64,000 nt of DNA, from positions 558,001-622,000 of the forward strand of contig NZ_JAPEVI010000003.1 in assembly GCF_026240905.1 (NCBI RefSeq), given 5' to 3'. The first letter of the stretch is position 1; each line of letters starts with the position of its first letter. Shown piece by piece: positions 1 through 64,000 of the stretch. The translations under genes were made by a program, and so were the position numbers. Below the pieces are notes generated by a model. The model was not told where the DNA came from. It searched no databases and saw only the letters and a program-made list of their open reading frames with translations. This stretch comes from Roseibium salinum (GTDB lineage Bacteria > Pseudomonadota > Alphaproteobacteria > Rhizobiales > Stappiaceae).

Positions 1-886
1 GGTGCCGCTCATCGACTGGACGCCGTTTTTCGCCACCTGGGAAATCAAGGGGCGCTATCCGGCCGTTCTGACCGACAACCGCTACGGCCCGGCGGCGAAA
101 GCGCTTTACGACGATGCACGGCGCATGCTTGACGAGATCGTTGAAAATAAGCTGCTGACGGCCAACGGCGTTGCCGCCCTCTGGCCGGCAAACGCCGTTG
201 GCGACGATATCCGCATCTTTTCCGACGAGAACCGGAGCGACACTCTGGGGACCTTCCACACGCTGCGCCAGCAGATGACCAGAACCGCCGGCGGGCGGGC
301 CAATGTCGCGCTGAGCGACTTCGTGGCACCGCTCGACAGCGGCATCAAGGACTGGATCGGCGGCTTTACTGTCACCGCCGGACACGGTGAGGACATTCTG
401 GCGGCCCGCTATGCGCGGGAAGAGGACGATTACAACAAGATCCTCTCCCAGGCTCTTGCCGATCGCCTGGCGGAAGCCTTCGCCGAAAAGCTGCATCAGA
501 TCGTGCGGAAGGATCTCTGGGGCTACGCCCCGGACGAAAACCTGTCGATCGAGGACACTATCGCGGAGAAGTACCAGGGCATCCGTCCGGCCGCCGGCTA
601 TCCGGCCCAGCCGGATCACACGGAAAAGGACACATTGTTCCGCCTGCTCGATTCCGAACGCCTGACCGGCGTTCAGCTGACGGAAAGCCGGGCAATGCTG
701 CCGGGGTCCTCTGTCTCGGGCCTTTATTTCGGCCATCCGGACAGTCACTATTTCGGCGTCGGCAAGATCGAGAAGGATCAGGTCGAGGACTATGCCGCCC
801 GCAAGGGATGGGATCTCGACTACGCCGAACGCTGGCTGGCTCCGATCCTGAACTACGATCCGGCACGGATGGAAGCCGCCGAGTAG
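1..886 (+). CDS. metH: Methionine synthase MetH, C-terminal part (cut by left edge)
   Basis: This is the last 294 or so residues of cobalamin-dependent methionine synthase; the frame is open at the left edge, so the homocysteine, folate and B12 domains lie outside. What remains is the AdoMet-binding activation domain, which together with a flavodoxin-type donor remethylates oxidised cob(II)alamin. The family's AdoMet-contact motif RPAxGYP is visible as RPAAGYP near residue 197, followed by the conserved SVSGLYFGHPDSHYF segment near residue 238. The reading frame ends in a stop at 884-886 and is followed by a clear intrinsic terminator, so this is the 3' end of the transcript. Identification is firm; nothing looks broken in the visible part. 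Confidence 0.95.
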   Translation, partial: VPLIDWTPFFATWEIKGRYPAVLTDNRYGPAAKALYDDARRMLDEIVENKLLTANGVAALWPANAVGDDIRIFSDENRSDTLGTFHTLRQQMTRTAGGRANVALSDFVAPLDSGIKDWIGGFTVTAGHGEDILAARYAREEDDYNKILSQALADRLAEAFAEKLHQIVRKDLWGYAPDENLSIEDTIAEKYQGIRPAAGYPAQPDHTEKDTLFRLLDSERLTGVQLTESRAMLPGSSVSGLYFGHPDSHYFGVGKIEKDQVEDYAARKGWDLDYAERWLAPILNYDPARMEAAE

Positions 887-914
887 GGGCTGGCGGACTG
901 CTGAAACAACACGG

Positions 915-949
915 ACCTTCCGCGGATCTCTGCGGAAGGTTTTTGTTTT
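915..949 (+). terminator. Intrinsic terminator of metH
   Basis: A perfect 9-bp stem (ACCTTCCGC at 915-923 pairing with GCGGAAGGT at 932-940) with an 8-nt loop is followed directly by TTTTGTTTT. It begins 29 bases after the metH stop. The convergent ArsR gene ends at 965, so the structure separates the two units. Confidence 0.85.
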
Positions 950-964
950 CGTGGCCGTCGGACG

Positions 965-1654
965 TCAGCCGAGCGGAAACAACCTGCCGAGCTCGGCGCT
1001 TCCCTTCGGCGAGATATGCACGACACGGCTGTCGTTTTCCCGGCGCAGCCAGCCGTTTTCCTGAAACCGGTCCAGCAAAGCCGCTCCCAGGCTGCCTGCC
1101 AGATGATTGCGCCGTTCGCTCCAGTCGAGGCATGCACGGCACAAAGGGCGGCGGCTGCCGGCAAGCGTGTCCAGGTCTATCCCCAGGCCGGATACGAATT
1201 TGCTGCCTGCAGAGGTCAGGCCGAGCCCGCCCTTGTCCCGGGAAACGGACAGGAAGCCGCGTGTTTCGAGGCTGTCGAAGATCCGCACCGCCATGTCACC
1301 GGCAAGATGGTCGTAGCAGACCCTTGCCGAGCGCATTGCAATGTCGTTCGGGCCGGTGCGGGTGCGCAGGTGCCCCTTGCGGGCGGCAAGGCCCATGAGG
1401 GATTCAAGAACCGCGCCGACCTCGGGGCCGGCCAGGGTGAAGTAGCGGTGGCGGCCCTGCTTGGTCTGGCCCAGCAGGCCACCATCCATCAGCTTTTTCA
1501 GATGCGAGCTGGCGGTCTGGCCGGTGATCCCGGCTTCCGCGGCAAGTTCCGTCGCCGTCAGCGCCTTGCCGCTCATCAGGGCACCGAGAATGTTTGCGCG
1601 GGCAGGGTCGCCAATCAGTGCACCGATCCGCGCGATGTCCGGTCCGTCTTTCAT
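965..1654 (-). CDS. ArsR-family winged-helix transcriptional regulator
   Basis: A 229-residue regulator with an ArsR/SmtB-type winged helix at residues 1-95 ([15 protein letters not shown], then the recognition helix region [18 protein letters not shown], then the wing with GRHRYF). The C-terminal 120 residues form an extra domain with a [11 protein letters not shown] segment carrying a close Cys pair; this long-tailed class is common in alphaproteobacteria and usually annotated only as helix-turn-helix protein. The start is preceded by GAGG at suitable spacing. It is divergent from the NIPSNAP/monooxygenase pair with only 80 bases between the starts, so it most likely controls that pair (inference). 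No classic ArsR metal box (ELCVCDL) is seen. Confidence 0.85.
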
Positions 1655-1734
1655 GGTTCGATCCTCATCGAAGCATCACTGACGCCGACCATGGCACAGA
1701 GGACGCCTCAATGCCACCGGAAAGGAAAGTGCCC

Positions 1735-2061
1735 ATGATCACCTGTTTCATCCGCTATCACATCGACCCGACGAAAAAGCAGGCATTCGAGCAATATGCC
1801 CGCAACTGGGGGCAAGCGATCCCGCGCTGTGGCGCCGATCTGATCGGCTATTTCGCGCCTCATGAAGGCTCCTCGACGCTCGCATACGGGGTCTATTCGA
1901 TCGAGAGCCTTGCCGCCTACGAAGCCTATCGGGCGCGGCTTGCGGCAGACCCGCTCGGACAGGAGAACTATGCATTCGCGCAACGGGAAAAATTCATCTT
2001 GCGGGAAGACCGCACCTTCCTGAAACTGGCCTCCGCACCGCATGGAGGAGACAGGACATGA
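1735..2061 (+). CDS. NIPSNAP-family protein
   Basis: A 108-residue protein of the dimeric alpha/beta barrel (ferredoxin-like) fold, recognised as NIPSNAP-like from the opening strand [20 protein letters not shown], the [20 protein letters not shown] centre, and the closing [12 protein letters not shown] segment. Its biochemical role is unknown; such proteins often accompany monooxygenases. The start is the ATG preceded by GGAAAGGAAAG. The stop overlaps the next gene's start as ATGA at 2058-2061, so the two are translationally coupled, and both lie divergent from the ArsR regulator. Confidence 0.8.
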
Positions 2062-2403
2062 TTGCAGTGATTTTCGAAGTGATCCCGCATGCGGACAAGA
2101 AGCAGAACTATCTCGACATGGCCGCGGAACTGCGGCCGCTTATCGAGGCGATCGACGGATTCTGTATCGGTCGAGCGGTTTCAGAGCCTGACGAATCCTG
2201 AAAAGCTGCTGTCCATCTCCTTTTTCCGGGACGAAGCCGCCCTTGAGGAATGGCGCCGGCTGACCCAGCACCGCAAGGCGCAGCGGGTCGGGCGCACGAG
2301 CTATTTCAAGGATTACCGGCTGCGGGTCGCCCATGTGCTTCGCGATTACGGCATGGAAGAGCGGGAAGAGGCGCCCGAGGACAGCCGCGCGCTCAACGGG
2401 TAG
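2058..2403 (+). pseudogene. Antibiotic-biosynthesis-monooxygenase (ABM) domain protein, frameshifted
   Basis: A small ABM-type dimeric alpha/beta barrel protein. The frame starting at 2058 reads [19 protein letters not shown] up to EAIDGF and then stops after about 47 residues; the rest of the domain (VERFQSL, NPEKLLSISFFRDEAALEEW, YFKDYRLRVAHVLRDYG) is encoded one base over and runs to 2403. Removing one base near 2163 restores GFVSVERFQS, the usual ABM transition. It is therefore either a recent single-base insertion or a sequencing error; the downstream codons show no decay. It overlaps the NIPSNAP gene by ATGA and shares its presumed ArsR control. ABM proteins degrade or oxidise quinones or aromatic compounds; the substrate cannot be read here. 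Confidence 0.75.
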
Positions 2404-2557
2404 CGAACGACCAGGTGATTGTTCGCCACCCATCCTGATGAGCAGCGCAAACGGCGTTGCGCAGGATCCGCCGCATGCCTTTCGAGGCGATCCTGGCGGG
2501 CATCTTCACGATCAGGGTATGAATATTTTCTCCGCTCACAAGCACTTCCAACGACAT
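2393..2557 (-). CDS. Possible small protein (54 aa), doubtful
   Basis: A short frame on the minus strand fills the gap between the ABM gene and the EamA exporter. It starts at an ATG preceded by GGGAG about nine bases upstream, and contains HTLIVKMPARIASKGMRRILR. I do not recognise it. It overlaps the last 11 bases of the ABM gene and would be divergent from the exporter. The only support is the ribosome-binding-like sequence and the otherwise empty 188-bp gap; it may be spurious. Confidence 0.25.
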   Translation of the reverse strand: MSLEVLVSGENIHTLIVKMPARIASKGMRRILRNAVCAAHQDGWRTITWSFATR

Positions 2558-2591
2558 CGCGTCGCAACTCCCTGGCCAGCGTCGATTTTCC

Positions 2592-3512
2592 ATGCAAAAC
2601 CGTTCTTTTGAATATGCGCTTCTGGGCTGCCTCGCCCTGCTTTGGGGCTCGTCCTACATGTGGATCAGCCTGGCACTGGAAACCATTCCTCCGGCAACCC
2701 TCATCGCTGTTCGGGTTAGCTTTGCCGCTCTGGTCCTCGTTGCCATCATGGCGGTGAGGGGCATTCGCATGCCTTTGGATGGTCCGTCCTGGCGGTTGTT
2801 CTTCATCCAGTCGCTGGTCAACAGCACCGGTCCCTGGCTGCTTCTGGCGTGGGGACAGCAATATGCCGGAACCGCGGTTTCCAGCGTGCTGAACTCGACC
2901 TCGCCGCTTTGGGTGTTCGTCTTTTCGTTCCTGATCCTGCAAAGCGGCCAGCGTCCCGGCCCCAGGCAGCTGATCGGCGTCCTTGCCGGATTCGGAGGAA
3001 TCGTCCTGATTGTCGGGGTCGGAGCGCTGAAGGATATCGGCGAGACTCTGGTTCCCCAACTGGCCGTTCTCGCCAGTGCCGCGCTCTATGGCATCGCCGC
3101 ATTGCGAGGGCGTCTTTTCTCCGGTCTGCCGCCGATTGTTCCTGCTGCCGGAACGCTCCTGTGCTCCGCAATCGTGCTGGTTCCGGTGAGCCTAGTAGCC
3201 GACCGGCCGTGGCAACTGTCGCCGGACCTGACCGGCCTGGGGGCTGCTGTGATCCTTGGTATCGCCTGTACCGCGCTGGCGTTTCTGATCTATTTCCGTC
3301 TGCTGACGACACTGGGACCGATGGGCACCGCAAGTCAGGCCTATTTGCGCTCCGGGATCGGTGTGTTCCTCGGGGTCGTGTTCCTCTCCGAGACGCTGGA
3401 CCTGGAAACCTTTGCCGGAATATGCCTTGCCATTTTCGGGGTTGTTCTGATCAACTGGCCGAAAGTCCGGAAACCGCAGATCGCGGCAGCAACTGGCAAG
3501 GAGGTATCATGA
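2592..3512 (+). CDS. EamA-family (DMT superfamily) transporter
   Basis: A 306-residue inner-membrane protein with about ten hydrophobic segments in two EamA repeats (roughly residues 8-140 and 150-292). Repeat hallmarks are visible: WGSSYMWISLALETIPPATLIAVR at the N-terminus (EamA proteins usually begin LLWGSNFV) and SQAYLRSGIGVFLGVVFLSETL in the second repeat. DMT members export metabolites or amino acids; the substrate is unknown. No convincing ribosome-binding site is seen before the ATG. The stop overlaps the following cupin's start (ATGA at 3509-3512), so the two are co-translated, which hints that the cupin handles a related small molecule. Confidence 0.9.
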   Translation: MQNRSFEYALLGCLALLWGSSYMWISLALETIPPATLIAVRVSFAALVLVAIMAVRGIRMPLDGPSWRLFFIQSLVNSTGPWLLLAWGQQYAGTAVSSVLNSTSPLWVFVFSFLILQSGQRPGPRQLIGVLAGFGGIVLIVGVGALKDIGETLVPQLAVLASAALYGIAALRGRLFSGLPPIVPAAGTLLCSAIVLVPVSLVADRPWQLSPDLTGLGAAVILGIACTALAFLIYFRLLTTLGPMGTASQAYLRSGIGVFLGVVFLSETLDLETFAGICLAIFGVVLINWPKVRKPQIAAATGKEVS

Positions 3513-3931
3513 GTATCCTGACTGTCTACGAAGCCGGCTCCCGCCCGTCGAAGCGGGCGAACCCCGACTATTTCACCGGTACGGTGTGGCAGGATCCGGT
3601 CATCGAGGCTCCGGCTCCCGCCCGTGTCCGGGCGCTTCGGGTGACGTTCGAACCGAAGGCGCGGACGAACTGGCACACGCACCCGCTCGGCCAGACACTG
3701 CACGTGCTGGAAGGGGCGGGCTTCGTCCACCTGTGGGGCCAGGAAAAGCTGTCCATCCTGCCCGGTGACGTCATCTGGATCCCGCCGGGCGTGAAGCACT
3801 GGCACGGTGCGGGGCCGCACACGTCGCTGGTCCACCTTGCCATCCAGGAAGCGCTGGACGGGACGACGGCGGACTGGCTGGAGCCGGTTGACGACAAGAC
3901 CTATGCGGGTGAGTTGCAGGCCCGGCGGTGA
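3509..3931 (+). CDS. Cupin-domain protein, mandelonitrile-lyase/carboxymuconolactone-associated type
   Basis: A 140-residue single cupin. Motif 1 is WHTHPLGQTLHVLEGAGFVH (metal-binding His-x-His and later Glu/His) at about residues 51-72 and motif 2 is PGDVIWIPPGVKHWHGA at about 84-100, so all the usual metal ligands are present. The small 'manganese cupin' group of this size includes (R)-mandelonitrile lyases and proteins fused to carboxymuconolactone decarboxylases. It overlaps the EamA exporter by four bases and was chosen to start at the ATG with GGAGG just upstream. Exact substrate unknown. Confidence 0.85.
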   Translation: MSILTVYEAGSRPSKRANPDYFTGTVWQDPVIEAPAPARVRALRVTFEPKARTNWHTHPLGQTLHVLEGAGFVHLWGQEKLSILPGDVIWIPPGVKHWHGAGPHTSLVHLAIQEALDGTTADWLEPVDDKTYAGELQARR

Positions 3932-4101
3932 TGCCGGGCGATTGCCGCCTTCGTTGAGACAGGCCAGGGGAGGCCGGGAGCTCTCCGGCATCCTTGAAGA
4001 ACCGGGCCGCCTCCCGGCGCTGCGCGGCGACATCTTGCGGCAAAGGTCACCCCCATCGCTCAACCATCGTCGCGCAGCCATCGTCGCCCGGCCCCGATCG
4101 C

Positions 4102-5542
4102 TCACCTGCCGACCGGCAGCGTCACTTCCGCTTCCAGCCCGCGGTCGGGCAGGTTTTTCAGCGTGATCGTTCCGCCATGTGCGTGGATGATGGAGCGCGA
4201 GATTGCCAGTCCGAGGCCGATGCCGCCTGTGTCCTCATTGCGGGATTCTTCAAGACGCACAAAGGGTTCGAAGACATCGTTCATCCGCTCTTCGGGAATG
4301 CCCGGCCCGTTGTCGCTGATGCGGATGGCCACTTCGCCGCTCCCCTGGGCGGCGGTGATCGAAACGGATTCGCCATAGCGGATGGCGTTTTCGACGAGGT
4401 TGCGCAGCGCTCGCTTCAGCGCCAGCGGGCGGCAGGAGAGAATGATGCGTTCCTGAATATCGACCGAACAGTCTCGACCCATATCCTGCTGGTCGTCGGC
4501 GAGCGCTTCCAGGATGGCGCCGAGATCGGCCTTTTGCGCCTGTTCCGCGTCGGCCTCGTCGCGCGCAAAGCGCAATGTCGCCTCCGTCATGGCTGCCATT
4601 TCCTCAAGGGTCTCGATCATCTTCTCGCGGTTTTCTTCATCCTCGATGAATTCGGCCCGAAGCCGAAGCGAAGTGATCGGGGTCCTGAGATCATGGCTGA
4701 TCGCCGCCAGCATGCGGGTGCGGTCCTGGACGAAGCGGGTGAGCCGGCCCTGCATTTCGTTGAAGGCTGACGTCAGCGCCTGCACTTCGCCGGGGCCGCT
4801 GGGACGGAGCGGCTCCTGTTCCTCGCCACGGCCGAATTTTTCGGCGGCAACGGCAAGATCCTTGAGCGGCCGCGTGACCCTGCGAACCGCCAGGCCGATA
4901 ATGACCGTGGCTGCAAGCCCCGTCAGGCCCAGCTGGACCAGCAGGGGCAGGAGCCCGCCGGGCGGCGGCCTGTAACTGGTGGCAACGTTCAGCCAGCGGC
5001 CGTCAGGCATCCGGATCGACAGCGACAGATCCTCAGGTTTCTTCATGATCTTGCGCAGGTTGCGCGGCCGCTCGTCTCGCGGGACGGCGCGCCAGCTCGC
5101 AGGGGCTTCCGGCTCGGCCTCCCGCTCCCGCGGGCCGCGCCTCTCGTCGGCATGAATGTTGAGATGGGCGGTCTTCCCCGGGCCGAGATGATCATTGAGA
5201 TAGCCTTCCAGCCGCCGTTCGAACCGCGAGTTGCCCGGTTGCGGAGCAATCGGCGTCTCGCCCAGCCAGAACACCGCGAAGCGGGTGTTGTTGGCCTGGA
5301 CGATCCGGTCCCGCAGGTGTTCGGGCGTATCCTCCAGAAGCTCGGAGACGGAGACGGCCCGCATCAGGAGGTTGTCGCGGGCGGCGGCGACCATCGCGAT
5401 ACGGCGCGAGATCCTGGAAAATCCAGACGCTCAAGGCCTGGGCCGCGACGATGGCCACCAGCAGCAGAACGATGAGCTGCGATGCCAGGGTTCCGGGCCA
5501 CAGATACCGAAAGCTGCGGCGGGCGCGGGTGGTGAGGCTCAT
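4102..5542 (-). pseudogene. EnvZ-like sensor histidine kinase, frameshifted
   Basis: Membrane sensor kinase paired with the OmpR-type regulator whose stop it overlaps (ATGA at 5539-5542). The first part, MSLTTRARRSFRYLWPGTLA then a transmembrane helix ending SVWIFQD, is in one frame; the remainder from about 5412 (RRIAMVAAARDNLLM) is in another. Adding one base near 5411-5416 rejoins them. The rest is complete: periplasmic domain, second transmembrane helix (LGLTGLAATVIIGLAV), HAMP, phospho-acceptor SHDLRTPITSLRLR, N box LVENAIRYGE, G1 ISDNGPGIPEE, G2 GIGLGLAISRSI. As read, translation from 5542 would give only a short fragment. The domain sequence shows no further decay, so a sequencing error or a very recent mutation is likely. 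Confidence 0.85.
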
Positions 5543-6279
5543 TCGGTCTGGTCTTTCACGTCGGCTGCAAACATGTAGCCGCCGCCCCAGACGGTCTTGA
5601 TCATTTTCGGGTCCTTCGGGTCAACCTCGATCTTCCGGCGCAGGCGCGAGACCTGGTTGTCGATCGACCGGTCGAAGACGGCCGGCGTGCGGCCCGTGGT
5701 CAGGTCCAGCAACTGGTCGCGGTTCAGCACCATTTTCGGACGTTTCAGGAAAGCGCAGAGCAACTGGAACTCGCCGCTGGACAATGCCACCGCGGTGCCC
5801 TCCGGGTCCTTCAGTTCGCGCCGGGCGACATTGAGCATCCAGCCGTCGAAATGGAGCATTTCCTGTTCGATCGGATCGCGTTCCCGCGGCGCCAGCGATG
5901 TGCGGCGCAGGACCGCCCGGATGCGGGCGAGCAGTTCGCGCGGGTTGAAGGGTTTGGTCACGTAATCGTCGGCGCCGATCTCGAGTCCTATCACCCGGTC
6001 CGTATCGTCCGCCATGGCCGTCAGGAGGATCACCGGCATGGAGCCGGCTTCCACCAGGTGGCGGCAGAGCGACAGCCCGTCCTCGCCCGGCATCATGATG
6101 TCCAGAACGACAAGATCGACGGAGGCCGCTTTCAAGGCCTTGCGCGCATGGGCGGCGTTTTCCGCGGTACTCGCGCGAAGGCCGTTCCTGATCAGGTAGC
6201 GCGCCAGTGTTTCGCGAATGTCGCGGTGGTCGTCCACCACCAGGATATGCGGACTCGGGTCGCTCACATGCTTCTCCAT
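5539..6279 (-). CDS. OmpR/PhoB-family response regulator
   Basis: Receiver domain at residues 10-125 with acidic pocket VVDDH, phospho-acceptor Asp60 in VVLDIMMPGEDG, LLTAMADD and the KPF Lys motif (YVTKPFNPREL), then an OmpR-type winged helix at about 145-240 (LSSGEFQLLCAFLKRP, DRSIDNQVSRLRRKIE, IKTVWGGGYMF). The ATG at 6279 is used here; a GTG at 6267 preceded by GGAGAAGC is an equally good start, four residues shorter. It is the first gene of the regulator-kinase operon and is divergent from the EF-hand gene with 200 bases between, so it may control that gene (inference). Confidence 0.92.
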   Translation of the reverse strand: MEKHVSDPSPHILVVDDHRDIRETLARYLIRNGLRASTAENAAHARKALKAASVDLVVLDIMMPGEDGLSLCRHLVEAGSMPVILLTAMADDTDRVIGLEIGADDYVTKPFNPRELLARIRAVLRRTSLAPRERDPIEQEMLHFDGWMLNVARRELKDPEGTAVALSSGEFQLLCAFLKRPKMVLNRDQLLDLTTGRTPAVFDRSIDNQVSRLRRKIEVDPKDPKMIKTVWGGGYMFAADVKDQTE

Positions 6280-6480
6280 TCCGGCGGGGTGTTCCCCTGA
6301 TCTATCTGTTTCCGCATTAAAAATAGTACCAGAGGGCAAACGGTGCGAACCGAACTTGTAACAAAGTGTGTCGGTTGGGCCCAGCGGGACAGATGGCGAC
6401 ACTTCGGGCGCGTGCGGAGGGTATTCCTGTGACAATTGCCACCTACCTTCAGTTCATAAACGAACCAAGGAGTTGTTGGA

Positions 6481-7442
6481 ATGAAACCGTTCAAGAAGAT
6501 TGCAATCGCCGCCCTGGCTGCGAGCGTCGCGGGAACCGCGCTGACGGCCGGCCTGTCTGCTTCGGCCCAGAGCGGCCCTGCAGACGCGGACGGGGGCAAC
6601 ACACTCAACAGCCTGCAGGCGAGCGTTTCGCGCATATGGGCCGGCACGGCGGACATGATGATTTCGGCAAGGGGCACGGTCGCCATGGAGGCGGGCGTCA
6701 CTTCGAACGTCTTTTCGAGCGTTTCGACGCCAACGACGACGGCGTGATCACTGAAGCCGAAATCGAGGAAGTCCGGTCCCAGAGCTTCGCATCGGCCGAT
6801 GCCGACGGCAGTGGCGATATCAGCCTGGAGGAAGCCAGGGCTGAATTCCTCACCCGTTCCAACGACCGCATGGTCCGGGCATTTCAGTTCATCGACAAGG
6901 ACGGCGACGGAAGCGTGAGCCAGCAGGAAGCCGATCAGGCGGCCAACCGGATGTTCAACATGCTGGACCGGGACGGCAACGGCACGGTCGAACAGGTCCG
7001 CGGCCAGCGCGGACCGGGCGCGGAAGATGACGAGCGTGGCCGGCGCGGCTCGGGTCACCGATATGGCGGCCATGGCGGCCGGATGTTTCTGGGCATGTTC
7101 GACACCGACGCTGACGGCAAGGTGTCCCGCGAAGATTTCGACGCGCGGCGCGGCGAGCTCTTTGCCCTGGCGGACACGGACGGCGACGGTTCTTTCTCGC
7201 TGGACGACTTCGGTCCGCTGTGGCTGGAAATCAATGAAGGACGCATCGTCAGCATGTTCCAGCGCGCGGATGCCGATGGCAGCCTTGGCATCACCGCCGA
7301 GGAACACGGCAAACGCCTGGACGGGCTGATGGAGCATGCCGACCGCAACAAGGACGGCGTCATCACCAAGGCCGACTTCAAGGGCGGAAAGAACAAAGGC
7401 AAGGGTGGACACAAACACCACCGCGACCATCACCGCGGATAA
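6481..7442 (+). pseudogene. Periplasmic EF-hand calcium-binding protein, frameshifted
   Basis: The start (ATG with AAGGAG upstream) gives a classic signal peptide, KKIAIAALAASVAGTAL to SASAQ, followed by a short linker. The frame then runs astray at a five-G run (6592-6596); inserting one G restores GGQHTQQPAGERFAHMG and joins the frame that continues to 7442. The mature part has a His/Gly-rich linker (GRHGGHDDFGKGHGRHGG) and about eight EF-hand-like loops, among them DANDDGVITEAE, DKDGDGSVSQQE, DTDADGKVSRED, DTDGDGSFSLDD and DRNKDGVITKAD, ending in a Lys/His-rich tail. The protein would be a calcium binder in the periplasm. The homopolymer position makes a base-calling error the first suspicion. 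Confidence 0.8.
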
Positions 7443-7515
7443 TTCCCGGACACTCCAGCGCCCCAACTGGAGCCGTTTCCCCGCCTTACGGCACCTGCCG
7501 AGGCGGGGAAACCGG

Positions 7516-7541
7516 AAGGGAGCCGGCCTCGGCTCCCTTTT
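7516..7541 (+). terminator. Intrinsic terminator after the EF-hand gene
   Basis: Perfect 10-bp stem AAGGGAGCCG / CGGCTCCCTT with a GCCT loop, ending in a short T run. It lies 74 bases past the EF-hand stop and before the next gene's start. Confidence 0.8.
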
Positions 7542-7615
7542 GCCGTTACAGGATTCTCAAGGTTTTCGGGCAATAGTTCCCCCAAGTGAGTTCTGAGTGA
7601 TTTGTGGGGGACATC

Positions 7616-8617
7616 ATGGCCAAACCGGGATTGGAAGAGTTTGTCGCGGCGAAGATTGCCGCCGGGCATGTCAGCGAGGACGACGTCATCACGCTGCGCC
7701 GGTATATTTACGGCGACATGGCCGTTTCCCTGGCCGAGGGGGCAGCGCTCTTCAAGCTGAACAATGCAGGCCTGGATTATGCCGGCACCTGGTACGAACT
7801 GTTTCCCGAAGCGGTTGGCGACATTCTCGTGCATCAGGCAAGGCCGGAAGGCTACGTCTCGCAAGAAAGCGCCGACTGGCTGATTGGCCAGATCACGGCG
7901 GATGGACGCATTTGCACCCGCACGGAACTCGATGCCGTGCTGCATGTCCTGGAAAAGGCCCGGGAGGCGCCGGAGAGCCTCGAGCAGTTCGCCCTAAGGG
8001 CCGTTGCAAAGTCAGTCATCTCCGGAACGGGCGTTACCCGGTCGGGCAACGAACTGAAACCCGGCGTCATTGCCGATGGTGAAGTCGAGTTGCTGCGCAG
8101 GGTGCTTTACGCGGGTGCCGGCAGCCGGGGCATTGCCATTTCAAAGGCGGAAGCGGAAGTTCTTTTCGATCTGAACGACGCCACCATCGAGGCGGAAAAT
8201 GCTCCGGCATGGTCGGAACTGTTCGCAAAGGCGGTTGCCAATTACCTGATGGCTATGTCCGGCTTTACCCCGCCGCCGCGAGAGATCGCGCTGGCCCGCG
8301 AGGACTGGCTGGACCAACCCGGCGGCTTCGACGGCGGGCTCGGCGGGTTCTTCAAGAAAATGTTCGGTGGCGGCGTCGGCGGTATCCGCGAGGCCTATGC
8401 CGACCGGCCCGATCCGTTTGCTGCCCGGGGAGCGGCGATGGAAGCCGAAATCGCGGTCAACGAGGTGGTTACTGAAGACGAAGCTGCCTGGCTGGTGAAC
8501 CGCATCGGCCGCGACGGTGTGCTCCACGAAAACGAAAGAGCGCTCTTGTGCTTCATCCGGGAGGAGAGCCCGAACATCCATCCGGCCCTGCGGCCGCTGA
8601 TGGAGAAGCTGGCCTGA
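7616..8617 (+). CDS. Uncharacterised protein with internally duplicated domain
   Basis: A 333-residue soluble protein that I cannot assign to a named family. It carries an internal duplication: residues about 15-75 (DVITLRRYIYGDMAVSLAEGAALFKLN, then TWYELFPEAVGDIL) match residues about 150-225 (EVELLRRVLYAGA..ISKAEAEVLFDLN, then AWSELFAKAVANYL), and each half is followed by a W-L-x-x-x-I-x-x-D-G unit (DWLIGQITADGRI near 87; AWLVNRIGRDGVL near 295). The D-G units recall TerB/EF-hand-like helical tellurite-resistance modules, but that is only a resemblance. A Gly-rich GGFDGGLGGFFKKMFGGGVGG linker sits at about 240. ATG 7616 was chosen because GGGGG lies just upstream; an in-frame GTG at 7604 is possible. 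Confidence 0.8.
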   Translation: MAKPGLEEFVAAKIAAGHVSEDDVITLRRYIYGDMAVSLAEGAALFKLNNAGLDYAGTWYELFPEAVGDILVHQARPEGYVSQESADWLIGQITADGRICTRTELDAVLHVLEKAREAPESLEQFALRAVAKSVISGTGVTRSGNELKPGVIADGEVELLRRVLYAGAGSRGIAISKAEAEVLFDLNDATIEAENAPAWSELFAKAVANYLMAMSGFTPPPREIALAREDWLDQPGGFDGGLGGFFKKMFGGGVGGIREAYADRPDPFAARGAAMEAEIAVNEVVTEDEAAWLVNRIGRDGVLHENERALLCFIREESPNIHPALRPLMEKLA

Positions 8618-8652
8618 GTTGGACTGAGTTCGACGGGCCGGCAGCCGAAATC

Positions 8653-9045
8653 TCAGAACCACATATCCCGGACCGTTCGCCCGTCACGCGGCAGGTCGTC
8701 CCAGGTCTTCAGGCCGTCGAAATGGTCGATCGGCAGATCCGCGATCGGGTCCGGTTCGGTCAGGCGCACGTTGACCGCCGTCCAGTGGCGACCGTCTTCT
8801 TGTGGTTTCACCGCCACGTAATGGGTGGTGCAACCGCATTTCGGGCAGAAGTGGTAATCAATGGTGCCTCCGGTCTTCCGGTAAGCCCTCGTCTCGCCGG
8901 TCACATCGATGTCGTGATCGATATGGCCGTAAGCCCACAGGACACCAAACCGGCGGCAAGAGGTGCAATTGCAGGCGGTCACCGATTCCGGCATGGTCTT
9001 GAGGATCCATCTGACCCCGCCGCAGTGACATGTTCCTTCCAGCAT
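8653..9045 (-). CDS. GFA-fold (glutathione-dependent formaldehyde-activating-like) protein
   Basis: A 130-residue zinc-binding protein of the Mss4/GFA fold. The two zinc-ligand pairs and the reactive Cys cluster are present: GTCHCGGV near residue 4, ACNCTSCRRFG near 24, and FCPKCGCTTHY near 66. The named enzyme of this family (Gfa) was reported to speed S-hydroxymethylglutathione formation, but most members have no shown activity. The start has GGGAGAAGCGAG upstream. It is divergent from a second, different GFA protein about 300 bases away. Confidence 0.88.
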   Translation of the reverse strand: MLEGTCHCGGVRWILKTMPESVTACNCTSCRRFGVLWAYGHIDHDIDVTGETRAYRKTGGTIDYHFCPKCGCTTHYVAVKPQEDGRHWTAVNVRLTEPDPIADLPIDHFDGLKTWDDLPRDGRTVRDMWF

Positions 9046-9342
9046 CTCGCTTCTCCCGTCTGCGCCTCGCCCGCCTTGGGACAGAGCTTATCCGAAACGG
9101 TTCTGAAGACAACTGTGAGGAGAGGGGGAGACCGGTGAAACCCGCTGCGTGCATGTTGTCTCCGTGCCGAAACGGATGCCGTCATTGCAGTGGCCAGAGT
9201 CGGTATGACTGGCCGGTGCTGTTTCGCCCCCGCCCAAAACCGTTCTCCTCGATCCAAAGATTCTTGATTGACTGCCTTGCCCTGTTAAAACCTACAAGGC
9301 CTCACAACCCGAGGCGGCATCTCAAGCAAGAAGGAACGCACC

Positions 9343-9804
9343 ATGGGTCGACAAGACTTTCCCGTAAAAGGCACGTGCCGCTGCGGTCGCACTAGCTTCG
9401 AGATATCGGCTCCGCCACTTGCCACAGCTGCCTGCCACTGCAGAGGCTGCCAGCAGATGAGTTCCAGCGCCTATTCCCTGAGCGCGATCATGCCGGCGCC
9501 GGCCTTCCGCGTGAGCGAGGGGACGCCGGAAAAGGGTGGGCTTCAGGGGCCGAGGGCCGATCACTTCTTCTGTCCCCACTGCAAGACCTGGATGTTCACG
9601 CGCATTCCCGGATATGACGACATCGTCAATGTCCGTTCCACGTTGCTCGAGGACCTGGGCTGGAGCGAGCCGTTCATCGAAACCATGACGGCGGAAAAAC
9701 TGCCCTGGGCGCAGACGCCCGCCAAGCACAGCTTTGAGGGATTTCCCGAATTGGACGTTCTCCCCAAGCTCATCGAAGAGTTCGCCCGGACCCGCCACGC
9801 CTGA
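9343..9804 (+). CDS. GFA-fold protein (second copy type)
   Basis: A 153-residue GFA-fold protein with the Cys pattern GTCRCGRTSF near residue 9, ACHCRGCQQMSS near 29 and FFCPHCKTWMFTR near 74. It belongs to the longer branch that has a C-terminal extension (LPWAQTPAKHSFEGFPELD). It is only distantly alike to the neighbouring GFA protein on the other strand, so the two are not a recent tandem duplication. The ATG has AAGGA upstream. The 297 bases between the two genes should hold both promoters; I see no clear operator there. Confidence 0.88.
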   Translation: MGRQDFPVKGTCRCGRTSFEISAPPLATAACHCRGCQQMSSSAYSLSAIMPAPAFRVSEGTPEKGGLQGPRADHFFCPHCKTWMFTRIPGYDDIVNVRSTLLEDLGWSEPFIETMTAEKLPWAQTPAKHSFEGFPELDVLPKLIEEFARTRHA

Positions 9805-9900
9805 TCTGCACCCGCGGGACCGGCGGCCAGGCCCGGAAATTGCGCAAAGTCTGCACAAGTCCTGAAAGAGAGCTGCACGCGGTGACGTGACAAAGGGGGC

Positions 9901-11367
9901 ATGAGATTTCCGGCTCCCACTTTCCTCACTTTTGCACTCGCCTCGCTGATACTGGCCTATGAACCGTTCCGCTGGCTCATAGGTTCCTGGTTCGACCCAT
10001 CCTATTCCTCGACCGGCGCCCTTTACCTCGTTGCGATTGCCGCCCTTCTTGCCCGGTCGCTCTCCAGTCCCGTTGTCCGGATAAACTCCCGATCCCGCCA
10101 GACGGCTGTCATACTGCTGGCGGTCTCGGCGCTCATCAGGCTTGCGAGCCAGGTTCTGGCGATCAACGTGATCGGCGGATTTGCGCTGTCGCTCGACATC
10201 TTTGCGCTCGCAATGCTGCTGCGCACCGGGGAACGCGCCAGGCCGGTCTCGGCATTCTGGCTTTCCGTCCTGTTTCTGTTCACGCTGCCGGTTGAGCGGA
10301 TTCTTCAACGGGTCATCGGATATCCGCTGCAGGAGCTCTCCGCCAGGCTTTCCTGTAGGGGGCTTGGCCTGTTCTTCAACGATCTTTCCTGTTCCGGCAT
10401 TCGCATCGAGCTTGCGGGGAAAGACGTGCTGGTCGATCTGCCCTGCTCCGGCACATCCGGACTGATGCTGGCCATGGCCTGCCTGGTGATCCTCAATGTG
10501 CTCTATCGGCCGCGTTTGACGACTGCGTTGCCCTGGTTCGGCATCGTCCTTTCCCTGAGCCTTCTCGGCAACGCATTGCGCATCAGCGTGTTAGCGACCG
10601 GCATTGCCTGGCCCGAGAGCTTTTTCGGTCTCGACGTCATGGCGCGGCCGCTGCACGACATGATCGGTTACCTGACCCTTGCCGTGTCGATGGCGCCGGT
10701 CCTGGCCTTCTATAGGCCGAGGCCGGTCACCGAGCGGCCGGTGCCGCCCTGCCTGCCGGTCCGGATCGGGTCGAGAGGCACTCGGGAACTGGGCGCACTC
10801 GTCTTTCTGGCACTGGCGCTGGTCATCGTCGCCTTGCCCCGGCAGGCCCTGGACGTTTCCGCCGCGGCGAAGCCGCAGGCGCTGCCAGCCTCGCTGAGCG
10901 GAGAGGTTGGTGCCGAGGAGGAGTTGCATCCTGTCGAGAAGCGTTACTTCAGTCAATTCGGCGGTCACGCCCAGAAGAAGCGATACGGCCCGCTGGCACT
11001 CACCCTCGTGCATACGTCATCTCCCTTGCGCCACCTCCATGCCCCGGACGACTGCCTGCGCGGGCTCGGCTATGACGTTGAATTCCTGGGCACGCGTTTT
11101 GACCCGGTTCCGACCGCTCTCTACCGGGCGCGGGCGGTGACCGGTGAAGAGTGGCGCGTGGCCGTGACTTTCACCTCAAGCGATGGCGACGTCACCCACA
11201 ACATCGCAGAAGCCATCTGGGCATGGTTGCAAAAGCCCTCGACGACCTGGACCAGCGTTCAGCGCATCACGCCCTGGACCGTGCCCGACGGCCGGCGGGC
11301 CGCCCTTGAAGGCGCGGTTATTGCCGCTCTCGATCTCCATCCAACTTCAGAAGGATATTTGCCATGA
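9901..11367 (+). CDS. xrtT: Exosortase with fused EpsI-like C-terminal domain (exosortase T-like)
   Basis: A 488-residue membrane protein. Residues 1-300 are exosortase: about eight hydrophobic helices and the three invariant catalytic positions, Cys182 in LPCSGTSGL, Arg227 in GNALRIS and His252 in LHDMIGYL. After another hydrophobic stretch (ELGALVFLALALVIVALP) the last 170 residues resemble the EpsI/exosortase C-terminal-associated domain, including SSPLRHLHAPDDCLRGLGY. Exosortases are transpeptidase-like enzymes that process PEP-CTERM substrates at the inner membrane. The next gene, overlapping by ATGA, encodes an obvious substrate. I recall a single-target family of this architecture named exosortase T; the symbol rests on that recollection and context. 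The identity as an exosortase is firm. Confidence 0.88.
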   Translation: MRFPAPTFLTFALASLILAYEPFRWLIGSWFDPSYSSTGALYLVAIAALLARSLSSPVVRINSRSRQTAVILLAVSALIRLASQVLAINVIGGFALSLDIFALAMLLRTGERARPVSAFWLSVLFLFTLPVERILQRVIGYPLQELSARLSCRGLGLFFNDLSCSGIRIELAGKDVLVDLPCSGTSGLMLAMACLVILNVLYRPRLTTALPWFGIVLSLSLLGNALRISVLATGIAWPESFFGLDVMARPLHDMIGYLTLAVSMAPVLAFYRPRPVTERPVPPCLPVRIGSRGTRELGALVFLALALVIVALPRQALDVSAAAKPQALPASLSGEVGAEEELHPVEKRYFSQFGGHAQKKRYGPLALTLVHTSSPLRHLHAPDDCLRGLGYDVEFLGTRFDPVPTALYRARAVTGEEWRVAVTFTSSDGDVTHNIAEAIWAWLQKPSTTWTSVQRITPWTVPDGRRAALEGAVIAALDLHPTSEGYLP

Positions 11368-13613
11368 GAGTCCCTATGCGACTGACACGGGTCCTATTTG
11401 CCGTTGTCAGCACGTCCACCGCGTTCGGCTGGCCTGCCGTTGCAGCCGTTCCCGAGACGGACGAGGTCTCAGGTTCCGTTGTCGCGACACTGAACGGCAA
11501 GGAATTCCGCCTGCCGTTGCTCGAGGCGGATTACGATGTCGACATTGACGGCGATGTCGCCCATGTCACGCTGACCCAAACGTTCCTCAATCCCACCTCT
11601 CAGCCGTTGCACGCCAGCTATCTCTTTCCGATGAACCAAAAGGCAGCCATCCATGCCATGCGCATGGAACTGGATGGGGAAACCATCGTGGCGCGCATTC
11701 AGGAAAAGGAACAGGCCACGGCGATGTTCAACAAGGCAAAGGCGGAAGGCAAGGCTGCTTCGCTCCTTACGCAGCACCGGCCCAACATGTTTACCCAGGA
11801 CATCGCCCATCTGATGCCGGGCCGTCCGGTCAGGATCACCATCGAATACGTTCAGAACGTTGCGAAGATCGACGGCGCCTATGAGCTCGTCATCCCGATG
11901 GTCGTCGGTCCACGCTATGAAGGCGGCGGCGCAAAAGAGCCTGCTCCAGTATTTTCAGCGAATTATCATGACGGTGACGAAGCCACGGCGGGGGAAGCTC
12001 AACTGCCGTCCGAAACTGAGCTGGTGTCGGGCTGGCATATCGAGAAGTTGCCCGACTATCCGCGCGTGATCGGGCAGGATGCGCCGGAGAATATCGATCC
12101 GGACCGCGTGTCGCTTGATCTTACCCTCGCATCGCCGATCCCGGTCTCCGCACTCTGGAGCGACACCCACGCGCTGTCGGTGATTGGGGACCAGACGCGG
12201 AAAACCGTCCGCTTCAGGAATGGCCGGGACATCGACAATCGCGATTTCGTTCTGCGTTATGAACTTGCATCCGAAACACATGTGTCAGCAGGACTGACGT
12301 CCCATTTCGATCGGGAGCGGGGCGGCTATCTGTCGCTCCTGATCGAGCCGCCGAAGCTGCCGGCGGAGCAGATGATCGGGCAGCGGGAAATGGTGTTCGT
12401 CCTGGACACGTCAGGCTCCATGCGCGGCCTGCCGATGGAAGCCAGCAAGACGTTCATGAAGGCGGCCATCCAGGCACTTCGGCCAGATGACTATGTTCGC
12501 ATTCTCCGGTTTTCCGACAACACGTCGCAGTTCGCTGCCGGACCCGTTCTGGCGAAGGAGCGCAACAAGCAGGCCGCGCTCAGATTTGTCTCTGGTTTGA
12601 GCGCAAGTGGCGGCACCGAACTCAACCGGGCGATCAACACCGCCTTCGACATGCCGCAGCCGGACAATACCACGCGGATCGTCGTATTCCTGACTGATGG
12701 CTATATCGGAGCGGAATCGCAGGTCATTGCCTCGATCTCCCGGCGTATCGGCAATGCACGCATCTACGCCTTCGGTGTGGGCGATGCGGTCAACCGGTAT
12801 CTGCTGGAGGCGATGGCGAAGGAGGGCAGGGGATACGCCCGTATCGTGCCGGTCGGCGAGGATGCCAACGAGGTTGCCGAAAGCCTGGCGGCAAAACTGA
12901 AAACGCCGCTGCTGACGGATATTTCCATCGACTGGAATGGGCTGACGGTCAATGATCAGGCGCCCTCCCGGATCCCGGATCTGTTCGAGGGCGGTTCCGT
13001 TCGTGTGCTGGGACGGTACCCAGCTGGCGGCAAACACAGGGTCTATGTCGAGGGAACGGTCAACGGCCGTCCGGCGAGAATGCCGCTGGATGTCGACCTG
13101 ATGGGGGCCGCCAGCGAGGCGGCGGAGCCTGCGCCGGCGCTGCCGCTGATCTGGGCGCGTGAACAGATCTTCGACAAGAACCGCGACTACGCCATCAGCG
13201 GCGGGAGTGACCGGAGCCTGAAAGACGAGATCACGCAATTGGGGCTGAGCTATTCGCTGCAATCGCCATTCACATCGTTCGTTGCCGTCTCGGAAAGAAA
13301 GGTCAATGCGGATCCAACATCCGCCGCGCAGGCAAGCGTTCCGCTGCCGCAGGTCTCGGGCGTTGCCGCAAATGCCTATCCGTCGCTCAATCTGAGTGGC
13401 AGTTCCACTCCCGAGCCGGAAGGCATATTCGGCATAGTGATGCTCCTGTTCGCCCTGGCCGCACGTTTCCGCAGGTGCCTGACGAGCCTGTTGCGGAAGA
13501 TGCCGGATGCGCTGGCAGGACTTTTCCGCCGGCATCGGGAAGGTGGTGCCGTAGAATTGGACCGATCCCTGCCGCGGCCCCTCCGCCGGGACGGTTGGTG
13601 GCTGGAAACCTGA
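11364..13613 (+). CDS. VIT and VWA domain protein with PEP-CTERM-like sorting signal (probable exosortase substrate)
   Basis: A 749-residue exported protein. A signal peptide (residues 1-28, ending AVAA) leads into a vault/inter-alpha-trypsin (VIT) domain at about 35-165 with TQTFLNPTSQPLHASYLFPM and EKEQATAMFNKAKAEGKAASLL. A von Willebrand A domain follows, with an intact MIDAS, DTSGSM at 348-353 and later SASGGTELNRA and FLTDGYIG. Near the C-terminus STPEPEGIFGIVMLLFALAARFRR (683 onward) is a PEP motif, hydrophobic helix and Arg cluster, as in exosortase substrates. Odd: about 45 further residues follow the Arg cluster, whereas such signals usually end there. It overlaps the exosortase gene by four bases. 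Marine proteobacterial sortase targets have the same VIT-VWA architecture. Confidence 0.88.
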   Translation: MRVPMRLTRVLFAVVSTSTAFGWPAVAAVPETDEVSGSVVATLNGKEFRLPLLEADYDVDIDGDVAHVTLTQTFLNPTSQPLHASYLFPMNQKAAIHAMRMELDGETIVARIQEKEQATAMFNKAKAEGKAASLLTQHRPNMFTQDIAHLMPGRPVRITIEYVQNVAKIDGAYELVIPMVVGPRYEGGGAKEPAPVFSANYHDGDEATAGEAQLPSETELVSGWHIEKLPDYPRVIGQDAPENIDPDRVSLDLTLASPIPVSALWSDTHALSVIGDQTRKTVRFRNGRDIDNRDFVLRYELASETHVSAGLTSHFDRERGGYLSLLIEPPKLPAEQMIGQREMVFVLDTSGSMRGLPMEASKTFMKAAIQALRPDDYVRILRFSDNTSQFAAGPVLAKERNKQAALRFVSGLSASGGTELNRAINTAFDMPQPDNTTRIVVFLTDGYIGAESQVIASISRRIGNARIYAFGVGDAVNRYLLEAMAKEGRGYARIVPVGEDANEVAESLAAKLKTPLLTDISIDWNGLTVNDQAPSRIPDLFEGGSVRVLGRYPAGGKHRVYVEGTVNGRPARMPLDVDLMGAASEAAEPAPALPLIWAREQIFDKNRDYAISGGSDRSLKDEITQLGLSYSLQSPFTSFVAVSERKVNADPTSAAQASVPLPQVSGVAANAYPSLNLSGSSTPEPEGIFGIVMLLFALAARFRRCLTSLLRKMPDALAGLFRRHREGGAVELDRSLPRPLRRDGWWLET

Positions 13614-13682
13614 TCTTGCCTCCGGTAATGATAGCGCTCCCGCGATTGATTGCGGGAGCCGTGAATTTCAGGAAAAATCGTC

Positions 13683-14402
13683 TTGCAGAGCAAAACCATT
13701 CTTGTCGTCGATGACGATCCGCATATCCGGGAAGTGATCTGTTTCGCGCTTCAAAAGGCCTCCTATGCCTACGAGATTGCCGTCAACGGCAAGGAAGCGG
13801 TGGACAAGGCGGCGCTCTTCGATCCTGCGCTGATCGTGCTCGATATCGGTCTTCCGGAAATGGACGGGCTCGAGGTCTGCCGTCACCTGCGCAAGACGTC
13901 CGACGTGCCGATCCTGTTTCTGTCGGCCCGCGACGACGAGATCGACCGCATCGTGGGCCTGGAACTCGGCGCGGACGATTATGTGACAAAACCCTTCAGC
14001 CCGCGCGAGCTGATCGCCCGGGTCGGGGCGATCCTCAAGCGGTTCGGCGTCTCGCAACCGCCTGGTGCCGGAGCGCGCGAACAGGCGGGGCTCAGCCATG
14101 GTGTCCTGACCCTGGAGAAGGACCAGCGGCTGGTTTCGGCGGGGGAGGTGGCGGTCGCCCTGACGGCCATCGAGTTCGATATCCTGGCAACGCTGCTCGC
14201 CCGCCCGAAGATCGTGTTCACGCGGGAAAAGATCCTGGATCGCGCCTACAAGGACAATATCCACGTGTCCGACCGGACGATCGACAGCCACATCCGCAAC
14301 ATTCGCGCCAAGCTTGCCGCCGCCGGGTGCGGCGATGCGATTGAAACCGTGCATGGCGTCGGCTTCCGGCTGGGGCCGTGCCGGGGCGACGGCGGGTCCT
14401 GA
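13683..14402 (+). CDS. OmpR-family response regulator of the exosortase locus
   Basis: A 239-residue regulator starting at a TTG with AGGAAA upstream. The receiver domain has VVDDDPH, phospho-acceptor Asp54 in IVLDIGLPEMDG, FLSARDD and YVTKPFSPREL; the winged helix has LTAIEFDILATLLARP, HVSDRTIDSHIRNIRAKL and IETVHGVGFRLG. It lies 69 bases after the VIT/VWA gene and six bases before the kinase, all on one strand, so the four genes form one block. Dedicated sortase systems of marine proteobacteria carry an equivalent regulator-kinase pair; here it probably controls expression or activity of the exosortase substrate (inference). Confidence 0.92.
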   Translation: MQSKTILVVDDDPHIREVICFALQKASYAYEIAVNGKEAVDKAALFDPALIVLDIGLPEMDGLEVCRHLRKTSDVPILFLSARDDEIDRIVGLELGADDYVTKPFSPRELIARVGAILKRFGVSQPPGAGAREQAGLSHGVLTLEKDQRLVSAGEVAVALTAIEFDILATLLARPKIVFTREKILDRAYKDNIHVSDRTIDSHIRNIRAKLAAAGCGDAIETVHGVGFRLGPCRGDGGS

Positions 14403-14408
14403 CCGGCG

Positions 14409-16004
14409 ATGCTGCTTTCCAGATCCTTCCGCGACAGATGGCGTCCGCCGCTCAGTCTTGTGGTGGCGCTGGTGCTTGGCATCATGCTGCTGGTGCCGCT
14501 CGCGGGGATCGTGTTTTTCCGTGTCTATGAGAACCAGCTCATCCAGGCGACCGAAGCCGAACTGATCGCTCAATCGGCCGCGATCGCGGCGGCGACGGCA
14601 CAGCGTCTTGTCGAGGCCGGCGGAGACGAGCTGCCGCTCGGCACCATGGTTTCCGCGTCTCCCCGAGATGGAGCCTATTACAGCCGCCCGAACGGGCGCT
14701 GGGCGCCGCAACTGCCGGAGCTGGACCTCAACCGGACCGATATTCAGCCGAGACGTCCGGACGCGGCAGACGCCGATCAGCCGGCCCATGCGGCTTATCT
14801 CCGCGCCGGAGAAGAAATCGCCATGATCCTGCAGGAAACGCAGAAGCGCACGCTTGCCGGGTTCCGGCTGCTGGATTTCAACGGTGTGGTGATTGCCGGA
14901 AGCGATGAAGTGGGGCAGTCGCTGGCGCATGTGGAAGAGGTGCGGCAAGCGCTTTCCGGGCGCTATGCCAGCGCGCTCAGGGAGCGGGTGGTCGACAATC
15001 CGCAGCCGATCTATTCGATCAGCCGCGGCACGTCCGTGAGGGTGTTTACCGCCATGCCGATCGTGGTGGAGGGCAGGGTGGCCGGTGCGGTCTATGCCTC
15101 GCGCACGCCGAGCAACATCCTGAAAGAGATGTTCGTGAAACGCGAGACCGTCCTTGGTGTGCTGGCCTTCGTACTCGGTGCAACCTTCGTGGTCGGTTTC
15201 ATTTTTGTCCGGGCCATATCGGGTCCGATAAAGGCGCTCACGACAAGATCGCTCCAGATAGGAAGCGGAGATCGTAACGCTTTGAAACCCCTTGCCATTC
15301 ACGGCAACAGGGAAATTCATGCGCTTTCGCAGAGCATGCTCGACATGTCCCGCAAGCTGTTCGAGCAGAACGATTATATCTCCACTTTCGCCAATCATGT
15401 GACCCATGAGCTGAAAACACCGCTGACCGCCATCCAGGGGGCTGCGGAACTGCTGCGGGACGGCGGCGACGATTTGAGTGAGGCCGAGCGTGCGCGGTTC
15501 CTGGACAACATCCTCAAGGATACGGAGCGCGCCTCGCTGCTTCTCAATCGCCTGCGCGAGCTTGCCCGAGCCGACAGTGTCGAGATCGGCGGCACATGCA
15601 GACTGGCGGATGTCCTGAGCGGAATCCTGAGCCGCTTCGAAGGCGTTACCGTGGACTGGACGGAAGACTGCGACTTGCCGCTCTCGGCGGAAAATGCCCG
15701 CATCGTTCTTGAGAACCTGATCGACAATTCCGTTAAGCACGGAGCCGGTCGCGTGCGATTTTCCGTCGAGCGATCAGAGCGCACGCTTATGGTGAAGGTG
15801 GCGGACAACGGCAAGGGCGTCACGCAGGGCAATGCGGACCAGATCTTCGACCTGTTTTTCACCACGCGGCGGGAAAACGGCGGTACGGGAATGGGCCTCG
15901 GCATCGTTCAGGCATTGCTCAAGGCGCACAAGGCGTCGATCCGCCTTGTGCCTGGTGAGGAAAGAGGCGCCTGTTTCGAGATCACGTTTCCGCTGCCTAA
16001 ATAG
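14409..16004 (+). CDS. Sensor histidine kinase of the exosortase locus
   Basis: A 531-residue membrane kinase. Transmembrane helix 1 lies at about residues 15-38 (VVALVLGIMLLVPLAGIVFF), a large periplasmic sensor of about 200 residues follows (with GEEIAMILQETQKRTLAGFRLLDFNG), then helix 2 near 240-263, HAMP, a HisKA domain with His333 in HVTHELKTPLTAIQGA, and an ATPase domain with LENLIDNSVKHG, VADNGKGVT and GTGMGLGIV. All catalytic boxes are intact. It ends the exosortase block; downstream is a repeat region with an insertion sequence. The signal it senses is unknown; the periplasmic domain and the locus suggest envelope or surface-protein status. Confidence 0.92.
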   Translation: MLLSRSFRDRWRPPLSLVVALVLGIMLLVPLAGIVFFRVYENQLIQATEAELIAQSAAIAAATAQRLVEAGGDELPLGTMVSASPRDGAYYSRPNGRWAPQLPELDLNRTDIQPRRPDAADADQPAHAAYLRAGEEIAMILQETQKRTLAGFRLLDFNGVVIAGSDEVGQSLAHVEEVRQALSGRYASALRERVVDNPQPIYSISRGTSVRVFTAMPIVVEGRVAGAVYASRTPSNILKEMFVKRETVLGVLAFVLGATFVVGFIFVRAISGPIKALTTRSLQIGSGDRNALKPLAIHGNREIHALSQSMLDMSRKLFEQNDYISTFANHVTHELKTPLTAIQGAAELLRDGGDDLSEAERARFLDNILKDTERASLLLNRLRELARADSVEIGGTCRLADVLSGILSRFEGVTVDWTEDCDLPLSAENARIVLENLIDNSVKHGAGRVRFSVERSERTLMVKVADNGKGVTQGNADQIFDLFFTTRRENGGTGMGLGIVQALLKAHKASIRLVPGEERGACFEITFPLPK

Positions 16005-16037
16005 CCCTTTCGCCCATGCTTTGTGATGGGCCTTCAG

Positions 16038-16055
16038 CCCTCCGCAGCATGAGGG
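16038..16055. repeat. Short palindromic-repeat fragment, left copy
   Basis: CCCTCCGCAGCATGAGGG recurs with two mismatches at 17113-17130 (TCCTCCTCAGCATGAGGG), on the other side of the insertion sequence. Together with CCTCATCCTGAG at 16101-16112 these look like pieces of a dispersed REP-like family at the convergent end of the exosortase kinase and the LysR gene. Confidence 0.5.
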
Positions 16056-16111
16056 GGTGGGGAGGTTGGCCGGCCCTGAGTTCGCCATCTGCAACAATAA
16101 CCTCATCCTGA

Positions 16112-17032
16112 GAGTCTGACTCGAAACTCATTTTGTTAGCTTTGCCTGTCGCCTGATGATTAGTTCGATGTTTGCGATATAGATCCAAGCGGTTTGGGTT
16201 TCCTGTTTTGCTTCAAAGTCTTTTGCAAGGCGTCTGCGTCGGCCGAACCAGGCAAAGGTTCTCTCAACAACCCATCGTCTTGGCAGGAGCGCAAATCCCT
16301 TGACCCCAGGTGGCCGTTGCACGATTTCGATCGACCATGGCCCGCAATCCTTGAGCTTTTCCAGAAGCTTCGGGCCACGGTAGACGCGATCGGCGAAGAT
16401 ATGAGTAAGATCGGGATAGATCCGCCGCAGGCTTTGCAGCAGCGGCACAGCTGCGTGCACGTCCTGGATATTGGCGGGATGCACCAGAACGTCCAGAACG
16501 AGCCCGTCTGTATCGGTGACGATGTGACGCTTGCGACCCTTGATGCGCTTGAAGGGATCAAGGCCTCGTGGCCCGCCGACTTGGGTCGTTGCCACGCTCT
16601 GGCTGTCGATCACACCGGCGGACGGAGTGGCACTGCGTGCCTGCGCTTGTCGGTGCTGCTCCACTATCCGCCGGTTCAACCCACGCCATAACTCATTGTC
16701 ACGCCACGCATAAAAGTATCTCTGGACAGTCGAGCGCGGCGGAAAATCACTTGGCAAAAAGCGCCAGGGGCAGCCCGTACGCAGCAGATAGAGGATCGCG
16801 TTGACCACTTCCCGAAGCGACGTTGTGCGCGGCCTCCCACGCTCTCGCCTCTCCGGAAGATGAGGCGCGATCAAATCCCACTCTTCGTTCGTCAGATCGC
16901 TTGCGTAACGCTGGCCACGACGCTCATAGTTGGCACGGGTGATCTCGGTCCACATGGTGAAGCTCCGTTCTGTTAGCGCAATAACGGAATCACAAGCGAC
17001 CGGGATCACTCAATACATTTCGGGCCAGTCTC
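16112..17032 (-). mobile_element. Intact IS5-family (IS427-like) insertion sequence, 921 bp
   Basis: The transposase gene is flanked by imperfect inverted repeats: GAGTCTGACTCGAAA at 16112-16126 and, on the other strand from 17032, GAGACTGGCCCGAAA (12 of 15 match). A TGA triplet flanks both ends (16109-16111 and 17033-17035), a 3-bp target duplication of the TNA type used by the IS427 group. Removing the element and one TGA joins CCTCATCC-TGA-GGAAGCGCGGAGCGC, rebuilding a palindromic repeat, which supports these exact ends. Confidence 0.82.
16128..16955 (-). CDS. IS5-family DDE transposase
   Basis: A 275-residue single-frame transposase. The N-terminal DUF4096-type domain reads LTNEEWDLIAPHLPERRERGRPRT and LLRTGCPWRFLPSDFPPRSTVQRYF; the DDE domain has IDSQSV (first Asp), the GPRGLDPFKRIKGRKRHIVTDTDG block, HIFADRVYRG (second Asp) and RRWVVERTFAWFGRRRRL (final Glu). 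All three acidic residues and the Y-(2)-R-(3)-E-like region are present, so the enzyme looks active. Unlike many IS5/IS427 members it is one uninterrupted frame without programmed frameshift. The ATG at 16955 is chosen over upstream frames because the family starts MWTEITRANYERRG or similar. Confidence 0.93.
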   Translation of the reverse strand: MWTEITRANYERRGQRYASDLTNEEWDLIAPHLPERRERGRPRTTSLREVVNAILYLLRTGCPWRFLPSDFPPRSTVQRYFYAWRDNELWRGLNRRIVEQHRQAQARSATPSAGVIDSQSVATTQVGGPRGLDPFKRIKGRKRHIVTDTDGLVLDVLVHPANIQDVHAAVPLLQSLRRIYPDLTHIFADRVYRGPKLLEKLKDCGPWSIEIVQRPPGVKGFALLPRRWVVERTFAWFGRRRRLAKDFEAKQETQTAWIYIANIELIIRRQAKLTK

Positions 17033-17112
17033 TGAGGAAGCGCGGAGCGCTGTCTCGAGGGATGGGACACTTGCTCCAGGTTGCGGCCAACCCCTCGACA
17101 CGGACCTAACGG

Positions 17113-17130
17113 TCCTCCTCAGCATGAGGG
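17113..17130. repeat. Short palindromic-repeat fragment, right copy
   Basis: TCCTCCTCAGCATGAGGG is the partner of the copy at 16038-16055 across the insertion sequence. It lies 57 bases beyond the LysR stop codon. Confidence 0.5.
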
Positions 17131-17186
17131 CGTGTCTGTATCTTTTCGCCCGCGCTTCCAACGAACAATCCGTGGCAACGTCACAC

Positions 17187-18071
17187 CTACCGGCCGAACT
17201 CGCCGGCCAGATGATCGATCAGGGCCCGGACCCGGCGGGTCAGATGGCGGTTGGGCGGGTAGAGGGCGTAGACGCCGAAGACATCCGTTTCATGGTCCGG
17301 CAGGACCCGCTCAAGCCGGCCGTCCTCCAGCGCGGCTTCGACCGCGTAGAACGGAGCGCGGGTTATGCCGAGGCCGCCGATCGCCAGCTGGGCGAGGGCG
17401 CCGGGGGAATTCGCCTGGACCGCGCCGTTCAACCTGACCACATGCTCGTTGCCGCCGGAGCGGAAGCGCCAGACATTGACTTCCAGCTGGTTGTTGTCCG
17501 CAAGGCAGACATGGGTGGAAAGGGCCCGCGGGTCCTCCGGGCGGCCATGGGCGTTGAGATAGTCCGGCGACGCACACAGGATCAGCGGCATGTCGGCGAG
17601 CTTGCGGGCGATCAGCGTCGAGTCCCGCAAGGTGCCGATACGGATCGCCAGATCGAAACCTTCTTCGACAAGGGCGACGCGGTGGTCGGTCAGCTTCATG
17701 TCGAGTTCGACGTCCCGGTGCCGGCGCAGGAACGGGACGAGTGCCTGGGGCAGTCTCGTGCTGCCGAATCCGGTTGGCGCTGTGATCCTGATAGGGCCTG
17801 CGAGCGCGCCGTGGCGTTCGCGCACCAGCGAATCCAGCTCGTCGATCTGCTCCAGGATCGGGCGGCAGCGTTCGAGGTAGGCGGAGCCGACATCGGTCAG
17901 GGAGACACTGCGGGTTGTGCGGTTGAACAGCTGCGTCTGCAGCTGGTTTTCCAGGTGCTGGACATATTTGCTGACCAGCTTGGTCGAGATGCCAAGACGG
18001 CGGCCCGCAGCCGTGAAGGAGTTTTCCCGGGCGACGGCAATGAAGGCACGAATGGTTTCGATCTTGTCCAT
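17187..18071 (-). CDS. LysR-family transcriptional regulator
   Basis: A 294-residue LysR protein: winged helix at residues 1-60 (MDKIETIRAFIAVARENSFTAAGRRLG, then ISTKLVSKYVQHLENQL and RTTRSVSLTDVG) and a periplasmic-binding-like effector domain from about 90 (PIRITAPTGFGSTRLPQAL). Its sequence resembles the CrgA/AaeR branch. It is divergent from the glutathione S-transferase and the flavin oxidoreductase beyond it; the 160-bp space between start codons contains T-rich sequence where it may bind. It probably regulates these two genes in response to an electrophile or redox stress (inference). Confidence 0.9.
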   Translation of the reverse strand: MDKIETIRAFIAVARENSFTAAGRRLGISTKLVSKYVQHLENQLQTQLFNRTTRSVSLTDVGSAYLERCRPILEQIDELDSLVRERHGALAGPIRITAPTGFGSTRLPQALVPFLRRHRDVELDMKLTDHRVALVEEGFDLAIRIGTLRDSTLIARKLADMPLILCASPDYLNAHGRPEDPRALSTHVCLADNNQLEVNVWRFRSGGNEHVVRLNGAVQANSPGALAQLAIGGLGITRAPFYAVEAALEDGRLERVLPDHETDVFGVYALYPPNRHLTRRVRALIDHLAGEFGR

Positions 18072-18233
18072 TGGGTGTCCACCGCTGAGGGTGTGGCTAT
18101 TATCCTTCAGTTGTACATAAAGATTGAATGAGGAGGGGGATTATTTCCCAAAGCAGGACAATGCATATTGTGAACAGCGGCCGGAACAGGTGATCCGGTG
18201 CCGCGAAAAGTTCAGGAAAGGGAGACAGCTGCA

Positions 18234-18854
18234 ATGTCCAGCGCCATTCGAATCTACACCTTCCCGCTGTCCGGCCACGGCCACCGCGTGGAACTCTTCG
18301 CCAACCTCATCGGCGTCAACCATGAATGCATCACGGTCGATCTGCCGAACGGTGAACACAAGAAAGAACCGTTCCTGAAGCTCAACCCGGCCGGCAAGAT
18401 TCCGGCCATTGAGGACGGGTCCGTGGTTCTTGCCGATTCCAACGCCATTCTCGTCTACCTGGCGCGCAAATATGCCCCGGACTGGATTCCGGCCGACATC
18501 GTCGGGGAAGCGCAGGTGCAGCGGTTCCTGTCGCTGGCAGCCAACGAGATTGCCAACGGTCCGGCCGCCGCGCGCCTGACAACGGTCTTCGGAGCCCAGC
18601 TCGACGCGGAACGGGCGAAGTCGATTGCCAAATATGCCTTCGATATCCTGGAAAGCCATCTCAGCGGCCGGGCCTGGCTGGTCGGCGAAAAGCCGTCGAT
18701 CGCCGATGTGGCGATCTACACCTATACCGCCCATGCGCCGGAGGGGAACGTGTCTCTCGATCCCTACCCGAACATCCGCGCGTTTCTGGCTCGCGTTGAG
18801 GCTTTGCCCGGATTTGTGCCGATGCAGGCCACCAAGGTCGGACTTGCCGCCTGA
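18234..18854 (+). CDS. Glutathione S-transferase family protein
   Basis: A 206-residue GST. The thioredoxin-like half (about residues 1-80) has IYTFPLSGHGHRVELFANLIG with Ser in the catalytic position, the cis-Pro segment GKIPAIEDG and LADSNAILVYLARKY; the helical half has WLVGEKPSIADVAIYTYTAHAPEG with the structural N-capping Asp. The ATG is preceded by AAAGGGAG. It lies 66 bases upstream of the PNPOx-FNR gene, in the same direction, with a divergent LysR gene on the other side. Substrate unknown; detoxification is the usual role. Confidence 0.9.
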   Translation: MSSAIRIYTFPLSGHGHRVELFANLIGVNHECITVDLPNGEHKKEPFLKLNPAGKIPAIEDGSVVLADSNAILVYLARKYAPDWIPADIVGEAQVQRFLSLAANEIANGPAAARLTTVFGAQLDAERAKSIAKYAFDILESHLSGRAWLVGEKPSIADVAIYTYTAHAPEGNVSLDPYPNIRAFLARVEALPGFVPMQATKVGLAA

Positions 18855-18920
18855 CCTGCTCCCCTTTCCGGATGCCTTGCAAGAGGCGTCCGGTCCTATG
18901 TTCTTTCAAGGATTGCCCCG

Positions 18921-20564
18921 ATGTTGGAGAGAGATTTCAACGCCCTCGCCCGGGATGGTGCCTCTCCGTTTCACGAGGGCGAGAGGATCGTCCAGGAGCG
19001 GCTTGGCGTGCGCAAGGTCGAAGAGTGGGCCCGCAAGGCCATTCGCAGCTTCATGCCGGACCAGCATCGGGAGTTCTTCGAGGCACAGCCTTTCCTCATC
19101 ATGGCGGCCCGCGATGCAGAAGGGCGCCCGTGGGCAACGCTGGTGGAGGGCGATGACGGTTTCGTGCGCTCGCCGGACCCGACCAGCCTGGAGATCAGAA
19201 GCAGGCCCGTCCACGGCGACGCGCTGGAAGGCGCTTTTCAGCCTGGCGCGGATCTGGCCATCCTCGGGATAGAACTCGCCACCCGCCGCCGGAACAGGGC
19301 GAATGGACGGATCGGGCGGGCGGACGGCGAGACCATCGACTTCAAGCTCGACCAGTCCTTCGGCAACTGCCCGCAATATATCCGCGCACGGGATATCTGG
19401 CGCAGCCCCGACGAACCGGCGCCAAGAGTTGTGCGGGGAACGAGGCTGTCGGCCTCCCAGAAACGATGGATCGGAACGGCCAATACGTTCTTCATCGGCA
19501 CAGGCTACCGCGGTGAGGGCGACAACCCGGCCTTCGGGCTCGACGTGTCCCACCGCGGCGGCGAGCGCGGGTTCGTCGAGGTGCCAAGCGATAGCCGCAT
19601 CCGGTTTCCCGATTATGCCGGCAACGACTACTACAACACGCTCGGCAACATCCTCAAGGATGCGAGAACCGGATTGCTGTTTCTCGATTTTTCCACCGGC
19701 AGCCTGCTGCAGCTGACCGGTCGGGCGAGGATCGACAGCGCGCCGGACGAGGAACACAAGGCGTCAGGCGTCCGCCTGCTGGTATCGTTCGAAATCGACG
19801 AGATCGTCGAGCTCGGATCGGCCCTGCGGTTGCGCTGGCAGGACGATGCGGAGACCGCGCGTTCTCTGCGGCTCATCAAGAAGACACGCGAGAGTGAGGA
19901 TGTGACTTCATTCACCTTTGAAGCGCGCGACAGGGGCCCGCTGCCGGCCTTTGAAGCCGGTCAGCATCTGCCGATCGAGCTGAAGCTTCCGAGTGGCGGC
20001 AAGCTCGTCAGGACCTATTCCCTGTCCGGATCGCCCGCGGATCCGCACTATCGGATTTCGGTGAAGCGCACGCCCGGCGGTGCGGCGTCGAGCCACCTGC
20101 ACGAAGCGTTTGAGCTCGGCGCGATCATCGAGAGCGGCAGACCGGCCGGCGATTTCACGCTGCCGGAGACCGATATGCCGCTGGTGCTGGCGAGCGCGGG
20201 GATCGGCATCACGCCGATGCTCAGCATGCTGCACATTCTGGCGGCGGAAGAGGCCGGTCGTCCGGTCTGGTTCGTCCATGGGGCCCGCGACGGCGCGCAG
20301 CACCCGTTCTGGGAGGAGATCAGGCGCCTGGTGGCGGGAAGGCCGAACCTTCACTTCCTGACCTATTACAGCCGCCCCGCGGCATCGGATCTTCGAGGTC
20401 GGGATTTTGATCACACAGGGCGGATATCCGCCCAAGATCTCGCCGCACTCGCCGATCCGGCGCAGTACTTGCTCTGCGGTCCGGCGGCCTTCCTCGCCGG
20501 CCTTGAAGCCGGCTTGAAGGCGATCGGCGTTCGCGACGACCGGATCCGGTATGAGACCTTCTGA
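18921..20564 (+). CDS. Pyridoxamine-phosphate-oxidase-like domain fused to ferredoxin-reductase-type FAD/NAD module
   Basis: A 547-residue fusion. Residues 30-310 are a split-barrel FMN-binding domain of the PNPOx type (FEAQPFLIMAARDAEGRPWATL, FGNCPQYIQARD-like FGNCPQYIRARD, GFVEVPSDSRIRFPDYAGND, GLLFLDFSTGSLLQLTGRA). Residues 320-547 are an FNR module: FAD motif RTYSLSGSP near 375, NAD-binding GIGITPMLSMLH near 435, and terminal LLCGPAAFLAGL. Related proteins usually end with a 2Fe-2S ferredoxin domain; it is absent here, the protein stopping right after the NAD domain. Hence electrons probably pass from NAD(P)H via FAD to the FMN barrel or to another partner. The substrate cannot be inferred. 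Neighbouring GST and LysR suggest a redox or xenobiotic role. Confidence 0.88.
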   Translation: MLERDFNALARDGASPFHEGERIVQERLGVRKVEEWARKAIRSFMPDQHREFFEAQPFLIMAARDAEGRPWATLVEGDDGFVRSPDPTSLEIRSRPVHGDALEGAFQPGADLAILGIELATRRRNRANGRIGRADGETIDFKLDQSFGNCPQYIRARDIWRSPDEPAPRVVRGTRLSASQKRWIGTANTFFIGTGYRGEGDNPAFGLDVSHRGGERGFVEVPSDSRIRFPDYAGNDYYNTLGNILKDARTGLLFLDFSTGSLLQLTGRARIDSAPDEEHKASGVRLLVSFEIDEIVELGSALRLRWQDDAETARSLRLIKKTRESEDVTSFTFEARDRGPLPAFEAGQHLPIELKLPSGGKLVRTYSLSGSPADPHYRISVKRTPGGAASSHLHEAFELGAIIESGRPAGDFTLPETDMPLVLASAGIGITPMLSMLHILAAEEAGRPVWFVHGARDGAQHPFWEEIRRLVAGRPNLHFLTYYSRPAASDLRGRDFDHTGRISAQDLAALADPAQYLLCGPAAFLAGLEAGLKAIGVRDDRIRYETF

Positions 20565-20584
20565 GGCGTTTCGTCTGCCGCAGG

Positions 20585-20965
20585 TCACCCGGCTGCCGGG
20601 AAATCCACATGAATGTGGTTTCCGTCCGGGTCCCAGACATTGATCGAGACGGTCCCCGTGCCCGGCTGCACGGTGCGGCGATACTGTTCTCCGTGTTCGT
20701 GAAGGAAGTTCTCGAAATCCTCGGCGCCCGACGCCGTAAAAGCGAAATGCTCCAGTTTCAGTTTTTCCTCGGTGCCGGTGGCGGGTGCCTCGTCGATGCC
20801 GACAAGGTGGACGACCGCCGCGCCGTCGGCATAGAGCCAGGCACCGGGGAAGGGGAAATCGGGCCGCGGACCGGCTTTCAGTCCGAGAACGTCCTCGTAC
20901 CAGGCGATCAGGACATCGAGTTGCGTCGTCCTGATGTTGACATGGTCGAGCTTGTCAATCTTCAT
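20585..20965 (-). CDS. VOC-family (glyoxalase/dioxygenase fold) protein
   Basis: A 126-residue vicinal-oxygen-chelate protein with paired beta-alpha-beta-beta-beta units: KLDHVNIRTTQLDVLIAWYEDVLGL opens the first and EKLKLEHFAFTASGAEDFENFLHEHG the second, and VWDPDGNHIHVDFPA closes it with the usual ligand Glu replaced by His/Asp. Start ATG 20965 has GGAAGG upstream and lies just past the stop of the thioredoxin-fold gene, so the two form an operon. Function unassigned; such proteins include glyoxalases, dioxygenases and fosfomycin-resistance types. Confidence 0.85.
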   Translation of the reverse strand: MKIDKLDHVNIRTTQLDVLIAWYEDVLGLKAGPRPDFPFPGAWLYADGAAVVHLVGIDEAPATGTEEKLKLEHFAFTASGAEDFENFLHEHGEQYRRTVQPGTGTVSINVWDPDGNHIHVDFPAAG

Positions 20966-20967
20966 GC

Positions 20968-21537
20968 TCACGCCTTCCATTTGATCGAGCAGCCGATCGA
21001 GGGGATCTGTTCGGCTGGTCCCCGTCCGGTTTCCGCGACCTGTTTCATGGCTTCAAACAGCTCGCGAGGCAGATCGCTGGCCTGTGCGTTCATGCGCGTC
21101 GCGTCCAGGCGTCCCCGGTACTGCAGGCCGAGATCCCGGTTGAAGCCGAAGAAATCAGGTGTGCACACCGCACCGTAACGCGTCGCCGCGCTCTGGTCCT
21201 CATCGTGCAGATAGGGGAACGGAAAGCCGCGTTCTTCCGCCATCTTGCGCATATTGTCGAAGTTGTCGTCCGGATAGGCAACCGGATCGTTCGAGCAGAT
21301 CGCCGCAACGCCAATCCCCAGGGGCTGCAGGTCCTTGGCATCGCGAATGATCTTGTCGATCACTGCCAGCACAAACGGGCAGTGATTGCAGATGAACATG
21401 ATCAGCGTGCCGTTTTCGCCCGCAATGTCGTTCAGGCTGTAGGTCTTGCCGTCGGTGGCCGGCAGCATGAAGTCCGGTGCGGGCCTGTCGAAGTCGCAAA
21501 CGGGGGTGACTGGGCAGCCATGATTTTCTCCTTGCAT
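20968..21537 (-). CDS. Thioredoxin-fold AhpC/TSA (Redoxin) family protein; start region possibly frameshifted
   Basis: A redoxin-fold protein of about 190 residues: APDFMLPATDGKTYSLNDIAG, then LIMFICNHCPFVLAVIDKII with the active-site Cys in an NHCPF context, GIGVAAICSNDP, and CTPDFFGFNRD. It is the cytosolic thioredoxin-family group often annotated as peroxiredoxin-like. The open frame can begin at ATG 21537, but no ribosome-binding site precedes it. A far better start, ATG 21521 with AAGGAG upstream, reads MAAQSPP and joins the domain (VCDFDRPAP) only if a five-base G run on the plus strand (21502-21506) is one base too short. That would be another homopolymer error. Confidence 0.82.
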   Translation of the reverse strand: MQGENHGCPVTPVCDFDRPAPDFMLPATDGKTYSLNDIAGENGTLIMFICNHCPFVLAVIDKIIRDAKDLQPLGIGVAAICSNDPVAYPDDNFDNMRKMAEERGFPFPYLHDEDQSAATRYGAVCTPDFFGFNRDLGLQYRGRLDATRMNAQASDLPRELFEAMKQVAETGRGPAEQIPSIGCSIKWKA

Positions 21538-21659
21538 CTTGAACGGGACGAGACGTTGTCGTGACAGCATAACGAGGACAGCGCAGCAGGGAAAACGAGC
21601 CATTTTGAGGAGCGCCGCGAACCCTGGGAAGCGACCATGGCCGCTGCGATGCCAGCCGT

Positions 21660-22221
21660 CAAATTGCTGTTGTCGCTCAATATATTAACGGGCGTAAACC
21701 ATCTTGAGATTCCCGATTGACCATCCTGCAGAAAAAATTCTCGAAATCCGGGTTTTTCCTATTGCATCGAAGGTCGAACACGCGCATATACGGCTTGCCC
21801 AAATTCGCACGTGCCCGTGGTCGTCCATGGGGTGTCGGACACAAGACATCTCTTAAGGGACCGCTGCCAGTAAATCCGCCAAGGGGCGGGGCAGTATGAT
21901 CCGGACGGCTTAAAGCAACGACGTAAGAGGGCTTTTTTGGTCTCTGCCGGGGTTTCCAACCTCCGGGGTCACTGAAGAGGCACTTGTTACATCCTTGCCC
22001 GACGTGCGGTTCGGTTCTTCCGATCCAATCAACGGCATTCCCGACGCGGGAAAGCATTGCTCTCCAAGAGGCGCATTGCCCAACCGTCGCTGCAGTCAAC
22101 CCGGCCTCCGGTTCCATCCCGGGGGAGGCCCGGTGCGCTTTGCAGCATCCTGCGACGTGAACGCAGCGCGCGAACCGACATTGAGGCGCGTCTGCGGCCA
22201 GATTTGAGAGGGATGATTCCC
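21660..22221 (+). promoter_or_regulatory. Long leader of ornithine decarboxylase, possible speF RNA element
   Basis: More than 500 bases without a conventional gene precede the decarboxylase. The stretch holds a short Arg-rich frame and several GC-rich inverted segments (for example GCCGGGG/CCTCCGGGGT near 21948-21972, and CCCGGGGGAGGCCCGG near 22124). A structured speF motif upstream of alphaproteobacterial ornithine decarboxylases is established knowledge; I cannot fold or match it here, so the assignment is by position and length. Confidence 0.5.
21717..21899 (+). CDS. Candidate leader peptide in ornithine decarboxylase leader
   Basis: A 60-codon frame starting with TTG (a second TTG lies at 21762) contains LLHRRSNTRIYGLPKFARARG. 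Its His-Arg-Arg then KFA-R spacing recalls the ornithine-sensing nascent peptide SpeFL of enterobacteria as I remember it. No strong ribosome-binding site is visible, and the resemblance could be chance. If real, it would sense ornithine or polyamine during translation and control the downstream gene. Confidence 0.3.
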   Translation: MTILQKKFSKSGFFLLHRRSNTRIYGLPKFARARGRPWGVGHKTSLKGPLPVNPPRGGAV

Positions 22222-23352
22222 ATGAGCGAGCGTATCCGCGATTTCCTGCGCCGACGTGAAAGCGATGGGCCGTGCGTCGTCGTTGACCTCGACATCGTGC
22301 GCGACAACTTCGAAGCCTTCGCCAAATCCCTGCCGGACACCTCCGTCTATTATGCCGTGAAAGCGAACCCGGCACCGGAAGTCCTTTCGCTTCTGGAAAG
22401 CCTCGGCTCGTCCTTCGACTGCGCCTCCGTCGGCGAAATCGAAATGGTGATGGCCACCGGCGCAGGTGCCGAGCGTATTTCCTACGGCAACACGATCAAG
22501 AAGGAGAAGGACATTGCGCGTGCCTTTGCACTTGGCGTCCGCCTCTTCGCCGTCGACTGCGTCGAAGAAGTCGAGAAGATCGCCCGCGCTGCCCCTGGCT
22601 CCCGTGTCTTCTGCCGCGTCCTGTGCGACGGTGCCGGCGCCGAATGGCCGCTGTCCCGCAAGTTCGGCTGCGACCCTGAAATGGCGTCCGACGTCCTGGA
22701 ACATGCACACCGGCTCGGCCTCGCTGCCTACGGCGTCTCGTTCCATGTCGGCTCCCAGCAGGCAAACCTGCAGGCCTGGGATTTCGCCCTCGCCATGGCA
22801 GCAGGCGTTTTCAAGGAAATGGCGCTGCGCGGCATTGAGCTGAAAATGGTCAATATGGGCGGGGGTTTCCCGACCCGTTACCTGAAGGACGTTCCGGGCG
22901 TACCGAGCTACGGTGAGGCGATCTTCCACGCGCTGACCAAGCATTTCGGCAACCGTCTGCCGTCTACGATCGTTGAGCCGGGCCGGGGCATGGTCGGCAA
23001 TGCCGGCATGATCGAGGCCGAAGTGGTGCTGATTTCGAAGAAGTCCGCGCAGGACGAGATCCGCTGGGTGTATCTCGACATCGGCAAGTTCCACGGCCTG
23101 GCCGAGACCATGGACGAGGCGATCCGCTATCCGATCCGCACGCCGCGGGACGGGGATACGACCACGCCTTGCGTCCTGGCCGGTCCGACCTGCGACAGCG
23201 TCGATGTTCTCTACGAGAAAACGCCGTATGAGCTGCCGGTCAGCCTGTCCATCGGCGACAAGGTTCTGATCGAGGCGTGCGGAGCCTACACCACAACCTA
23301 TTCCTCGGTCGGCTTCAACGGCTTCGCGCCGCTGGCATCCTTCGTTATCTGA
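22222..23352 (+). CDS. Ornithine/lysine-type decarboxylase (alanine-racemase-fold, group IV)
   Basis: A 376-residue PLP enzyme making putrescine from ornithine. The PLP lysine lies in YYAVKANPAPEVL near residue 48; SFHVGSQQ near 177, the glycine loop MGGGFPTRY near 215, EPGRGMVGNAG near 255 and the dimer-contributed catalytic Cys in GPTCDSVDVLYE near 323 are all intact. The length fits the short bacterial ODC class. ATG 22222 was chosen; an in-frame ATG at 22213 is also possible. It is followed at 11 bases by a GNAT gene and then by homospermidine synthase, completing an ornithine-putrescine-homospermidine route. Confidence 0.93.
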   Translation: MSERIRDFLRRRESDGPCVVVDLDIVRDNFEAFAKSLPDTSVYYAVKANPAPEVLSLLESLGSSFDCASVGEIEMVMATGAGAERISYGNTIKKEKDIARAFALGVRLFAVDCVEEVEKIARAAPGSRVFCRVLCDGAGAEWPLSRKFGCDPEMASDVLEHAHRLGLAAYGVSFHVGSQQANLQAWDFALAMAAGVFKEMALRGIELKMVNMGGGFPTRYLKDVPGVPSYGEAIFHALTKHFGNRLPSTIVEPGRGMVGNAGMIEAEVVLISKKSAQDEIRWVYLDIGKFHGLAETMDEAIRYPIRTPRDGDTTTPCVLAGPTCDSVDVLYEKTPYELPVSLSIGDKVLIEACGAYTTTYSSVGFNGFAPLASFVI

Positions 23353-23363
23353 GGACGGCTGCC

Positions 23364-23915
23364 ATGATCTCGATTGTGGACGAGGCACCGGGTCATACCG
23401 GTGCCCGTGAGGCCCTGCTTGACCTGTGTTTTGGCGAAGCGCGCTTCGCCAAGACGTCCGAGCGGCTGCGTGAAGGCCGTCTGCCGGTCTTTGCGTTTGT
23501 CGCGCTGGACGAATCCGGCAAGCTCGTCGGGACGGTGCGTCTGTGGTCCGTGGCGGACGGCAGCGGGGCCCAGAGCCTGCTGCTCGGGCCACTGGCCGTC
23601 GACCCGGGCTGCCGGGGCCACAGGGTTGGCGACCGGCTGATGCGCCACGCGCTGAACCAGGCGGCCGTTCACGGCCATGGCTCGGTGATCCTGGTCGGTG
23701 ATCTGCCCTACTATGCCCGCTTCGGCTTTGCGGCAGGCCTCCTGGACGATGTGACCCTGCCGGGCCCGGTCGACCATTACCGGTTCCTGGGGGTGGAGTT
23801 CGCTCCCGGCCACCTGGCCGGGCTGGACGGACTGCTGACAGCCGCCGGCGCAATCGATCCGATGGCAGCAATCGCGGTTTCGCAGGAGAGCGCACCGCTG
23901 CTGAAGATTGCCTGA
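23364..23915 (+). CDS. GNAT-family N-acetyltransferase
   Basis: A 183-residue YhbS-type acetyltransferase. The acetyl-CoA loop is PLAVDPGCRGHRVGDRLM (Q/R-x-x-G-x-G/A variant) near residues 76-93, followed by the DLPYYARFGFAAG segment typical of the YhbS branch. Located 11 bases after the ornithine decarboxylase and clearly in its transcript. N-acetylation of polyamines or of a related amine is possible from context, but this branch is not the classical SpeG family, so substrate assignment is inference. Confidence 0.88.
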   Translation: MISIVDEAPGHTGAREALLDLCFGEARFAKTSERLREGRLPVFAFVALDESGKLVGTVRLWSVADGSGAQSLLLGPLAVDPGCRGHRVGDRLMRHALNQAAVHGHGSVILVGDLPYYARFGFAAGLLDDVTLPGPVDHYRFLGVEFAPGHLAGLDGLLTAAGAIDPMAAIAVSQESAPLLKIA

Positions 23916-23928
23916 ATACGTAAGCGAG

Positions 23929-23949
23929 GATGGCGGCAACGCCGCCATC
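23929..23949. repeat. Perfect hairpin between GNAT gene and homospermidine synthase
   Basis: GATGGCGGC and GCCGCCATC (9 bp, no mismatch) enclose AAC. There is no T run, so it is not a standard terminator; it may be an mRNA-stability or partial-termination element. Nearby, GGCCCCATCACCC is repeated directly at 23967-23979 and 24000-24012. The remaining leader up to 24203 shows no other gene. Confidence 0.55.
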
Positions 23950-24203
23950 TCCAAAGAACCTGCAAGGGCCCCATCACCCCACCCAAAGAGCCTATAAAAG
24001 GCCCCATCACCCAATGAACGGTTCCAGGCGCATGCCTGGCGGCGGCATCGAGAACAAGCGCCATGAAAGCTTGCATTTCCGCCGAAGACCGTTCACATCT
24101 ATCAAAAAGTGCAATTAGTGCGCTTTCAAAGAAGGGTATTTCATTCAGCCAGCCCCTGAGCTTAAGGTACGGCGGCGGATTCAGGAAAGATTGGAGCTTA
24201 TAA

Positions 24204-26054
24204 ATGACCGACGAAACCAACGGCGGCGCGCCGAAAGAGCCGGCAAAAAAGACGGCCGGCAAACCGGCCCGGAAAGCCGCTCCCCGAGGCAAAACCGCGG
24301 CAACAGCACCGGCGTCCAGACCGGCAGCCGCGAAACCGGCAAGCTCCAAATCCGCCGCCACCAGGACGGCAAGCCGGAAGACAGCTCAGGACAAGCCCGC
24401 CGCGAAGCCGGCAGCAGCCAAATCAGCGGCCAGGCCGGCTGCGGCAACATCAGCCGCTGCAAAAAGGCCGGCAGCCACCCGCAAGGCGCCCGCCAAAGCG
24501 GCGCCTGCCAAAGGAGCCGCCGCAGCATCCGCAGCGCCAAAGCCTCCGGCAAAGAAAGCTCCCGCACGGAAATCTCCGCCAAGCAAGACCGCGGCGAAGA
24601 AGCCTGCTGCCAAGGCAGCCGCGCCCCGGGAATGGCCGGTGCACGGCACCATTACCGGCCCGCTGGTGATGATCGGCCTTGGCTCCATCGGCAAGGGCAC
24701 GCTGCCGCTGATCGAGCGCCACTTCAAGTTCGACAAGAACCGTTTCACGGTGATCGATCCGGACGACACGGATGCAAAGCTGGTCAAGGACCGCGGTTAC
24801 AAGTTCAAGAAGGTCGCTCTGACGCCCGACAACTACCGGGACGTCCTGACGCCGCTCCTGAGCGAAGGCGAGGGGCAGGGATTCGTGGTCAACCTGTCGG
24901 TGGATACGTCTTCGCTCGACATGATGAAGCTTTGCCGCGAACTCGGGGTTCTTTACATCGACACGGTGGTGGAGCCCTGGCCGGGATTCTATTTCGATGA
25001 GACGGCTTCCGCCGGTGATCGCACCAACTACGCCTTGCGCGAGACCGTGCGCAGGGAGAAGAAAAAGAACCCGGGCGGCACGACGGCCGTTTCCTGCTGC
25101 GGCGCCAATCCGGGCATGGTCTCGTGGCTGGTCAAGCAGGCTCTGGTGGACATCGCCACCGACACCGGCGTCAAGTTCAAGGAGCCGACCAGCCGCAAGG
25201 CCTGGGCAAAGCTGATGAAGAAGGTCGGCGTCAAGGGCATCCACATTGCCGAGCGCGACACGCAGCGGGCAAAGGAGCCGAAACCGGCAAACGAGTTCTG
25301 GAACACCTGGTCGGTGGAAGGATTCCTTTCCGAAGGCTTCCAGCCCGCCGAGCTTGGCTGGGGCACCCATGAAAAATGGAAACCGGCCAACGCCAGAAAG
25401 CACAAGAAGGGCTGCAAGGCGGCGATCTATCTGGAGCAGCCGGGTGCCAATACCCGCGTGCGCACCTGGTGTCCGACCCCGGGCGCGCAATACGGCTTCC
25501 TGGTCACGCATAACGAGGCGATTTCCATCGCCGATTATTTCTCGCTGGACGACGGCAAGAAGACGACCTACCGCCCGACCTGCCACTATGCCTATCACCC
25601 GGCCAATGTGGCCGTGCTCTCATTGCACGAGCTCTTCGGCTCGGCCGGCAAGATCCAGGACAAGCTGCAAGTGCTGGACGAAAGCGAGCTTCAGGACGGC
25701 ACCGATGAACTGGGTGTCCTGCTCTACGGCCACAAGAAGAACGCCTACTGGTACGGCTCGCAGCTTTCGATCGAAGAAACCCGGGAGCTCGCCCCTTACC
25801 AGAACGCAACCGGCCTGCAAGTGACCTCGGCCGTCATCGCCGGCATGGTCTGGGCGCTGGAAAATCCGCAAGCCGGCATCGTTGAAACCGACGAGATGGA
25901 TTACAAGCGCTGCCTGGAAATCCAGATGCCCTATCTCGGCCCGGTCAAAGGCTACTATACCGACTGGACGCCACTGGAAAACCGTCCGGGATACTTCCCG
26001 GAGGACATTGACACCACGGACCCGTGGCAGTTCCGGAACATCCTGGTGCGCTGA
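24204..26054 (+). CDS. hss: Homospermidine synthase with histone-H1-like N-terminal tail
   Basis: A 616-residue protein. Residues 143-616 are bacterial homospermidine synthase, which uses NAD to join two aminobutyl units from putrescine/spermidine: VMIGLGSIGKGTLPLIERHF with the NAD glycine motif, VVNLSVDTSSLDMM, YIDTVVEPWPGFYFDE, and SCCGANPGMVSW. The family is normally about 475 residues. The extra first 142 residues are almost only Ala, Lys, Pro, Arg, Ser and Thr (by my count about 54 Ala, 24 Lys, 21 Pro, 10 Arg, four acidic), as in H1/HctB-like DNA-binding tails. The ATG has GGAG seven bases upstream, and no better start exists near the core. A terminator follows the gene. Enzyme assignment firm; role of the tail unknown. 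Confidence 0.92.
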   Translation: MTDETNGGAPKEPAKKTAGKPARKAAPRGKTAATAPASRPAAAKPASSKSAATRTASRKTAQDKPAAKPAAAKSAARPAAATSAAAKRPAATRKAPAKAAPAKGAAAASAAPKPPAKKAPARKSPPSKTAAKKPAAKAAAPREWPVHGTITGPLVMIGLGSIGKGTLPLIERHFKFDKNRFTVIDPDDTDAKLVKDRGYKFKKVALTPDNYRDVLTPLLSEGEGQGFVVNLSVDTSSLDMMKLCRELGVLYIDTVVEPWPGFYFDETASAGDRTNYALRETVRREKKKNPGGTTAVSCCGANPGMVSWLVKQALVDIATDTGVKFKEPTSRKAWAKLMKKVGVKGIHIAERDTQRAKEPKPANEFWNTWSVEGFLSEGFQPAELGWGTHEKWKPANARKHKKGCKAAIYLEQPGANTRVRTWCPTPGAQYGFLVTHNEAISIADYFSLDDGKKTTYRPTCHYAYHPANVAVLSLHELFGSAGKIQDKLQVLDESELQDGTDELGVLLYGHKKNAYWYGSQLSIEETRELAPYQNATGLQVTSAVIAGMVWALENPQAGIVETDEMDYKRCLEIQMPYLGPVKGYYTDWTPLENRPGYFPEDIDTTDPWQFRNILVR

Positions 26055-26080
26055 CCGTAAATGCGGCGAGCAGCAATCAG

Positions 26081-26112
26081 AACGCCGCCGGAGGAATTCC
26101 GGCGGCGTTTTT
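26081..26112 (+). terminator. Intrinsic terminator after homospermidine synthase
   Basis: A perfect 12-bp stem (AACGCCGCCGGA / TCCGGCGGCGTT) with a five-base loop is followed by further T residues. It lies 27 bases after the stop and also sits just beyond the convergent peroxidase's end. Confidence 0.88.
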
Positions 26113-26124
26113 CGTCCCGTAGCG

Positions 26125-27618
26125 TCAATCTCCGATTGGATTGACGTCGTTCACGAGATGCAGGAGATCCGCCATTGTGAAATCTCCCGGGATTTTCGAG
26201 GGCAGGGTCGGGCGCCAGCCGGGGCCCTTCTGCCAGAGATAGGACTGCTGGTCGCCATGGACGAGGCCGACCAGTACTTCCGAGACAATGGTGGACCCGA
26301 CTGGTCCGAGACGCTCGCCATTGCAACGGATGGCCGCTTCTTTGAGGATGTAGTACCAGAGCGGCGTCTGCGTATGCAGATTGTGCTTCTTGGCGGCTGC
26401 GCCGTCCGGCCCGCTTGCGATTTCGTCAGAAGTCAGCGGGTTGGGGATGTGCATGACCGAGGCAATCATCTGGCCCGATGGCAGGCCGAGATTGATACCC
26501 CGCTTGAGGTTGCGGAACGCAAGATTGCCGCCGCCGCCCGGAAGCTGATGCAACTCGCTGGCAAGTAGTGGATCGATCCTTCGTGAAGATTGCGGCTTGC
26601 GGCCGGCATCGACCTCATGGAACCGACGCCAATCGATAATCCAGTTGCTCGGCAGCGCGGAAACCGGCAGCGGCGCGGTTGGGGGTTGCGGGGCGAGTTC
26701 GCCGATGATCTGGCCGGAAAGGCCAGTGAACTGGAACAGGAGATCGAAGCCCGCACCTTCAAAAACGCGGTTGTAGTCATATGTCTGCCGCACCATGGAG
26801 TGGCCGAGGCGGTAGGCCGCGCCGGAGAATTCCACCGGCATATACGGGTGCTTCTTGAACCGGTAGAACTTGCGACCATCGTGCAGGATCTTGTCGACGA
26901 TGCCGGTCATGGTCAGCCTGCCCAGAAAGTCATGGAGCACCATCCACTGATAATGCCAGGTGACCAGCATGCGGGCCTCATTGAACTGGTCCTCCTCCGG
27001 AACACCCTCGCCAGCAAGCAGGTCTATGACTGTGTTGTGGAATTTCAGGAAACTCAGATGTGTCTGGGCAACAATCAGGTTCTCGTCGTTCCTGTGATCT
27101 CCAATGACGGCGTGGCCTTCCTGATTGCGCGGAAGGTCATTGCGAAAATCCCCCTGAACGTTTCCGAATGCGACATTGATGTTTCGGCCAATCAGCAGTT
27201 TCTTGGTCTTGCCGCCCGCCAAGTTTCGGGCATAGAGATGCGGGCTGCCGTCGGGACCGCTACCGTAGATGCTGTCCAGGTCGAGGCTTGGTGTCCGGAA
27301 ATTCTCGGTTGCCTGCGGATCCCGGGCTTTTTCACCGAGCGAGGTGTGGTCCAGGGTTATGTCGTGGTCGATGAACTGGCCGAGATAAGTGAAGCCCGCC
27401 GGAATGTTTAGATTGTCCCCGGTAAGTTCGTCATTGTCGACCATTGCCTCTGCAAGCTCCTGCAGGGCAGCATCGGCGACTTTGAGGGCCGGAAGACCGG
27501 GGAACATCCTGCCGAACTTGCCCGGGTCGGAATGGCCGCTGAGAGTGTCGAGGAATTCACGCGTGGGGTGGCGTCCCGCAACACCGTGGTGCGGGTTAAG
27601 ATTAACATGTTTGGTCAT
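26125..27618 (-). CDS. Animal-type (peroxidase-cyclooxygenase superfamily) haem peroxidase
   Basis: A 497-residue haem peroxidase of the superfamily that includes myeloperoxidase and peroxinectin. The distal site is GQFIDHDITLD with His85; the preceding Gln and following Asp are the residues that in mammals contact haem. The proximal His is His273 in YRLGHSMVR. Between them lie SLDLDSIYG, the calcium-site-like region, and RNDENLIVAQTHLSFLKFHN. No signal peptide is visible, so it is either cytosolic or exported by another route (type I secretion is common in bacterial homologues, but no RTX repeats are seen). Oxidises halides or organic donors with peroxide; substrate unknown. Confidence 0.9.
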   Translation of the reverse strand: MTKHVNLNPHHGVAGRHPTREFLDTLSGHSDPGKFGRMFPGLPALKVADAALQELAEAMVDNDELTGDNLNIPAGFTYLGQFIDHDITLDHTSLGEKARDPQATENFRTPSLDLDSIYGSGPDGSPHLYARNLAGGKTKKLLIGRNINVAFGNVQGDFRNDLPRNQEGHAVIGDHRNDENLIVAQTHLSFLKFHNTVIDLLAGEGVPEEDQFNEARMLVTWHYQWMVLHDFLGRLTMTGIVDKILHDGRKFYRFKKHPYMPVEFSGAAYRLGHSMVRQTYDYNRVFEGAGFDLLFQFTGLSGQIIGELAPQPPTAPLPVSALPSNWIIDWRRFHEVDAGRKPQSSRRIDPLLASELHQLPGGGGNLAFRNLKRGINLGLPSGQMIASVMHIPNPLTSDEIASGPDGAAAKKHNLHTQTPLWYYILKEAAIRCNGERLGPVGSTIVSEVLVGLVHGDQQSYLWQKGPGWRPTLPSKIPGDFTMADLLHLVNDVNPIGD

Positions 27619-28089
27619 AATCTGGGTCCGTACTGTTAACTATTTAAGAATTAAAATTTAAACGCCAAGCGATCTGTAATTGCGCAATATAAAAATGATG
27701 CAAAGCAGGGAATATATATCACTATATCGGGTATAACGCTACGTAAAACGGGGTATATTCGACAAGGTCATGTTCTTGAATGCTTATTATTCGGCGTGAC
27801 ATAATTTTCTAACCAAATTAAATCCTTGGTTGAATAGCGGGGGTAAACCGCGGAGTTGGCCCGACAAGTTGATGGGGTCGGATTGATCCAACAGTCATAG
27901 TGGCATTGGACAGGTGATTGTGCGTTCGGCTTGTCATCCCCAGCGGGGATGACAACTGAAGGTTCTGGTTGCTATCTTGTTTTCCAAACCTGCAGGAGCG
28001 AACCCGCTCTGCATGGTCACCCTCTGCAGCCAGAAGAACGTTGCTCCAACCATCAGTTCCTGCCGCGGCCTTGATATGGCGGCCCCACT
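27619..28089. other. AT-rich gap without a recognised gene
   Basis: The 470 bases upstream of the peroxidase are notably AT-rich near 27630-27830 compared with flanking genes and should hold its promoter. A perfect 11-bp hairpin (27931-27955) is the only structure I see. No credible frame with a ribosome-binding site is present. Confidence 0.6.
27931..27955. repeat. Perfect inverted repeat, REP-like
   Basis: TTGTCATCCCC and GGGGATGACAA pair over 11 bases around AGC. Sequences of the type GTCATCCCC...GGGGATGAC are common dispersed palindromes in alphaproteobacteria. No T run follows, so termination is not the obvious role. Confidence 0.6.
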
Positions 28090-28521
28090 ATGCCGAACAA
28101 GATATCTCCCCGGATCGCCGATTACGTGAACGCGCTGCCGCTGGCGCCCGGTTTGCGGGTGCTCGAAGTCGGCTGCGGTCCCGGGGTTGCCGCCCGCGAG
28201 GTGTCGCGGCGGATTGGGGACGGACTGATCGTGGCGATAGACCGGTCCGCCAAAGCCATCAGCCTGGCAGAGGAGGGGTCGCGGGCAGAACTCCAGACCG
28301 GCCGATTGCAGTTCCGCAACATTGCCGTCGAGAATTTTGAGTTGCCCCCCGGCGAAGAGCCCTTCGACATTGCTTTCGCCATGAGGGTCGGTGCGCTTGA
28401 CGGGCGTCATGCGGAACTGGAAAAACAGGCGAGGGCCCGTCTGAAAGCGGCTCTGAAGCCGGAGGGGCTCCTCATTATCGACAGCCGGGAACCGGTCAGG
28501 GGCCGGGACATCGAGGTGTGA
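28090..28521 (+). CDS. Small class I SAM-dependent methyltransferase
   Basis: A 143-residue Rossmann methyltransferase with motif I VLEVGCGPGVAAREV at about residues 25-39, motif II VAIDRS near 50, and a motif-IV region DIAFAMRVGALDG near 95. It ends soon after the LKPEGLLIID strand, so the C-terminal strands of a full fold are missing; this short group exists in rhizobia but the protein may be truncated. The start codon lacks a good ribosome-binding site. Substrate unknown. A class I identity is secure, the rest is not. Confidence 0.75.
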   Translation: MPNKISPRIADYVNALPLAPGLRVLEVGCGPGVAAREVSRRIGDGLIVAIDRSAKAISLAEEGSRAELQTGRLQFRNIAVENFELPPGEEPFDIAFAMRVGALDGRHAELEKQARARLKAALKPEGLLIIDSREPVRGRDIEV

Positions 28522-28574
28522 ACCTGACTATCCGGCCATATCCGCTGCCGGTCCGAATTTCTCCTGGGTGGTTA

Positions 28575-28925
28575 TCAGCGGTGTGACAGAACGTTCAGCA
28601 GTTTTCCTGCCGGATCCTCGATGAAGAAGCGTCTTACACCCCAGGACTCGTCGGTCAGGTCGTGAACAATCTTGCATCCCATCTCCCGGGCGCGGGCATA
28701 GACCTCATCGACATTGTCGACCTCGATGGAGATGTCCGGAACGGGCGCTCCCGAACCGCCTTCGCTGAGGAAACTGATCTGTGCGATGTTGGTTTCGCGG
28801 GAGGCGAGCGTGGCGATCCAGCCGAGGTCCATCACGGTCTCGAGGCCGAACAGGTCGGAATAGAAGGTCTGAAGGTCCTGGACGTTGTCCGTTGCTATGT
28901 TCGCCACGATGCGCAGTACTTTCAT
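28575..28925 (-). CDS. VOC-family (glyoxalase/bleomycin-resistance fold) protein
   Basis: A 116-residue VOC protein: KVLRIVANIATDNVQDLQTFYSDLFGL opens the fold, DISIEVDNVDEVYARAREMGCKIV the second unit, and SWGVRRFFIEDPAGKLLNVLSH ends it with the usual E-D-P-x-G. Start ATG 28925 is chosen because the protein fold begins directly there; upstream sequence is not fold-like. It lies between the methyltransferase (convergent) and the cyclase. Function unassigned. Confidence 0.82.
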   Translation of the reverse strand: MKVLRIVANIATDNVQDLQTFYSDLFGLETVMDLGWIATLASRETNIAQISFLSEGGSGAPVPDISIEVDNVDEVYARAREMGCKIVHDLTDESWGVRRFFIEDPAGKLLNVLSHR

Positions 28926-29012
28926 GTCGTCACCTGTTGCCGGAAGTTTGCCGGGACCACCATGTCCTCGAGCGGGAGCGTTGCGCAAGGTGGACAACGA
29001 TGTGTGTCAGTG

Positions 29013-30827
29013 TCAAACTACCAACCTCACGACATCCACAGGTTCCACCCGGCCCGCGAGCCTGTAGGCGCCCATGTGCTCCTGCCCGAGATCTTCAGCG
29101 AGCTTGCGGCCGACGTCCTCCGACACCAGGATAATGACTTCGGCCTCGGGGTCGATTTCCTTGCCGAGGCTTTCCAGACGTGAAGCCGCATTCACCGTGT
29201 CGCCGATCACCGTGTAGTTGACCCGCTCCGGCGCGCCTATGTCGCCGACGACGAGGGGGCCGAGATGGAGGCCGATGCGGATGCGAACGGGGGCTTCGCC
29301 GCGCGCAGTGCGGGCATGGTTGTCCGCCCGGATGGCACGTGCCATGCCGACGGCTGCCCGCGCAGCCGGTTCGGCGGGGTTGTCCAGCCGCTCCGGCGCG
29401 CCCCAGAACGCCATGAGGCTGTCGCCGATATATTTGTCGATCGTGCCGCCCTGGCGCGTGATCTCGGCTCCGAGCAGCGACAGGTGATGATTGACGAAGG
29501 CGGCGGTCTCCGTCGCCGACATGCCCTCGGAGATTGCGGTAAATCCTGCGATGTCGGTGAAAAGCACCGCAACCTCGCGTTCCTCCGGCGGTGCGTCGGC
29601 CCGGCCCTCGCGCAGGAGTTTGCGCACCAGCGTCTTCGGAACGTAGCGGCTGAACGCCTTGAGGCCGCTCAGCATGGAATTGAAGCCGCTGGCGAGATCA
29701 TCGAGTTCGCGCACGAAGCTTCCAGGCAGAGCCTGGACGCTGTCCAGTTCCAGGTCCGCGACGGCGCGGGCCCCGGTCGCGGCCCGGCGGATGGGCAGGC
29801 CGATGCGATGGGCGAGCAATCCTGCACCCACCAGCGACAGTCCCAGCAGGGCCACGCCGATCAGGATGGCATTGGTCAGCTGTTCGAGCGGTTGTTCCAC
29901 AATGCTGGCGGGAAAATGCGCGCCGATCGACATCGGCAGCCCCGTCGGTCCTTCACTGGCGGCCTGCAGAACGATGAAACGCTTGTTCCGATCGGCATCG
30001 TAACCTGACCTGAGCTCATGTCCGGGGTGGATACCATAGTCCGACGGGTCGACCGGCTCGGTGCTTCTGAGTGTTTTCAGGAAGGCGTCGGGCACCTCGT
30101 CCAGACTGATCAGCGGTTTTGCCGGAGACAGTTTGTGGAACACCTGAGACAGGGCCGGGTGGGCGATCAGATCGTGGCTTTGCGGATTGATCATGAACAC
30201 CCTGACCAGATCCGTGGAAATTTCGCTTGTGATCTCCGACAGACGCTCCATCGACATGGCGACGAGGACCAGGCCTTTGTGCTGACCGCCCTTCAGCACC
30301 GGCGTGACATGGACGATATAGGTGTGCTGGCGCTGGGGGTAATACTCCGGGCCAGTCCAGAAGGCTTCGGTCCTGCCGGTCGAAGCCGTGATCAGATAGG
30401 CCAGTGCGTGGGTCTTGTCGGTAACGGGAACGAATTGCGGCACGAGAATGCCGTCACCGCGGCCACGGTCGATCTGCACGAAGTTGCCGTTCTCATCCGC
30501 AACGATGACGAAGGAGACATGCTCCATGGCGGAAAGGGCGCCGAACAGGTAATCGGCGACTTCCTGAGGCTGGTCCATCAGGATGCTGCCGGTCGTCAGC
30601 GCCGAAGCCGTGAAATCGCCGGCTTCCTCGACCGCCTGGACCTGGGCCGCAAAAGCCTGCTCGAGGGACTCCATCCCCAGATCGATCAGGGAGCCGCCGA
30701 GATGGCGCACGACGCTTTCGGAGGTGGCGGCCTGAACGAGGAGAACCAGCGCGGCGGTCACGAACACGAAGGCACCGATCACGGTGGTCAGCGTCGGAGT
30801 GATATGAATACGCCGATTAAGAGCCAA
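29013..30827 (-). CDS. Membrane adenylate/guanylate cyclase (class III) with periplasmic sensor
   Basis: About 604 residues. An N-terminal transmembrane helix (TTVIGAFVFVTAALVLLV) is followed by a large periplasmic Cache-like sensor, a second helix (LIGVALLGLSLVGAGLLA), HAMP, a short coiled linker and a class III cyclase domain: VAVLFTDIAGFTAISEGM (first metal Asp), GDSLMAFWGAP, IRIGLHLGPLVVGDIG and NYTVIGDTVNAASRLESLG. The metal and base-binding positions look intact. The N-terminus is uncertain: no ATG fits, and TTG at 30827 is chosen because the protein becomes fold-like from there. It is divergent from the periplasmic binding protein at 31267. Confidence 0.88.
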   Translation of the reverse strand: MALNRRIHITPTLTTVIGAFVFVTAALVLLVQAATSESVVRHLGGSLIDLGMESLEQAFAAQVQAVEEAGDFTASALTTGSILMDQPQEVADYLFGALSAMEHVSFVIVADENGNFVQIDRGRGDGILVPQFVPVTDKTHALAYLITASTGRTEAFWTGPEYYPQRQHTYIVHVTPVLKGGQHKGLVLVAMSMERLSEITSEISTDLVRVFMINPQSHDLIAHPALSQVFHKLSPAKPLISLDEVPDAFLKTLRSTEPVDPSDYGIHPGHELRSGYDADRNKRFIVLQAASEGPTGLPMSIGAHFPASIVEQPLEQLTNAILIGVALLGLSLVGAGLLAHRIGLPIRRAATGARAVADLELDSVQALPGSFVRELDDLASGFNSMLSGLKAFSRYVPKTLVRKLLREGRADAPPEEREVAVLFTDIAGFTAISEGMSATETAAFVNHHLSLLGAEITRQGGTIDKYIGDSLMAFWGAPERLDNPAEPAARAAVGMARAIRADNHARTARGEAPVRIRIGLHLGPLVVGDIGAPERVNYTVIGDTVNAASRLESLGKEIDPEAEVIILVSEDVGRKLAEDLGQEHMGAYRLAGRVEPVDVVRLVV

Positions 30828-31266
30828 GTGCCTGCCTGTATGCTGAAATCCGTTGCGTAGAAATGGCGCGCCGCCAGGAGGAGGCAAAACAATCCGGGGG
30901 TGCCGTGAGTCGGCTCGAGGACTTCCCGCTCCGCATATTGTTGAATGATGCGGCGCCGGGTCAAGGCTTGGGGCGGGAGAGGTGGCCTGGCCGGCGGTCG
31001 GCTGACCCGCTCTTGGCTGTCGCCGGCTTCTCTTTCCTCTGCGACAGTTTTCCGTTTGCGGAAAATTTCCTCTCAGCAAAATCAGGTTGATTTATGCGCA
31101 GGTGGGTCGTTCTGGTTTGTTGCCGATATAGGTATCGCGGAATATTATGGAACTTCGAAAGAATTCTACCATAAGTTATTTCTCCAGGTTCCGGTTCTGC
31201 TTTAAAAGGGAAATCTGATTTTTTAAACGTGAAAAACTTTAATGGTTTGCCGGGAGTGATTGAGCC
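30828..31266. other. Divergent intergenic region between cyclase and binding protein
   Basis: About 440 bases separate the two divergent genes. The right half (31080-31260) is AT-rich and presumably holds the promoter of the binding protein, whose start has GGGAG upstream. I see no RNA gene, repeat or defined operator here. Confidence 0.5.
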
Positions 31267-32013
31267 ATGCGCCGCCTGGTTGGAATATTCGTTTTTCTCC
31301 TTCTTCTCGGATCTGGCACGAGTGCGGACGTCCAGCAGCGGCTGGTTTTGTCCACGATTGAGGGAACACCGAACGGTGTAATCGGAGCGGCCGTGCTGAA
31401 AGCCGCCTATGGCAAGCTCGGCATCGATCTCGACATCTACTACACGTCCGGAAAACGCTCGCTTCTGGTGGCCGCTTCCGGTTCGGTCGATGGCGAAGTC
31501 CTTCGCGTCGGGACGGTCAGCGAAATGCATCCCACGCTGATCCGGATCGGCGTTCCCATCCATACGCTCGAGGTTTCCGCTTTTTCCAAACGCTCCAATG
31601 CACCAAAGCAGCGCGTCGAGGACCTCCCGTATCTGCGCGTGGGGCATCTGCGCGGTGCAGTGCTGCCGGAGGATGTGACCAGACACCTGAGCGATGTCTG
31701 GCGGGCAAATTCCAATCGCGAGCTTTTCAAGCTGCTGATGGCGGACAAGCTGGACGCTGTCCTCACCAGCACGGTGACGGAGGCCGTCACGATCCGGCAA
31801 CTGGGCATCGAAGAGGGCGAGATCGTGGGGCAGCCGATCGGCCGGGAAAATCTCTATCACTTCCTGCACAAAAAGCACGCCGACCTGGTTCCCGAAATCA
31901 CGACGGTTCTGGAACAGATGGCGGCAAGCGGGGAGCTGGATGCGATCATCACAGCGTTAACGGAGGAATTGCTCGGCGGGAAATTTCCCGTGCATGCCGG
32001 CAATGTGGAATGA
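31267..32013 (+). CDS. Periplasmic substrate-binding-protein-like (SBP_bac_3 fold) protein
   Basis: A 248-residue exported protein: signal peptide MRRLVGIFVFLLLLGSGTSA, then an amino-acid-binding-protein-like fold (VLKAAYGKLGIDLDIYYTSGKRSLLVAASGSVDGEVLR, NRELFKLLMADKLDAVLTSTVTEAV, and LYHFLHKKHADLVPEITTVLEQM). No ABC permease or ATPase gene is near, so it resembles orphan solute receptors that act as sensors. The divergent neighbour is a cyclase with its own periplasmic domain, a suggestive partner, though unproven. Confidence 0.82.
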   Translation: MRRLVGIFVFLLLLGSGTSADVQQRLVLSTIEGTPNGVIGAAVLKAAYGKLGIDLDIYYTSGKRSLLVAASGSVDGEVLRVGTVSEMHPTLIRIGVPIHTLEVSAFSKRSNAPKQRVEDLPYLRVGHLRGAVLPEDVTRHLSDVWRANSNRELFKLLMADKLDAVLTSTVTEAVTIRQLGIEEGEIVGQPIGRENLYHFLHKKHADLVPEITTVLEQMAASGELDAIITALTEELLGGKFPVHAGNVE

Positions 32014-32120
32014 GATCCTGGAGCCGGGCTCCGAACCCGGCAGTAAGCGGTCGGCAGAGTGAAAAAGCTCGACGCAGGCGCGGAGCCGGATTAGAACCGG
32101 CAAAACACCCGGGAGCAACC

Positions 32121-33299
32121 ATGAAACCGACCAATCCGGTCTTCACCGGCATCGACACCACAGTGTTTGAAACCATGTCGCGGCTTGCCATGGCCCACGG
32201 CGCGGTGAATTTGGGCCAGGGCTTTCCGGATGTCGATGGTCCGCAGGATATCCGCCAGGCAGCGGCGGACGCGCTGATGGCAGGCCCCAACCAGTATCCG
32301 CCGATGCTGGGGGTGCCCGAGCTGCGCCAGGCCGTGGCCGATGCGAACAAGCGTTTCTATGGCATCGACGTCGACCCCCAAAGCGAGGTGCTGGTCACGT
32401 CCGGCGCGACGGAGGCGCTCGCCGACTGCATTCTGGCGCTGGTGTCGCCGGGCGACGAAGTGGTGCTGATCGAGCCGCTCTATGACTGCTATCTGCCGCT
32501 GGTAAAGCGGGCAGGCGGCGTTCCCGTGCGGGTGCGGGTCACGCCGCCGGAATGGGCGCTCGACCGGAACGCGCTCGAGGCGGCCTTTTCTGACAAGACA
32601 AAGGCAGTCCTCCTCAACAACCCCATGAACCCCACCGCCAAGGTGTTCTCGGAAGGTGAACTGCAATTGATTGCGGATCTGTGCCGGAAACACGATGCCT
32701 ATGCTATTTGCGACGAAGTCTATGAGCATCTGGTGTTCGATGGCCGGGCGCACCGGCCGCTGATGACCTTCGAGGGCATGCGCGAGCGCACGGTCCGGAT
32801 CGGCTCGGCGGGCAAGACCTTTTCGCTGACGGGCTGGAAGGTCGGCTATGTGACCGGGCCGGCGGCGCTGATGGACCCGATCGCCAAGGCGCATCAATGG
32901 GTGACCTTCACGACGCCGCCCAATCTGCAAAAGGCGGTGGCCTACGGGCTCGGGAAGGATGACGGCTACTACCAGGGACTGGCGCAGGACCTGACGGCCA
33001 AGCGGGACAGGATGGCGCGGGGCCTTGCCGCGCTCGGATTTTCCGTTCTGCCCTGTGCGGCGACCTATTTCCTCACCTGCGGCATCGACGGCCTCGGGCT
33101 CGGCGAAACGGACGTCGAGGCGTGCGAGACCCTGGTGACACGCGCCGGTGTGGCAGCCGTGCCGGTCTCCGCCTTTTACGGATCCGAGCCGCCCAGGGGC
33201 TATATCCGTTTCTGTTTCTGCAAACGCGACGAAGTAATTGACGAGGCACTGGACCGGCTTTCCGTTTTCCTGACTGCGGCCCGGACGGAATCGGTCTAG
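32121..33299 (+). CDS. Class I/II PLP-dependent aminotransferase
   Basis: A 392-residue fold-type I aminotransferase, most like the kynurenine/methionine aminotransferase (YbdL-type) branch. Visible: NLGQGFPDVDGP, NQYPPMLGVPELRQAVA, NNPMNPTAKVFSEGELQ, the Asp/Tyr pocket CDEVYEHLVF, the PLP lysine in SAGKTFSLTGWKVGY near residue 235, and RFCFCKRDE with the substrate Arg. Start ATG 32121 follows GGGAG. It leads a run of three nitrogen-metabolism genes (with asparaginase and dimethylargininase). Confidence 0.92.
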   Translation: MKPTNPVFTGIDTTVFETMSRLAMAHGAVNLGQGFPDVDGPQDIRQAAADALMAGPNQYPPMLGVPELRQAVADANKRFYGIDVDPQSEVLVTSGATEALADCILALVSPGDEVVLIEPLYDCYLPLVKRAGGVPVRVRVTPPEWALDRNALEAAFSDKTKAVLLNNPMNPTAKVFSEGELQLIADLCRKHDAYAICDEVYEHLVFDGRAHRPLMTFEGMRERTVRIGSAGKTFSLTGWKVGYVTGPAALMDPIAKAHQWVTFTTPPNLQKAVAYGLGKDDGYYQGLAQDLTAKRDRMARGLAALGFSVLPCAATYFLTCGIDGLGLGETDVEACETLVTRAGVAAVPVSAFYGSEPPRGYIRFCFCKRDEVIDEALDRLSVFLTAARTESV

Positions 33300-33351
33300 C
33301 CTGACCTATCCTCTGGCCCGACTTACCTCTTAGGTGGAAATGAGAAACTCC

Positions 33352-34380
33352 ATGGACAATCCGGCACTTGTGGACGTCACCCGCGGCAATGTGATCGAAA
33401 GCCTGCACCGCGGCCGCGTGGCGATTGTCGATACGGACGGCAAGCTTGTCTGCGCCATCGGCGATGTCGACGCGCGCGTGTTTCCGCGCTCCGCGATCAA
33501 GGCGTTGCAGGCCCTGCCGCTGGTTGAATCGGGTGCCGCGGATGCCCTGGACCTGAGCGACGCCGAGCTCTCGCTCGCCTGCGCCTCCCATAACGGCGAA
33601 GATGTGCATGCCAATTCCGCCCGCGTCATGCTGATGAAGGCGGGCCTTGGCGAAGACGCCCTGGAATGCGGGCCGCAATGGCCGCAACGCATGGAAGACG
33701 CGGCCAGGCTGATCATGGCGGACGAGACGCCGTGCGGGCTGCACAACAACTGCTCCGGCAAACATGCGGGCTTCCTCGGCCTTGCCAAGGTCATGGGCGT
33801 AAAGACCAAAGGTTATGTGGAGGCCAGCCATCCGGTGCAGCAGGAAGTGCGCCTGGTGATGGAGCAGATGACGGGCGACAAGCTTTCGGAGGATGTCTGC
33901 GGTACGGACGGCTGTTCCATTCCCACCTACGCCTCGCCGTTGAAAAGCTTCGCCAGAGCCTTTGCCGCATTCGGCACGGGCGCCGGGCTCGAGCCCTTGC
34001 GCGCCGACGCCGCCGAACGGCTCTTCAATGCCTGCATCAACGAGCCGTACATGGTCGCGGGCGCCGATCGTTTCTGCACCAGGGTGATGGAAGGGTTCCG
34101 GGGCCGGGTGTTCTTGAAGACCGGCGCCGAGGGCGTCTTTTGCGCCTCCGTGCCGGAGCTTGGATTTGGCATCGCGCTGAAATGCGACGACGGTGCGACC
34201 CGTGCGTCCGAAGTCATGATGGCAACGGTGCTTGAAGCGATGCTGGAGTTGAACGATGACGAGACTGTGCTTCTGGACCGGCTCGTCAATCCGCCGATCC
34301 TGACACGGCGCGGAGCACAGGCCGGGCAGATCCGGCCGACCGGTGATTTTCTCGCTGCGCTCAAGACCGCGCTGTCGTGA
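33352..34380 (+). CDS. L-asparaginase II family (Rhizobium etli type)
   Basis: A 342-residue asparaginase of the DUF1126/asparaginase II class, unrelated in fold to E. coli AnsA/B. Conserved signatures: VFPRSAIKALQALPLVE near residue 50, ACASHNGEDVH near 83, CGLHNNCSGKHAGFLG near 130 (Cys and Lys of the metal/active site), and VCGTDGCSIPTYASPL near 182. It hydrolyses asparagine to aspartate and ammonia. The start is uncertain: ATG 33352 fits the family's usual beginning, while an upstream GTG/ATG at 33334/33340 adds six or fewer residues. Lies 50 bases after the aminotransferase. Confidence 0.9.
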   Translation: MDNPALVDVTRGNVIESLHRGRVAIVDTDGKLVCAIGDVDARVFPRSAIKALQALPLVESGAADALDLSDAELSLACASHNGEDVHANSARVMLMKAGLGEDALECGPQWPQRMEDAARLIMADETPCGLHNNCSGKHAGFLGLAKVMGVKTKGYVEASHPVQQEVRLVMEQMTGDKLSEDVCGTDGCSIPTYASPLKSFARAFAAFGTGAGLEPLRADAAERLFNACINEPYMVAGADRFCTRVMEGFRGRVFLKTGAEGVFCASVPELGFGIALKCDDGATRASEVMMATVLEAMLELNDDETVLLDRLVNPPILTRRGAQAGQIRPTGDFLAALKTALS

Positions 34381-34463
34381 CCGGCTGATTGCTGCCCCGA
34401 TCTCGACCAGAAAATCCGGCCGGGCTCTGGCAGGTCAGCTTTTTCATTCTACTGGAGCTCTGA

Positions 34464-35261
34464 ATGCCACATCGTCCCGGCCTGTCTTTCCGTTTCACCC
34501 ATGCGATCACCAGAACGCCCGCGGACAGCGTTGCCGACGGCATCCGTGCGGTTGATACTGGCAGCCCGAGCGGCGCCAAATTCCGCGCGGAGCATGAACT
34601 CTACGTGAAGGCGCTGGAAACCGCCGGGCTTACGGTCGACGTTCTGCCGCCACTTGAAGACTTTCCGGACAGTTGCTTTGTCGAAGACCCGGCCTTCTGC
34701 CTGCCGGAAGGGGCGCTCCAGCTCCGGCCCGGGACGGCGAGCCGCCTGGGGGAGGGTCAGAAGATCCGCGCGGCGCTGGAAAGGCGCTTCGACACGGTCA
34801 TCGAGCTGCCCGGATCCGGCCATGTCGACGGCGGCGATGTGCTGATGCTGGACGACATCATCCTGATCGGCCTTTCCGCACGCACCGATCGGGAGGGGGC
34901 GGATGCCTTCGCCAGGCTGCTCGGCGACTGGGGCTATGAGGCGGCGGTGTGCGAAACGCCGGAGGGCGTGCTGCACTTCAAGACCGCCTGTTCGACGCTC
35001 GGCGACGGCGTTATCCTGGCGACCAGAACCATGGCTTCCAGCGGCTTTTTCGGCAGCCGGAAAGTGGTGGTCGTGCCGGAGGGCGAAGACTATGCCGCCA
35101 ATGTCATCCGCGTGAACGACGTCGTCCTTGTGCCGGAAGGCTACCCGAAGACACTGGCGGCCATTGAGGAGGCCGGATTCGCCGCGGTCGTCGTGCCGAC
35201 CCATGAGGCGCGCAAGGTCGACGGCGGACTGTCGTGCCTGTCATTGCGGTTTGCGCGCTGA
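34464..35261 (+). CDS. Dimethylarginine dimethylaminohydrolase-like amidinotransferase-fold enzyme (DDAH)
   Basis: A 265-residue protein of the beta/alpha-propeller DDAH family that converts methylated arginines to citrulline plus methylamine. The catalytic His lies in PGSGHVDGGDVL near 120, the Asp/Glu-rich loop is FPDSCFVEDPAF near 68, and the nucleophile is Cys258 in GGLSCLSLRFAR. Third in a same-strand run with the aminotransferase and asparaginase, so likely part of an amide/guanidino nitrogen salvage unit. A perfect hairpin lies shortly after its end. Confidence 0.92.
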   Translation: MPHRPGLSFRFTHAITRTPADSVADGIRAVDTGSPSGAKFRAEHELYVKALETAGLTVDVLPPLEDFPDSCFVEDPAFCLPEGALQLRPGTASRLGEGQKIRAALERRFDTVIELPGSGHVDGGDVLMLDDIILIGLSARTDREGADAFARLLGDWGYEAAVCETPEGVLHFKTACSTLGDGVILATRTMASSGFFGSRKVVVVPEGEDYAANVIRVNDVVLVPEGYPKTLAAIEEAGFAAVVVPTHEARKVDGGLSCLSLRFAR

Positions 35262-35307
35262 AGGGAAGCCTCGCGACACAAGCCGGAGGCGGCAACTGCG
35301 ACCTCAC

Positions 35308-35336
35308 GATGAGGATGCATTGCGCTCATCCTCATC
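35308..35336. terminator. Bidirectional hairpin between convergent genes
   Basis: GATGAGGATG and CATCCTCATC pair over 10 bases around a nine-base loop. It sits midway between the DDAH gene and the TAT beta-helix gene, which converge. The T-run is lacking, so I label it a likely but unproven bidirectional terminator; its sequence is also close to the CATCCTCATC part of the dispersed repeats seen at 16101. Confidence 0.5.
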
Positions 35337-35355
35337 TACAGACCAGTGAAACCGC

Positions 35356-36726
35356 TCAGGCGGTGATCTGGTTGCCCTGGACCGTCAGGTTGGCGAATTC
35401 CGACGCGTTGTCGAGCTCGCCCGTTGTTTTTTCCAGCCAGCGGAAGCCGTTGATGGCGCCCGATTTCGCGCCCTGAACGATGTTGTTGGTGATGATGGCC
35501 GAGCCGGTGCCTTCCACCACGCTGATCGCGATCCCCGTACCGCAATCCCGAATGACGTTCTGGGAAGCAGCGATGTTGCGCATGTAGGGACCCCAGCCGA
35601 GCAGCATGCCGAATCTCGGCGCGCCCTCGATCACATTGCCGGTCAGCGTTGTGTCAGCTTCCGCGGCGATGCCGACGCCGAAACCGGAGACTTCCGGCGG
35701 ATAGGGGCCCACTTCGGAGATGTTCCGGATCAGGTTGCCCGAGCAGATGGCCATGCGGCCGCCGTCCATGAAATTGGCGATCGAGATCCCGGTGGTTGCG
35801 CCGTCGACGATATTGTTCGCGATCACCGCGCCCTGGAAGCCGAATTCCGAATAGATGCCGGTCTCCCCGGATCGCAGGCAGGAATTGCCTGTGATCTGCA
35901 CATTCGACCCGGTGTTGGAGCGGATGGCGGAAAATGCGCAGTCGGCGACCCGGTTGTTGGAGATCATCACCCCATGGGCACGGAAAACGTTGATGCCGTT
36001 GCCGAACTGGCCGGTGCCCCCGTAGCGGGCGCCGATGCGCTCCACGCGGTTGCCCGAGACGATGGTGCCGTCCTCGCCTTCGCGCCAGCGGTGCACCCAG
36101 ATGCCGCCATTGGCGCAATCGGTGACCGTGTTGCCTGTGATTGCCAGGCCGTCGGCCTCGTTGGAGCGCAGGCCGGCCTCCGCGGCGCCGGAAATCCGGC
36201 AGTTCTCCACCCTGCCCGAACAGCGGTCCATGATGAGACCGGATTTCGAGGAACCAGTGATCTCGCAATTGTCGAGCACGACATTGCGCACGCCGATAAA
36301 ATGCAGCAGGCCTTCAGTGAAATCGCCGATGGAGCGGTTCGCGCCGTCGAAGGTGATGCCGTCGAGACATATATTGCTGACGCCCTCGGCCCGGATCAGC
36401 TGTCCGCCGCCGCCCTGGTAGACAAGGCGCGTGCGGCCCGGAACGCCGACGATCAGCGTGCCGGACGGCAGGCGCAGGTTGGCGACCGGATAGGTGCCTG
36501 CGGGCAGGAACAGGGCCCGGCCGCGCTCCACGGCCCGGTTAACCGCGTTTTGAAACTGCGCGGTCTGATCGTCGGCGGCATTGGGAAGAAGGCCCAAATC
36601 CTCGGAATCGATCGAGCCCCTGAGGTCAGCGACCTGCATCTGGGCCGCTGCGGCTGTCCCGGAAAGGCACAAAGCTGTCCCGGCAAGAAACGCGCGTCGG
36701 TTCAGTTTCGAATGTTCACGTGTCAT
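35356..36726 (-). CDS. TAT-exported right-handed parallel beta-helix repeat protein
   Basis: A 456-residue protein beginning MTREHSKLNRRAFLAG, a twin-arginine (RR-x-F-L) signal ending near residue 29 (AAAAQM). The body is a pectate-lyase-like beta-helix with many repeats of about 22-30 residues (ISNNRVADCAFSAIRS, ITGNSCLRSGETGIYS, IANNIVDGATTGISIA, ITNNIVQGAKSGAING). It fits the known class of twin-Arg repeat proteins of unknown function, whose TAT route suggests folding or cofactor loading before export. Ligand and enzymatic activity are unknown. Start ATG 36726 was chosen for the signal. Confidence 0.88.
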   Translation of the reverse strand: MTREHSKLNRRAFLAGTALCLSGTAAAAQMQVADLRGSIDSEDLGLLPNAADDQTAQFQNAVNRAVERGRALFLPAGTYPVANLRLPSGTLIVGVPGRTRLVYQGGGGQLIRAEGVSNICLDGITFDGANRSIGDFTEGLLHFIGVRNVVLDNCEITGSSKSGLIMDRCSGRVENCRISGAAEAGLRSNEADGLAITGNTVTDCANGGIWVHRWREGEDGTIVSGNRVERIGARYGGTGQFGNGINVFRAHGVMISNNRVADCAFSAIRSNTGSNVQITGNSCLRSGETGIYSEFGFQGAVIANNIVDGATTGISIANFMDGGRMAICSGNLIRNISEVGPYPPEVSGFGVGIAAEADTTLTGNVIEGAPRFGMLLGWGPYMRNIAASQNVIRDCGTGIAISVVEGTGSAIITNNIVQGAKSGAINGFRWLEKTTGELDNASEFANLTVQGNQITA

Positions 36727-36842
36727 GAGCCTTGCCAATTGCTTCAAAGCGTCCCGGATCGGGAAGCGTTTCGGTTTTCTGTGGTGAAAACAGCAAGAGG
36801 CGTGCCGGAGGGTGCGGATCGGTCCAAATGGCGGCGCGCACG

Positions 36843-36880
36843 AAAAAAACCGGCACGGGCACAAAGGGCCCGGCCGGTTT
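36843..36880 (-). terminator. Intrinsic terminator of the YHS gene
   Basis: Read on the minus strand, AAACCGGC pairs with GCCGGTTT and an inner GGGC/GCCC pairing extends it, followed by a run of T. It lies just beyond the YHS stop. A second perfect hairpin (GATCGATCTC / GAGATCGATC, 36884-36912) overlaps that stop codon. Confidence 0.8.
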
Positions 36881-36910
36881 GTCGATCGATCTCCAGGGGC
36901 TTGAGATCGA

Positions 36911-37384
36911 TCAGAGGTCGTTCGGATCGACGTTTTCGAGGTCATCCCATTTGGTATTGGCGGTTTCGATGAAGCCGGGGATGTCCTTGTTCCAGCGTTC
37001 CTGGACGGTTTCGGAAAGGTTCAGGTAGAGCTTGCCGTCAACGATCTTCCACAGATCCGGATCGCCATCGACTTTCACACCCATGGCCGTTCCGAAGGCG
37101 CAGAAGCCGCCATACTGCGGAAGGTATTTGTCAGGATTGCTCTTGAACAGGTTGCGGCTTTCTTCCGATGCGAACCGGTAGGTGGCGCCGTTGTGCACCT
37201 CGGTAATGGCAACGTCACCTTCCCGGGGCGCGCCCGCGGTGAAATAGGAAACCGGATCGACGCCGCGCAGCGCAAGGCCGGTGACCGTGGCATTCACGTC
37301 GACACCGGCGCCAAATGCGGAGGAAACAAGGCCGCCGACGACGACAAGGGCGGCGGCGGAGCTGCGGATCATATTTGCAAGCAT
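36911..37384 (-). CDS. Exported YHS-domain protein
   Basis: A 157-residue protein with a signal peptide (MIRSSAAALVVVGGLVSSAFGA, Met from ATG 37384 with GGGAG upstream). The YHS region is VTGLALRGVDPVSYFTAGAPREGD, followed by YRFASEESRNLFKSNPDKYLPQYGGFCAFG and a closing LSETVQERWNKDIPGF. YHS modules often bind metals (copper or iron) in periplasmic or membrane proteins; the single Cys lies in GGFCAFG. Divergent from a TetR regulator through paired palindromes. Function unknown. Confidence 0.87.
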   Translation of the reverse strand: MLANMIRSSAAALVVVGGLVSSAFGAGVDVNATVTGLALRGVDPVSYFTAGAPREGDVAITEVHNGATYRFASEESRNLFKSNPDKYLPQYGGFCAFGTAMGVKVDGDPDLWKIVDGKLYLNLSETVQERWNKDIPGFIETANTKWDDLENVDPNDL

Positions 37385-37464
37385 TTCTAAACACTCCCGG
37401 TGCTTGGAATTTCGCGATGGACCTTTCACCGGCAGACAGGCGATTGCGTTGGCCGTGCTTGTTC

Positions 37465-37543
37465 GGTACCATTTGGTTCCTAACTGCGCACCAAAATGCC
37501 TGATGCCGATGTCTGGACAATAAGGTTAGGAACCGATCGGTAC
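37465..37543. promoter_or_regulatory. Two inverted operator-like sites between YHS and TetR genes
   Basis: GGTACCATTTGGTTCCTAAC at 37465-37484 and, on the opposite strand, the nearly identical GTACCGATCGGTTCCTAAC at 37525-37543 lie 40 bases apart. Each contains a palindrome (ACCATTTGGT, ACCGATCGGT). This is the layout expected for binding sites of the divergent TetR regulator, controlling both genes. Confidence 0.72.
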
Positions 37544-37603
37544 AAAACACAAGGGCGTGAGACAAAGGTGACCTGCCTGTGATCACGCTTTTCGGGAGAG
37601 ACA

Positions 37604-38188
37604 ATGGCCAGACCGCGCGAGTTTGACCCTGACGACGCGATGGAGAAAGCCATGAGCCTGTTCTGGGACCTTGGCTATGAAGAGGCTTCGCTGAGCGAGC
37701 TGCTTGCGGCCATGAAGATTACCAAAGGCTCGTTCTACAAGGCCTTCGGCGACAAGCAGTCCGTCTATCTGGCGGCCCTCGACCGCTACAACGACAGGGT
37801 CATCAGTCCGACCGTTCGTTTCCTCAACGACAAGGACGTGGGAACGGGCAGGGACCGCATCCTTGCGCTGTTCGCCAGGATCGCAGAGGCTGCCCTGGCC
37901 GAAGGCGACCGGATCGGGTGCTTCCTGTGCAACGCACTTGTCGACAAGGCGGCCCAGGGCGGGGAGGCGGAAGCCAAGTTGCAGGCCATGGTGCGGCGGC
38001 TGGAGACCGCGTTTTTCGAAGCCCTTGCCGGGGAGAGCCGGCAGGACGAGGCCGCGGCACGGGAAACCGCCAGAGGCATCCTGTCAGCTTATCTGGGTCT
38101 GCGCGTTCTGGGGCGGGCGGGGCTGTCTGCCGAAATGGCGGATGATTGTATCCGCCAGGTGGAGCGGCTGCTGGATCGCTGGCGGTAG
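37604..38188 (+). CDS. TetR-family transcriptional regulator
   Basis: A 194-residue TetR protein: HTH region ALEKAM-like AMEKAMSLFWDLGYEEASLSELLAAMKITKGSFYKAFGDKQSVY (residues 12-57) and a C-terminal TetR_C-type helical domain including GCFLCNALVDKAAQGGEAEAKL, where a Cys pair may sense thiol-reactive agents (inference). It starts 10 bases after the ribosome-binding region, divergent from the YHS gene, with two matching operators between them, so it probably represses the YHS gene and itself. Confidence 0.92.
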   Translation: MARPREFDPDDAMEKAMSLFWDLGYEEASLSELLAAMKITKGSFYKAFGDKQSVYLAALDRYNDRVISPTVRFLNDKDVGTGRDRILALFARIAEAALAEGDRIGCFLCNALVDKAAQGGEAEAKLQAMVRRLETAFFEALAGESRQDEAAARETARGILSAYLGLRVLGRAGLSAEMADDCIRQVERLLDRWR

Positions 38189-38196
38189 CGGCCGGT

Positions 38197-38802
38197 TCAC
38201 GGCAGCCGCCGTGCGGTTTCCTGAAGCAGGCGGACGGCCGCATCTTCGACAAGATGATATGGGGGCCGGCTGTCGCGCGGGCCCCTGGGGAGCGCAGGCA
38301 CATGGACAAAAATGCTCGGGATGCCGGAGCCGATGGAGTCCCAGAGCGTCGCGTTGCACAGATAGGTACCGGCATTGTCGGACAGCGCGGCCGGCGCGCG
38401 TGCGGCAAGTGCGGCCCGGCACAGCGCCCGTCCCGGCAGTGTCGAGCGCCGTATCCGTTCCCCGCTCGGTGCCAGTTCAGGTCTTTCAGGAGCGCGGCCC
38501 ATTGCATCCGGACGCACGCGAACGGCGCGATTGATCGCCCGGGTTTCGATATTGAGCGTGCGGCGCGTGCCGTCGACACCGAAATGCACGATCGCGTCCG
38601 GCCTGATATCCAGCCGCAGCCTGTCCGTCACGTCACGGCGTCCCGCCCAGGTCGTCGGCAGGACATGAAAGACGAACTCGACACCGCACTGGTGCTTTCC
38701 CAGCCGCCTCGGCAATCGGTGCATCAGCCTTTCGGTCGGGTTCACGGGGGCTCCCGGAAACGGCGAGAAGCCCGTCACCAGAATGGTCCTGACGCGGCGC
38801 AT
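38197..38802 (-). CDS. Pyroglutamyl-peptidase I family protein
   Basis: A 201-residue cysteine peptidase (C15). The catalytic Glu region is VDGTRRTLNIETRAIN near 72, the nucleophile Cys lies in NAGTYLCNATLWDS near 144, and the His in FVHVP near 166. The start reads MRRVRTILVTGFSPFPGAPVNPTE, matching the family's opening. ATG 38802 overlaps the end of meaB (an in-frame GTG at 38805 is possible), so it is co-transcribed with it. It removes N-terminal pyroglutamate; some conserved segments (Phe-rich stretch) are shortened, so activity is likely but not certain. Confidence 0.82.
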   Translation of the reverse strand: MRRVRTILVTGFSPFPGAPVNPTERLMHRLPRRLGKHQCGVEFVFHVLPTTWAGRRDVTDRLRLDIRPDAIVHFGVDGTRRTLNIETRAINRAVRVRPDAMGRAPERPELAPSGERIRRSTLPGRALCRAALAARAPAALSDNAGTYLCNATLWDSIGSGIPSIFVHVPALPRGPRDSRPPYHLVEDAAVRLLQETARRLP

Positions 38803-39797
38803 CACTCGTCGAGCCCCATGAGGGCGGCCACTTCATCCACGGCGAAGGAGACGGCGGTCTCGCCGGCCCGGACGCTTGCCTCGAGCTCCTTCAGACGGTC
38901 CGCCGTCTTCCGGTTGGACTTGAGCGCTTCCATCATGCGCTGCTGAAGCATGTCCCACATCCAGGCGACCTGTTGCCGGCTGCGCTTCTCGCTCCATTCA
39001 CCGCTGGCCTCCATGCGGGTGCGGTACAGGAGGATCTGCTCCCACAGGTGATCCAGGCCTTCGTTGGCGAAACCCGAAACGGTAATCACTGGCGGCGACC
39101 AGACCGGGGACTTCGGCGCCAGGATATGCAGCGCGGCGCGGTAGTCCGAGGCAGCCGATTTGGCCCGCGTCACCCCTTCTCCTTCGGCCTTGTTGACCGC
39201 GATCATGTCGGCAATTTCCAGAACGCCTTTCTTGATGCCCTGCAAATCGTCGCCGGCGCCCGGCAGCATGAGCACCAGGAAGAAGTCGACCATGTCCGCA
39301 ACAGCCGTTTCCGACTGGCCGATGCCGACCGTTTCCACAAGGATCACGTCAAATCCGGCCGCTTCGCACAAGAGCATGGTCTCCCGCGTCTTGGCGGCAA
39401 CGCCGCCGAGCGTGCCGGCGGAGGGCGAGGGTCGGATGAAGGCGTTGGCGTCGACCGCCAGACGTGCCATCCGGGTCTTGTCGCCGAGGATGGAGCCGCC
39501 CGTGCGGGTGGAGGATGGATCAACGGCCAGAACCGCCACCTTGTGACCGGCCGCGGTCAGGTTGGTGCCGAGGGTGTCGATCATCGTCGACTTGCCGACG
39601 CCCGGCACGCCGGTAATCCCGACCCGCAAGGCGTTGCCGGTCAGCGGCAGCAGATCCTGGATCAACCGATGCGCCAGGCGGCGGTGGTCGGCCTTCCTGG
39701 ACTCCACCAGCGTGATCGCGCGCGCAAGCGCCGCGCGCTTTCCGGCCTTGAGATCGGCTGCAAGCTGCTCCGGGTCGGGTGATCGTGCCTTCGTCAT
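38802..39797 (-). CDS. meaB: Methylmalonyl-CoA mutase-associated GTPase MeaB
   Basis: A 331-residue G3E-family GTPase that protects and reactivates methylmalonyl-CoA mutase and gates cofactor loading. P-loop GVPGVGKST near residue 63, DPSSTRTGGSILGDKTRM near 92, the switch ETVGIGQSETAVADMVD near 155, LPGAGDDLQGIKKG and the base-specifying NKAEG are intact. The C-terminal dimerisation helix is present. Its partner mutase genes are at 48.9-53.1 kb, about 10 kb away on the opposite strand. It overlaps the pyroglutamyl peptidase gene. Confidence 0.95.
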   Translation of the reverse strand: MTKARSPDPEQLAADLKAGKRAALARAITLVESRKADHRRLAHRLIQDLLPLTGNALRVGITGVPGVGKSTMIDTLGTNLTAAGHKVAVLAVDPSSTRTGGSILGDKTRMARLAVDANAFIRPSPSAGTLGGVAAKTRETMLLCEAAGFDVILVETVGIGQSETAVADMVDFFLVLMLPGAGDDLQGIKKGVLEIADMIAVNKAEGEGVTRAKSAASDYRAALHILAPKSPVWSPPVITVSGFANEGLDHLWEQILLYRTRMEASGEWSEKRSRQQVAWMWDMLQQRMMEALKSNRKTADRLKELEASVRAGETAVSFAVDEVAALMGLDE

Positions 39798-39885
39798 GGT
39801 TCAAGGCTTAAACCAGGAATCACCGAAGGTCACCGTCCCTTTTGGGGGAATGCGGATCGCGGCGCGGGGAGACGCCGATGCAGCC

Positions 39886-40473
39886 TCAGCCTTTCGGCGT
39901 CCAGAGAATGCGTTGAAGCTCGGCGTCGAACAGGTCGTTTTCCGCCGGCAACTGGTCGAACGGTCCCTTGTAGCCTGGAATGGCGTAGACCAGCTCGACG
40001 TTGGGATGGCCTTCCGACTTGCAGATCGCCATGCCGCGCCACAGGTTCTTGCCGACGCGGCAATCGCTGCGGGCGGAGCCGACTTCGGAGAAGGTCATGC
40101 CGATCCGCTCTCCATTGGGCCCCTGCAGGTGATGGGTCACGCCGTGGACCGTCCGCACCTTGCCGTTCTGGCCCTTGAAAACCTGCAGGACCTGGAAGCC
40201 GTCGCTGTTGAAGGCTGCAAGCGCCCATTCGGTATTGTCTTCAACAGCGGTCTGGATGCCGTCGGTGGTGAAACCGGGCAGGGCGGATTCGATCGCCTTG
40301 GAAGCGTAAGGGGTCTCGCTGGTGATGCCGCCGACATGGTCCTCGGTGATTTGCACGAGCGTCAGATCGGACGTCCTGGCCAGACGGCCCGACGACTGGA
40401 AATCGGCGGTCGGGGAGCAGGCAGCCCCCGTAAAAGCGGCAAGACAGGCGAAGACGATGGCATTCACACGCAT
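39886..40473 (-). CDS. DUF1131-like secreted lipoprotein
   Basis: A 195-residue protein with a lipoprotein-type signal (VFACLAAFTGAAC, Cys19). The body carries GGITSETPYASKAIESALPGF, VHGVTHHLQGPNGERIGMTF and CRVGKNLWRGMAICKSEGHPNVELVYAIPGY, which resembles the DUF1131 (YfeY-type) lipoproteins; those are linked to the sigma-E response in enterobacteria, but function is unknown. Three further Cys suggest a disulfide. The remaining gap upstream to 40615 holds a hairpin described separately. Confidence 0.75.
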   Translation of the reverse strand: MRVNAIVFACLAAFTGAACSPTADFQSSGRLARTSDLTLVQITEDHVGGITSETPYASKAIESALPGFTTDGIQTAVEDNTEWALAAFNSDGFQVLQVFKGQNGKVRTVHGVTHHLQGPNGERIGMTFSEVGSARSDCRVGKNLWRGMAICKSEGHPNVELVYAIPGYKGPFDQLPAENDLFDAELQRILWTPKG

Positions 40474-40559
40474 AAAAATGTCTCGGGTAGAACCTTGCGG
40501 TGCACGATTGCACAGTTGAAGTCTGGTGGATTTACCAACTTAGGCCGGATTTGCAAAGC

Positions 40560-40601
40560 AGCCAGGCAGGCCCTGTGGACAGTCGGGGAACCTGCCTGGC
40601 T
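40560..40601 (-). terminator. Hairpin downstream of LOG-family gene
   Basis: AGCCAGGCAGG and CCTGCCTGGCT form a perfect 11-bp stem with a 20-base loop, just beyond the LOG-family stop. Only a short T stretch (GCTTTGC) follows on the minus strand, so termination strength is unclear. Confidence 0.55.
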
Positions 40602-40615
40602 AATTCGCCGCCGGG

Positions 40616-41197
40616 TCAGGTCTCGTCCTTGGTGATCCATTTCGGCGACGACGGCGGGTCATAGGATTTGAACATTCCGATCAGCTCTTCGGCCGTTTCG
40701 GCAAACTGGGCCATGTCGCGCATCGCCTTCCTGGTGAAGCCTTCCTGCGCCTGGTGATCCAGAAAGGCGATCAGATGATCGTAATAGCCTTCCACGTTCA
40801 GGAAGCCGCACGGCTTCTTGTGATAGCCAAGCTGGCCCCAGGTCCAGATCTCGAAAATCTCCTCAAGCGTGCCGACGCCTCCGGGCAGGGCGATGAAGGC
40901 GTCCGAGAGGTCGGCCATCTGGGCCTTGCGCTCATGCATTGAGCCGACGAGGTGCAGCTCGGTGAGGCCCTCGTGGCCGATTTCCTTGTCCTGCAGGGCC
41001 CTCGGCAGAACGCCGATGACCTTGCCTCCGGCGGCAAGGGCGGCGTCCGCGACCGTCCCCATCAGGCCGACCCTGGCACCGCCATAGATGAGCCGGTAGC
41101 CGCTTTCGGCAATGGTACGGCCGGTTGCCTTTGCCGCTTCGCTGTAAGCTTCAAGAGCGCCGTAGCTGGAACCGCAAAAGACGCAGATGGATTTCAT
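40616..41197 (-). CDS. LOG-family (TIGR00730) cytokinin-riboside-monophosphate phosphoribohydrolase-like protein
   Basis: A 193-residue Rossmann protein: ICVFCGSSYG at the start, LIYGGARVGLMG near 38, and the catalytic PGGVGTLEEIFEIWTWGQLGYH near 105. Members cleave nucleoside monophosphates such as cytokinin precursors or AMP. Bacterial copies usually act in general nucleotide metabolism. The start has GGGAGA upstream. It lies 63 bases after the M20 peptidase gene on the same strand and may share its transcript. Confidence 0.93.
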   Translation of the reverse strand: MKSICVFCGSSYGALEAYSEAAKATGRTIAESGYRLIYGGARVGLMGTVADAALAAGGKVIGVLPRALQDKEIGHEGLTELHLVGSMHERKAQMADLSDAFIALPGGVGTLEEIFEIWTWGQLGYHKKPCGFLNVEGYYDHLIAFLDHQAQEGFTRKAMRDMAQFAETAEELIGMFKSYDPPSSPKWITKDET

Positions 41198-41260
41198 ATA
41201 TGCTCTCCCGGAAACGGCGGGCCGGGACGTTGGCCCGCCCCTCTTTTACTCAGGTATCGG

Positions 41261-42649
41261 TCAGGATTTCGCCAGCTCGTCAAGCACCCGTGCCCAGGAA
41301 CGGATGCCCTTGTGGAAGCTGGTCAGATTGTATTTTTCGTTCGGCGAATGGATCTGGTCGTCGTCAAGGCCGAAGCCGATCAGCAGGGAGTCCATGCCCA
41401 GCATGCGCTTGAAATCGCCGACGATCGGGATGGATCCGCCCATGCCGATCAGGGCTGCTTCCTTGCCCCACTCGTCCTTGAGCGCCTGCCTTCCTTTTTC
41501 AAGGGCGGGCATGGCGAAGTCGAGCCGCAGGGCGGGACTGCCTTCCTTGGCTATGAATTCGACCGTGCAGTCCGCCGGAATTTTCGAGCGGACATAGGCG
41601 CGGAAGGCTTCCTGGATCTTGTCCGGGTCCTGGTCGCCGACGAGGCGGAAGGTGAACTTGGCGTGGGCCTCCGCAGGGATCACGGTTTTCGAACCGGCGC
41701 CCTGATAGCCACCCCACATGCCGTTCACCTCGACCGTCGGACGGGTCCACAGGTGCTCCAGCGGCTCGCGGCCTTTTTCGCCGCGCGGGTATTTCAGGCC
41801 GACGTCGCCCAGGAACTCCTCGATGGAAAACCCGAGCTCCTGCCACATCTCCTTGACGCTTTCCGGCACGTCGATGACGCCGTCATAGAACCCCGGCAGG
41901 GTGATCCTGCCGTTTTCGTCGTGGAGCCCGGCAATGATGTTGGCCACGATGTGGTTCGGGTTCTGCGCCGCCCCGCCATAGAGGCCGGAATGCAGATCGC
42001 GGTTGGCTGCCCTGACGATGATTTCGTCACCGACCATGCCACGCAGCATGACTGAGATCGCAGGCGTCTCGGCGTTCCACATGCTGGTGTCGCAAACCAG
42101 CGCAAGGTCGCAGGAGAGCTCGTCCCTGTTGGCTTCCAGGAAAGGATGGAGGGAAGGTGAACCGGATTCCTCCTCGCCCTCGAACAGGATCGTGACGTCG
42201 AGCGGCAGATCTCCCGTTTCCTCGATATACGCGCGCGCGGCTTCCACGAAGGTCATCAGCTGACCCTTGTCGTCGGCAGCCCCGCGGGCAACGATGATCT
42301 TGCTGCCGTCCGGCCTGGTCTCGATTACCGGCTCGAATGGGTCGCTTTTCCATAGGTTCAGGGGATCGACGGGCTGGACGTCGTAGTGGCCGTAGAAAAG
42401 CACGTGCGGGCCCGCCTTGCCCGACTTGCGGTGGCCGACGACCATCGGATGGCCCTTCGTGTCGCGCACAGATGCCTCGATGCCGATCCCGGTCAGCTCG
42501 GCTGCAAGCCATTCGGCGGCTTCCCGGCAAGGGGCGGCAAAGGCGGGATCGGTGGAAATGCTCCTGATCTTGAGAAGGTCGAACAGGCGGTCGAGGCTGG
42601 CGTCGAGATTGGCATCAATGCGTGCCAGGACCTTGTCGATGGAACTCAT
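41261..42649 (-). CDS. M20-family dipeptidase
   Basis: A 462-residue metallopeptidase. Metal and catalytic segments are visible: HVLFYGHYDVQPVDP near residue 82, RGAADDKGQLMTFVEA near 122, LFEGEEESGSPSL near 156, CDTSMWNAETPAI near 187, with a dimerisation domain (GVNGGYQG-like MWGGYQGAGSKTVIPAEAHAKFTFR) in the middle and final SIPIVGDFKRMLG. All expected zinc ligands are present. It cleaves dipeptides or related amides; substrate specificity unknown. Upstream gap of about 140 bases shows no gene. Confidence 0.92.
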   Translation of the reverse strand: MSSIDKVLARIDANLDASLDRLFDLLKIRSISTDPAFAAPCREAAEWLAAELTGIGIEASVRDTKGHPMVVGHRKSGKAGPHVLFYGHYDVQPVDPLNLWKSDPFEPVIETRPDGSKIIVARGAADDKGQLMTFVEAARAYIEETGDLPLDVTILFEGEEESGSPSLHPFLEANRDELSCDLALVCDTSMWNAETPAISVMLRGMVGDEIIVRAANRDLHSGLYGGAAQNPNHIVANIIAGLHDENGRITLPGFYDGVIDVPESVKEMWQELGFSIEEFLGDVGLKYPRGEKGREPLEHLWTRPTVEVNGMWGGYQGAGSKTVIPAEAHAKFTFRLVGDQDPDKIQEAFRAYVRSKIPADCTVEFIAKEGSPALRLDFAMPALEKGRQALKDEWGKEAALIGMGGSIPIVGDFKRMLGMDSLLIGFGLDDDQIHSPNEKYNLTSFHKGIRSWARVLDELAKS

Positions 42650-42788
42650 GACGGATCCTTGATTTTGCTGCGGTTTGGATAGGGCCGGACAGACTCAGGC
42701 CGTTGGAAGGCTCTAACAGGCCACAACAGGGGCATGAGCGCAAATGGATTATCCGCTCCGGCCCGAACGGCGGAGCCACCACCGCGCT

Positions 42789-44693
42789 TCACGCTGTCTG
42801 CCGATCCTCGCCGGGTAGATCGTCAGCAGGTTGGCGCGCGGGTTCGGTGGGCAGGCCGCCATCCCTCGACAGGTAAACCGTTGAGGAGGGATAGGCGAAG
42901 TCGGAGCCGTTGGCCTCGATAATGGCGCGGATATCAAAGAGCATCTCTTCCTGGATTTCCAGGAAGTCCGTGTAGGCGGACGCCACCACATAGGCATAGA
43001 CTTCGATGGTCACCGCGTAGTCGTCGAAGCCGATCAGGCGCACGCGCAGCGTCTCCGGCAGGATCTTCTGGTGCTGAGCCAGATAGTCATTGATGGCCGA
43101 CACGATCCGCTTCAGCGCGTCGGGACTGGTTTCATAGCGAAGCCCTAGCCGGTGGCGGAAATGAAACTGGTCCCGCTGGCTGTAGTTGATGATCTTGCGC
43201 TTGGCGAGATCCGCATTGGCGATGGTAATGACCGTCCGGTCGAGTGCGCGGATCCGCGTTGACCTGATGCCGATGGATTCGATGGTCCCGGACAGTTCGT
43301 CGAACTGGCAGAATTCGCCGACACGGACCATCCCGTCCGCATAGAGAATGATGCCGCCAATGAGGTTCTCGATCGTCGGCTGTGCCGCGAGTGCGATAGC
43401 CAGGCCGCCGACACCCAGCCCTGCGATGACCCCGTAAATCGGAATGCCGATCTGCGTTGCCCCGTAGCCGAGGACGACCAGTGCGATGGCGAGCGAAAAG
43501 ACGCGAAAGGCCGTACGCAGCAGGCTGGCATCCAGGCTCTTCCGGTTCGACCCCGGGCCGCGGATGAACCAGACGTAGAGCAGTTGCAGGAGTTGATAGA
43601 CTAGCCAGGCGGTTGCCGACCAGATCACCGCGGTCGTGATCGTTCCGAGCATCATCAGCACCTTGCCGGTGATATTGATCTGGTCTTCGCACAGGTAACG
43701 GAAGACGGCGGCGCTCAGGATCAGCAGCGCGGGATTGACGATTGCATGGACAATGCGGGTGCGTTCATTGACCGAGACGGCCCGCCACCTGCGCCAGCGA
43801 ATGTAGTAGCCGATGGTGACCGCGTACGCGGCAAGCAGGGCAAACAGGGCCAGCCACTGCCAGTAGGCCTGGTCCGCAAAATGGAAGTGGAGCCAGTCCG
43901 GACCGGCCTTGATGATGTCGTACCAGCGCGGGGCAATGAGATTGCCCGGCGTATAGACATAGTACTCGAACAGATCTTCGCCGCGGTCGCTGCGCAAGGG
44001 AAGCACGCGGACAACGGCATAGTCGTCCGGAATCCGGCTGATGGATTCCTTCGAGACAAGGTAGTGTCCTTTCAGTTCTCCGGTTTCCTGACGGAGGATG
44101 GTGATGCTTGTGCCGGGCAGGGTCCAGCGTTCGGGCAGTCCCGCTTCAGCACCCGGTGACAGGAAACTGCCGGCGGGCTGGCCCGGGATTTTGGCAAGGT
44201 CCGGCTCTGGAATGCGGTCGAGGATCTCCTGAAACTGTAGGGCCGTCTCGATGCCGGCCCTTTCGCGCGAGGTGACGGGGATTTCAGAAAGATCGAACGT
44301 CTGGGCCGCCTTTTCCAGGAGAGCCTTGATCAGCACCAGCTGCTTGTGCTGTTCCGGGCTCAGCAAGAGCCGGTTGCTGGCTTCGTAGTCCTGCCGCACG
44401 GCACGCCACAGGCTGTTGACCTCGCCCATGATGAACACGAAGCTTTCCAGCGTTGCGCGCGGGCTGGTGGTGTCGGGGGGAGAAATGGGGTTGTCGCGAA
44501 GGTAGAACCGGGCCCGTTCGGTCCACGCCTCCCGGTCTTCCTGAGAGGCCGGCGATGCGCCTTGATCCTGCGCGTAGGCCCCGGACGAGCCAAGGAGCAA
44601 AACGGTGCAGACCATAGCCTGGACCAGTTTTCCCATCAGCTTCAGGAGCCGTACGTGACCGATCGGCTGAGACCGGTTGCCAGTTGAAAACAT
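42789..44693 (-). CDS. Mechanosensitive ion channel (MscS family), large type with periplasmic domain
   Basis: A membrane protein of about 634 residues: signal peptide (VQAMVCTVLLLGSSGAYA), a long periplasmic helical region, several transmembrane helices from about residue 290, then the MscS core with the pore-lining Ala/Gly helix (IAGLGVGGLAIALAAQPTIENLIGGI), the beta domain (EFCQFDELSGTIESIGIRSTRIRALDRTVITIAN) and a cytoplasmic end. It opens under membrane tension. ATG 44693 is chosen as GGGAG lies just upstream; an ATG at 44705 precedes it in frame. It lies 78 bases after the CDF gene on the same strand. Confidence 0.9.
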   Translation of the reverse strand: MFSTGNRSQPIGHVRLLKLMGKLVQAMVCTVLLLGSSGAYAQDQGASPASQEDREAWTERARFYLRDNPISPPDTTSPRATLESFVFIMGEVNSLWRAVRQDYEASNRLLLSPEQHKQLVLIKALLEKAAQTFDLSEIPVTSRERAGIETALQFQEILDRIPEPDLAKIPGQPAGSFLSPGAEAGLPERWTLPGTSITILRQETGELKGHYLVSKESISRIPDDYAVVRVLPLRSDRGEDLFEYYVYTPGNLIAPRWYDIIKAGPDWLHFHFADQAYWQWLALFALLAAYAVTIGYYIRWRRWRAVSVNERTRIVHAIVNPALLILSAAVFRYLCEDQINITGKVLMMLGTITTAVIWSATAWLVYQLLQLLYVWFIRGPGSNRKSLDASLLRTAFRVFSLAIALVVLGYGATQIGIPIYGVIAGLGVGGLAIALAAQPTIENLIGGIILYADGMVRVGEFCQFDELSGTIESIGIRSTRIRALDRTVITIANADLAKRKIINYSQRDQFHFRHRLGLRYETSPDALKRIVSAINDYLAQHQKILPETLRVRLIGFDDYAVTIEVYAYVVASAYTDFLEIQEEMLFDIRAIIEANGSDFAYPSSTVYLSRDGGLPTEPARQPADDLPGEDRQTA

Positions 44694-44771
44694 GTTGACT
44701 CCCATCGAGCTTTGCGACCCTGCAACAATAGCGGGAAGGAGTAACCAGCCTCTTATCGCCAGCAGAGATTG

Positions 44772-45731
44772 CTATTGCGGGAGTTTTGCTTGCTCTTTGG
44801 CGAGGCGGCCGCTGGCGGTGACGATGACTTCGACGCGCGTCGACCCGAGTAACCGGTCAAGACGCTCCGTAAGTTCGTCGCGGTAGGCGTCGATGTCCGC
44901 TGCCTCGACCGGAGCCTGCGGATCCAGATAGATCGCGGCATAATGCATGCGCCCGGCCTGCAGCACGGCGGCCCGGTGAAACCTGTAGCCCTTTTCCCGG
45001 GCAAGATCGCGGGCGGTGCGGGCGACCTTGGCATAGGTGCCGCCGGGCGCGCTGACGCCGGCGAGATCGGCCAGCGTCGTGCGGAAGGCGGCGAGCGGCT
45101 GCCAGATGATCGCCAGGATAAGAAGCAGAACGATGACGGCATCGCCGATCGGCACATAGGGGCCGAGGATGGTGCCTTCCAGGAAGGGCAGGGACAATAG
45201 CGCCGCACCTGAGCCGACGCTCAAAGCCCCGTCGATGAGGGCTGCGCGGGCTTCGGTCTTCAGGAGTGCGCTGCGTTTGCCGGTTTTCCGGTAGGCACGG
45301 TGATAGTTGACCGCAAGGCTCAGGCAGATGGCAATGATGATGAGCGCATAGACGGCGATCGGACCGAATTTGAGCTCGGGAACCTCACCGCCTGCAAAAA
45401 AGGTCCAGATTTTCGAGCCTGAAACGACGGCGGCAAAAACCAGGACGCCAATCAGGATGAGGCTGCGGAAGGTGACGTAGAGTACTTCATCGAAGTCATA
45501 GCCCCACGGGCGGCTGCGCGTCGGCGGGAGGCCGACGCGGGTGCCGATGCGGGCAGCGGCAATTGCCGAGATGAAGTTGACCGCAGAATAGAGCCCGTCG
45601 ACGAGCATTGCATCGGAGCGCGACAGCCATGCCGTCAGAAGACCGGCAAGGGCCATGAACAGATTTGCCCATTTGCCGGTCTTGAGCGCACTGCGCTCGA
45701 CCTCCAAGTTTGTTTTCGCTTGCGCCGGCAT
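44772..45731 (-). CDS. Cation diffusion facilitator (CDF) family protein, divergent branch
   Basis: A 319-residue protein with about six transmembrane helices (NLFMALAGLLTAWLS, SLILIGVLVFAAVVSGS, VYALIIIAICLSLAV and others) and a C-terminal cytoplasmic domain with YFHRAAVLQAGR-like and EVIVTASGRLAKE. The usual four metal ligands of the Zn site are not seen as D-x3-D / H-x3-D: helix 2 reads LVDGLYSAVN and helix 5 LIDGALSVGS. This matches a divergent subgroup of CDF proteins, so transport of Zn is not assured. Starts seven bases after the HerA-like gene's end. Confidence 0.85.
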   Translation of the reverse strand: MPAQAKTNLEVERSALKTGKWANLFMALAGLLTAWLSRSDAMLVDGLYSAVNFISAIAAARIGTRVGLPPTRSRPWGYDFDEVLYVTFRSLILIGVLVFAAVVSGSKIWTFFAGGEVPELKFGPIAVYALIIIAICLSLAVNYHRAYRKTGKRSALLKTEARAALIDGALSVGSGAALLSLPFLEGTILGPYVPIGDAVIVLLLILAIIWQPLAAFRTTLADLAGVSAPGGTYAKVARTARDLAREKGYRFHRAAVLQAGRMHYAAIYLDPQAPVEAADIDAYRDELTERLDRLLGSTRVEVIVTASGRLAKEQAKLPQ

Positions 45732-45738
45732 GACAGGA

Positions 45739-47298
45739 TCAGTTGCCGCGTTTGAGGGAGCCAAGTAGGCCGCGCACCAGCGCCCGCCCAAGGGAAGTTC
45801 CAAGACTTCTGGCGGCGGACTTGAGTCCGGCTTCCAGGACCGTGTCCCGCTGGCTGCGGCGGCCGGTCCGGCGTTCGATGCTTTCCCGGCGCGGACGGTC
45901 GTCCCGTCCGAAATCCGGCAACTGAAAGCCGGACCGGGACCGGCGCGGCTCCGTTTCCTCGCGCGGTCCGGCTGCTTCCTTGTCGCGGCGACGCTGCTCC
46001 TGGCGTTGTGTTTCCTCGGCGCGGCCCTTAAGGACCTCGTAGGCGGACAAGCGGTCCTTGAGCCTGTCATAGGCCCCGAAGACCGGACTTGAGTGGATGG
46101 CCGTGCGCCGTTCTGCATCCGTTGCGGGGCCCAGCCGGGAACTGGGCGGGCGGATCAGCGTGCGCTGAACGATCGAGGGGATGCCCTTTCCCTCCAGCGT
46201 GGAGACCAGGGCCTCGCCGACACCCAGTTCGGTGATAACACGCTCCGTGTCGAGTTCCGGGTTCGGGCGGAACGTCTGGGCGGCGGCGCGGACGGCTTTC
46301 TGGTCACGGGGCGTAAAGGCGCGCAAGGCGTGCTGAATGCGATTGCCGAGCTGCGACAGAATGGTTTCCGGCACATCGAGGGGGTTCTGGGTGACGAAAT
46401 AGACGCCCACTCCCTTGGAGCGGATCAGGCGCACGACCTGTTCGACTTTCGCAATCAGTGCTTTCGGTGCGTCGGTGAAGAGGAGATGCGCCTCGTCGAA
46501 AAAGAACACCAGCTTCGGTTTCTCCGGATCGCCGATTTCAGGCAGTTCCTCAAAGAGCTCCGACAGCAGCCAGAGCAGAAACACTGCATAGAGCCTCGGC
46601 GACGTCATCAGCTTGTCGGCAGCCAGAATGTTGACGATGCCGCGGCCGTCCGGCGCGCTGCGGATGAAGTCGCGAATGTCGAGCGCAGGCTCGCCGAAAA
46701 AGTGTTCGCCACCCTGGCGCTCCAGCACCAGAAGCCGGCGCTGGATCGCGCCGATCGAGGCTTTGGAGACATTGCCGTAGTGCGTGGAGAGTTCGGACGC
46801 GCGCTCGGCCACATGGGCAAGCATGGCGCGCAGGTCCTTCAGATCCAGAAGCAGAAGGCCCTCGTCATCCGCCAGCTCGAACAGAACGTTGAGAACACCT
46901 TCCTGCGTGTCATTGAGTTCCAGGATCCGGGCCAGCAGCAACGGACCGATTTCGGATACCGTGGTACGGATCGGGTGGCCCTGTTCGCCGAAAAGATCCC
47001 AGAAGACCGCAGGCGCCGCCTCGTATCGATAGGTCTTTTCCAGGCCGACATCCCTGGCGCGTTTTTCCAGGAAGTCCCGGGACACGCCTTCGGCGGCAAG
47101 GCCTGAAAGGTCACCCTTGATGTCGGCGCAGAAGACCGGGACACCTGCCCTGGAAAACCCTTCGGCGAGGATTTGCAGGGATACCGTTTTGCCTGTACCG
47201 GTTGCCCCGGCAATGAGGCCATGGCGGTTGGCCAGTTTGAGGGCCAGGGTTTCATCCCTTGTGCTTGCCCCGATGAAGATGCTGTCGTTTGTCGTCAC
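45739..47298 (-). CDS. HerA-like ATPase (DUF853 family)
   Basis: A 519-residue P-loop ATPase. GTG start at 47298 with GGGA upstream gives [20 protein letters not shown]; Walker [11 protein letters not shown] near residue 30, Walker [13 protein letters not shown] near 263, and an arginine finger-like [15 protein letters not shown]. The C-terminus (last 100 residues) is Arg/Glu-rich and unstructured, ending in a short hydrophobic tail. HerA-like DUF853 proteins are predicted DNA-translocating ATPases; the partner nuclease typical of HerA-NurA is not here. The CDF gene follows it closely. Confidence 0.9.
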
Positions 47299-47623
47299 GT
47301 TTTTCCCGAAACCCTTCGAATCCAATAGTTTCGGGCAGACTACCCCAGCCCTGTCAAAAATGCGCGTCCGTGATGTGACGAAAGTTCGATCGGGCCTGCC
47401 TTCGGACGGTTCGCTTGCCCGGCCGTGCGAGTGACATCGCTTTTGTCGCCGAGCAAGCAAGAACGGCGGGCTGTTCAGGGAAGCTTGGCTGGCGTCAGTA
47501 TTGCTGATCGGCCATACCGCCACGCCACGCGCAGCCGGACTGGCGATGCAATCGACATGAGGAGATGAGGCGCACCGGGGGCGCGCCTTTCTCAAGAGCT
47601 GTCTACCGGCGGGTCTTTGCGCG
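47299..47623. other. Gap between LuxR stop and HerA-like start, no gene seen
   Basis: This 325-base gap should hold the HerA-like gene's promoter. Near 47568-47587 an imperfect hairpin (AGGCGC...GCGCCT) could end LuxR transcription, but no T run follows on the relevant strand. Nothing else is recognised. Confidence 0.45.
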
Positions 47624-48325
47624 TCAGACGCTGATCTGGCCGTAACGCAGAGCTTCCACGACCGTGTGGGTCTTGTTGGAAGCATTCAGTTTGACGCTGG
47701 CATTCTGCAGGTGCGCGTGGACGGTCCGCTGGGAGATGTCGAGCACATCCGCGATTTCGCCGGCGGTCTTGCCGAACGCGGTCAGTTCCAGAACCCTGCG
47801 CTCACGGGTCGACAGGGCGCCCGGGCGCTGGCCGGAGATGACGCCGAGCTCGCGCAGGCGCGAGAAGGCTGCGGCCGACAGGGCTTCCAGGTTGGAAAGG
47901 TCGTACTTGTTGACCTGCAGCGACGGGCCGCTTGCGAACACGAAAGCCTGGAACGGATAGAGCTCGGTCACCGGCACAACCACGATCTGGCTGCCTTCGC
48001 CCGCGGAGGCGAGAAGGTCGGAGTGTTCCATATCACCGGCGGTTATCGTCCAGACGCGAGCCCGGTTGGACCCCAGACCCAGCATCAGGGCGCTGTCGTT
48101 TGCCGAAAGCGAGGTGCTTTCAATACCGTCATTGCGCTGGTCGGGCCAACGGAACCGCTGAACGAGATTGTCGATCGGCCGGTTGGGCATCGGCATTCCG
48201 GTGATGAGGATATGCGTTGCCCCCATGCGCCGGAGATTGGATTCCAGAATGTCGAGGACATGGTGGGCGGCGTTCGCTTCCGAGATCGCTCTCAGTTTGC
48301 TTTTCAGTTCTGTTTGATCAAGCAT
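47624..48325 (-). CDS. LuxR-type transcriptional regulator without adjacent luxI (LuxR solo)
   Basis: A 233-residue regulator with an N-terminal autoinducer-binding-like fold (about residues 20-160: [32 protein letters not shown], and [13 protein letters not shown]) and a C-terminal LuxR HTH ([45 protein letters not shown]). Two of the residues usually contacting acyl-homoserine lactones (Trp in the W-x-x-Q-x pattern, Asp) appear to be present but I cannot judge ligand binding. ATG 48325 has AAGG upstream. No autoinducer synthase is in the window. Confidence 0.88.
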
Positions 48326-48938
48326 CGTGCACATCCTTCGCGGCCGGTGGGCCGCTATTTGCGGACGCTTCGGCTTTGCCGGTAAGGGTCCGCTGATGGG
48401 TTAATCACGTGTCCTGTCGACCTTTTCAGGTGACCTGGACCCGACTGCCGCGCATTTGTTATGAGGGTAGAAATTCCCATGCGTCAGCATGCTTCACGCT
48501 ACAATACAATTGATGATCGTACCAATAGGGAAAAGTAGCTAATTTGGCTTAATACGCCAAAAATTTGACAGTTTCAGGTTCCGCCGGGCAAAATCTGCGG
48601 CCTTTCTACACGGGCGTCGTCATGGGATAATGAAGAACAGCGGGCGGTTTTTGGAAACGAATATTATTTTACTTGTCTAATTAATTTGCATGCCGCCGAA
48701 CCGGTGCGCGCGGCGGCCAAGACCGGTCGGACAGACAATACGGCGCCGGCCCGTTCGCGCTATAAGGAAGGCTTGGCTTACCCTTTCTGCTGAGTTGCAA
48801 AGCTTTGCGGGCTGGGACTAAAACGGGCCTGAGGCGTGGATCAGCCTGTTTTCGCGCGCGCAAGCGAAGACGGAGAAAATAGCTTGATCTCAATGTGTTA
48901 GAGCAGAAGTCTCAACAGACTTCAGGGAGAGTGCTGCA
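48326..48938. other. Long intergenic region upstream of mutA
   Basis: About 610 bases with AT-rich stretches and no credible gene. A sigma-70-like pair is TTGACA at 48565-48570 and CAAAAT at 48589-48594 with an 18-base spacer, oriented toward mutA; TTGGC and GCCAA pair around TTAATAC at 48543-48559. These are candidates only. Confidence 0.4.
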
Positions 48939-50942
48939 ATGCCGCTCAGCTTTACCGGACCCGACAGTTTCTATTCCGCCGGCGAAGACGCGTGGTGGGC
49001 AGCGGTGGATCAGGCCCTCAAGGGCGCGCCGCGGCAGAAACTGTTCGGCCTGACCGACGACGGTTTGCAGATCGCGCCGCTTTATGCGCGCCGTTCCGAT
49101 ACGCCGGCAAGGGCGCTGCGAACGGCCGAAGAGGGCTGGTCGGTCGTGCAGCGGATCGACATTCCGGATCCGAGCCACGCGAATGCACAGATCCTGGAAG
49201 ACCTGGAAGGCGGTGCCAGCGGCCTGGAGCTGGTCTTTTCGGATGCACCGACTGCCGGTGACGGCGGCATTCGGGTCGCGGACCTTTCCGGGATGGAGAC
49301 CCTGTTGCAGGGTGTTAAACCGGACCTCATCGATATTCGCCTCGAAGCAGGGCGCGGCGCTCCGGAAAAGCTCGCCTTGATGCTGGCACTTCTGGAAAAG
49401 AGAAAACTCGACCCGGCCTCGGTGAAGATCTCGGCCGGATTTGATCCTTTCGCCCTGATGGCGGAAGAGGGCATGGTGCCGGCCGGCATGGAAGAGACCG
49501 GCCGCCTGATCCGCGACATGGTCCAATCCGCCCATGATCTCGGCAGTCTGGCACGCGTGGTCAAGGCAGACGGTCAGCTGTGGCACGACGCCGGGGCAAC
49601 GCCTGCCCAGGAACTGGCGCTGGTGCTTGCGTCCGGCGCTGCCTATCTGCGTGTTCTCGAGGAAACGAAGCTCCAGCCCGCGGAGTGGGCGGACCGGATT
49701 TCCATGAGCGTTGTCGCGAATGCGGACCAGTTCGGTTCCATCGCCAAGGCACGGGCGATCCGGGCCCTTTGGTCTTGCGTTCTGGAAGGTGCCGGGTTGC
49801 CGCAGGCGCGCATGGCACTGCATATGAACACGTCGTTCCGGATGCTCACGGCCCGCGATCCATGGGTCAACCTGTTGCGCAACACCGTGGCTGTGTTTGC
49901 GGCCGGCATTGGCGGTGCCGATAGCGTCCTGGTCCTGCCGCACACGCTCGGCGTCGGTTTGCCGGACGGCTTCGCGCGCGGGCTTGCGCGCAATACCCAG
50001 TCGATCCTGCTGGAGGAGAGCAACCTGGCCAGAGTGATCGATCCGGCCGCGGGTTCCGGAGCGATTGAAGACAGGACTGAAAAACTCTGCTCGGCCGCCT
50101 GGGAGCTCTTTCAGGAGATTGAAGCGGCGGGCGGCCTCTTTGGCGCGCTGGGGCAGGGGCTGGTTCAGGAGCGCATCGGCGAGGCCCGGACCGAGCTGGA
50201 CGGAAAGATCGCGCGCAGAAAGCGGCCCATCACCGGGGTGAGCGAGTTCCCGGACCTGTCGGAAAAGAAAGTCAGCCTGCTGCAGGCCGCAAAAGAGGGC
50301 GGGGACGCTCCACACGATGCTCGAGCGTTGGATCTGCCGGAGGCCGGTAGCGGAGAATGGTTTTCGGCTCTGCGTCGACTGGCCCTGGAGGGCCGGCCTT
50401 TGCCGGCCTCGAAGCAGCCCTCCGAAAGCCGGACTGTTCCTGCTCTCAAGCGCAAGCGCATGGCAGAGCCTTTCGAGGACCTACGCTCTGCTGCCGACGA
50501 ATTCGAAAACCGGACCGGGGCTGCGCCCAGGGTCTTTCTTGCCAGCCTCGGTGCGCTGGCGCAGTTCACGGCGCGGGCGACATGGACGGCAAACGCCTTT
50601 GCCGCGGGGGACATACACCCCGTGGGGCCGGCGGTTTACGGGTCCCTCGACGAGTTGGTCGCCGCGTTCAAGGAGAGCGGCGCTTCGCTCGCCTGTCTGG
50701 TGTCCTCCGACGAAGTTTACGAGCGCGAAGCAGAAGCGGCCGCGCGGGCACTCAAGCAGGCAGGCGCGGTTTCTCTTTATCTTGCCGGGAAGCCGGGAGC
50801 GCGCGAGACAAGTTATACTGCGGCCGGTATCGACACGTTCCTTTATGCCGGCTGCGATCTGCTCGCGCTCCTGCGTGAGGCGCATGCGCTGCTGGAGCGG
50901 GCGCGCGACGGCGGACAGTCAGACCTGGAGATCCAGAAATGA
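48939..50942 (+). CDS. mutA: Methylmalonyl-CoA mutase small (beta) subunit MutA
   Basis: A 667-residue subunit of adenosylcobalamin-dependent methylmalonyl-CoA mutase. The TIM-barrel domain is recognisable ([76 protein letters not shown]). The C-terminal Rossmann domain lacks the B12 ligand motif DxHxxG, as expected for the non-catalytic subunit. ATG follows AGGGAG. Its stop overlaps the mutB start by four bases (50939-50942), ensuring equal production of the two chains. Confidence 0.95.
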
Positions 50943-53104
50943 GCAGGATCCCGAACTATTCCGATAAGCCGTTCCGCAACGTTCTGAAGGCGGCGGAGGC
51001 CGGCGAGCGGCAAAACTGGGAAACCCCGGAGGGCATCGAGGTGCCGCCGGTCTACACGGCAGAAGACCTCGACGGGTTGAAGCATGTCGACACCTGGCCG
51101 GGCCTGCCGCCGTTCCTGCGCGGCCCCTATCCGACCATGTATGTCCAGCAGCCATGGACGGTCCGCCAGTATGCCGGGTTTTCGACGGCCGAGGATTCCA
51201 ACGCATTCTACCGGCGCAACCTTGCCGCCGGGCAGAAGGGCCTGTCGGTCGCCTTCGACCTTGCGACCCACCGGGGCTATGACAGCGACCATCCGCGCGT
51301 TTCGGGCGACGTCGGCATGGCGGGCGTGGCCATCGATTCCATCTATGACATGCGCACGCTGTTTTCCGGCATTCCGCTCGACAAGATGAGCGTTTCCATG
51401 ACCATGAACGGGGCCGTGCTGCCCGTTCTGGCGCTCTATATCGTTGCTGCGGAAGAGCAGGGCGTTGCCCAGAAGGATCTTTCGGGCACCATTCAGAACG
51501 ATATTCTGAAGGAGTTCATGGTCCGCAATACCTATATCTATCCGCCCAGGCATTCCATGCGGATCATCTCGGATATCTTCGAATATACGTCCGGGAACAT
51601 GCCGCGCTTCAACTCGATCTCCATTTCCGGCTATCACATGCAGGAGGCCGGGGCGACGGCGGACCTGGAACTGGCCTATACGATTGCCGACGGCATCGAA
51701 TATGCCCGCGCCGGGGTGGCGGCCGGGATGGATATCGACAAGTTCGCCCCGCGGCTTTCCTTTTTCTGGGCGATCGGCATGAACTTCTTCATGGAAGTCG
51801 CCAAGCTCAGGGCCGCGCGCCTTATCTGGGCGACGCTGATGGAAGAAAACTTCCAGCCGAAGAACCCGAAGTCGCTCTCCCTGCGCACCCATTCGCAGAC
51901 CTCCGGCTGGTCGCTGACGGCACAGGACGCCTTCAACAACGTGATGCGGACCTGCGTGGAGGCGATGGCGGCAACACAAGGGCATACCCAGTCCCTGCAC
52001 ACCAATGCGCTGGACGAGGCGCTGGCCCTGCCGACGGACTTTTCCGCGCGCATCGCCCGCAACACCCAATTGTTCCTGCAGCAGGAAAGCGGCACGACCC
52101 AGGTGATCGACCCCTGGGGCGGGTCCTACTACGTCGAGAAACTGACAGCCGATCTTGCGGAAAAGGCGATGGCGCATATCCGCGAGGTGGAACAACTCGG
52201 CGGCATGGCCAAGGCCATCGAGAAGGGTATTCCCAAGCTCAGGATCGAGGAAGCCGCCGCCAAGACGCAGGCACGGATCGACGGCGGCGCCCAGACCGTG
52301 GTGGGCGTGAACAAGTACAAGCCGAGCAGCGAGCAGTCCATTGACGTCCTGAAAGTGGACAATGCCCAGGTGCGTGGTGCCCAGGTCGACAAGCTGAAGC
52401 GCCTGCGCGCGGAGCGCAATGACGCGGAAACCCGGGCGGCTCTCGATGCATTGACCCGATGTGCCGAGACGGGCGAAGGCAACCTCCTGGATCTTTCGGT
52501 GAAAGCGGCACGTGCCATGGCGACCGTCGGTGAGATATCATTGGCGATGGAAAAGGTCTTCGACCGGCACAAAGCGGAGATCAAGTCGATATCGGGCGTC
52601 TACAAACGGGAGGCGGGGGCCATGTCCGGCGCCATCGAGAAAGTCCAGAAACTGGTCGAAGCCTTCGAGGAAAACGACGGTCGGAGGCCGCGCATTCTTG
52701 TCGCCAAGATGGGGCAGGACGGGCATGACCGTGGCCAGAAGGTGATCGCCTCCGCCTTTGCCGATCTCGGCTTCGACGTCGACATCGGCCCGTTGTTCCA
52801 GACGCCCGAAGAAGCCGCGCGCCAGGCGGTGGAAAACGATGTCCACGTGGTCGGCGTTTCCTCGCTGGCCGCCGGTCACCTGACGCTGGTTCCGGCTCTG
52901 AAGAAGGCGCTGGCGGACGAGGGCCGGGAGGACATCATGATTGTCGTCGGCGGTGTCGTGCCGCCGCAGGACTATGACGAGCTCCATAAATCCGGCGCGG
53001 CCGCGATCTTCCCGCCCGGAACCGTGATCGCGGAAGCGGCCGTCGACCTGATCCGCAAGCTGAACGAACAACTCGGTTACGGCCCGGCCGAGGCGGCGGA
53101 GTAA
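50939..53104 (+). CDS. scpA: Methylmalonyl-CoA mutase large (alpha) subunit MutB/ScpA
   Basis: A 721-residue catalytic subunit converting methylmalonyl-CoA to succinyl-CoA in propionate and branched-chain metabolism. Substrate-channel segment [32 protein letters not shown] near residue 62, [12 protein letters not shown] near 373, and the cobalamin-binding [14 protein letters not shown] near 594, with [16 protein letters not shown] and [12 protein letters not shown] behind it. All match the functional subunit. MetH (left edge) and MeaB (38.8 kb) are other B12-linked genes in the window. Confidence 0.96.
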
Positions 53105-53142
53105 CGGCAAGCAAGACAGTCGCCATATCGGGGAGTTGCGGA

Positions 53143-53562
53143 TTGAGCGAGAGACTGACGGGCGGATGCCTTTGTGAAGCCGTGCGCTATGTGTGCGAGG
53201 CGCCGCCGAAGATCACCGTCCACTGCTACTGCACCGACTGCCGGAAGATCGGCGGGACGGGACATGCGACGCATTCCGTCTTCGACGAGGACGTCTTCCT
53301 GCTGACGGGCAGGGTTTCCGAATTTGAGAAGACGGCCGACAGCGGCCGGAAAATCAACCGGCGGTTCTGCCCGGTCTGCGGCAGTGCGCTGTTTCACACG
53401 CGCACCGGCATGGAGGGGCTGGTCGTGGTCCGGACCTCCTCGCTCGATGATCCTGACAGCGTCACTCCGGAGTGGGCGATCTATGTCTCGCGGGCCGTTT
53501 CCTGGGACCATGTCGATACCGATCTTCAGTGTTTTGAGGAAATGACACCACAGGCGCGATAA
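53143..53562 (+). CDS. GFA-fold protein (third in window)
   Basis: A 139-residue GFA-fold protein starting with TTG that follows GGGGAG. Zinc/Cys positions: GGCLCEAVRY near residue 7, HCYCTDCRKIGG near 27, and RFCPVCGSALFHTRTG near 74. It is a different branch from the two GFA proteins near 9 kb. It lies 38 bases after scpA on the same strand and could be part of that transcript, though a functional link is not evident. Confidence 0.85.
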   Translation: MSERLTGGCLCEAVRYVCEAPPKITVHCYCTDCRKIGGTGHATHSVFDEDVFLLTGRVSEFEKTADSGRKINRRFCPVCGSALFHTRTGMEGLVVVRTSSLDDPDSVTPEWAIYVSRAVSWDHVDTDLQCFEEMTPQAR

Positions 53563-53671
53563 GTCGGTATTCCTATGACCGGTTACGTTCAGCCACGGCG
53601 TTCTGAACGCATTTGACCCGTGTTGCAGAAGGGAAGATATTCGCGGCCGCAACGAGTGAAAAGTCAATTGA

Positions 53672-54052
53672 ATGGGGTGGAGCCTTCGCAAATGGTCCGG
53701 TCTCGTCAAACGGGATATTCACGCCCTCTATCTGGCCAGCCGCGACCCGAGAGTGCCCTGGTACGTCAAGGGCCTTGCCGTCCTCATCGCGGCGTATGCA
53801 GTCTCGCCGATTGATCTCATTCCGGATTTCATTCCTGTCCTCGGCTACCTGGACGATCTGTTGCTTCTGCCGCTTGGCATCGCCCTCGTGGTGAAACTGA
53901 TACCCGGCGACGTGATGGACGAGTGCCGCGACCGGGCGGCGCGGGCCGCCGGAGAACCGGTCAGCCTGGCCGCCGCGGCTGTGGTCATCGTGCTGTGGGT
54001 CCTGGTGCTGGTGTTCGTCGTCCGGTTTTACGTGTCGTCCTCTGCCGCCTGA
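53672..54052 (+). CDS. YkvA-family (DUF1232) membrane protein
   Basis: A 126-residue protein with the DUF1232 hallmark WYVKGLAVLIAAYAVSPIDLIPDFIPVLGYLDD at about residues 30-62 and two hydrophobic helices (DLLLLPLGIALVVKLI and AAAVVIVLWVLVLVFVVRF). Function unknown in all bacteria. The ATG lacks a visible ribosome-binding site. It stands alone between the GFA gene and a TRAP-permease remnant on the other strand. Confidence 0.85.
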   Translation: MGWSLRKWSGLVKRDIHALYLASRDPRVPWYVKGLAVLIAAYAVSPIDLIPDFIPVLGYLDDLLLLPLGIALVVKLIPGDVMDECRDRAARAAGEPVSLAAAAVVIVLWVLVLVFVVRFYVSSSAA

Positions 54053-54060
54053 GCAATGCC

Positions 54061-54204
54061 TCACCCGTAGACCACATTCGGAAGCCAGGTGATCAGCTCC
54101 GGGAAGACCATACACAGCACCAGTCCGACAACCTGGAGCCCCAGGAATGGCAGCGCCGACTTGAAGATGTCGGTCATCGGGATTTCCGCCGGAGCCACGC
54201 CTGC
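54061..54204 (-). pseudogene. Remnant of TRAP-transporter large permease (DctM), C-terminal end
   Basis: On the minus strand the frame reads AGVAPAEIPMTDIFKSALPF, then LGLQVVGLVLCMVFPELITWLPNVVYG and a stop, which matches the C-terminal end of TRAP DctM subunits (typically GVAPKEI...FPQIALWLP...YG). Upstream of residue 1 the similarity ends abruptly near 54205-54213 and the haloacid dehalogenase region begins. It is therefore a deletion scar, not a gene. It overlaps no other recognised gene. Confidence 0.75.
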
Positions 54205-54292
54205 AAAACATCTTTTCCAAAATGAGAAGAATGGTGACGACTATTGAGCGATCGGAAAAATTCCAAACCGATCGTCGAAGAACGGTCGTGCT

Positions 54293-54955
54293 CTATCCGA
54301 GTGTCGTGAGCCCCGTCAGGTCGGCCAGCACCGCTTTGGCGGCAAGATCGGGATATTCGTCCGGCATGCCCATCCGGTTCACCCAAACGGTGCGGAAGCC
54401 GAAGGCGCTCGCTCCGGCAATGTCCCAGCGGTTGGACGACTGAAAGGACACCTCTTCCGGGTAGATGCGGAAATGGGTAGTGACCATTTCATAGACCTGC
54501 GGGTCGGTCTTGAAGGTCCTCAGCGTATCGACGGAAAAGATCTCATCGAAAAGCTCGGTCAGGCCGGCAGCCTTTGCGGCGGCTTCCAGCATCGCCGGCG
54601 AGCCGTTGGACAGAATGGCGATTTTTGCGCCGGAGGCCTTCAGGTCGGTCAGGACCTTGGGCACTTCCGGGTAACAGTCGAGCTCCCAATAGGCGCTCAA
54701 GAGATCCTCGCGCAAGGACTTGTCGGCGGAGGGCACCAGGGCGAAGGCCGTGTCCAGGCCCTGCTGCGTCAACTCCCAGAAGTCCTTGTACTGCCCCATC
54801 AGGGCACGGACCCAGGAGTATTCCAGCTGCTTTTCGCGCCAGAGCGAGGAAAGTCTCTGGGCGTCCGGCCCAAGTTTGGCGGCATGCTTGCGGACGGCAG
54901 CGTGCACATCAAACAAGGTGCCATACGCATCAAACACATAAGCGGCTTGCGCCAT
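54293..54955 (-). CDS. Haloacid dehalogenase type II (HAD superfamily)
   Basis: A 220-residue (S)-2-haloacid dehalogenase-like enzyme. HAD motif I FDAYGTLFDVHAAV with catalytic Asp near residue 9, cap-domain segment QLEYSWVRALMGQYKDFWELT (substrate Arg/Tyr), motif II ILSNGSPAM near 115, motif III Lys in TFKTDPQVYEMV near 149 and motif IV SSNRWDIAGASAFGF near 173. These are the type-II signatures. It hydrolyses short 2-haloalkanoates to hydroxy acids; true substrates may differ. It stands next to the TRAP remnant, suggesting lost uptake genes for such acids (inference). Confidence 0.92.
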   Translation of the reverse strand: MAQAAYVFDAYGTLFDVHAAVRKHAAKLGPDAQRLSSLWREKQLEYSWVRALMGQYKDFWELTQQGLDTAFALVPSADKSLREDLLSAYWELDCYPEVPKVLTDLKASGAKIAILSNGSPAMLEAAAKAAGLTELFDEIFSVDTLRTFKTDPQVYEMVTTHFRIYPEEVSFQSSNRWDIAGASAFGFRTVWVNRMGMPDEYPDLAAKAVLADLTGLTTLG

Positions 54956-55120
54956 GTTCAGCCCTCCATCGCTCCGACTTTACCGACGATCGGTTCTTGC
55001 ACGGTCAACCGGTATCGATCGGCCGCCGCCGATCCGGCAACGGCGGAAGAGAACAGTGCGGCGGCGCGTGCGTCAAGCGCTGTCGGCCGGGAAATAAGTC
55101 GTAGCCGGACGACGGAGCCC

Positions 55121-55555
55121 TTACTGCGGAGGCGGCAGTGTGATCGCCCCGTCCGGCTCGACGGACCAGAACGGGTTGTGGGCGATCTCAAGCTGGTGTC
55201 CGCCCGGCACTCCCACGTAAGAGGAATAGCCGCCCCAGAACGCCTTTTCCGGGTGTTTGACCGGTTTGGCACCGGCGGACAGGGCCTTCTGGAAAGCCTG
55301 ATCGACATCTTCCTCGGAGCGGCCGTTCCAGGCAAGCGTGACGGCGCCGGTCGTGTGGTCCGTAACCGGGCGCCCGATCTCCCTGGCAAGGGCCTCACGG
55401 CTGTAGATGGCAAATACACCGCCCGGTATCTGAAAGAAGGCGATGTCGGGTGAAGGAGCCGCATTGACCTGCCAGCCAAGCCCCACCTCGAAAAAGCGGC
55501 GCGCCTCGGAGGCATCCGGCACTGCGAGCGTGACCATTGAAATGCGCTGTTCCAT
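55121..55555 (-). CDS. VOC-family (glyoxalase-like) protein
   Basis: A 144-residue VOC protein: SMVTLAVPDASEARRFFEVGLGW opening, IAFFQIPGGVFAIYSREALA, and the second unit GAVTLAWNGRSEEDVDQAFQKALSAGAKPVKHPEKAFWGGYSSYVGVPGGHQLEIAHNP. ATG 55555 has GGAG nine bases before; an in-frame ATG at 55570 is also possible. The YVGVPGGHQLEIAHNPFW end is typical of a VOC group with unknown function. Between it and the class IV aminotransferase (divergent) are 270 bases without another gene. Confidence 0.83.
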   Translation of the reverse strand: MEQRISMVTLAVPDASEARRFFEVGLGWQVNAAPSPDIAFFQIPGGVFAIYSREALAREIGRPVTDHTTGAVTLAWNGRSEEDVDQAFQKALSAGAKPVKHPEKAFWGGYSSYVGVPGGHQLEIAHNPFWSVEPDGAITLPPPQ

Positions 55556-55824
55556 ATCAGATAGCTCCATTGGAAGGATGGGAACATTTACAGAACATCT
55601 GTTTCGGCATGTCAATATGTGGATATTTGGGTGTCACGCGGCCAGTGGAATATTCTTATCGACAATTGCTCGCAAGCGAACAGATTTATCTCGCCAGGCT
55701 GGTCTGTTTGGAAGAAGGGCAGCAACTTTTTCGAAAATTCCGGTAAGCTATTGACCTCGGGTTTGGGCCGGTGTTGTTTCGGGACAACGACCTGCCGGCC
55801 GGCAACAATCAAAAGGGAAGAGAC

Positions 55825-56682
55825 ATGAGCGGTTGGAGTGACACGTGGACCTGGATCGACGGGAAATGGCACGATGGCAATCCACCGATCATGGGCCCGC
55901 GCACCCATGCGTCCTGGCTGGGGTCCAGTGTTTTCGACGGGGCGCGCTTCTTTGAAGGCGTGATGCCGGACATCGACCAGCACTGCAAGCGCGTCAACGA
56001 TTCCGCGATCGCGCTCGGCATCCGACCGACCATGGAGGTGGGCGAGATGGTCGAGCTTACCCGTGAAGGCTGCGCCAGGTTCAGAAGCGATCAGCAGATC
56101 TACGTCAAGCCGATGTACTGGGCCGAACGGGACGGCCCGGGGATCATCACCGGCGATCCGGAGAGCACCCGTTTCTGCCTGTGCCTGTTCGATGCGCCGA
56201 TGGCCCCCGCGGACGCAGCCATGAGCATAACCCTTTCTCCGTACCGGCGCCCGACCATGGAATGCATGCCCGTGAACGCCAAGGCGGGCTGTCTTTATCC
56301 GAACAATGCCCGGGCCATGCTGGAGGCCAAGAACAGGGGCTTTGACAATGCGCTCGTGCGCGACATGCTCGGCAACGTGGCCGAACTGACATCCGCCAAC
56401 ATCTTCATGGCGAAGGACGGCAACGTGCACACGCCGGCACCGAACGGCACCTTCCTGAACGGCATCACCCGCCAGCGTGTGATCCGGCTTCTGAAAGATG
56501 CCGGCTACGACGTCTTTGAACGGACGATGGAGTATGGCGAATTCCTGGAAGCCGACGAGATCTTTTCAACCGGGAACTACAACAAGGTGACCCCGGTCAA
56601 GCGCATCGAGGAGCGGGACCTTCAGCCGGGACCGATCGCGGCGCGGGCGCGGGACCTCTATTGGGACTTTGCCCACGCGTGA
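55825..56682 (+). CDS. Class IV (branched-chain-type) PLP aminotransferase
   Basis: A 285-residue fold-type IV aminotransferase: GPRTHASWLGSSVFDGARFFEGVMPDIDQHCKRVNDSA opening, PLP lysine in MPVNAKAGCLYPNNARAMLEAKNRGFDNALVRD near residue 150 (NAK in place of usual K..G), EANIF-like ELTSANIFMAKDG, GITRQRVIRLL and FSTGNYNKVTPV. It resembles the D-amino-acid/branched-chain aminotransferase group. ATG 55825 follows AAAGGGAAGAGAC. Substrate not defined. Confidence 0.9.
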   Translation: MSGWSDTWTWIDGKWHDGNPPIMGPRTHASWLGSSVFDGARFFEGVMPDIDQHCKRVNDSAIALGIRPTMEVGEMVELTREGCARFRSDQQIYVKPMYWAERDGPGIITGDPESTRFCLCLFDAPMAPADAAMSITLSPYRRPTMECMPVNAKAGCLYPNNARAMLEAKNRGFDNALVRDMLGNVAELTSANIFMAKDGNVHTPAPNGTFLNGITRQRVIRLLKDAGYDVFERTMEYGEFLEADEIFSTGNYNKVTPVKRIEERDLQPGPIAARARDLYWDFAHA

Positions 56683-56685
56683 GGT

Positions 56686-57864
56686 TCAGCCCTGGCGACC
56701 GACCAGCGCGGCCGCGATGACAAGCGCTGCGGCCGCCGCCAGCGAGGGCAACTGGAAGGAGCCGGTCATTTCGTACAGCCGGCCGGCGAACCAGGGGCCG
56801 AGAACCTGGCCGAGGCCGAAACTGGCGGTCAGGACCGCCAGCATCTGCCGGATGGCGGCGAGCCCGCCCGCACTGGCCTGCCGCCGGGTCTCCATCAATC
56901 CGAGCGCCGTGATGCCCATGAACGTGGCGCCCAGAAGCGCCGCTCCCAGAAGAAACAGCGCCGGGCCGGTGCCGGCAACGGTCAGGGCCACGCCTGTCGC
57001 CTCCAGCATGCAGGCGAGGGCGAAGGCCCTGCGGGCACCTGTCCTGAGGGCAATCCTGTTCCAGACATAGATTGACGGCGCGGCGCACAGTCCCACTGCC
57101 AGCCAGACAAGCTGCTCGGTGGATTGCAGCTCCGGCGTGCTCCGCGCGATGGTGGATACGAAGGTCGCGGTGATCACATAGCCGAAGCCGAAGAGACCAT
57201 AGGCGAGGATGAGGCGCAGCAGACTTGCATTGATATAGCTCGCATCCGCGGGAAGCCGGGTGCTGCCGTCGGCCGGAGCTTTTGCTGCCGGCGGCTCGTC
57301 GGGGACAAGTCCTGCCGCGATCAGCAGAAACACAAGTGTCGCGCCGCCGCTCGCCAGCCAGAGTTGCCGCCAGTCGGCCGCCATCTGATCAAGGCCTGCA
57401 ACAAGCAGGGCCGAGAAGGCGATGCCGCAGCCGACACCGGCAAAATAAAGGGCCGAGAGGCCGCCACGACCGGCAACGTTCAACCGGTCGAGGATCAGGG
57501 TGGTCGAAAAGACCAGGACAAAGGCACTGGCGACGCCGCTGACGAAGCGGATGAAGAGAAACGCCCAAAGCGAAACGGTCAGGGCCATTGCCGCGCTGGT
57601 CAGGGCGCTGACGAGGAGGCCGCCGAGAAACCAGACCCTCGGCCGGCCGGGCAGGGATTTGGAGGTGCCTGCAAGGGCTCCGGCCAGATAGCCGAGGAAA
57701 TTCGCCGAGGCGATCAGCCCGGCATCTTCCGCCGGCAGGTTCAGGCCATCAGCCATGAAGGGCAGGATCGGCGTATAGACGAACCGGCCGATGCCCATGG
57801 CCGCAGCCAGCGAAAACAGTCCACCAAGGGCAAGCGCCACGGGTGCCCGGTCTTGTGATGGCAT
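56686..57864 (-). CDS. MFS transporter, YbfB/YjiJ family
   Basis: A 392-residue MFS protein with 12 hydrophobic segments. The N-terminal MGIGRFVYTPILPFMADGLNLPAEDAGLIASANFLGYLAGAL is the characteristic start of the YbfB/YjiJ (DUF1228) group; a loop between helices 2 and 3 (TSKSLPGRPRVWFLGG) and SGVASAFVLVFSTTLI follow. Substrate unknown. ATG 57864 is chosen where the family's N-terminus begins. It converges with the aminotransferase gene, three bases apart. Confidence 0.9.
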   Translation of the reverse strand: MPSQDRAPVALALGGLFSLAAAMGIGRFVYTPILPFMADGLNLPAEDAGLIASANFLGYLAGALAGTSKSLPGRPRVWFLGGLLVSALTSAAMALTVSLWAFLFIRFVSGVASAFVLVFSTTLILDRLNVAGRGGLSALYFAGVGCGIAFSALLVAGLDQMAADWRQLWLASGGATLVFLLIAAGLVPDEPPAAKAPADGSTRLPADASYINASLLRLILAYGLFGFGYVITATFVSTIARSTPELQSTEQLVWLAVGLCAAPSIYVWNRIALRTGARRAFALACMLEATGVALTVAGTGPALFLLGAALLGATFMGITALGLMETRRQASAGGLAAIRQMLAVLTASFGLGQVLGPWFAGRLYEMTGSFQLPSLAAAAALVIAAALVGRQG

Positions 57865-58016
57865 GCGGACCTCATGGAAGGCTGGGCAGGAAACCGAGGG
57901 CGGAGCCGCCTCGACGCAGGATATGATTACCTGCCATGCCCAACAGCGCTTGTCACTGGGGAACATGCTCTGACCGGGAGGTCGCAACCGGCCGGCTGTC
58001 GGTCATTCAAAACCAC

Positions 58017-58050
58017 AAAAGCCCTGCAATGGGATCACTGCAGGGCTTTT
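58017..58050 (-). terminator. Intrinsic terminator of the small Cys-rich protein gene
   Basis: AAAAGCCCTGCA and TGCAGGGCTTTT form a perfect 12-bp stem with a ten-base loop; on the minus strand it ends in TTTT. It lies 19 bases beyond the small Cys-rich gene's end and before the MFS gene, which is on the same strand. Confidence 0.85.
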
Positions 58051-58068
58051 GAGAGAGCGGCGCGACTA

Positions 58069-58401
58069 TCAGTTCGCGCGGCGGACGGGCTGGACGGCCG
58101 GAACGATAAGGCGGGTATCGGAGCGTGTGGCCTTGCGCAGAGCGCTGGTCTTCACGGATTTGAGCTTGGCGCCCGGCATTTCCGAGATGGATTTGTGAAC
58201 CGCGTCGCAATGGTCCATGCTTTCAGTATAGCAGCTGTTCGGATAACCGCTGGTCTCGGCGTTGCAATAGCTGATCCAGTTGTTGTAGCAATCGCCGAGG
58301 TTACTTCCGTCGCTCGGACCGGCCTGTGAAGTGATCGTGGTCGCGACAAGAATTCCACCGGCAACAAGGGCGGCGATAGTGTAAGTATTGTTGAATCTCA
58401 T
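58069..58401 (-). CDS. Small exported Cys-containing protein of unknown function
   Basis: A 110-residue protein with a signal peptide (IAALVAGGILVATTITSQAG) and four Cys in GDCYNNWISYCNAETSGYPNSCYTESMDHC, likely two disulfides. The second half is basic (SVKTSALRKATRSDTRLIVPAVQPVRRAN). I do not recognise it; it has its own terminator and probably its own promoter. ATG 58401 has AAGGA upstream (an in-frame ATG at 58407 is nearer to it). Confidence 0.72.
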   Translation of the reverse strand: MRFNNTYTIAALVAGGILVATTITSQAGPSDGSNLGDCYNNWISYCNAETSGYPNSCYTESMDHCDAVHKSISEMPGAKLKSVKTSALRKATRSDTRLIVPAVQPVRRAN

Positions 58402-58755
58402 AATCATATTCCTTTTTAAATGACGGCCGTTGTTGGCTGCGAGGCAAGAGATAGTCTTAATATGCAGAATTGATCGTGCTGGAGATCACACAAATTCTTT
58501 TCCGCGTGAATCAATGCCGTGAAGACGGGCGGCAAGGGAACTTGCGTTCCCTGCGGGCATTTAGATGGAGCAGCGAAAATCTGACGGGATATGATGCCGT
58601 TCCGCCGGAACTGCAAAATAAAAAAGAAAAAACTTTCTTATTTTGCGTTCCGCGCTTGCCGTCACGGCTCAGGACTCTTATTTTCCCGCTCGACGCGGCC
58701 CTCGCCGGACCACTGGTCCAGGCCGCCGGTCACCGATCTATTTGAGGAGTTTGTC
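58402..58755. other. Intergenic region upstream of sodB
   Basis: The 354 bases between the small Cys-rich gene and sodB contain AT-rich stretches and a 7-bp hairpin (AGGGAAC / GTTCCCT, 58535-58552) without T run. GAGGAG at 58744 is the ribosome-binding site of sodB. No clear Fur or Irr box is identified by eye. Confidence 0.45.
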
Positions 58756-59358
58756 ATGTCTTTCGAATTGCCTGACCTGCCGTATGCATATGATGCACTG
58801 GCCCCTTACATGTCTGCTGAAACCCTCGAGTTTCACCATGACAAGCACCACCAGGCCTATGTCTCAAAGGGCAACGATCTGCTCAAAGGCAGTGGCCTGG
58901 AAGGCAAGTCCCTGGAAGAGATTGTCAAGGAAAGCCACGGCAAGAACGCGCCGCTGTTCAACAATGCCGGCCAGCACTACAACCACATCCATTTCTGGAA
59001 ATGGATGAAGAAGGACGGTGGCGGAACGTCCCTGCCGGGCGCGCTCTCTTCCGCGATCAACAGCGATCTGGGTGGCTATGACAAGTTCCGCGCCGACTTC
59101 GTGGCAGCCGGTGTCGGCCAGTTCGGTTCCGGCTGGGCCTGGATTGCTGTCAAGAACGGCAAGCTGGAAATCATGAAGACGCCGAACGGCGAAAACCCGC
59201 TCGTTCATGGCGCCACCCCGATCCTCGGCTGCGACGTGTGGGAGCATTCCTATTACATCGATTACCGCAATGCGCGTCCGAAATACCTGGAAGCTTTCGT
59301 CGACAACCTGATCAACTGGGACTACGTCCTGGAACTCTACGAAGCGGCCGCAAAATAA
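58756..59358 (+). CDS. sodB: Superoxide dismutase, Fe/Mn type
   Basis: A 200-residue superoxide dismutase. Metal ligands are in LEFHHDKHHQAY (His near 27), NNAGQHYNHIHFWKWM (His near 75), and DVWEHSYYIDY (Asp and His near 157-161). FGSGWAWIAVKNGKL is the usual central stretch. The NNAGQHYNH segment is typical of Fe-type enzymes but metal choice is not decided from sequence. ATG follows GAGGAG. A terminator follows, so it is a single-gene unit. Confidence 0.96.
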   Translation: MSFELPDLPYAYDALAPYMSAETLEFHHDKHHQAYVSKGNDLLKGSGLEGKSLEEIVKESHGKNAPLFNNAGQHYNHIHFWKWMKKDGGGTSLPGALSSAINSDLGGYDKFRADFVAAGVGQFGSGWAWIAVKNGKLEIMKTPNGENPLVHGATPILGCDVWEHSYYIDYRNARPKYLEAFVDNLINWDYVLELYEAAAK

Positions 59359-59384
59359 GGCTGCTTCAATTTCTGCATTTCCAG

Positions 59385-59416
59385 AACCCCGGTCCGGCAG
59401 GGCCGGGGTTTTCTTT
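59385..59416 (+). terminator. Intrinsic terminator of sodB
   Basis: AACCCCGG pairs with CCGGGGTT around a ten-base loop, followed by TTCTTTTT. It lies 27 bases past the sodB stop. Confidence 0.85.
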
Positions 59417-59567
59417 TTGTCCATGACGTTTCGTCAGCGTTGACACACTGTTCAGCGATAAGTGCCGTGTTCACGGGAGCGTGATTTTATTACCGACCCG
59501 TTCTTGCGCTGTACTTGCCCTGGTGCCTTACGCACCGTCAAACGCGTTGATCGAGAGGGAGAGGAAC

Positions 59568-60029
59568 ATGCGGATTATCCGGAAAGCTGCGGCAGTGAGC
59601 CTGATAGCGGGACTGGGGCTGGCCGCCACCGTTGCCTACGCGGCCGAAGATCCCATCAAGACCCGCCAGGCCATCATGTCATCGGTCGGCGCGGCGGCAG
59701 GGCTCGGCGGCGGAATGATGAAGGGCGAGATCGACTACGTCCCGGCTGCCGGCAAAGCGGCCATCGCGACCATGCGTGCAGCGTCACTGGCCTATGGCGA
59801 TTATTTTCCCGCCGGATCGGACCAGGGGGACACCGCCGCGTTGCCCGCGGTCTGGGAGGACCGGGCAGGGTTTGACGAGAAGCTTGCCGATTTTGCGGCG
59901 GCGGCCGAAAAGGCCGTGGAAGCTTCCGGCAAGGAAGGGCCGGCCGATGTCGAGGCCTTCAAGGCCGCTTTCGGCCCGGTGCTCCAGGCTTGCAAGGCCT
60001 GTCACGAGACTTATCGTAAGAGCAACTGA
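59568..60029 (+). CDS. Cytochrome c-prime (class II c-type cytochrome)
   Basis: A 153-residue exported protein: signal peptide RIIRKAAAVSLIAGLGLAATVAYA, then a four-helix bundle and the C-terminal haem motif CKACHETYRKSN (Cys142, Cys145, His146). Length and placement of the motif near the end fit cytochrome c-prime. These bind NO or act in electron transfer. It is 47 bases before the dihaem cytochrome, same direction. Confidence 0.9.
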   Translation: MRIIRKAAAVSLIAGLGLAATVAYAAEDPIKTRQAIMSSVGAAAGLGGGMMKGEIDYVPAAGKAAIATMRAASLAYGDYFPAGSDQGDTAALPAVWEDRAGFDEKLADFAAAAEKAVEASGKEGPADVEAFKAAFGPVLQACKACHETYRKSN

Positions 60030-60076
60030 CCGGCTCCTGACCGAGGTCCGGCAAGGAAGAAACCTGGAGAGGCCCC

Positions 60077-60991
60077 GTGAAAAAGGCTTTGATCGCCCTC
60101 GTCGTGCTCATGCTGGCTGCAGCGGGCATCGGCTGGGCCCTCTCCGCTCCGACCCGGCTGAACGCCTCGGAAGCTGCCTTGCTGAGCGAAGACGATCCCG
60201 CCAAGGGCGAGCTCGTCTTCTGGACCGGCGGTTGCGCGTCCTGCCATGCCGCAAAGGGGGCGGAAGGGGAAGACCTGCTCAAGCTCGGCGGCGGGCAGCG
60301 GCTGGAAACGCCCTTCGGCGCCTTCGTGGCGCCGAACATCTCTTCCGGCGGCGATGGAATCGGCGCCTGGTCCCTGGAGGATTTCGCCAATGCCATGATG
60401 CACGGCACTTCTCCGGACGGACGCAATTACTATCCGGCGTTTCCCTATACGTCCTACGCCAGAATGTCGGGCGAGGATGTCGGCAATTTGTTTGCCTATC
60501 TGAAGACATTGCCCGCTGTCGACGGCATACCCGGCGACCATGAACTTGCCTTTCCCTACAACCTCCGGCGCGGCCTTGGCCTGTGGAAGCGTCTTTATCT
60601 CGACCCCGCACCGGTGATTGCCGCACCGGCCGGCAATGGCGACGCCGATCGTGAGCTTTGGGAGCGCGGGCGCTATCTGGTGGAAGGCCCGGGCCATTGC
60701 GGCGAGTGCCATACCGCGCGTGATTTTGCCGGCGGCCTGGAGTTTTCCCACTGGCTGGGCGGAGCGCCCAACATGACAGGCAAGGGGAAAATACCCAATA
60801 TCACGCCCGTTGAAGGCGGCTTTGGCAGCTGGAGCGCGGCCGACATTGCCTATTTTCTTGAAAGCGGCTTCACGCCCGAATATGATTCCGTCGGCGGCGA
60901 CATGGTGGATGTTCAGGAAAACATGGCCAGACTTCCGGCCCGCGACCGGGAAGCGATTGCCGCCTATCTGAAAGCCATCCCGCCGGTCTGA
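60077..60991 (+). CDS. Dihaem cytochrome c (membrane-anchored or exported)
   Basis: A 304-residue c-type cytochrome. N-terminal hydrophobic segment ALIALVVLMLAAAGIGWALS anchors or exports it. Haem motifs CASCHAAKG (53-57) and CGECHTARDF (about 210) define two domains, each with its later Met region (ARMSGEDVGNLFAYL and MVDVQENMARLP). The GTG start has GGAGAGG upstream. It resembles cytochrome subunits of alcohol/aldehyde or sorbose dehydrogenases; no such dehydrogenase lies next to it. It is most likely cotranscribed with the cytochrome c-prime. Confidence 0.88.
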   Translation: MKKALIALVVLMLAAAGIGWALSAPTRLNASEAALLSEDDPAKGELVFWTGGCASCHAAKGAEGEDLLKLGGGQRLETPFGAFVAPNISSGGDGIGAWSLEDFANAMMHGTSPDGRNYYPAFPYTSYARMSGEDVGNLFAYLKTLPAVDGIPGDHELAFPYNLRRGLGLWKRLYLDPAPVIAAPAGNGDADRELWERGRYLVEGPGHCGECHTARDFAGGLEFSHWLGGAPNMTGKGKIPNITPVEGGFGSWSAADIAYFLESGFTPEYDSVGGDMVDVQENMARLPARDREAIAAYLKAIPPV

Positions 60992-61033
60992 ATCCGGTTA
61001 AACCGTCCCGCCTGCCGTGTTGTCCATCCACCT

Positions 61034-61519
61034 ATGACCTCATCGAACAATTTCATGATCTCGCCGGTCGATACGTCCGAAGACCTGGAAACCGTGAAGA
61101 CACTGTTCCGGGCCTATGTCGATTGGCTGGGCATCGATCTTTCCTACCAGGGTTTCGAAGAAGAACTGGCCGGCATGCCGGGCAAATACGCGCCGCCCTC
61201 CGGAGGTCTCTACCTGGCGAAGGATCCCGACGGGGCACATCTGGGCTGCGTGGGGCTGCGCGCCCTGGGACCGGACGGGGCCTGCGAAATGAAGCGGCTC
61301 TATGTCTTGCCGGCAGGCAGGGGCCGAGGCGTCGGCGGCGCCCTTGTCGACCGGGTCCTTGAGGCTGCCCGGCGGGCCGGTTACCGGGAAATGTTCCTGG
61401 ATACGCTGCCCTCCATGGCGGGCGCCATCAAGCTGTACCAGGCGGCCGGTTTCGAGGTAACCACCGCCTATTATGATACGCCGATCAGGGAAACGCTGTT
61501 CTTCCGAAAGGTGCTTTGA
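61034..61519 (+). CDS. GNAT-family N-acetyltransferase
   Basis: A 161-residue acetyltransferase. The acetyl-CoA loop is EMKRLYVLPAGRGRGVGGALVDRVLEAAR near residue 85 (R-G-x-G-x-G/A motif), and YREMFLDTLPSMAGAIKLYQAAGFEVTTAYYDTP follows. It belongs to the large carbonic/arsenic-type GNAT branch and has no evident substrate. It stands 43 bases after the dihaem cytochrome. Confidence 0.9.
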   Translation: MTSSNNFMISPVDTSEDLETVKTLFRAYVDWLGIDLSYQGFEEELAGMPGKYAPPSGGLYLAKDPDGAHLGCVGLRALGPDGACEMKRLYVLPAGRGRGVGGALVDRVLEAARRAGYREMFLDTLPSMAGAIKLYQAAGFEVTTAYYDTPIRETLFFRKVL

Positions 61520-61626
61520 GCTGACGAGTTAGCCCGTCAGCGCTGGCGATTTACCTGCGTGATTTCGTTGAAGCCTATCTGGCGGCGCGTCCAGTTCTTC
61601 AGGGCACCTGCCCCTATGATGTGCCG

Positions 61627-62010
61627 TCAAGCCGAGTACGGGCTGCACCTGATGTAGCGCGGCACATCGATATAGCTGCGCATCAGCGAGAGATAGGCCT
61701 CGCACTCCTGCCTTGTCCTGAAGCAGCCTGCCTCGGAAATCAGGTATTTCTGGCTGAAATTGACGACCCGCCCCGCGGCGATTCCCTTCCAGCCCGAGCC
61801 TGTGAACGTCCGGCAGTCATAGGGCGTGTTGTAGGTGTAGGGAATGTTTTGACGGCTCTTGTTGAATGTCGGGGCAAACAGCAGATCCTCAGGCGTCTGG
61901 TATTGCTGGCACGCGGCCAGGCTGACGGCCGTCACCGCGAGCGCTGCGAAACGCAGGCGGCTCTTCAGTCCGCGGGCAACTTGAGCGAGACTGCAGGTAT
62001 TGCGGTTCAT
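61627..62010 (-). CDS. Small lipoprotein of unknown function
   Basis: A 127-residue lipoprotein: signal SRLRFAALAVTAVSLAAC with lipobox LAAC, then a domain with YNTPYDCRTFTGSGWKGIAAGRVVNFSQKYLISEAGCFRTRQECEAYLSLMRSYID. Four Cys after the lipid Cys suggest disulfides. ATG 62010 is preceded by GGAG at seven bases. I do not recognise the family. Confidence 0.72.
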   Translation of the reverse strand: MNRNTCSLAQVARGLKSRLRFAALAVTAVSLAACQQYQTPEDLLFAPTFNKSRQNIPYTYNTPYDCRTFTGSGWKGIAAGRVVNFSQKYLISEAGCFRTRQECEAYLSLMRSYIDVPRYIRCSPYSA

Positions 62011-62269
62011 GGTGAACTCCAGTGATCTGCACGTCGAATGCATCTCAAACGACTGATTTCCAATACGCTTCAATTGATCGGAAGACCTGGTCAAAATCAA
62101 GTCACGATCAACAGAGCCTTGCAGCGCACGGTTATTGCTTGCAGCCTTCCCGGCGAACGGGCACGGCCGACTGGAGCCGTGCCGCATCGGTCGATTGCCG
62201 CCCCGCGTTCCTCCCGCGCGGGCCGGGAATGAACGCCGGGCAAAGCCGTTGCCGGTCACTGCCTGAGGG

Positions 62270-64000
62270 TCAGGCCTTGCCGGCCACCATCAGCGCGAAC
62301 GCCTGGTTCAGGGCGACCTCCTTCAGCCGGTCGAAGCGGCCGGAAGCACCGCCATGTCCGGCTTCCATATTGGTTTTCAGCATCAGGAGGCTGTCGCCGG
62401 TTTTTGTGGCGCGCAGCTTGGCGACCCATTTGGCGGGCTCCCAGTAGGTGACGCGCGGATCGGTAAGGCCGGCCACCGCCAGGATCGCCGGATAGTCCTT
62501 GGCGCCGACATTGTCGTAGGGCGAATAGGAGGCGATATGTTCGTAAGCCTGCCTGTCGGTGACCGGGTTGCCCCATTCCGGCCATTCCGGCGGGGTCAGG
62601 GGCAGGGTCTCGTCCAGCATCGTGGAGAGGACGTCGACAAAGGGAACCTCGGCGATGATGCCGCCGAATTTTTCCGGAGCGATATTGGCAACCGCCCCCA
62701 CCAGCATTCCGCCCGCGGACCCGCCATGGGCGACGATACGGTCGTGGGAGGTGAACTTGCCGGCCACAAGATGGTCCGCCGCGGCGACGAAGTCATTGAA
62801 GGTGTTCTTCTTGAATTCCCGGCGGCCGTGCTTGTACCAGTGGAAACCCTTGTCCTTGCCGCCCCTGATATGGGCGATGGCATAGACGAAGCCCCGGTCG
62901 ACGAGGGACAGGGCGTTGGTGTTGAAACTTGCCGGGATGGTGATGCCGTAGGAGCCGTAGCCGTAAAGCAGCAGCGGTGCGGACCCGTCGAGCGCAGTGT
63001 CCTTGCGGTAGAGCAGGGAGATCGGCACCTTTTGTCCGTCCTCAGCCTCGGCCATCAGCCTGCGGGTGACATAGTCATCCGCATCATGGCCCGAGGGCAC
63101 TTCCTGCTCCTTCATCAGCAGCCGCTCGCGGGTTTCCACGTCATAGTCGAAGGTCTGCGACGGTGTCGTCATGGAGGAATAGGAGAAGCGGATGTTGGAC
63201 GTGTCGAACTCGTAGCCGCCGCCAAGGCCAAGCGAATAGGCTTCCTCGTCGAACGCGATCGAGTGTTCGATGCCGTCGGCGAGCCGGCGGATGACGATGC
63301 GCGGCAGGCCGTCCTCGCGCTCCAGCCGGGTCATGAAGGTCTTGTAGACGTTGTGCGACAGGACGAGGCAGCCCGGCTTGTGAGCCACCAGATCCCGCCA
63401 GTTGTTCCGGCCGGGATCGGCCTTGGGAGCAGTGACGATCTTGAAGTCCTCGGCCTCGTCGGCATTGGTGAGAATGTAGAGCGTGTCGCCGTGGTCTTCG
63501 ATGGAATATTCTATGCCGGTGTCGCGAGGTGCGATCAGAACCGGATCGGCAGTCGGCTGGTCCGCGGGGATCATCCGGACTTCCGATGTTTCGTGGTCGT
63601 GAATGTCGATGACGATGGTCTCGCCCGACTGGGTCTTGCCGACGCCCATGAAGAACCCGGCATCGCTTTCTTCGTAAACCAGCACATCCTTGGCCGGGTC
63701 AGTGCCGATTTCGTGGCGGAACAGCTTCGAGGGCCGGTGATTGGCGTCGAGGCGGACGTAGAAGAGATACTTGTTGTCGGCGGAAAACACGCCGCCGCCG
63801 CCCGTGTCCTCGATCCGGTAGTCGAAGTCCTTGCCGGTGGAGGTGTCGCGGATCTGCAGCGCGTAATACTCCGAGCCCTTATCGTCGAAGGCCCAGGCAA
63901 GCAGCTTGTGGTCCGGAGAGTGACCGGCGCCGCCGAGCCTGAAATAGGCCTTGCCCTCGGCCTCCCTGTCGCCGTGAAGAAGCACCGTTTCCTCGCCGCC
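62270..64000 (-). CDS. ptrB: Oligopeptidase B (S9 prolyl oligopeptidase family), cut by right edge
   Basis: About 577 residues of an S9A peptidase are visible; the frame is open to the right edge, so the first part of the propeller is missing. Catalytic Ser lies in AHGGSAGGMLVGAVANI near the visible residue 445, Asp in VAGLTDPRVTYWEPAKWV near 505 and His in NMEAGHGGASGRFDRLKE near 545. The propeller has LGGGYEFDTSNIRFSYSSMTTP and the catalytic part begins MAEAEDGQKVPISLLYR. The sequence is of the oligopeptidase B branch that cleaves after Arg or Lys. Confidence 0.92.
   Translation of the reverse strand, partial: GGEETVLLHGDREAEGKAYFRLGGAGHSPDHKLLAWAFDDKGSEYYALQIRDTSTGKDFDYRIEDTGGGGVFSADNKYLFYVRLDANHRPSKLFRHEIGTDPAKDVLVYEESDAGFFMGVGKTQSGETIVIDIHDHETSEVRMIPADQPTADPVLIAPRDTGIEYSIEDHGDTLYILTNADEAEDFKIVTAPKADPGRNNWRDLVAHKPGCLVLSHNVYKTFMTRLEREDGLPRIVIRRLADGIEHSIAFDEEAYSLGLGGGYEFDTSNIRFSYSSMTTPSQTFDYDVETRERLLMKEQEVPSGHDADDYVTRRLMAEAEDGQKVPISLLYRKDTALDGSAPLLLYGYGSYGITIPASFNTNALSLVDRGFVYAIAHIRGGKDKGFHWYKHGRREFKKNTFNDFVAAADHLVAGKFTSHDRIVAHGGSAGGMLVGAVANIAPEKFGGIIAEVPFVDVLSTMLDETLPLTPPEWPEWGNPVTDRQAYEHIASYSPYDNVGAKDYPAILAVAGLTDPRVTYWEPAKWVAKLRATKTGDSLLMLKTNMEAGHGGASGRFDRLKEVALNQAFALMVAGKA

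Follow-up and report, generated by a model that had tools for sequence, protein, structure and literature searches.

A conserved substrate tail may link exosortase T sorting to a CreBC-like two-component pair in Roseibium salinum

The question of what two-component pairs encoded beside protein-sorting enzymes sense becomes tractable at a locus of Roseibium salinum (Stappiaceae), where each genome offers a single substrate, a single promoter box and a short peptide to work with. Related lineages without the enzyme and substrate keep the box and the substrate's last 17 codons beside the pair, which provides a natural comparison. The DNA studied (the window) is a stretch of 64,000 nucleotides from assembly GCF_026240905.1, contig NZ_JAPEVI010000003.1, positions 558,001 to 622,000 of the forward strand. 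Four open reading frames, all on the forward strand, lie within 9901-16004 and encode an exosortase (XrtT), a VIT/VWA protein, a response regulator (RR) and a sensor kinase (HK); the first two genes share an ATGA overlap (ORF list). An earlier note on this DNA described these genes, all of which are present, and took them for a marine dedicated-sortase system in which an exosortase replaces the sortase. The features are as follows.

9841..9882, forward strand: putative RR site, the cre-tag-like box TGCGC-N6-TGCAC-N6-TGAAA-N6-TGCAC (weight matrix and pattern search)
9901..11367, forward strand: xrtT, exosortase T, 488 aa (NF033770, 689.8 bits, cut-off 250)
10444-10446, 10579-10581 and 10654-10656, forward strand: Cys182, Arg227 and His252 of XrtT (codons checked)
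11364..13613, forward strand: VIT/VWA substrate, 749 aa (Pfam VIT and VWA over cut-off)
13560..13613, forward strand: substrate tail DRSLPRPLRRDGWWLET plus stop codon (pS/pN in 24 sequences, codon table, XrtT-less loci)
13636..13659, forward strand: hairpin with a perfect 8-bp stem, lying after the substrate stop codon and before the RR gene (sequence)
13683..14402, forward strand: CreB-like RR with receiver and winged helix, TTG start, 239 aa (CreB model, 235.5 bits, cut-off 273)
14409..16004, forward strand: CreC-like sensor kinase with HAMP, HisKA and HATPase domains, 531 aa (CreC model, 161.2 bits, cut-off 356)

The enzyme belongs to XrtT, which is already a named family and not a new one; it matches NF033770 over its full length in an NCBIfam profile search and the Pfam exosortase family PF09721 at 76.8 bits (cut-off 25.7). 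Cys182, Arg227 and His252, which we take to be the exosortase catalytic set, are invariant in 20 aligned rows (17 XrtT, of which L066 is partial, and three XrtQ), in agreement with the earlier assignment of the enzyme. An EpsI-like domain had been described as fused to the enzyme. At E<=10 the C-terminal 195 aa match neither a Pfam family nor any NCBIfam model for EpsI (EpsI and DUF3485 being, we assume, the relevant profile names); the NCBIfam matches are to XrtT, weakly to XrtO, and to an isomerase model (E 0.0064, far under its cut-off). The fusion is rejected because no such profile matches the domain.

The VIT/VWA protein carries a sorting signal made up of TPEPEG at residue 682, a hydrophobic window at 688-706 and RFRR at 701-704. 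The PEP motif, helix and arginine cluster that were said to end the protein are thus present, but the chain continues for 45 residues beyond the arginine cluster and ends in the conserved tail. The Pfam PEP-CTERM model PF07589 finds nothing in the genome, not even the target, at a threshold as loose as E<=1, and was rejected as a test for further substrates since it is blind to the target's own signal. A separate profile was therefore built from 29 sorting signals, the window's own among them. The window substrate matches it at E=3.2e-20, its own signal being one of the 29 rows. Exactly one match at E ~1e-3 or better occurs in 16 of 17 XrtT genomes, which supports the claim of one enzyme with one substrate. 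The second-best match in the R. salinum genome (E=0.0235) was dismissed as a second substrate, as the opposite strand there reads, judged from translations, as HflK/HflC-like proteins.

Another 10 Stappiaceae loci have the four-gene order, as does one locus from a different family (L068), and the arrangement is thus more than chance. The pair itself is not of the marine dedicated-sortase type. Both proteins have their Pfam domains over cut-off, and hydropathy places hydrophobic windows of HK at 17-35 and 248-266. The best models are CreB for RR and CreC for HK, each under its equivalog cut-off, while RR scores 149.5 bits against marine_sort_RR (TIGR03787, cut-off 335.7) and HK 85.9 bits against marine_sort_HK (TIGR03785, cut-off 612.2). 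Nor is the pair dedicated to the exosortase. Among 87 genomes of the family, HK is present in 30 and XrtT in 14, and 17 of the 30 HK genomes are without XrtT; in G301 XrtT and HK occupy separate contigs, and in G302, which has XrtT, no HK is found at E<=1e-60, a threshold that may miss diverged kinases. Relatives with the pair unlinked from the exosortase, which the earlier note had named as grounds against its reading, therefore exist. What survives of its self-signalled surface system is a single-substrate operon adjoining the pair and a common promoter element; a dedicated pair of sortase type does not. In a tree of the RR-HK pairs the XrtT-less loci are interspersed, with six changes among 24 rows, and the starred branches of a 25-row tree force four.

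The locus resembles several known systems in part. The marine dedicated-sortase system (TIGR03784/03785/03787/03788) likewise joins one VIT/VWA target of a sorting enzyme to a two-component pair, and the analogy is real because in L192 a homologous target is served by a class GN sortase with TIGR03787/TIGR03785 partners; RR and HK could be recognised at just 4 of the 16 sortase loci retrieved. The R. salinum locus has instead an exosortase, a PEP signal where that system has an LPxTG-like one, a CreBC-like pair and a target under the TIGR03788 cut-off (433.3 bits, cut-off 551.65), and no class GN sortase occurs among the four locus proteins or four scanned neighbours. In the XrtQ-VIT/VWA loci (L199-L202, L246, L247) a related PEP-ending VIT/VWA target adjoins an exosortase, but the VIT gene comes before the exosortase gene and the tail is absent. 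CreB-CreC is linked in two of these six (L248, L249), one also with CreD, all other XrtQ loci having been viewed to ~13 kb; CreB and CreC are over cut-off in L200, and the L247 exosortase falls short of the XrtQ cut-off (208 vs 270 bits). The targets of each enzyme type form one clade in the VIT tree, with those of XrtT and XrtQ as sisters. The tree gives no direction, and its one clade per enzyme type suggests an old divergence rather than a recent takeover of a sortase's job. Compared with Exosortase T as modelled in NF033770, the enzyme is alike throughout, whereas the pair, the promoter box and the substrate tail are not in that model. NCBIfam description text may already mention the XrtT-VIT pairing. 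Literature searches, which extended to papers outside subscription, found nothing on an exosortase with a VIT domain, on an exosortase with VWA and a dedicated two-component system or on the dedicated sortase system, and for XrtT found off-topic items, judged by titles. New here, at the level of sequence, are the cre-tag-like box upstream of xrtT and the conserved substrate tail kept beside RR-HK where XrtT is absent.

The box consists of four pentamers of TGCAC/TGAnn type, 11 bp apart with six-base spacers. It scores 46.0 with a weight matrix trained on 26 sites, itself included; the next best site in the window scores 10.1. Across the 87 genomes the pattern has 23 matches in 22 genomes, every one at xrtT or tail genes (upstream of xrtT in 11, of mini-genes with an XrtT start and a tail in two and of tail ORFs in 10), and the reversed pattern, used as a control, has two. 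The unlinked XrtT and tail genes of G301 and G303 retain the box, and in a sister genus five RR-HK operons have TGCAC repeats in front of them. Beyond the family the box fades, with best scores of 9.7 in L069 (at the xrtT promoter), 4.2 in L068 and 1.2 in L070 against the window background of 10.1, and a clear TGCAC-N6-TGCAC only in L069. The CreB tag is given in an excerpt of PMC4689548 as TTCAC-N6-TTCAC at ~-80 to -65 of creD. The N6 geometry is equal and the pentamer differs from the TTCAC of that excerpt. The locus is like CreBC(D) in its best models and in a cre-tag-like, N6-spaced pentamer box upstream of the operon, but both proteins are under the curated cut-offs and no CreD is found among the four genes. 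The shared promoter element suggests that the pair controls the xrtT operon.

The tail has the consensus DxSLPRxLRRDGWWLE[TS] and lies at the substrate C-terminus, past the PEP, helix and arginine signal. It is not needed for sorting, because XrtT targets without it exist (L068, L069, L070; among the homologues listed, 62 of 120 are tail-less). It was found in 26 of the 87 genomes, all of which also have HK (kinship not corrected for); presence in G321 and G336, whose variant SVRRDGWW escapes the pattern search, was scored separately. By these searches it is missing in four HK genomes, G305, G310, G312 and G335 (frame interrupted). All 13 genomes with this type of RR-HK and without XrtT keep the box and, upstream of RR, an open frame ending in the tail. 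Such mini-proteins have variable N-termini, with or without hydrophobic stretches (judged by eye), and a constant C-terminus; their starts were picked by eye, and a loose Shine-Dalgarno test is passed at 9 of the 13. The distance from box to tail motif is 451 bp in L167 (G358) and 188-225 bp in the other nine. In 11 hand-chosen pairs of full and XrtT-less loci, some loci being shared between pairs, the DNA match starts within ~30 bp of the tail start in nine and is regained only after the tail in two; six have a DNA match over the box. Mean pS and pN of the tail codons are 0.614 and 0.138 in 24 sequences. In the 13 XrtT-less sequences they are 0.609 and 0.117 (pN/pS 0.19), and by this measure the tail is under purifying selection in XrtT-less genomes. 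A regulatory RNA as the cause of conservation is rejected because the codons vary synonymously.

The anatomy, the single substrate, the box, the protein-level conservation of the tail and the persistence of box and tail where the cassette is absent are observed, and several explanations compete for them. The tail could be a cis-acting leader or arrest peptide whose translation controls the downstream RR gene, with no role in trans. Its end lies 58-268 bp upstream of RR in 24 loci, and an attenuator would fit N-termini that vary while the C-terminus is conserved, as well as the hairpins present in certain spacers; a cis-acting role is nevertheless unlikely, as G301 and G303 have intact tails without RR directly downstream (L062, L071-L073) and the spacers are conserved neither in sequence nor in length among relatives. 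Alternatively the tail could mark small proteins and the remaining membrane fragment for localisation or turnover, have no part in signalling and lie close to RR-HK by shared descent, a reading of similarly low probability. The constant C-terminal position, on mini-proteins both with and without hydrophobic stretches, speaks for a tag, but the tail is confined to genomes with HK (26 of 26) and stands beside RR in 13 of 13 loci where the cassette is absent.

It is improbable that an ordinary XrtT sorting operon merely adjoins an unrelated CreBC-like pair, with the tail as a neutral remnant of repeated deletions. XrtT is indeed a known family and the pair often occurs without it (17 of 30 HK genomes), but purifying selection in XrtT-less genomes, open frames in all 13 XrtT-less loci and the restriction of the box to xrtT and tail genes argue against neutrality. 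The reading of the earlier note is very improbable: gene kinds and order are the same and the target is related to TIGR03788 (433 bits), but the pair is CreBC-like rather than of TIGR03787/TIGR03785 type and is not dedicated to the exosortase.

The best explanation, and a somewhat probable one, is an autoregulated CreBC-like circuit in which the substrate tail reports exosortase sorting back to the pair. The pair would activate one promoter through presumed binding of RR to the box, and this promoter would drive xrtT, the substrate and, by probable read-through, the pair itself. XrtT would recognise the PEP signal and cut, presumably near PEP, on the periplasmic side of the inner membrane. The VIT/VWA part would be released, probably to the cell surface, and the predicted topology would leave behind the helix, the arginine cluster and a cytoplasmic tail. 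The tail would most likely signal to the kinase or regulator by contact and so monitor sorting. Lineages without enzyme and substrate keep box and tail, which suggests that the regulator has the tail as its partner; the best reading is that the tail peptide would be the constant partner of the pair and XrtT-substrate an optional cassette joined on. More tentatively, the tail may be an intracellular signalling peptide of the CreBC-like pair that in exosortase strains is joined to the substrate remnant, so that the pair would sense processing.

Streptococcus gordonii offers a parallel to this logic in its sortase C-peptide sensing, where, according to PMC11502775 and PMC11326707, the left-over C-terminal fragment of a sortase substrate was proposed to inform a kinase (SGO_1180). 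The present case, in which sensing is predicted, differs in its exosortase, its conserved, putatively cytoplasmic tail and the mini-ORF form. Such sensing does not appear to be general, since deletion of an adhesin C-peptide in Streptococcus agalactiae was without effect, as stated in the excerpt of PMC11502775. On the more tentative reading, the circuit would be the Gram-negative equivalent, built on an exosortase, of this C-peptide sensing, with the peptide retained as an independent mini-protein where the cassette is missing; the tail peptide may thus link protein sorting to signalling.

Four genes lie on one common strand of the window at the positions that the earlier note had assigned to them, as the ORF coordinates bear out, and the four-gene locus is a real, well-formed unit.

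Features of the locus and its flanks in the window
8653-9045, minus strand: GFA-family gene 1, 5' of the promoter box
9343-9804, plus strand: GFA-family gene 2, 5' of the promoter box
9901-11367, plus strand: xrtT (exosortase T)
11364-13613, plus strand: VIT/VWA substrate gene, ATGA overlap with xrtT
13683-14402, plus strand: response regulator (RR) gene
14409-16004, plus strand: sensor kinase (HK) gene
16128-17009, minus strand: IS5-type transposase (DUF4096 + DDE), between the HK and LysR genes

In some relatives, L164 and L171 for example, the LysR gene is close behind HK; in the window the IS5-type transposase intervenes. Only the second GFA-family gene is matched in relatives' loci at E<=1e-6 (L003 and L054-L056; weakly in L065).

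The window enzyme is exosortase T (NF033770, 689.8 bits; cut-off, 250), an already known enzyme family, and its Cys182, Arg227 and His252 are invariant across 17 XrtT and 3 XrtQ aligned rows. The EpsI domain once claimed for it has no profile support. Its named relatives from one scan are two Roseibium loci and one Stappia locus. With the own genome counted in each set, 14 of the 87 family (Stappiaceae) genomes and 4 of the 289 in the class sample have XrtT above the cut-off. In G335 (loci L066 and L176), xrtT and the substrate gene lie at contig ends with both frames interrupted; protein P0063 is an intact near relative of that substrate.

Profile searches of the own genome (5.78 Mb, 3 contigs) give one PF09721 exosortase match and one TIGR03788 match. 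A profile built from 29 sorting signals was searched against 17 genomes: the 14 family genomes with XrtT plus 3 others from the class. Because 16 of the 17 have exactly one match at E of about 1e-3 or better, always the VIT/VWA gene (the weakest, 1.0e-3, in G112), and because the own-genome runner-up (E=0.0235) lies opposite HflK/HflC-like frames, the earlier proposal of one enzyme for one substrate holds at this sensitivity. The best match in G302 is 0.42, and its substrate runs off the contig. A homologue search for the substrate scored 7999 candidates and found 2801; a PEP motif lies within the last 130 residues of 115 of the 120 listed. A public record from Roseibium salinum (P0038, 414 aa) has 98% identity to the window substrate across 53% of it; its C-terminal end differs, so the frame in that record is shorter than that of the window.

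The analogy with the marine dedicated-sortase system (class GN sortase, TIGR03787 regulator, TIGR03785 kinase and TIGR03788 target) is partly right, but the regulator pair itself falls far below the cut-offs of those models (RR, 149.5 of 335.7; HK, 85.9 of 612.2). The best models are CreB for the RR (235.5 bits; cut-off, 273) and CreC for the HK (161.2 bits; cut-off, 356), and the pairs of L068, L069 and L179 follow the same pattern. Unlike the window pair, the RR and HK of L192, a real class GN sortase locus, exceed the TIGR03787 and TIGR03785 cut-offs; tblastn found RR and HK in 4 of 16 fetched sortase loci. Among fetched XrtT loci, the window shares the order XrtT-VIT-RR-HK with 10 further Stappiaceae genomes and, outside that family, with L068. 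RR-HK is upstream of XrtT-VIT in L069, XrtT has no linked RR-HK in L062, and contig ends limit the view of linkage in L057, L066 and L070. Of the 87 family genomes, 30 have the HK, and XrtT is missing from 17 of these 30; one XrtT genome (G302) has no HK match at E<=1e-60.

A pentamer repeat upstream of xrtT, the box, is a putative RR site. Its consensus is TGCGCAAAATCTGCACA-n-A-nn-CTGAC-nnnnnn-CTGCAA, with pentamers TGCGC, TGCAC, TGAnn or TCAnn, and TGCAA, all separated by six-base spacers; the known CreB tag is given in a passage of PMC4689548 as TTCAC-N6-TTCAC. The pattern AANNCTGCAC-N6-T-N9-CTGCA has 23 matches in 22 of 87 genomes, and the reversed control pattern has 2. Eleven of the 23 end 50-86 bp ahead of the aligned xrtT start, 2 end 66 bp ahead of XrtT-start mini-genes, 9 end 188-225 bp ahead of the tail motif described below and one more 451 bp ahead. 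With a PWM of 26 training sites, the window site among them, that site scores 46.0 and the runner-up 10.1; a PWM scan of L068 and L070 found no box. The 68 fetched loci longer than 9 kb (949 kb, partly overlapping) contain 13 close [CT]TGCAC repeats, at a distance of 10-12 bp: 10 lie upstream of five sister-genus RR-HK operons (L177-L181, two per locus), one upstream of the L069 xrtT, one inside the L173 box and one, unrelated, in L207. A membrane-type DUF4153 gene precedes RR in the sister-genus operons (profile shown for L179 alone); in L177 the mechanical ORF start falls before the TGCAC repeat.

The C-terminus of the substrate, past the PEP motif, helix and Arg cluster, is a conserved tail, DRSLPRPLRRDGWWLET. 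The tail in broad form is present in 58 of the 120 listed homologues (of 2801 found) and absent from 62, Ruegeria ones included. An open frame with this motif at its end occurs in all 13 genomes that carry this type of RR-HK pair without XrtT; it lies upstream of RR, at a distance of 58-99 bp in 12 of them and of 268 bp in L165. These frames have 55-129 codons, with starts picked by eye, 9 of 13 of which pass a loose ribosome-site test. The box is present in all 13 (by regex or PWM), displaced in G358. Variation in the tail codons is synonymous in character: mean pS is 0.614 against a pN of 0.138 over 24 sequences, and 0.609 against 0.117 when the 13 XrtT-less sequences are taken by themselves. 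Overall, 26 of 87 genomes have the tail, all 26 with HK, and 4 have HK without it (Fisher p 2.7e-18, genomes counted irrespective of kinship). As far as the searches go, the box, the tail and the tail's presence beside a regulator pair without the cassette (xrtT and substrate) are new.

In blastn of 11 chosen pairs of full and XrtT-less loci, the DNA match starts no more than about 30 bp from where the tail begins in 9; in two of these (window/L173 and L065/L169) a short block across the tail precedes the long RR-HK block. Homology returns only past the tail in window/L163 and L064/L174, and a short block spans the box in 6 of 11 pairs. These match boundaries indicate that the cassette sits between box and tail, and that tail, RR and HK act largely as one block. 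Small proteins of G301 (L071) and G303 (L072 and L073) join approximately the first 41-45 residues of XrtT to a basic stretch and the tail; the box is present in G301 and at both G303 copies, and RR is not directly downstream. From these hybrids we favour loss of the cassette rather than gain; the tree does not distinguish the two. In the main type of the RR-HK tree, 11 XrtT and 13 XrtT-less rows are interspersed with at least 6 changes among the 24 rows, and the starred branches of the 25-row tree force 4.

The favoured and most likely account is one in which RR would activate the promoter at the box, XrtT would process its single substrate, and the remnant helix and cytoplasmic tail would be retained in the membrane and signal to the RR-HK pair. 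Kinase sensing of a sortase C-peptide is attributed to Hall et al. 2019 in passages of PMC11502775 and PMC11326707; in its own case, PMC11502775 states in such a passage, the C-peptide had no such role. Direct contact of the tail with the kinase is a tentative part of this account. The main rivals are that the tail acts in cis as a leader peptide or that it is a turnover tag.

On a VIT tree of 37 rows (quick method, midpoint root), the targets of sortase (16), XrtT (11), XrtQ (6) and rhombosortase (4) form one clade each, with support of 97-100, and the XrtT and XrtQ clades are sisters (support 94). Enzyme labels come from profiles for XrtT, XrtQ (L199-L202 and L246), sortase (L183 and L192) and rhombosortase (L203 and L207), and otherwise from similarity of target and C-terminal signal; the L247 exosortase is below the cut-off. 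Several sorting enzymes thus act on one and the same VIT scaffold; the tree shows no direction of change. In L203-L206 (Roseibium-type genomes) and L207, a second VIT/VWA protein precedes a rhombosortase. The L203 and L207 rhombosortases exceed the TIGR03902 cut-off, and in L203, L204 and L206 the VIT/VWA protein can be seen to have a Gly-rich C-terminal signal. G352 and G336 have a rhombosortase-type VIT/VWA homologue in addition to an XrtT system.

Exosortase/VIT loci with CreBC-type regulation also occur in other parts of the phylum. The gene order is CreB-CreC-VIT-XrtQ in L200/L248, and L249 has CreB, CreC, CreD, VIT and XrtQ inside 12 kb; the remaining 4 of 6 XrtQ-type loci have no CreB, CreC or CreD in the approximately 13 kb fetched, a range that would miss CreB and CreC of L249 too. 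In L248 and L249, a PEP-ending VIT/VWA protein and XrtQ stand beside CreB-CreC (and CreD in L249), which connects sorting by an exosortase with the CreBC envelope system.
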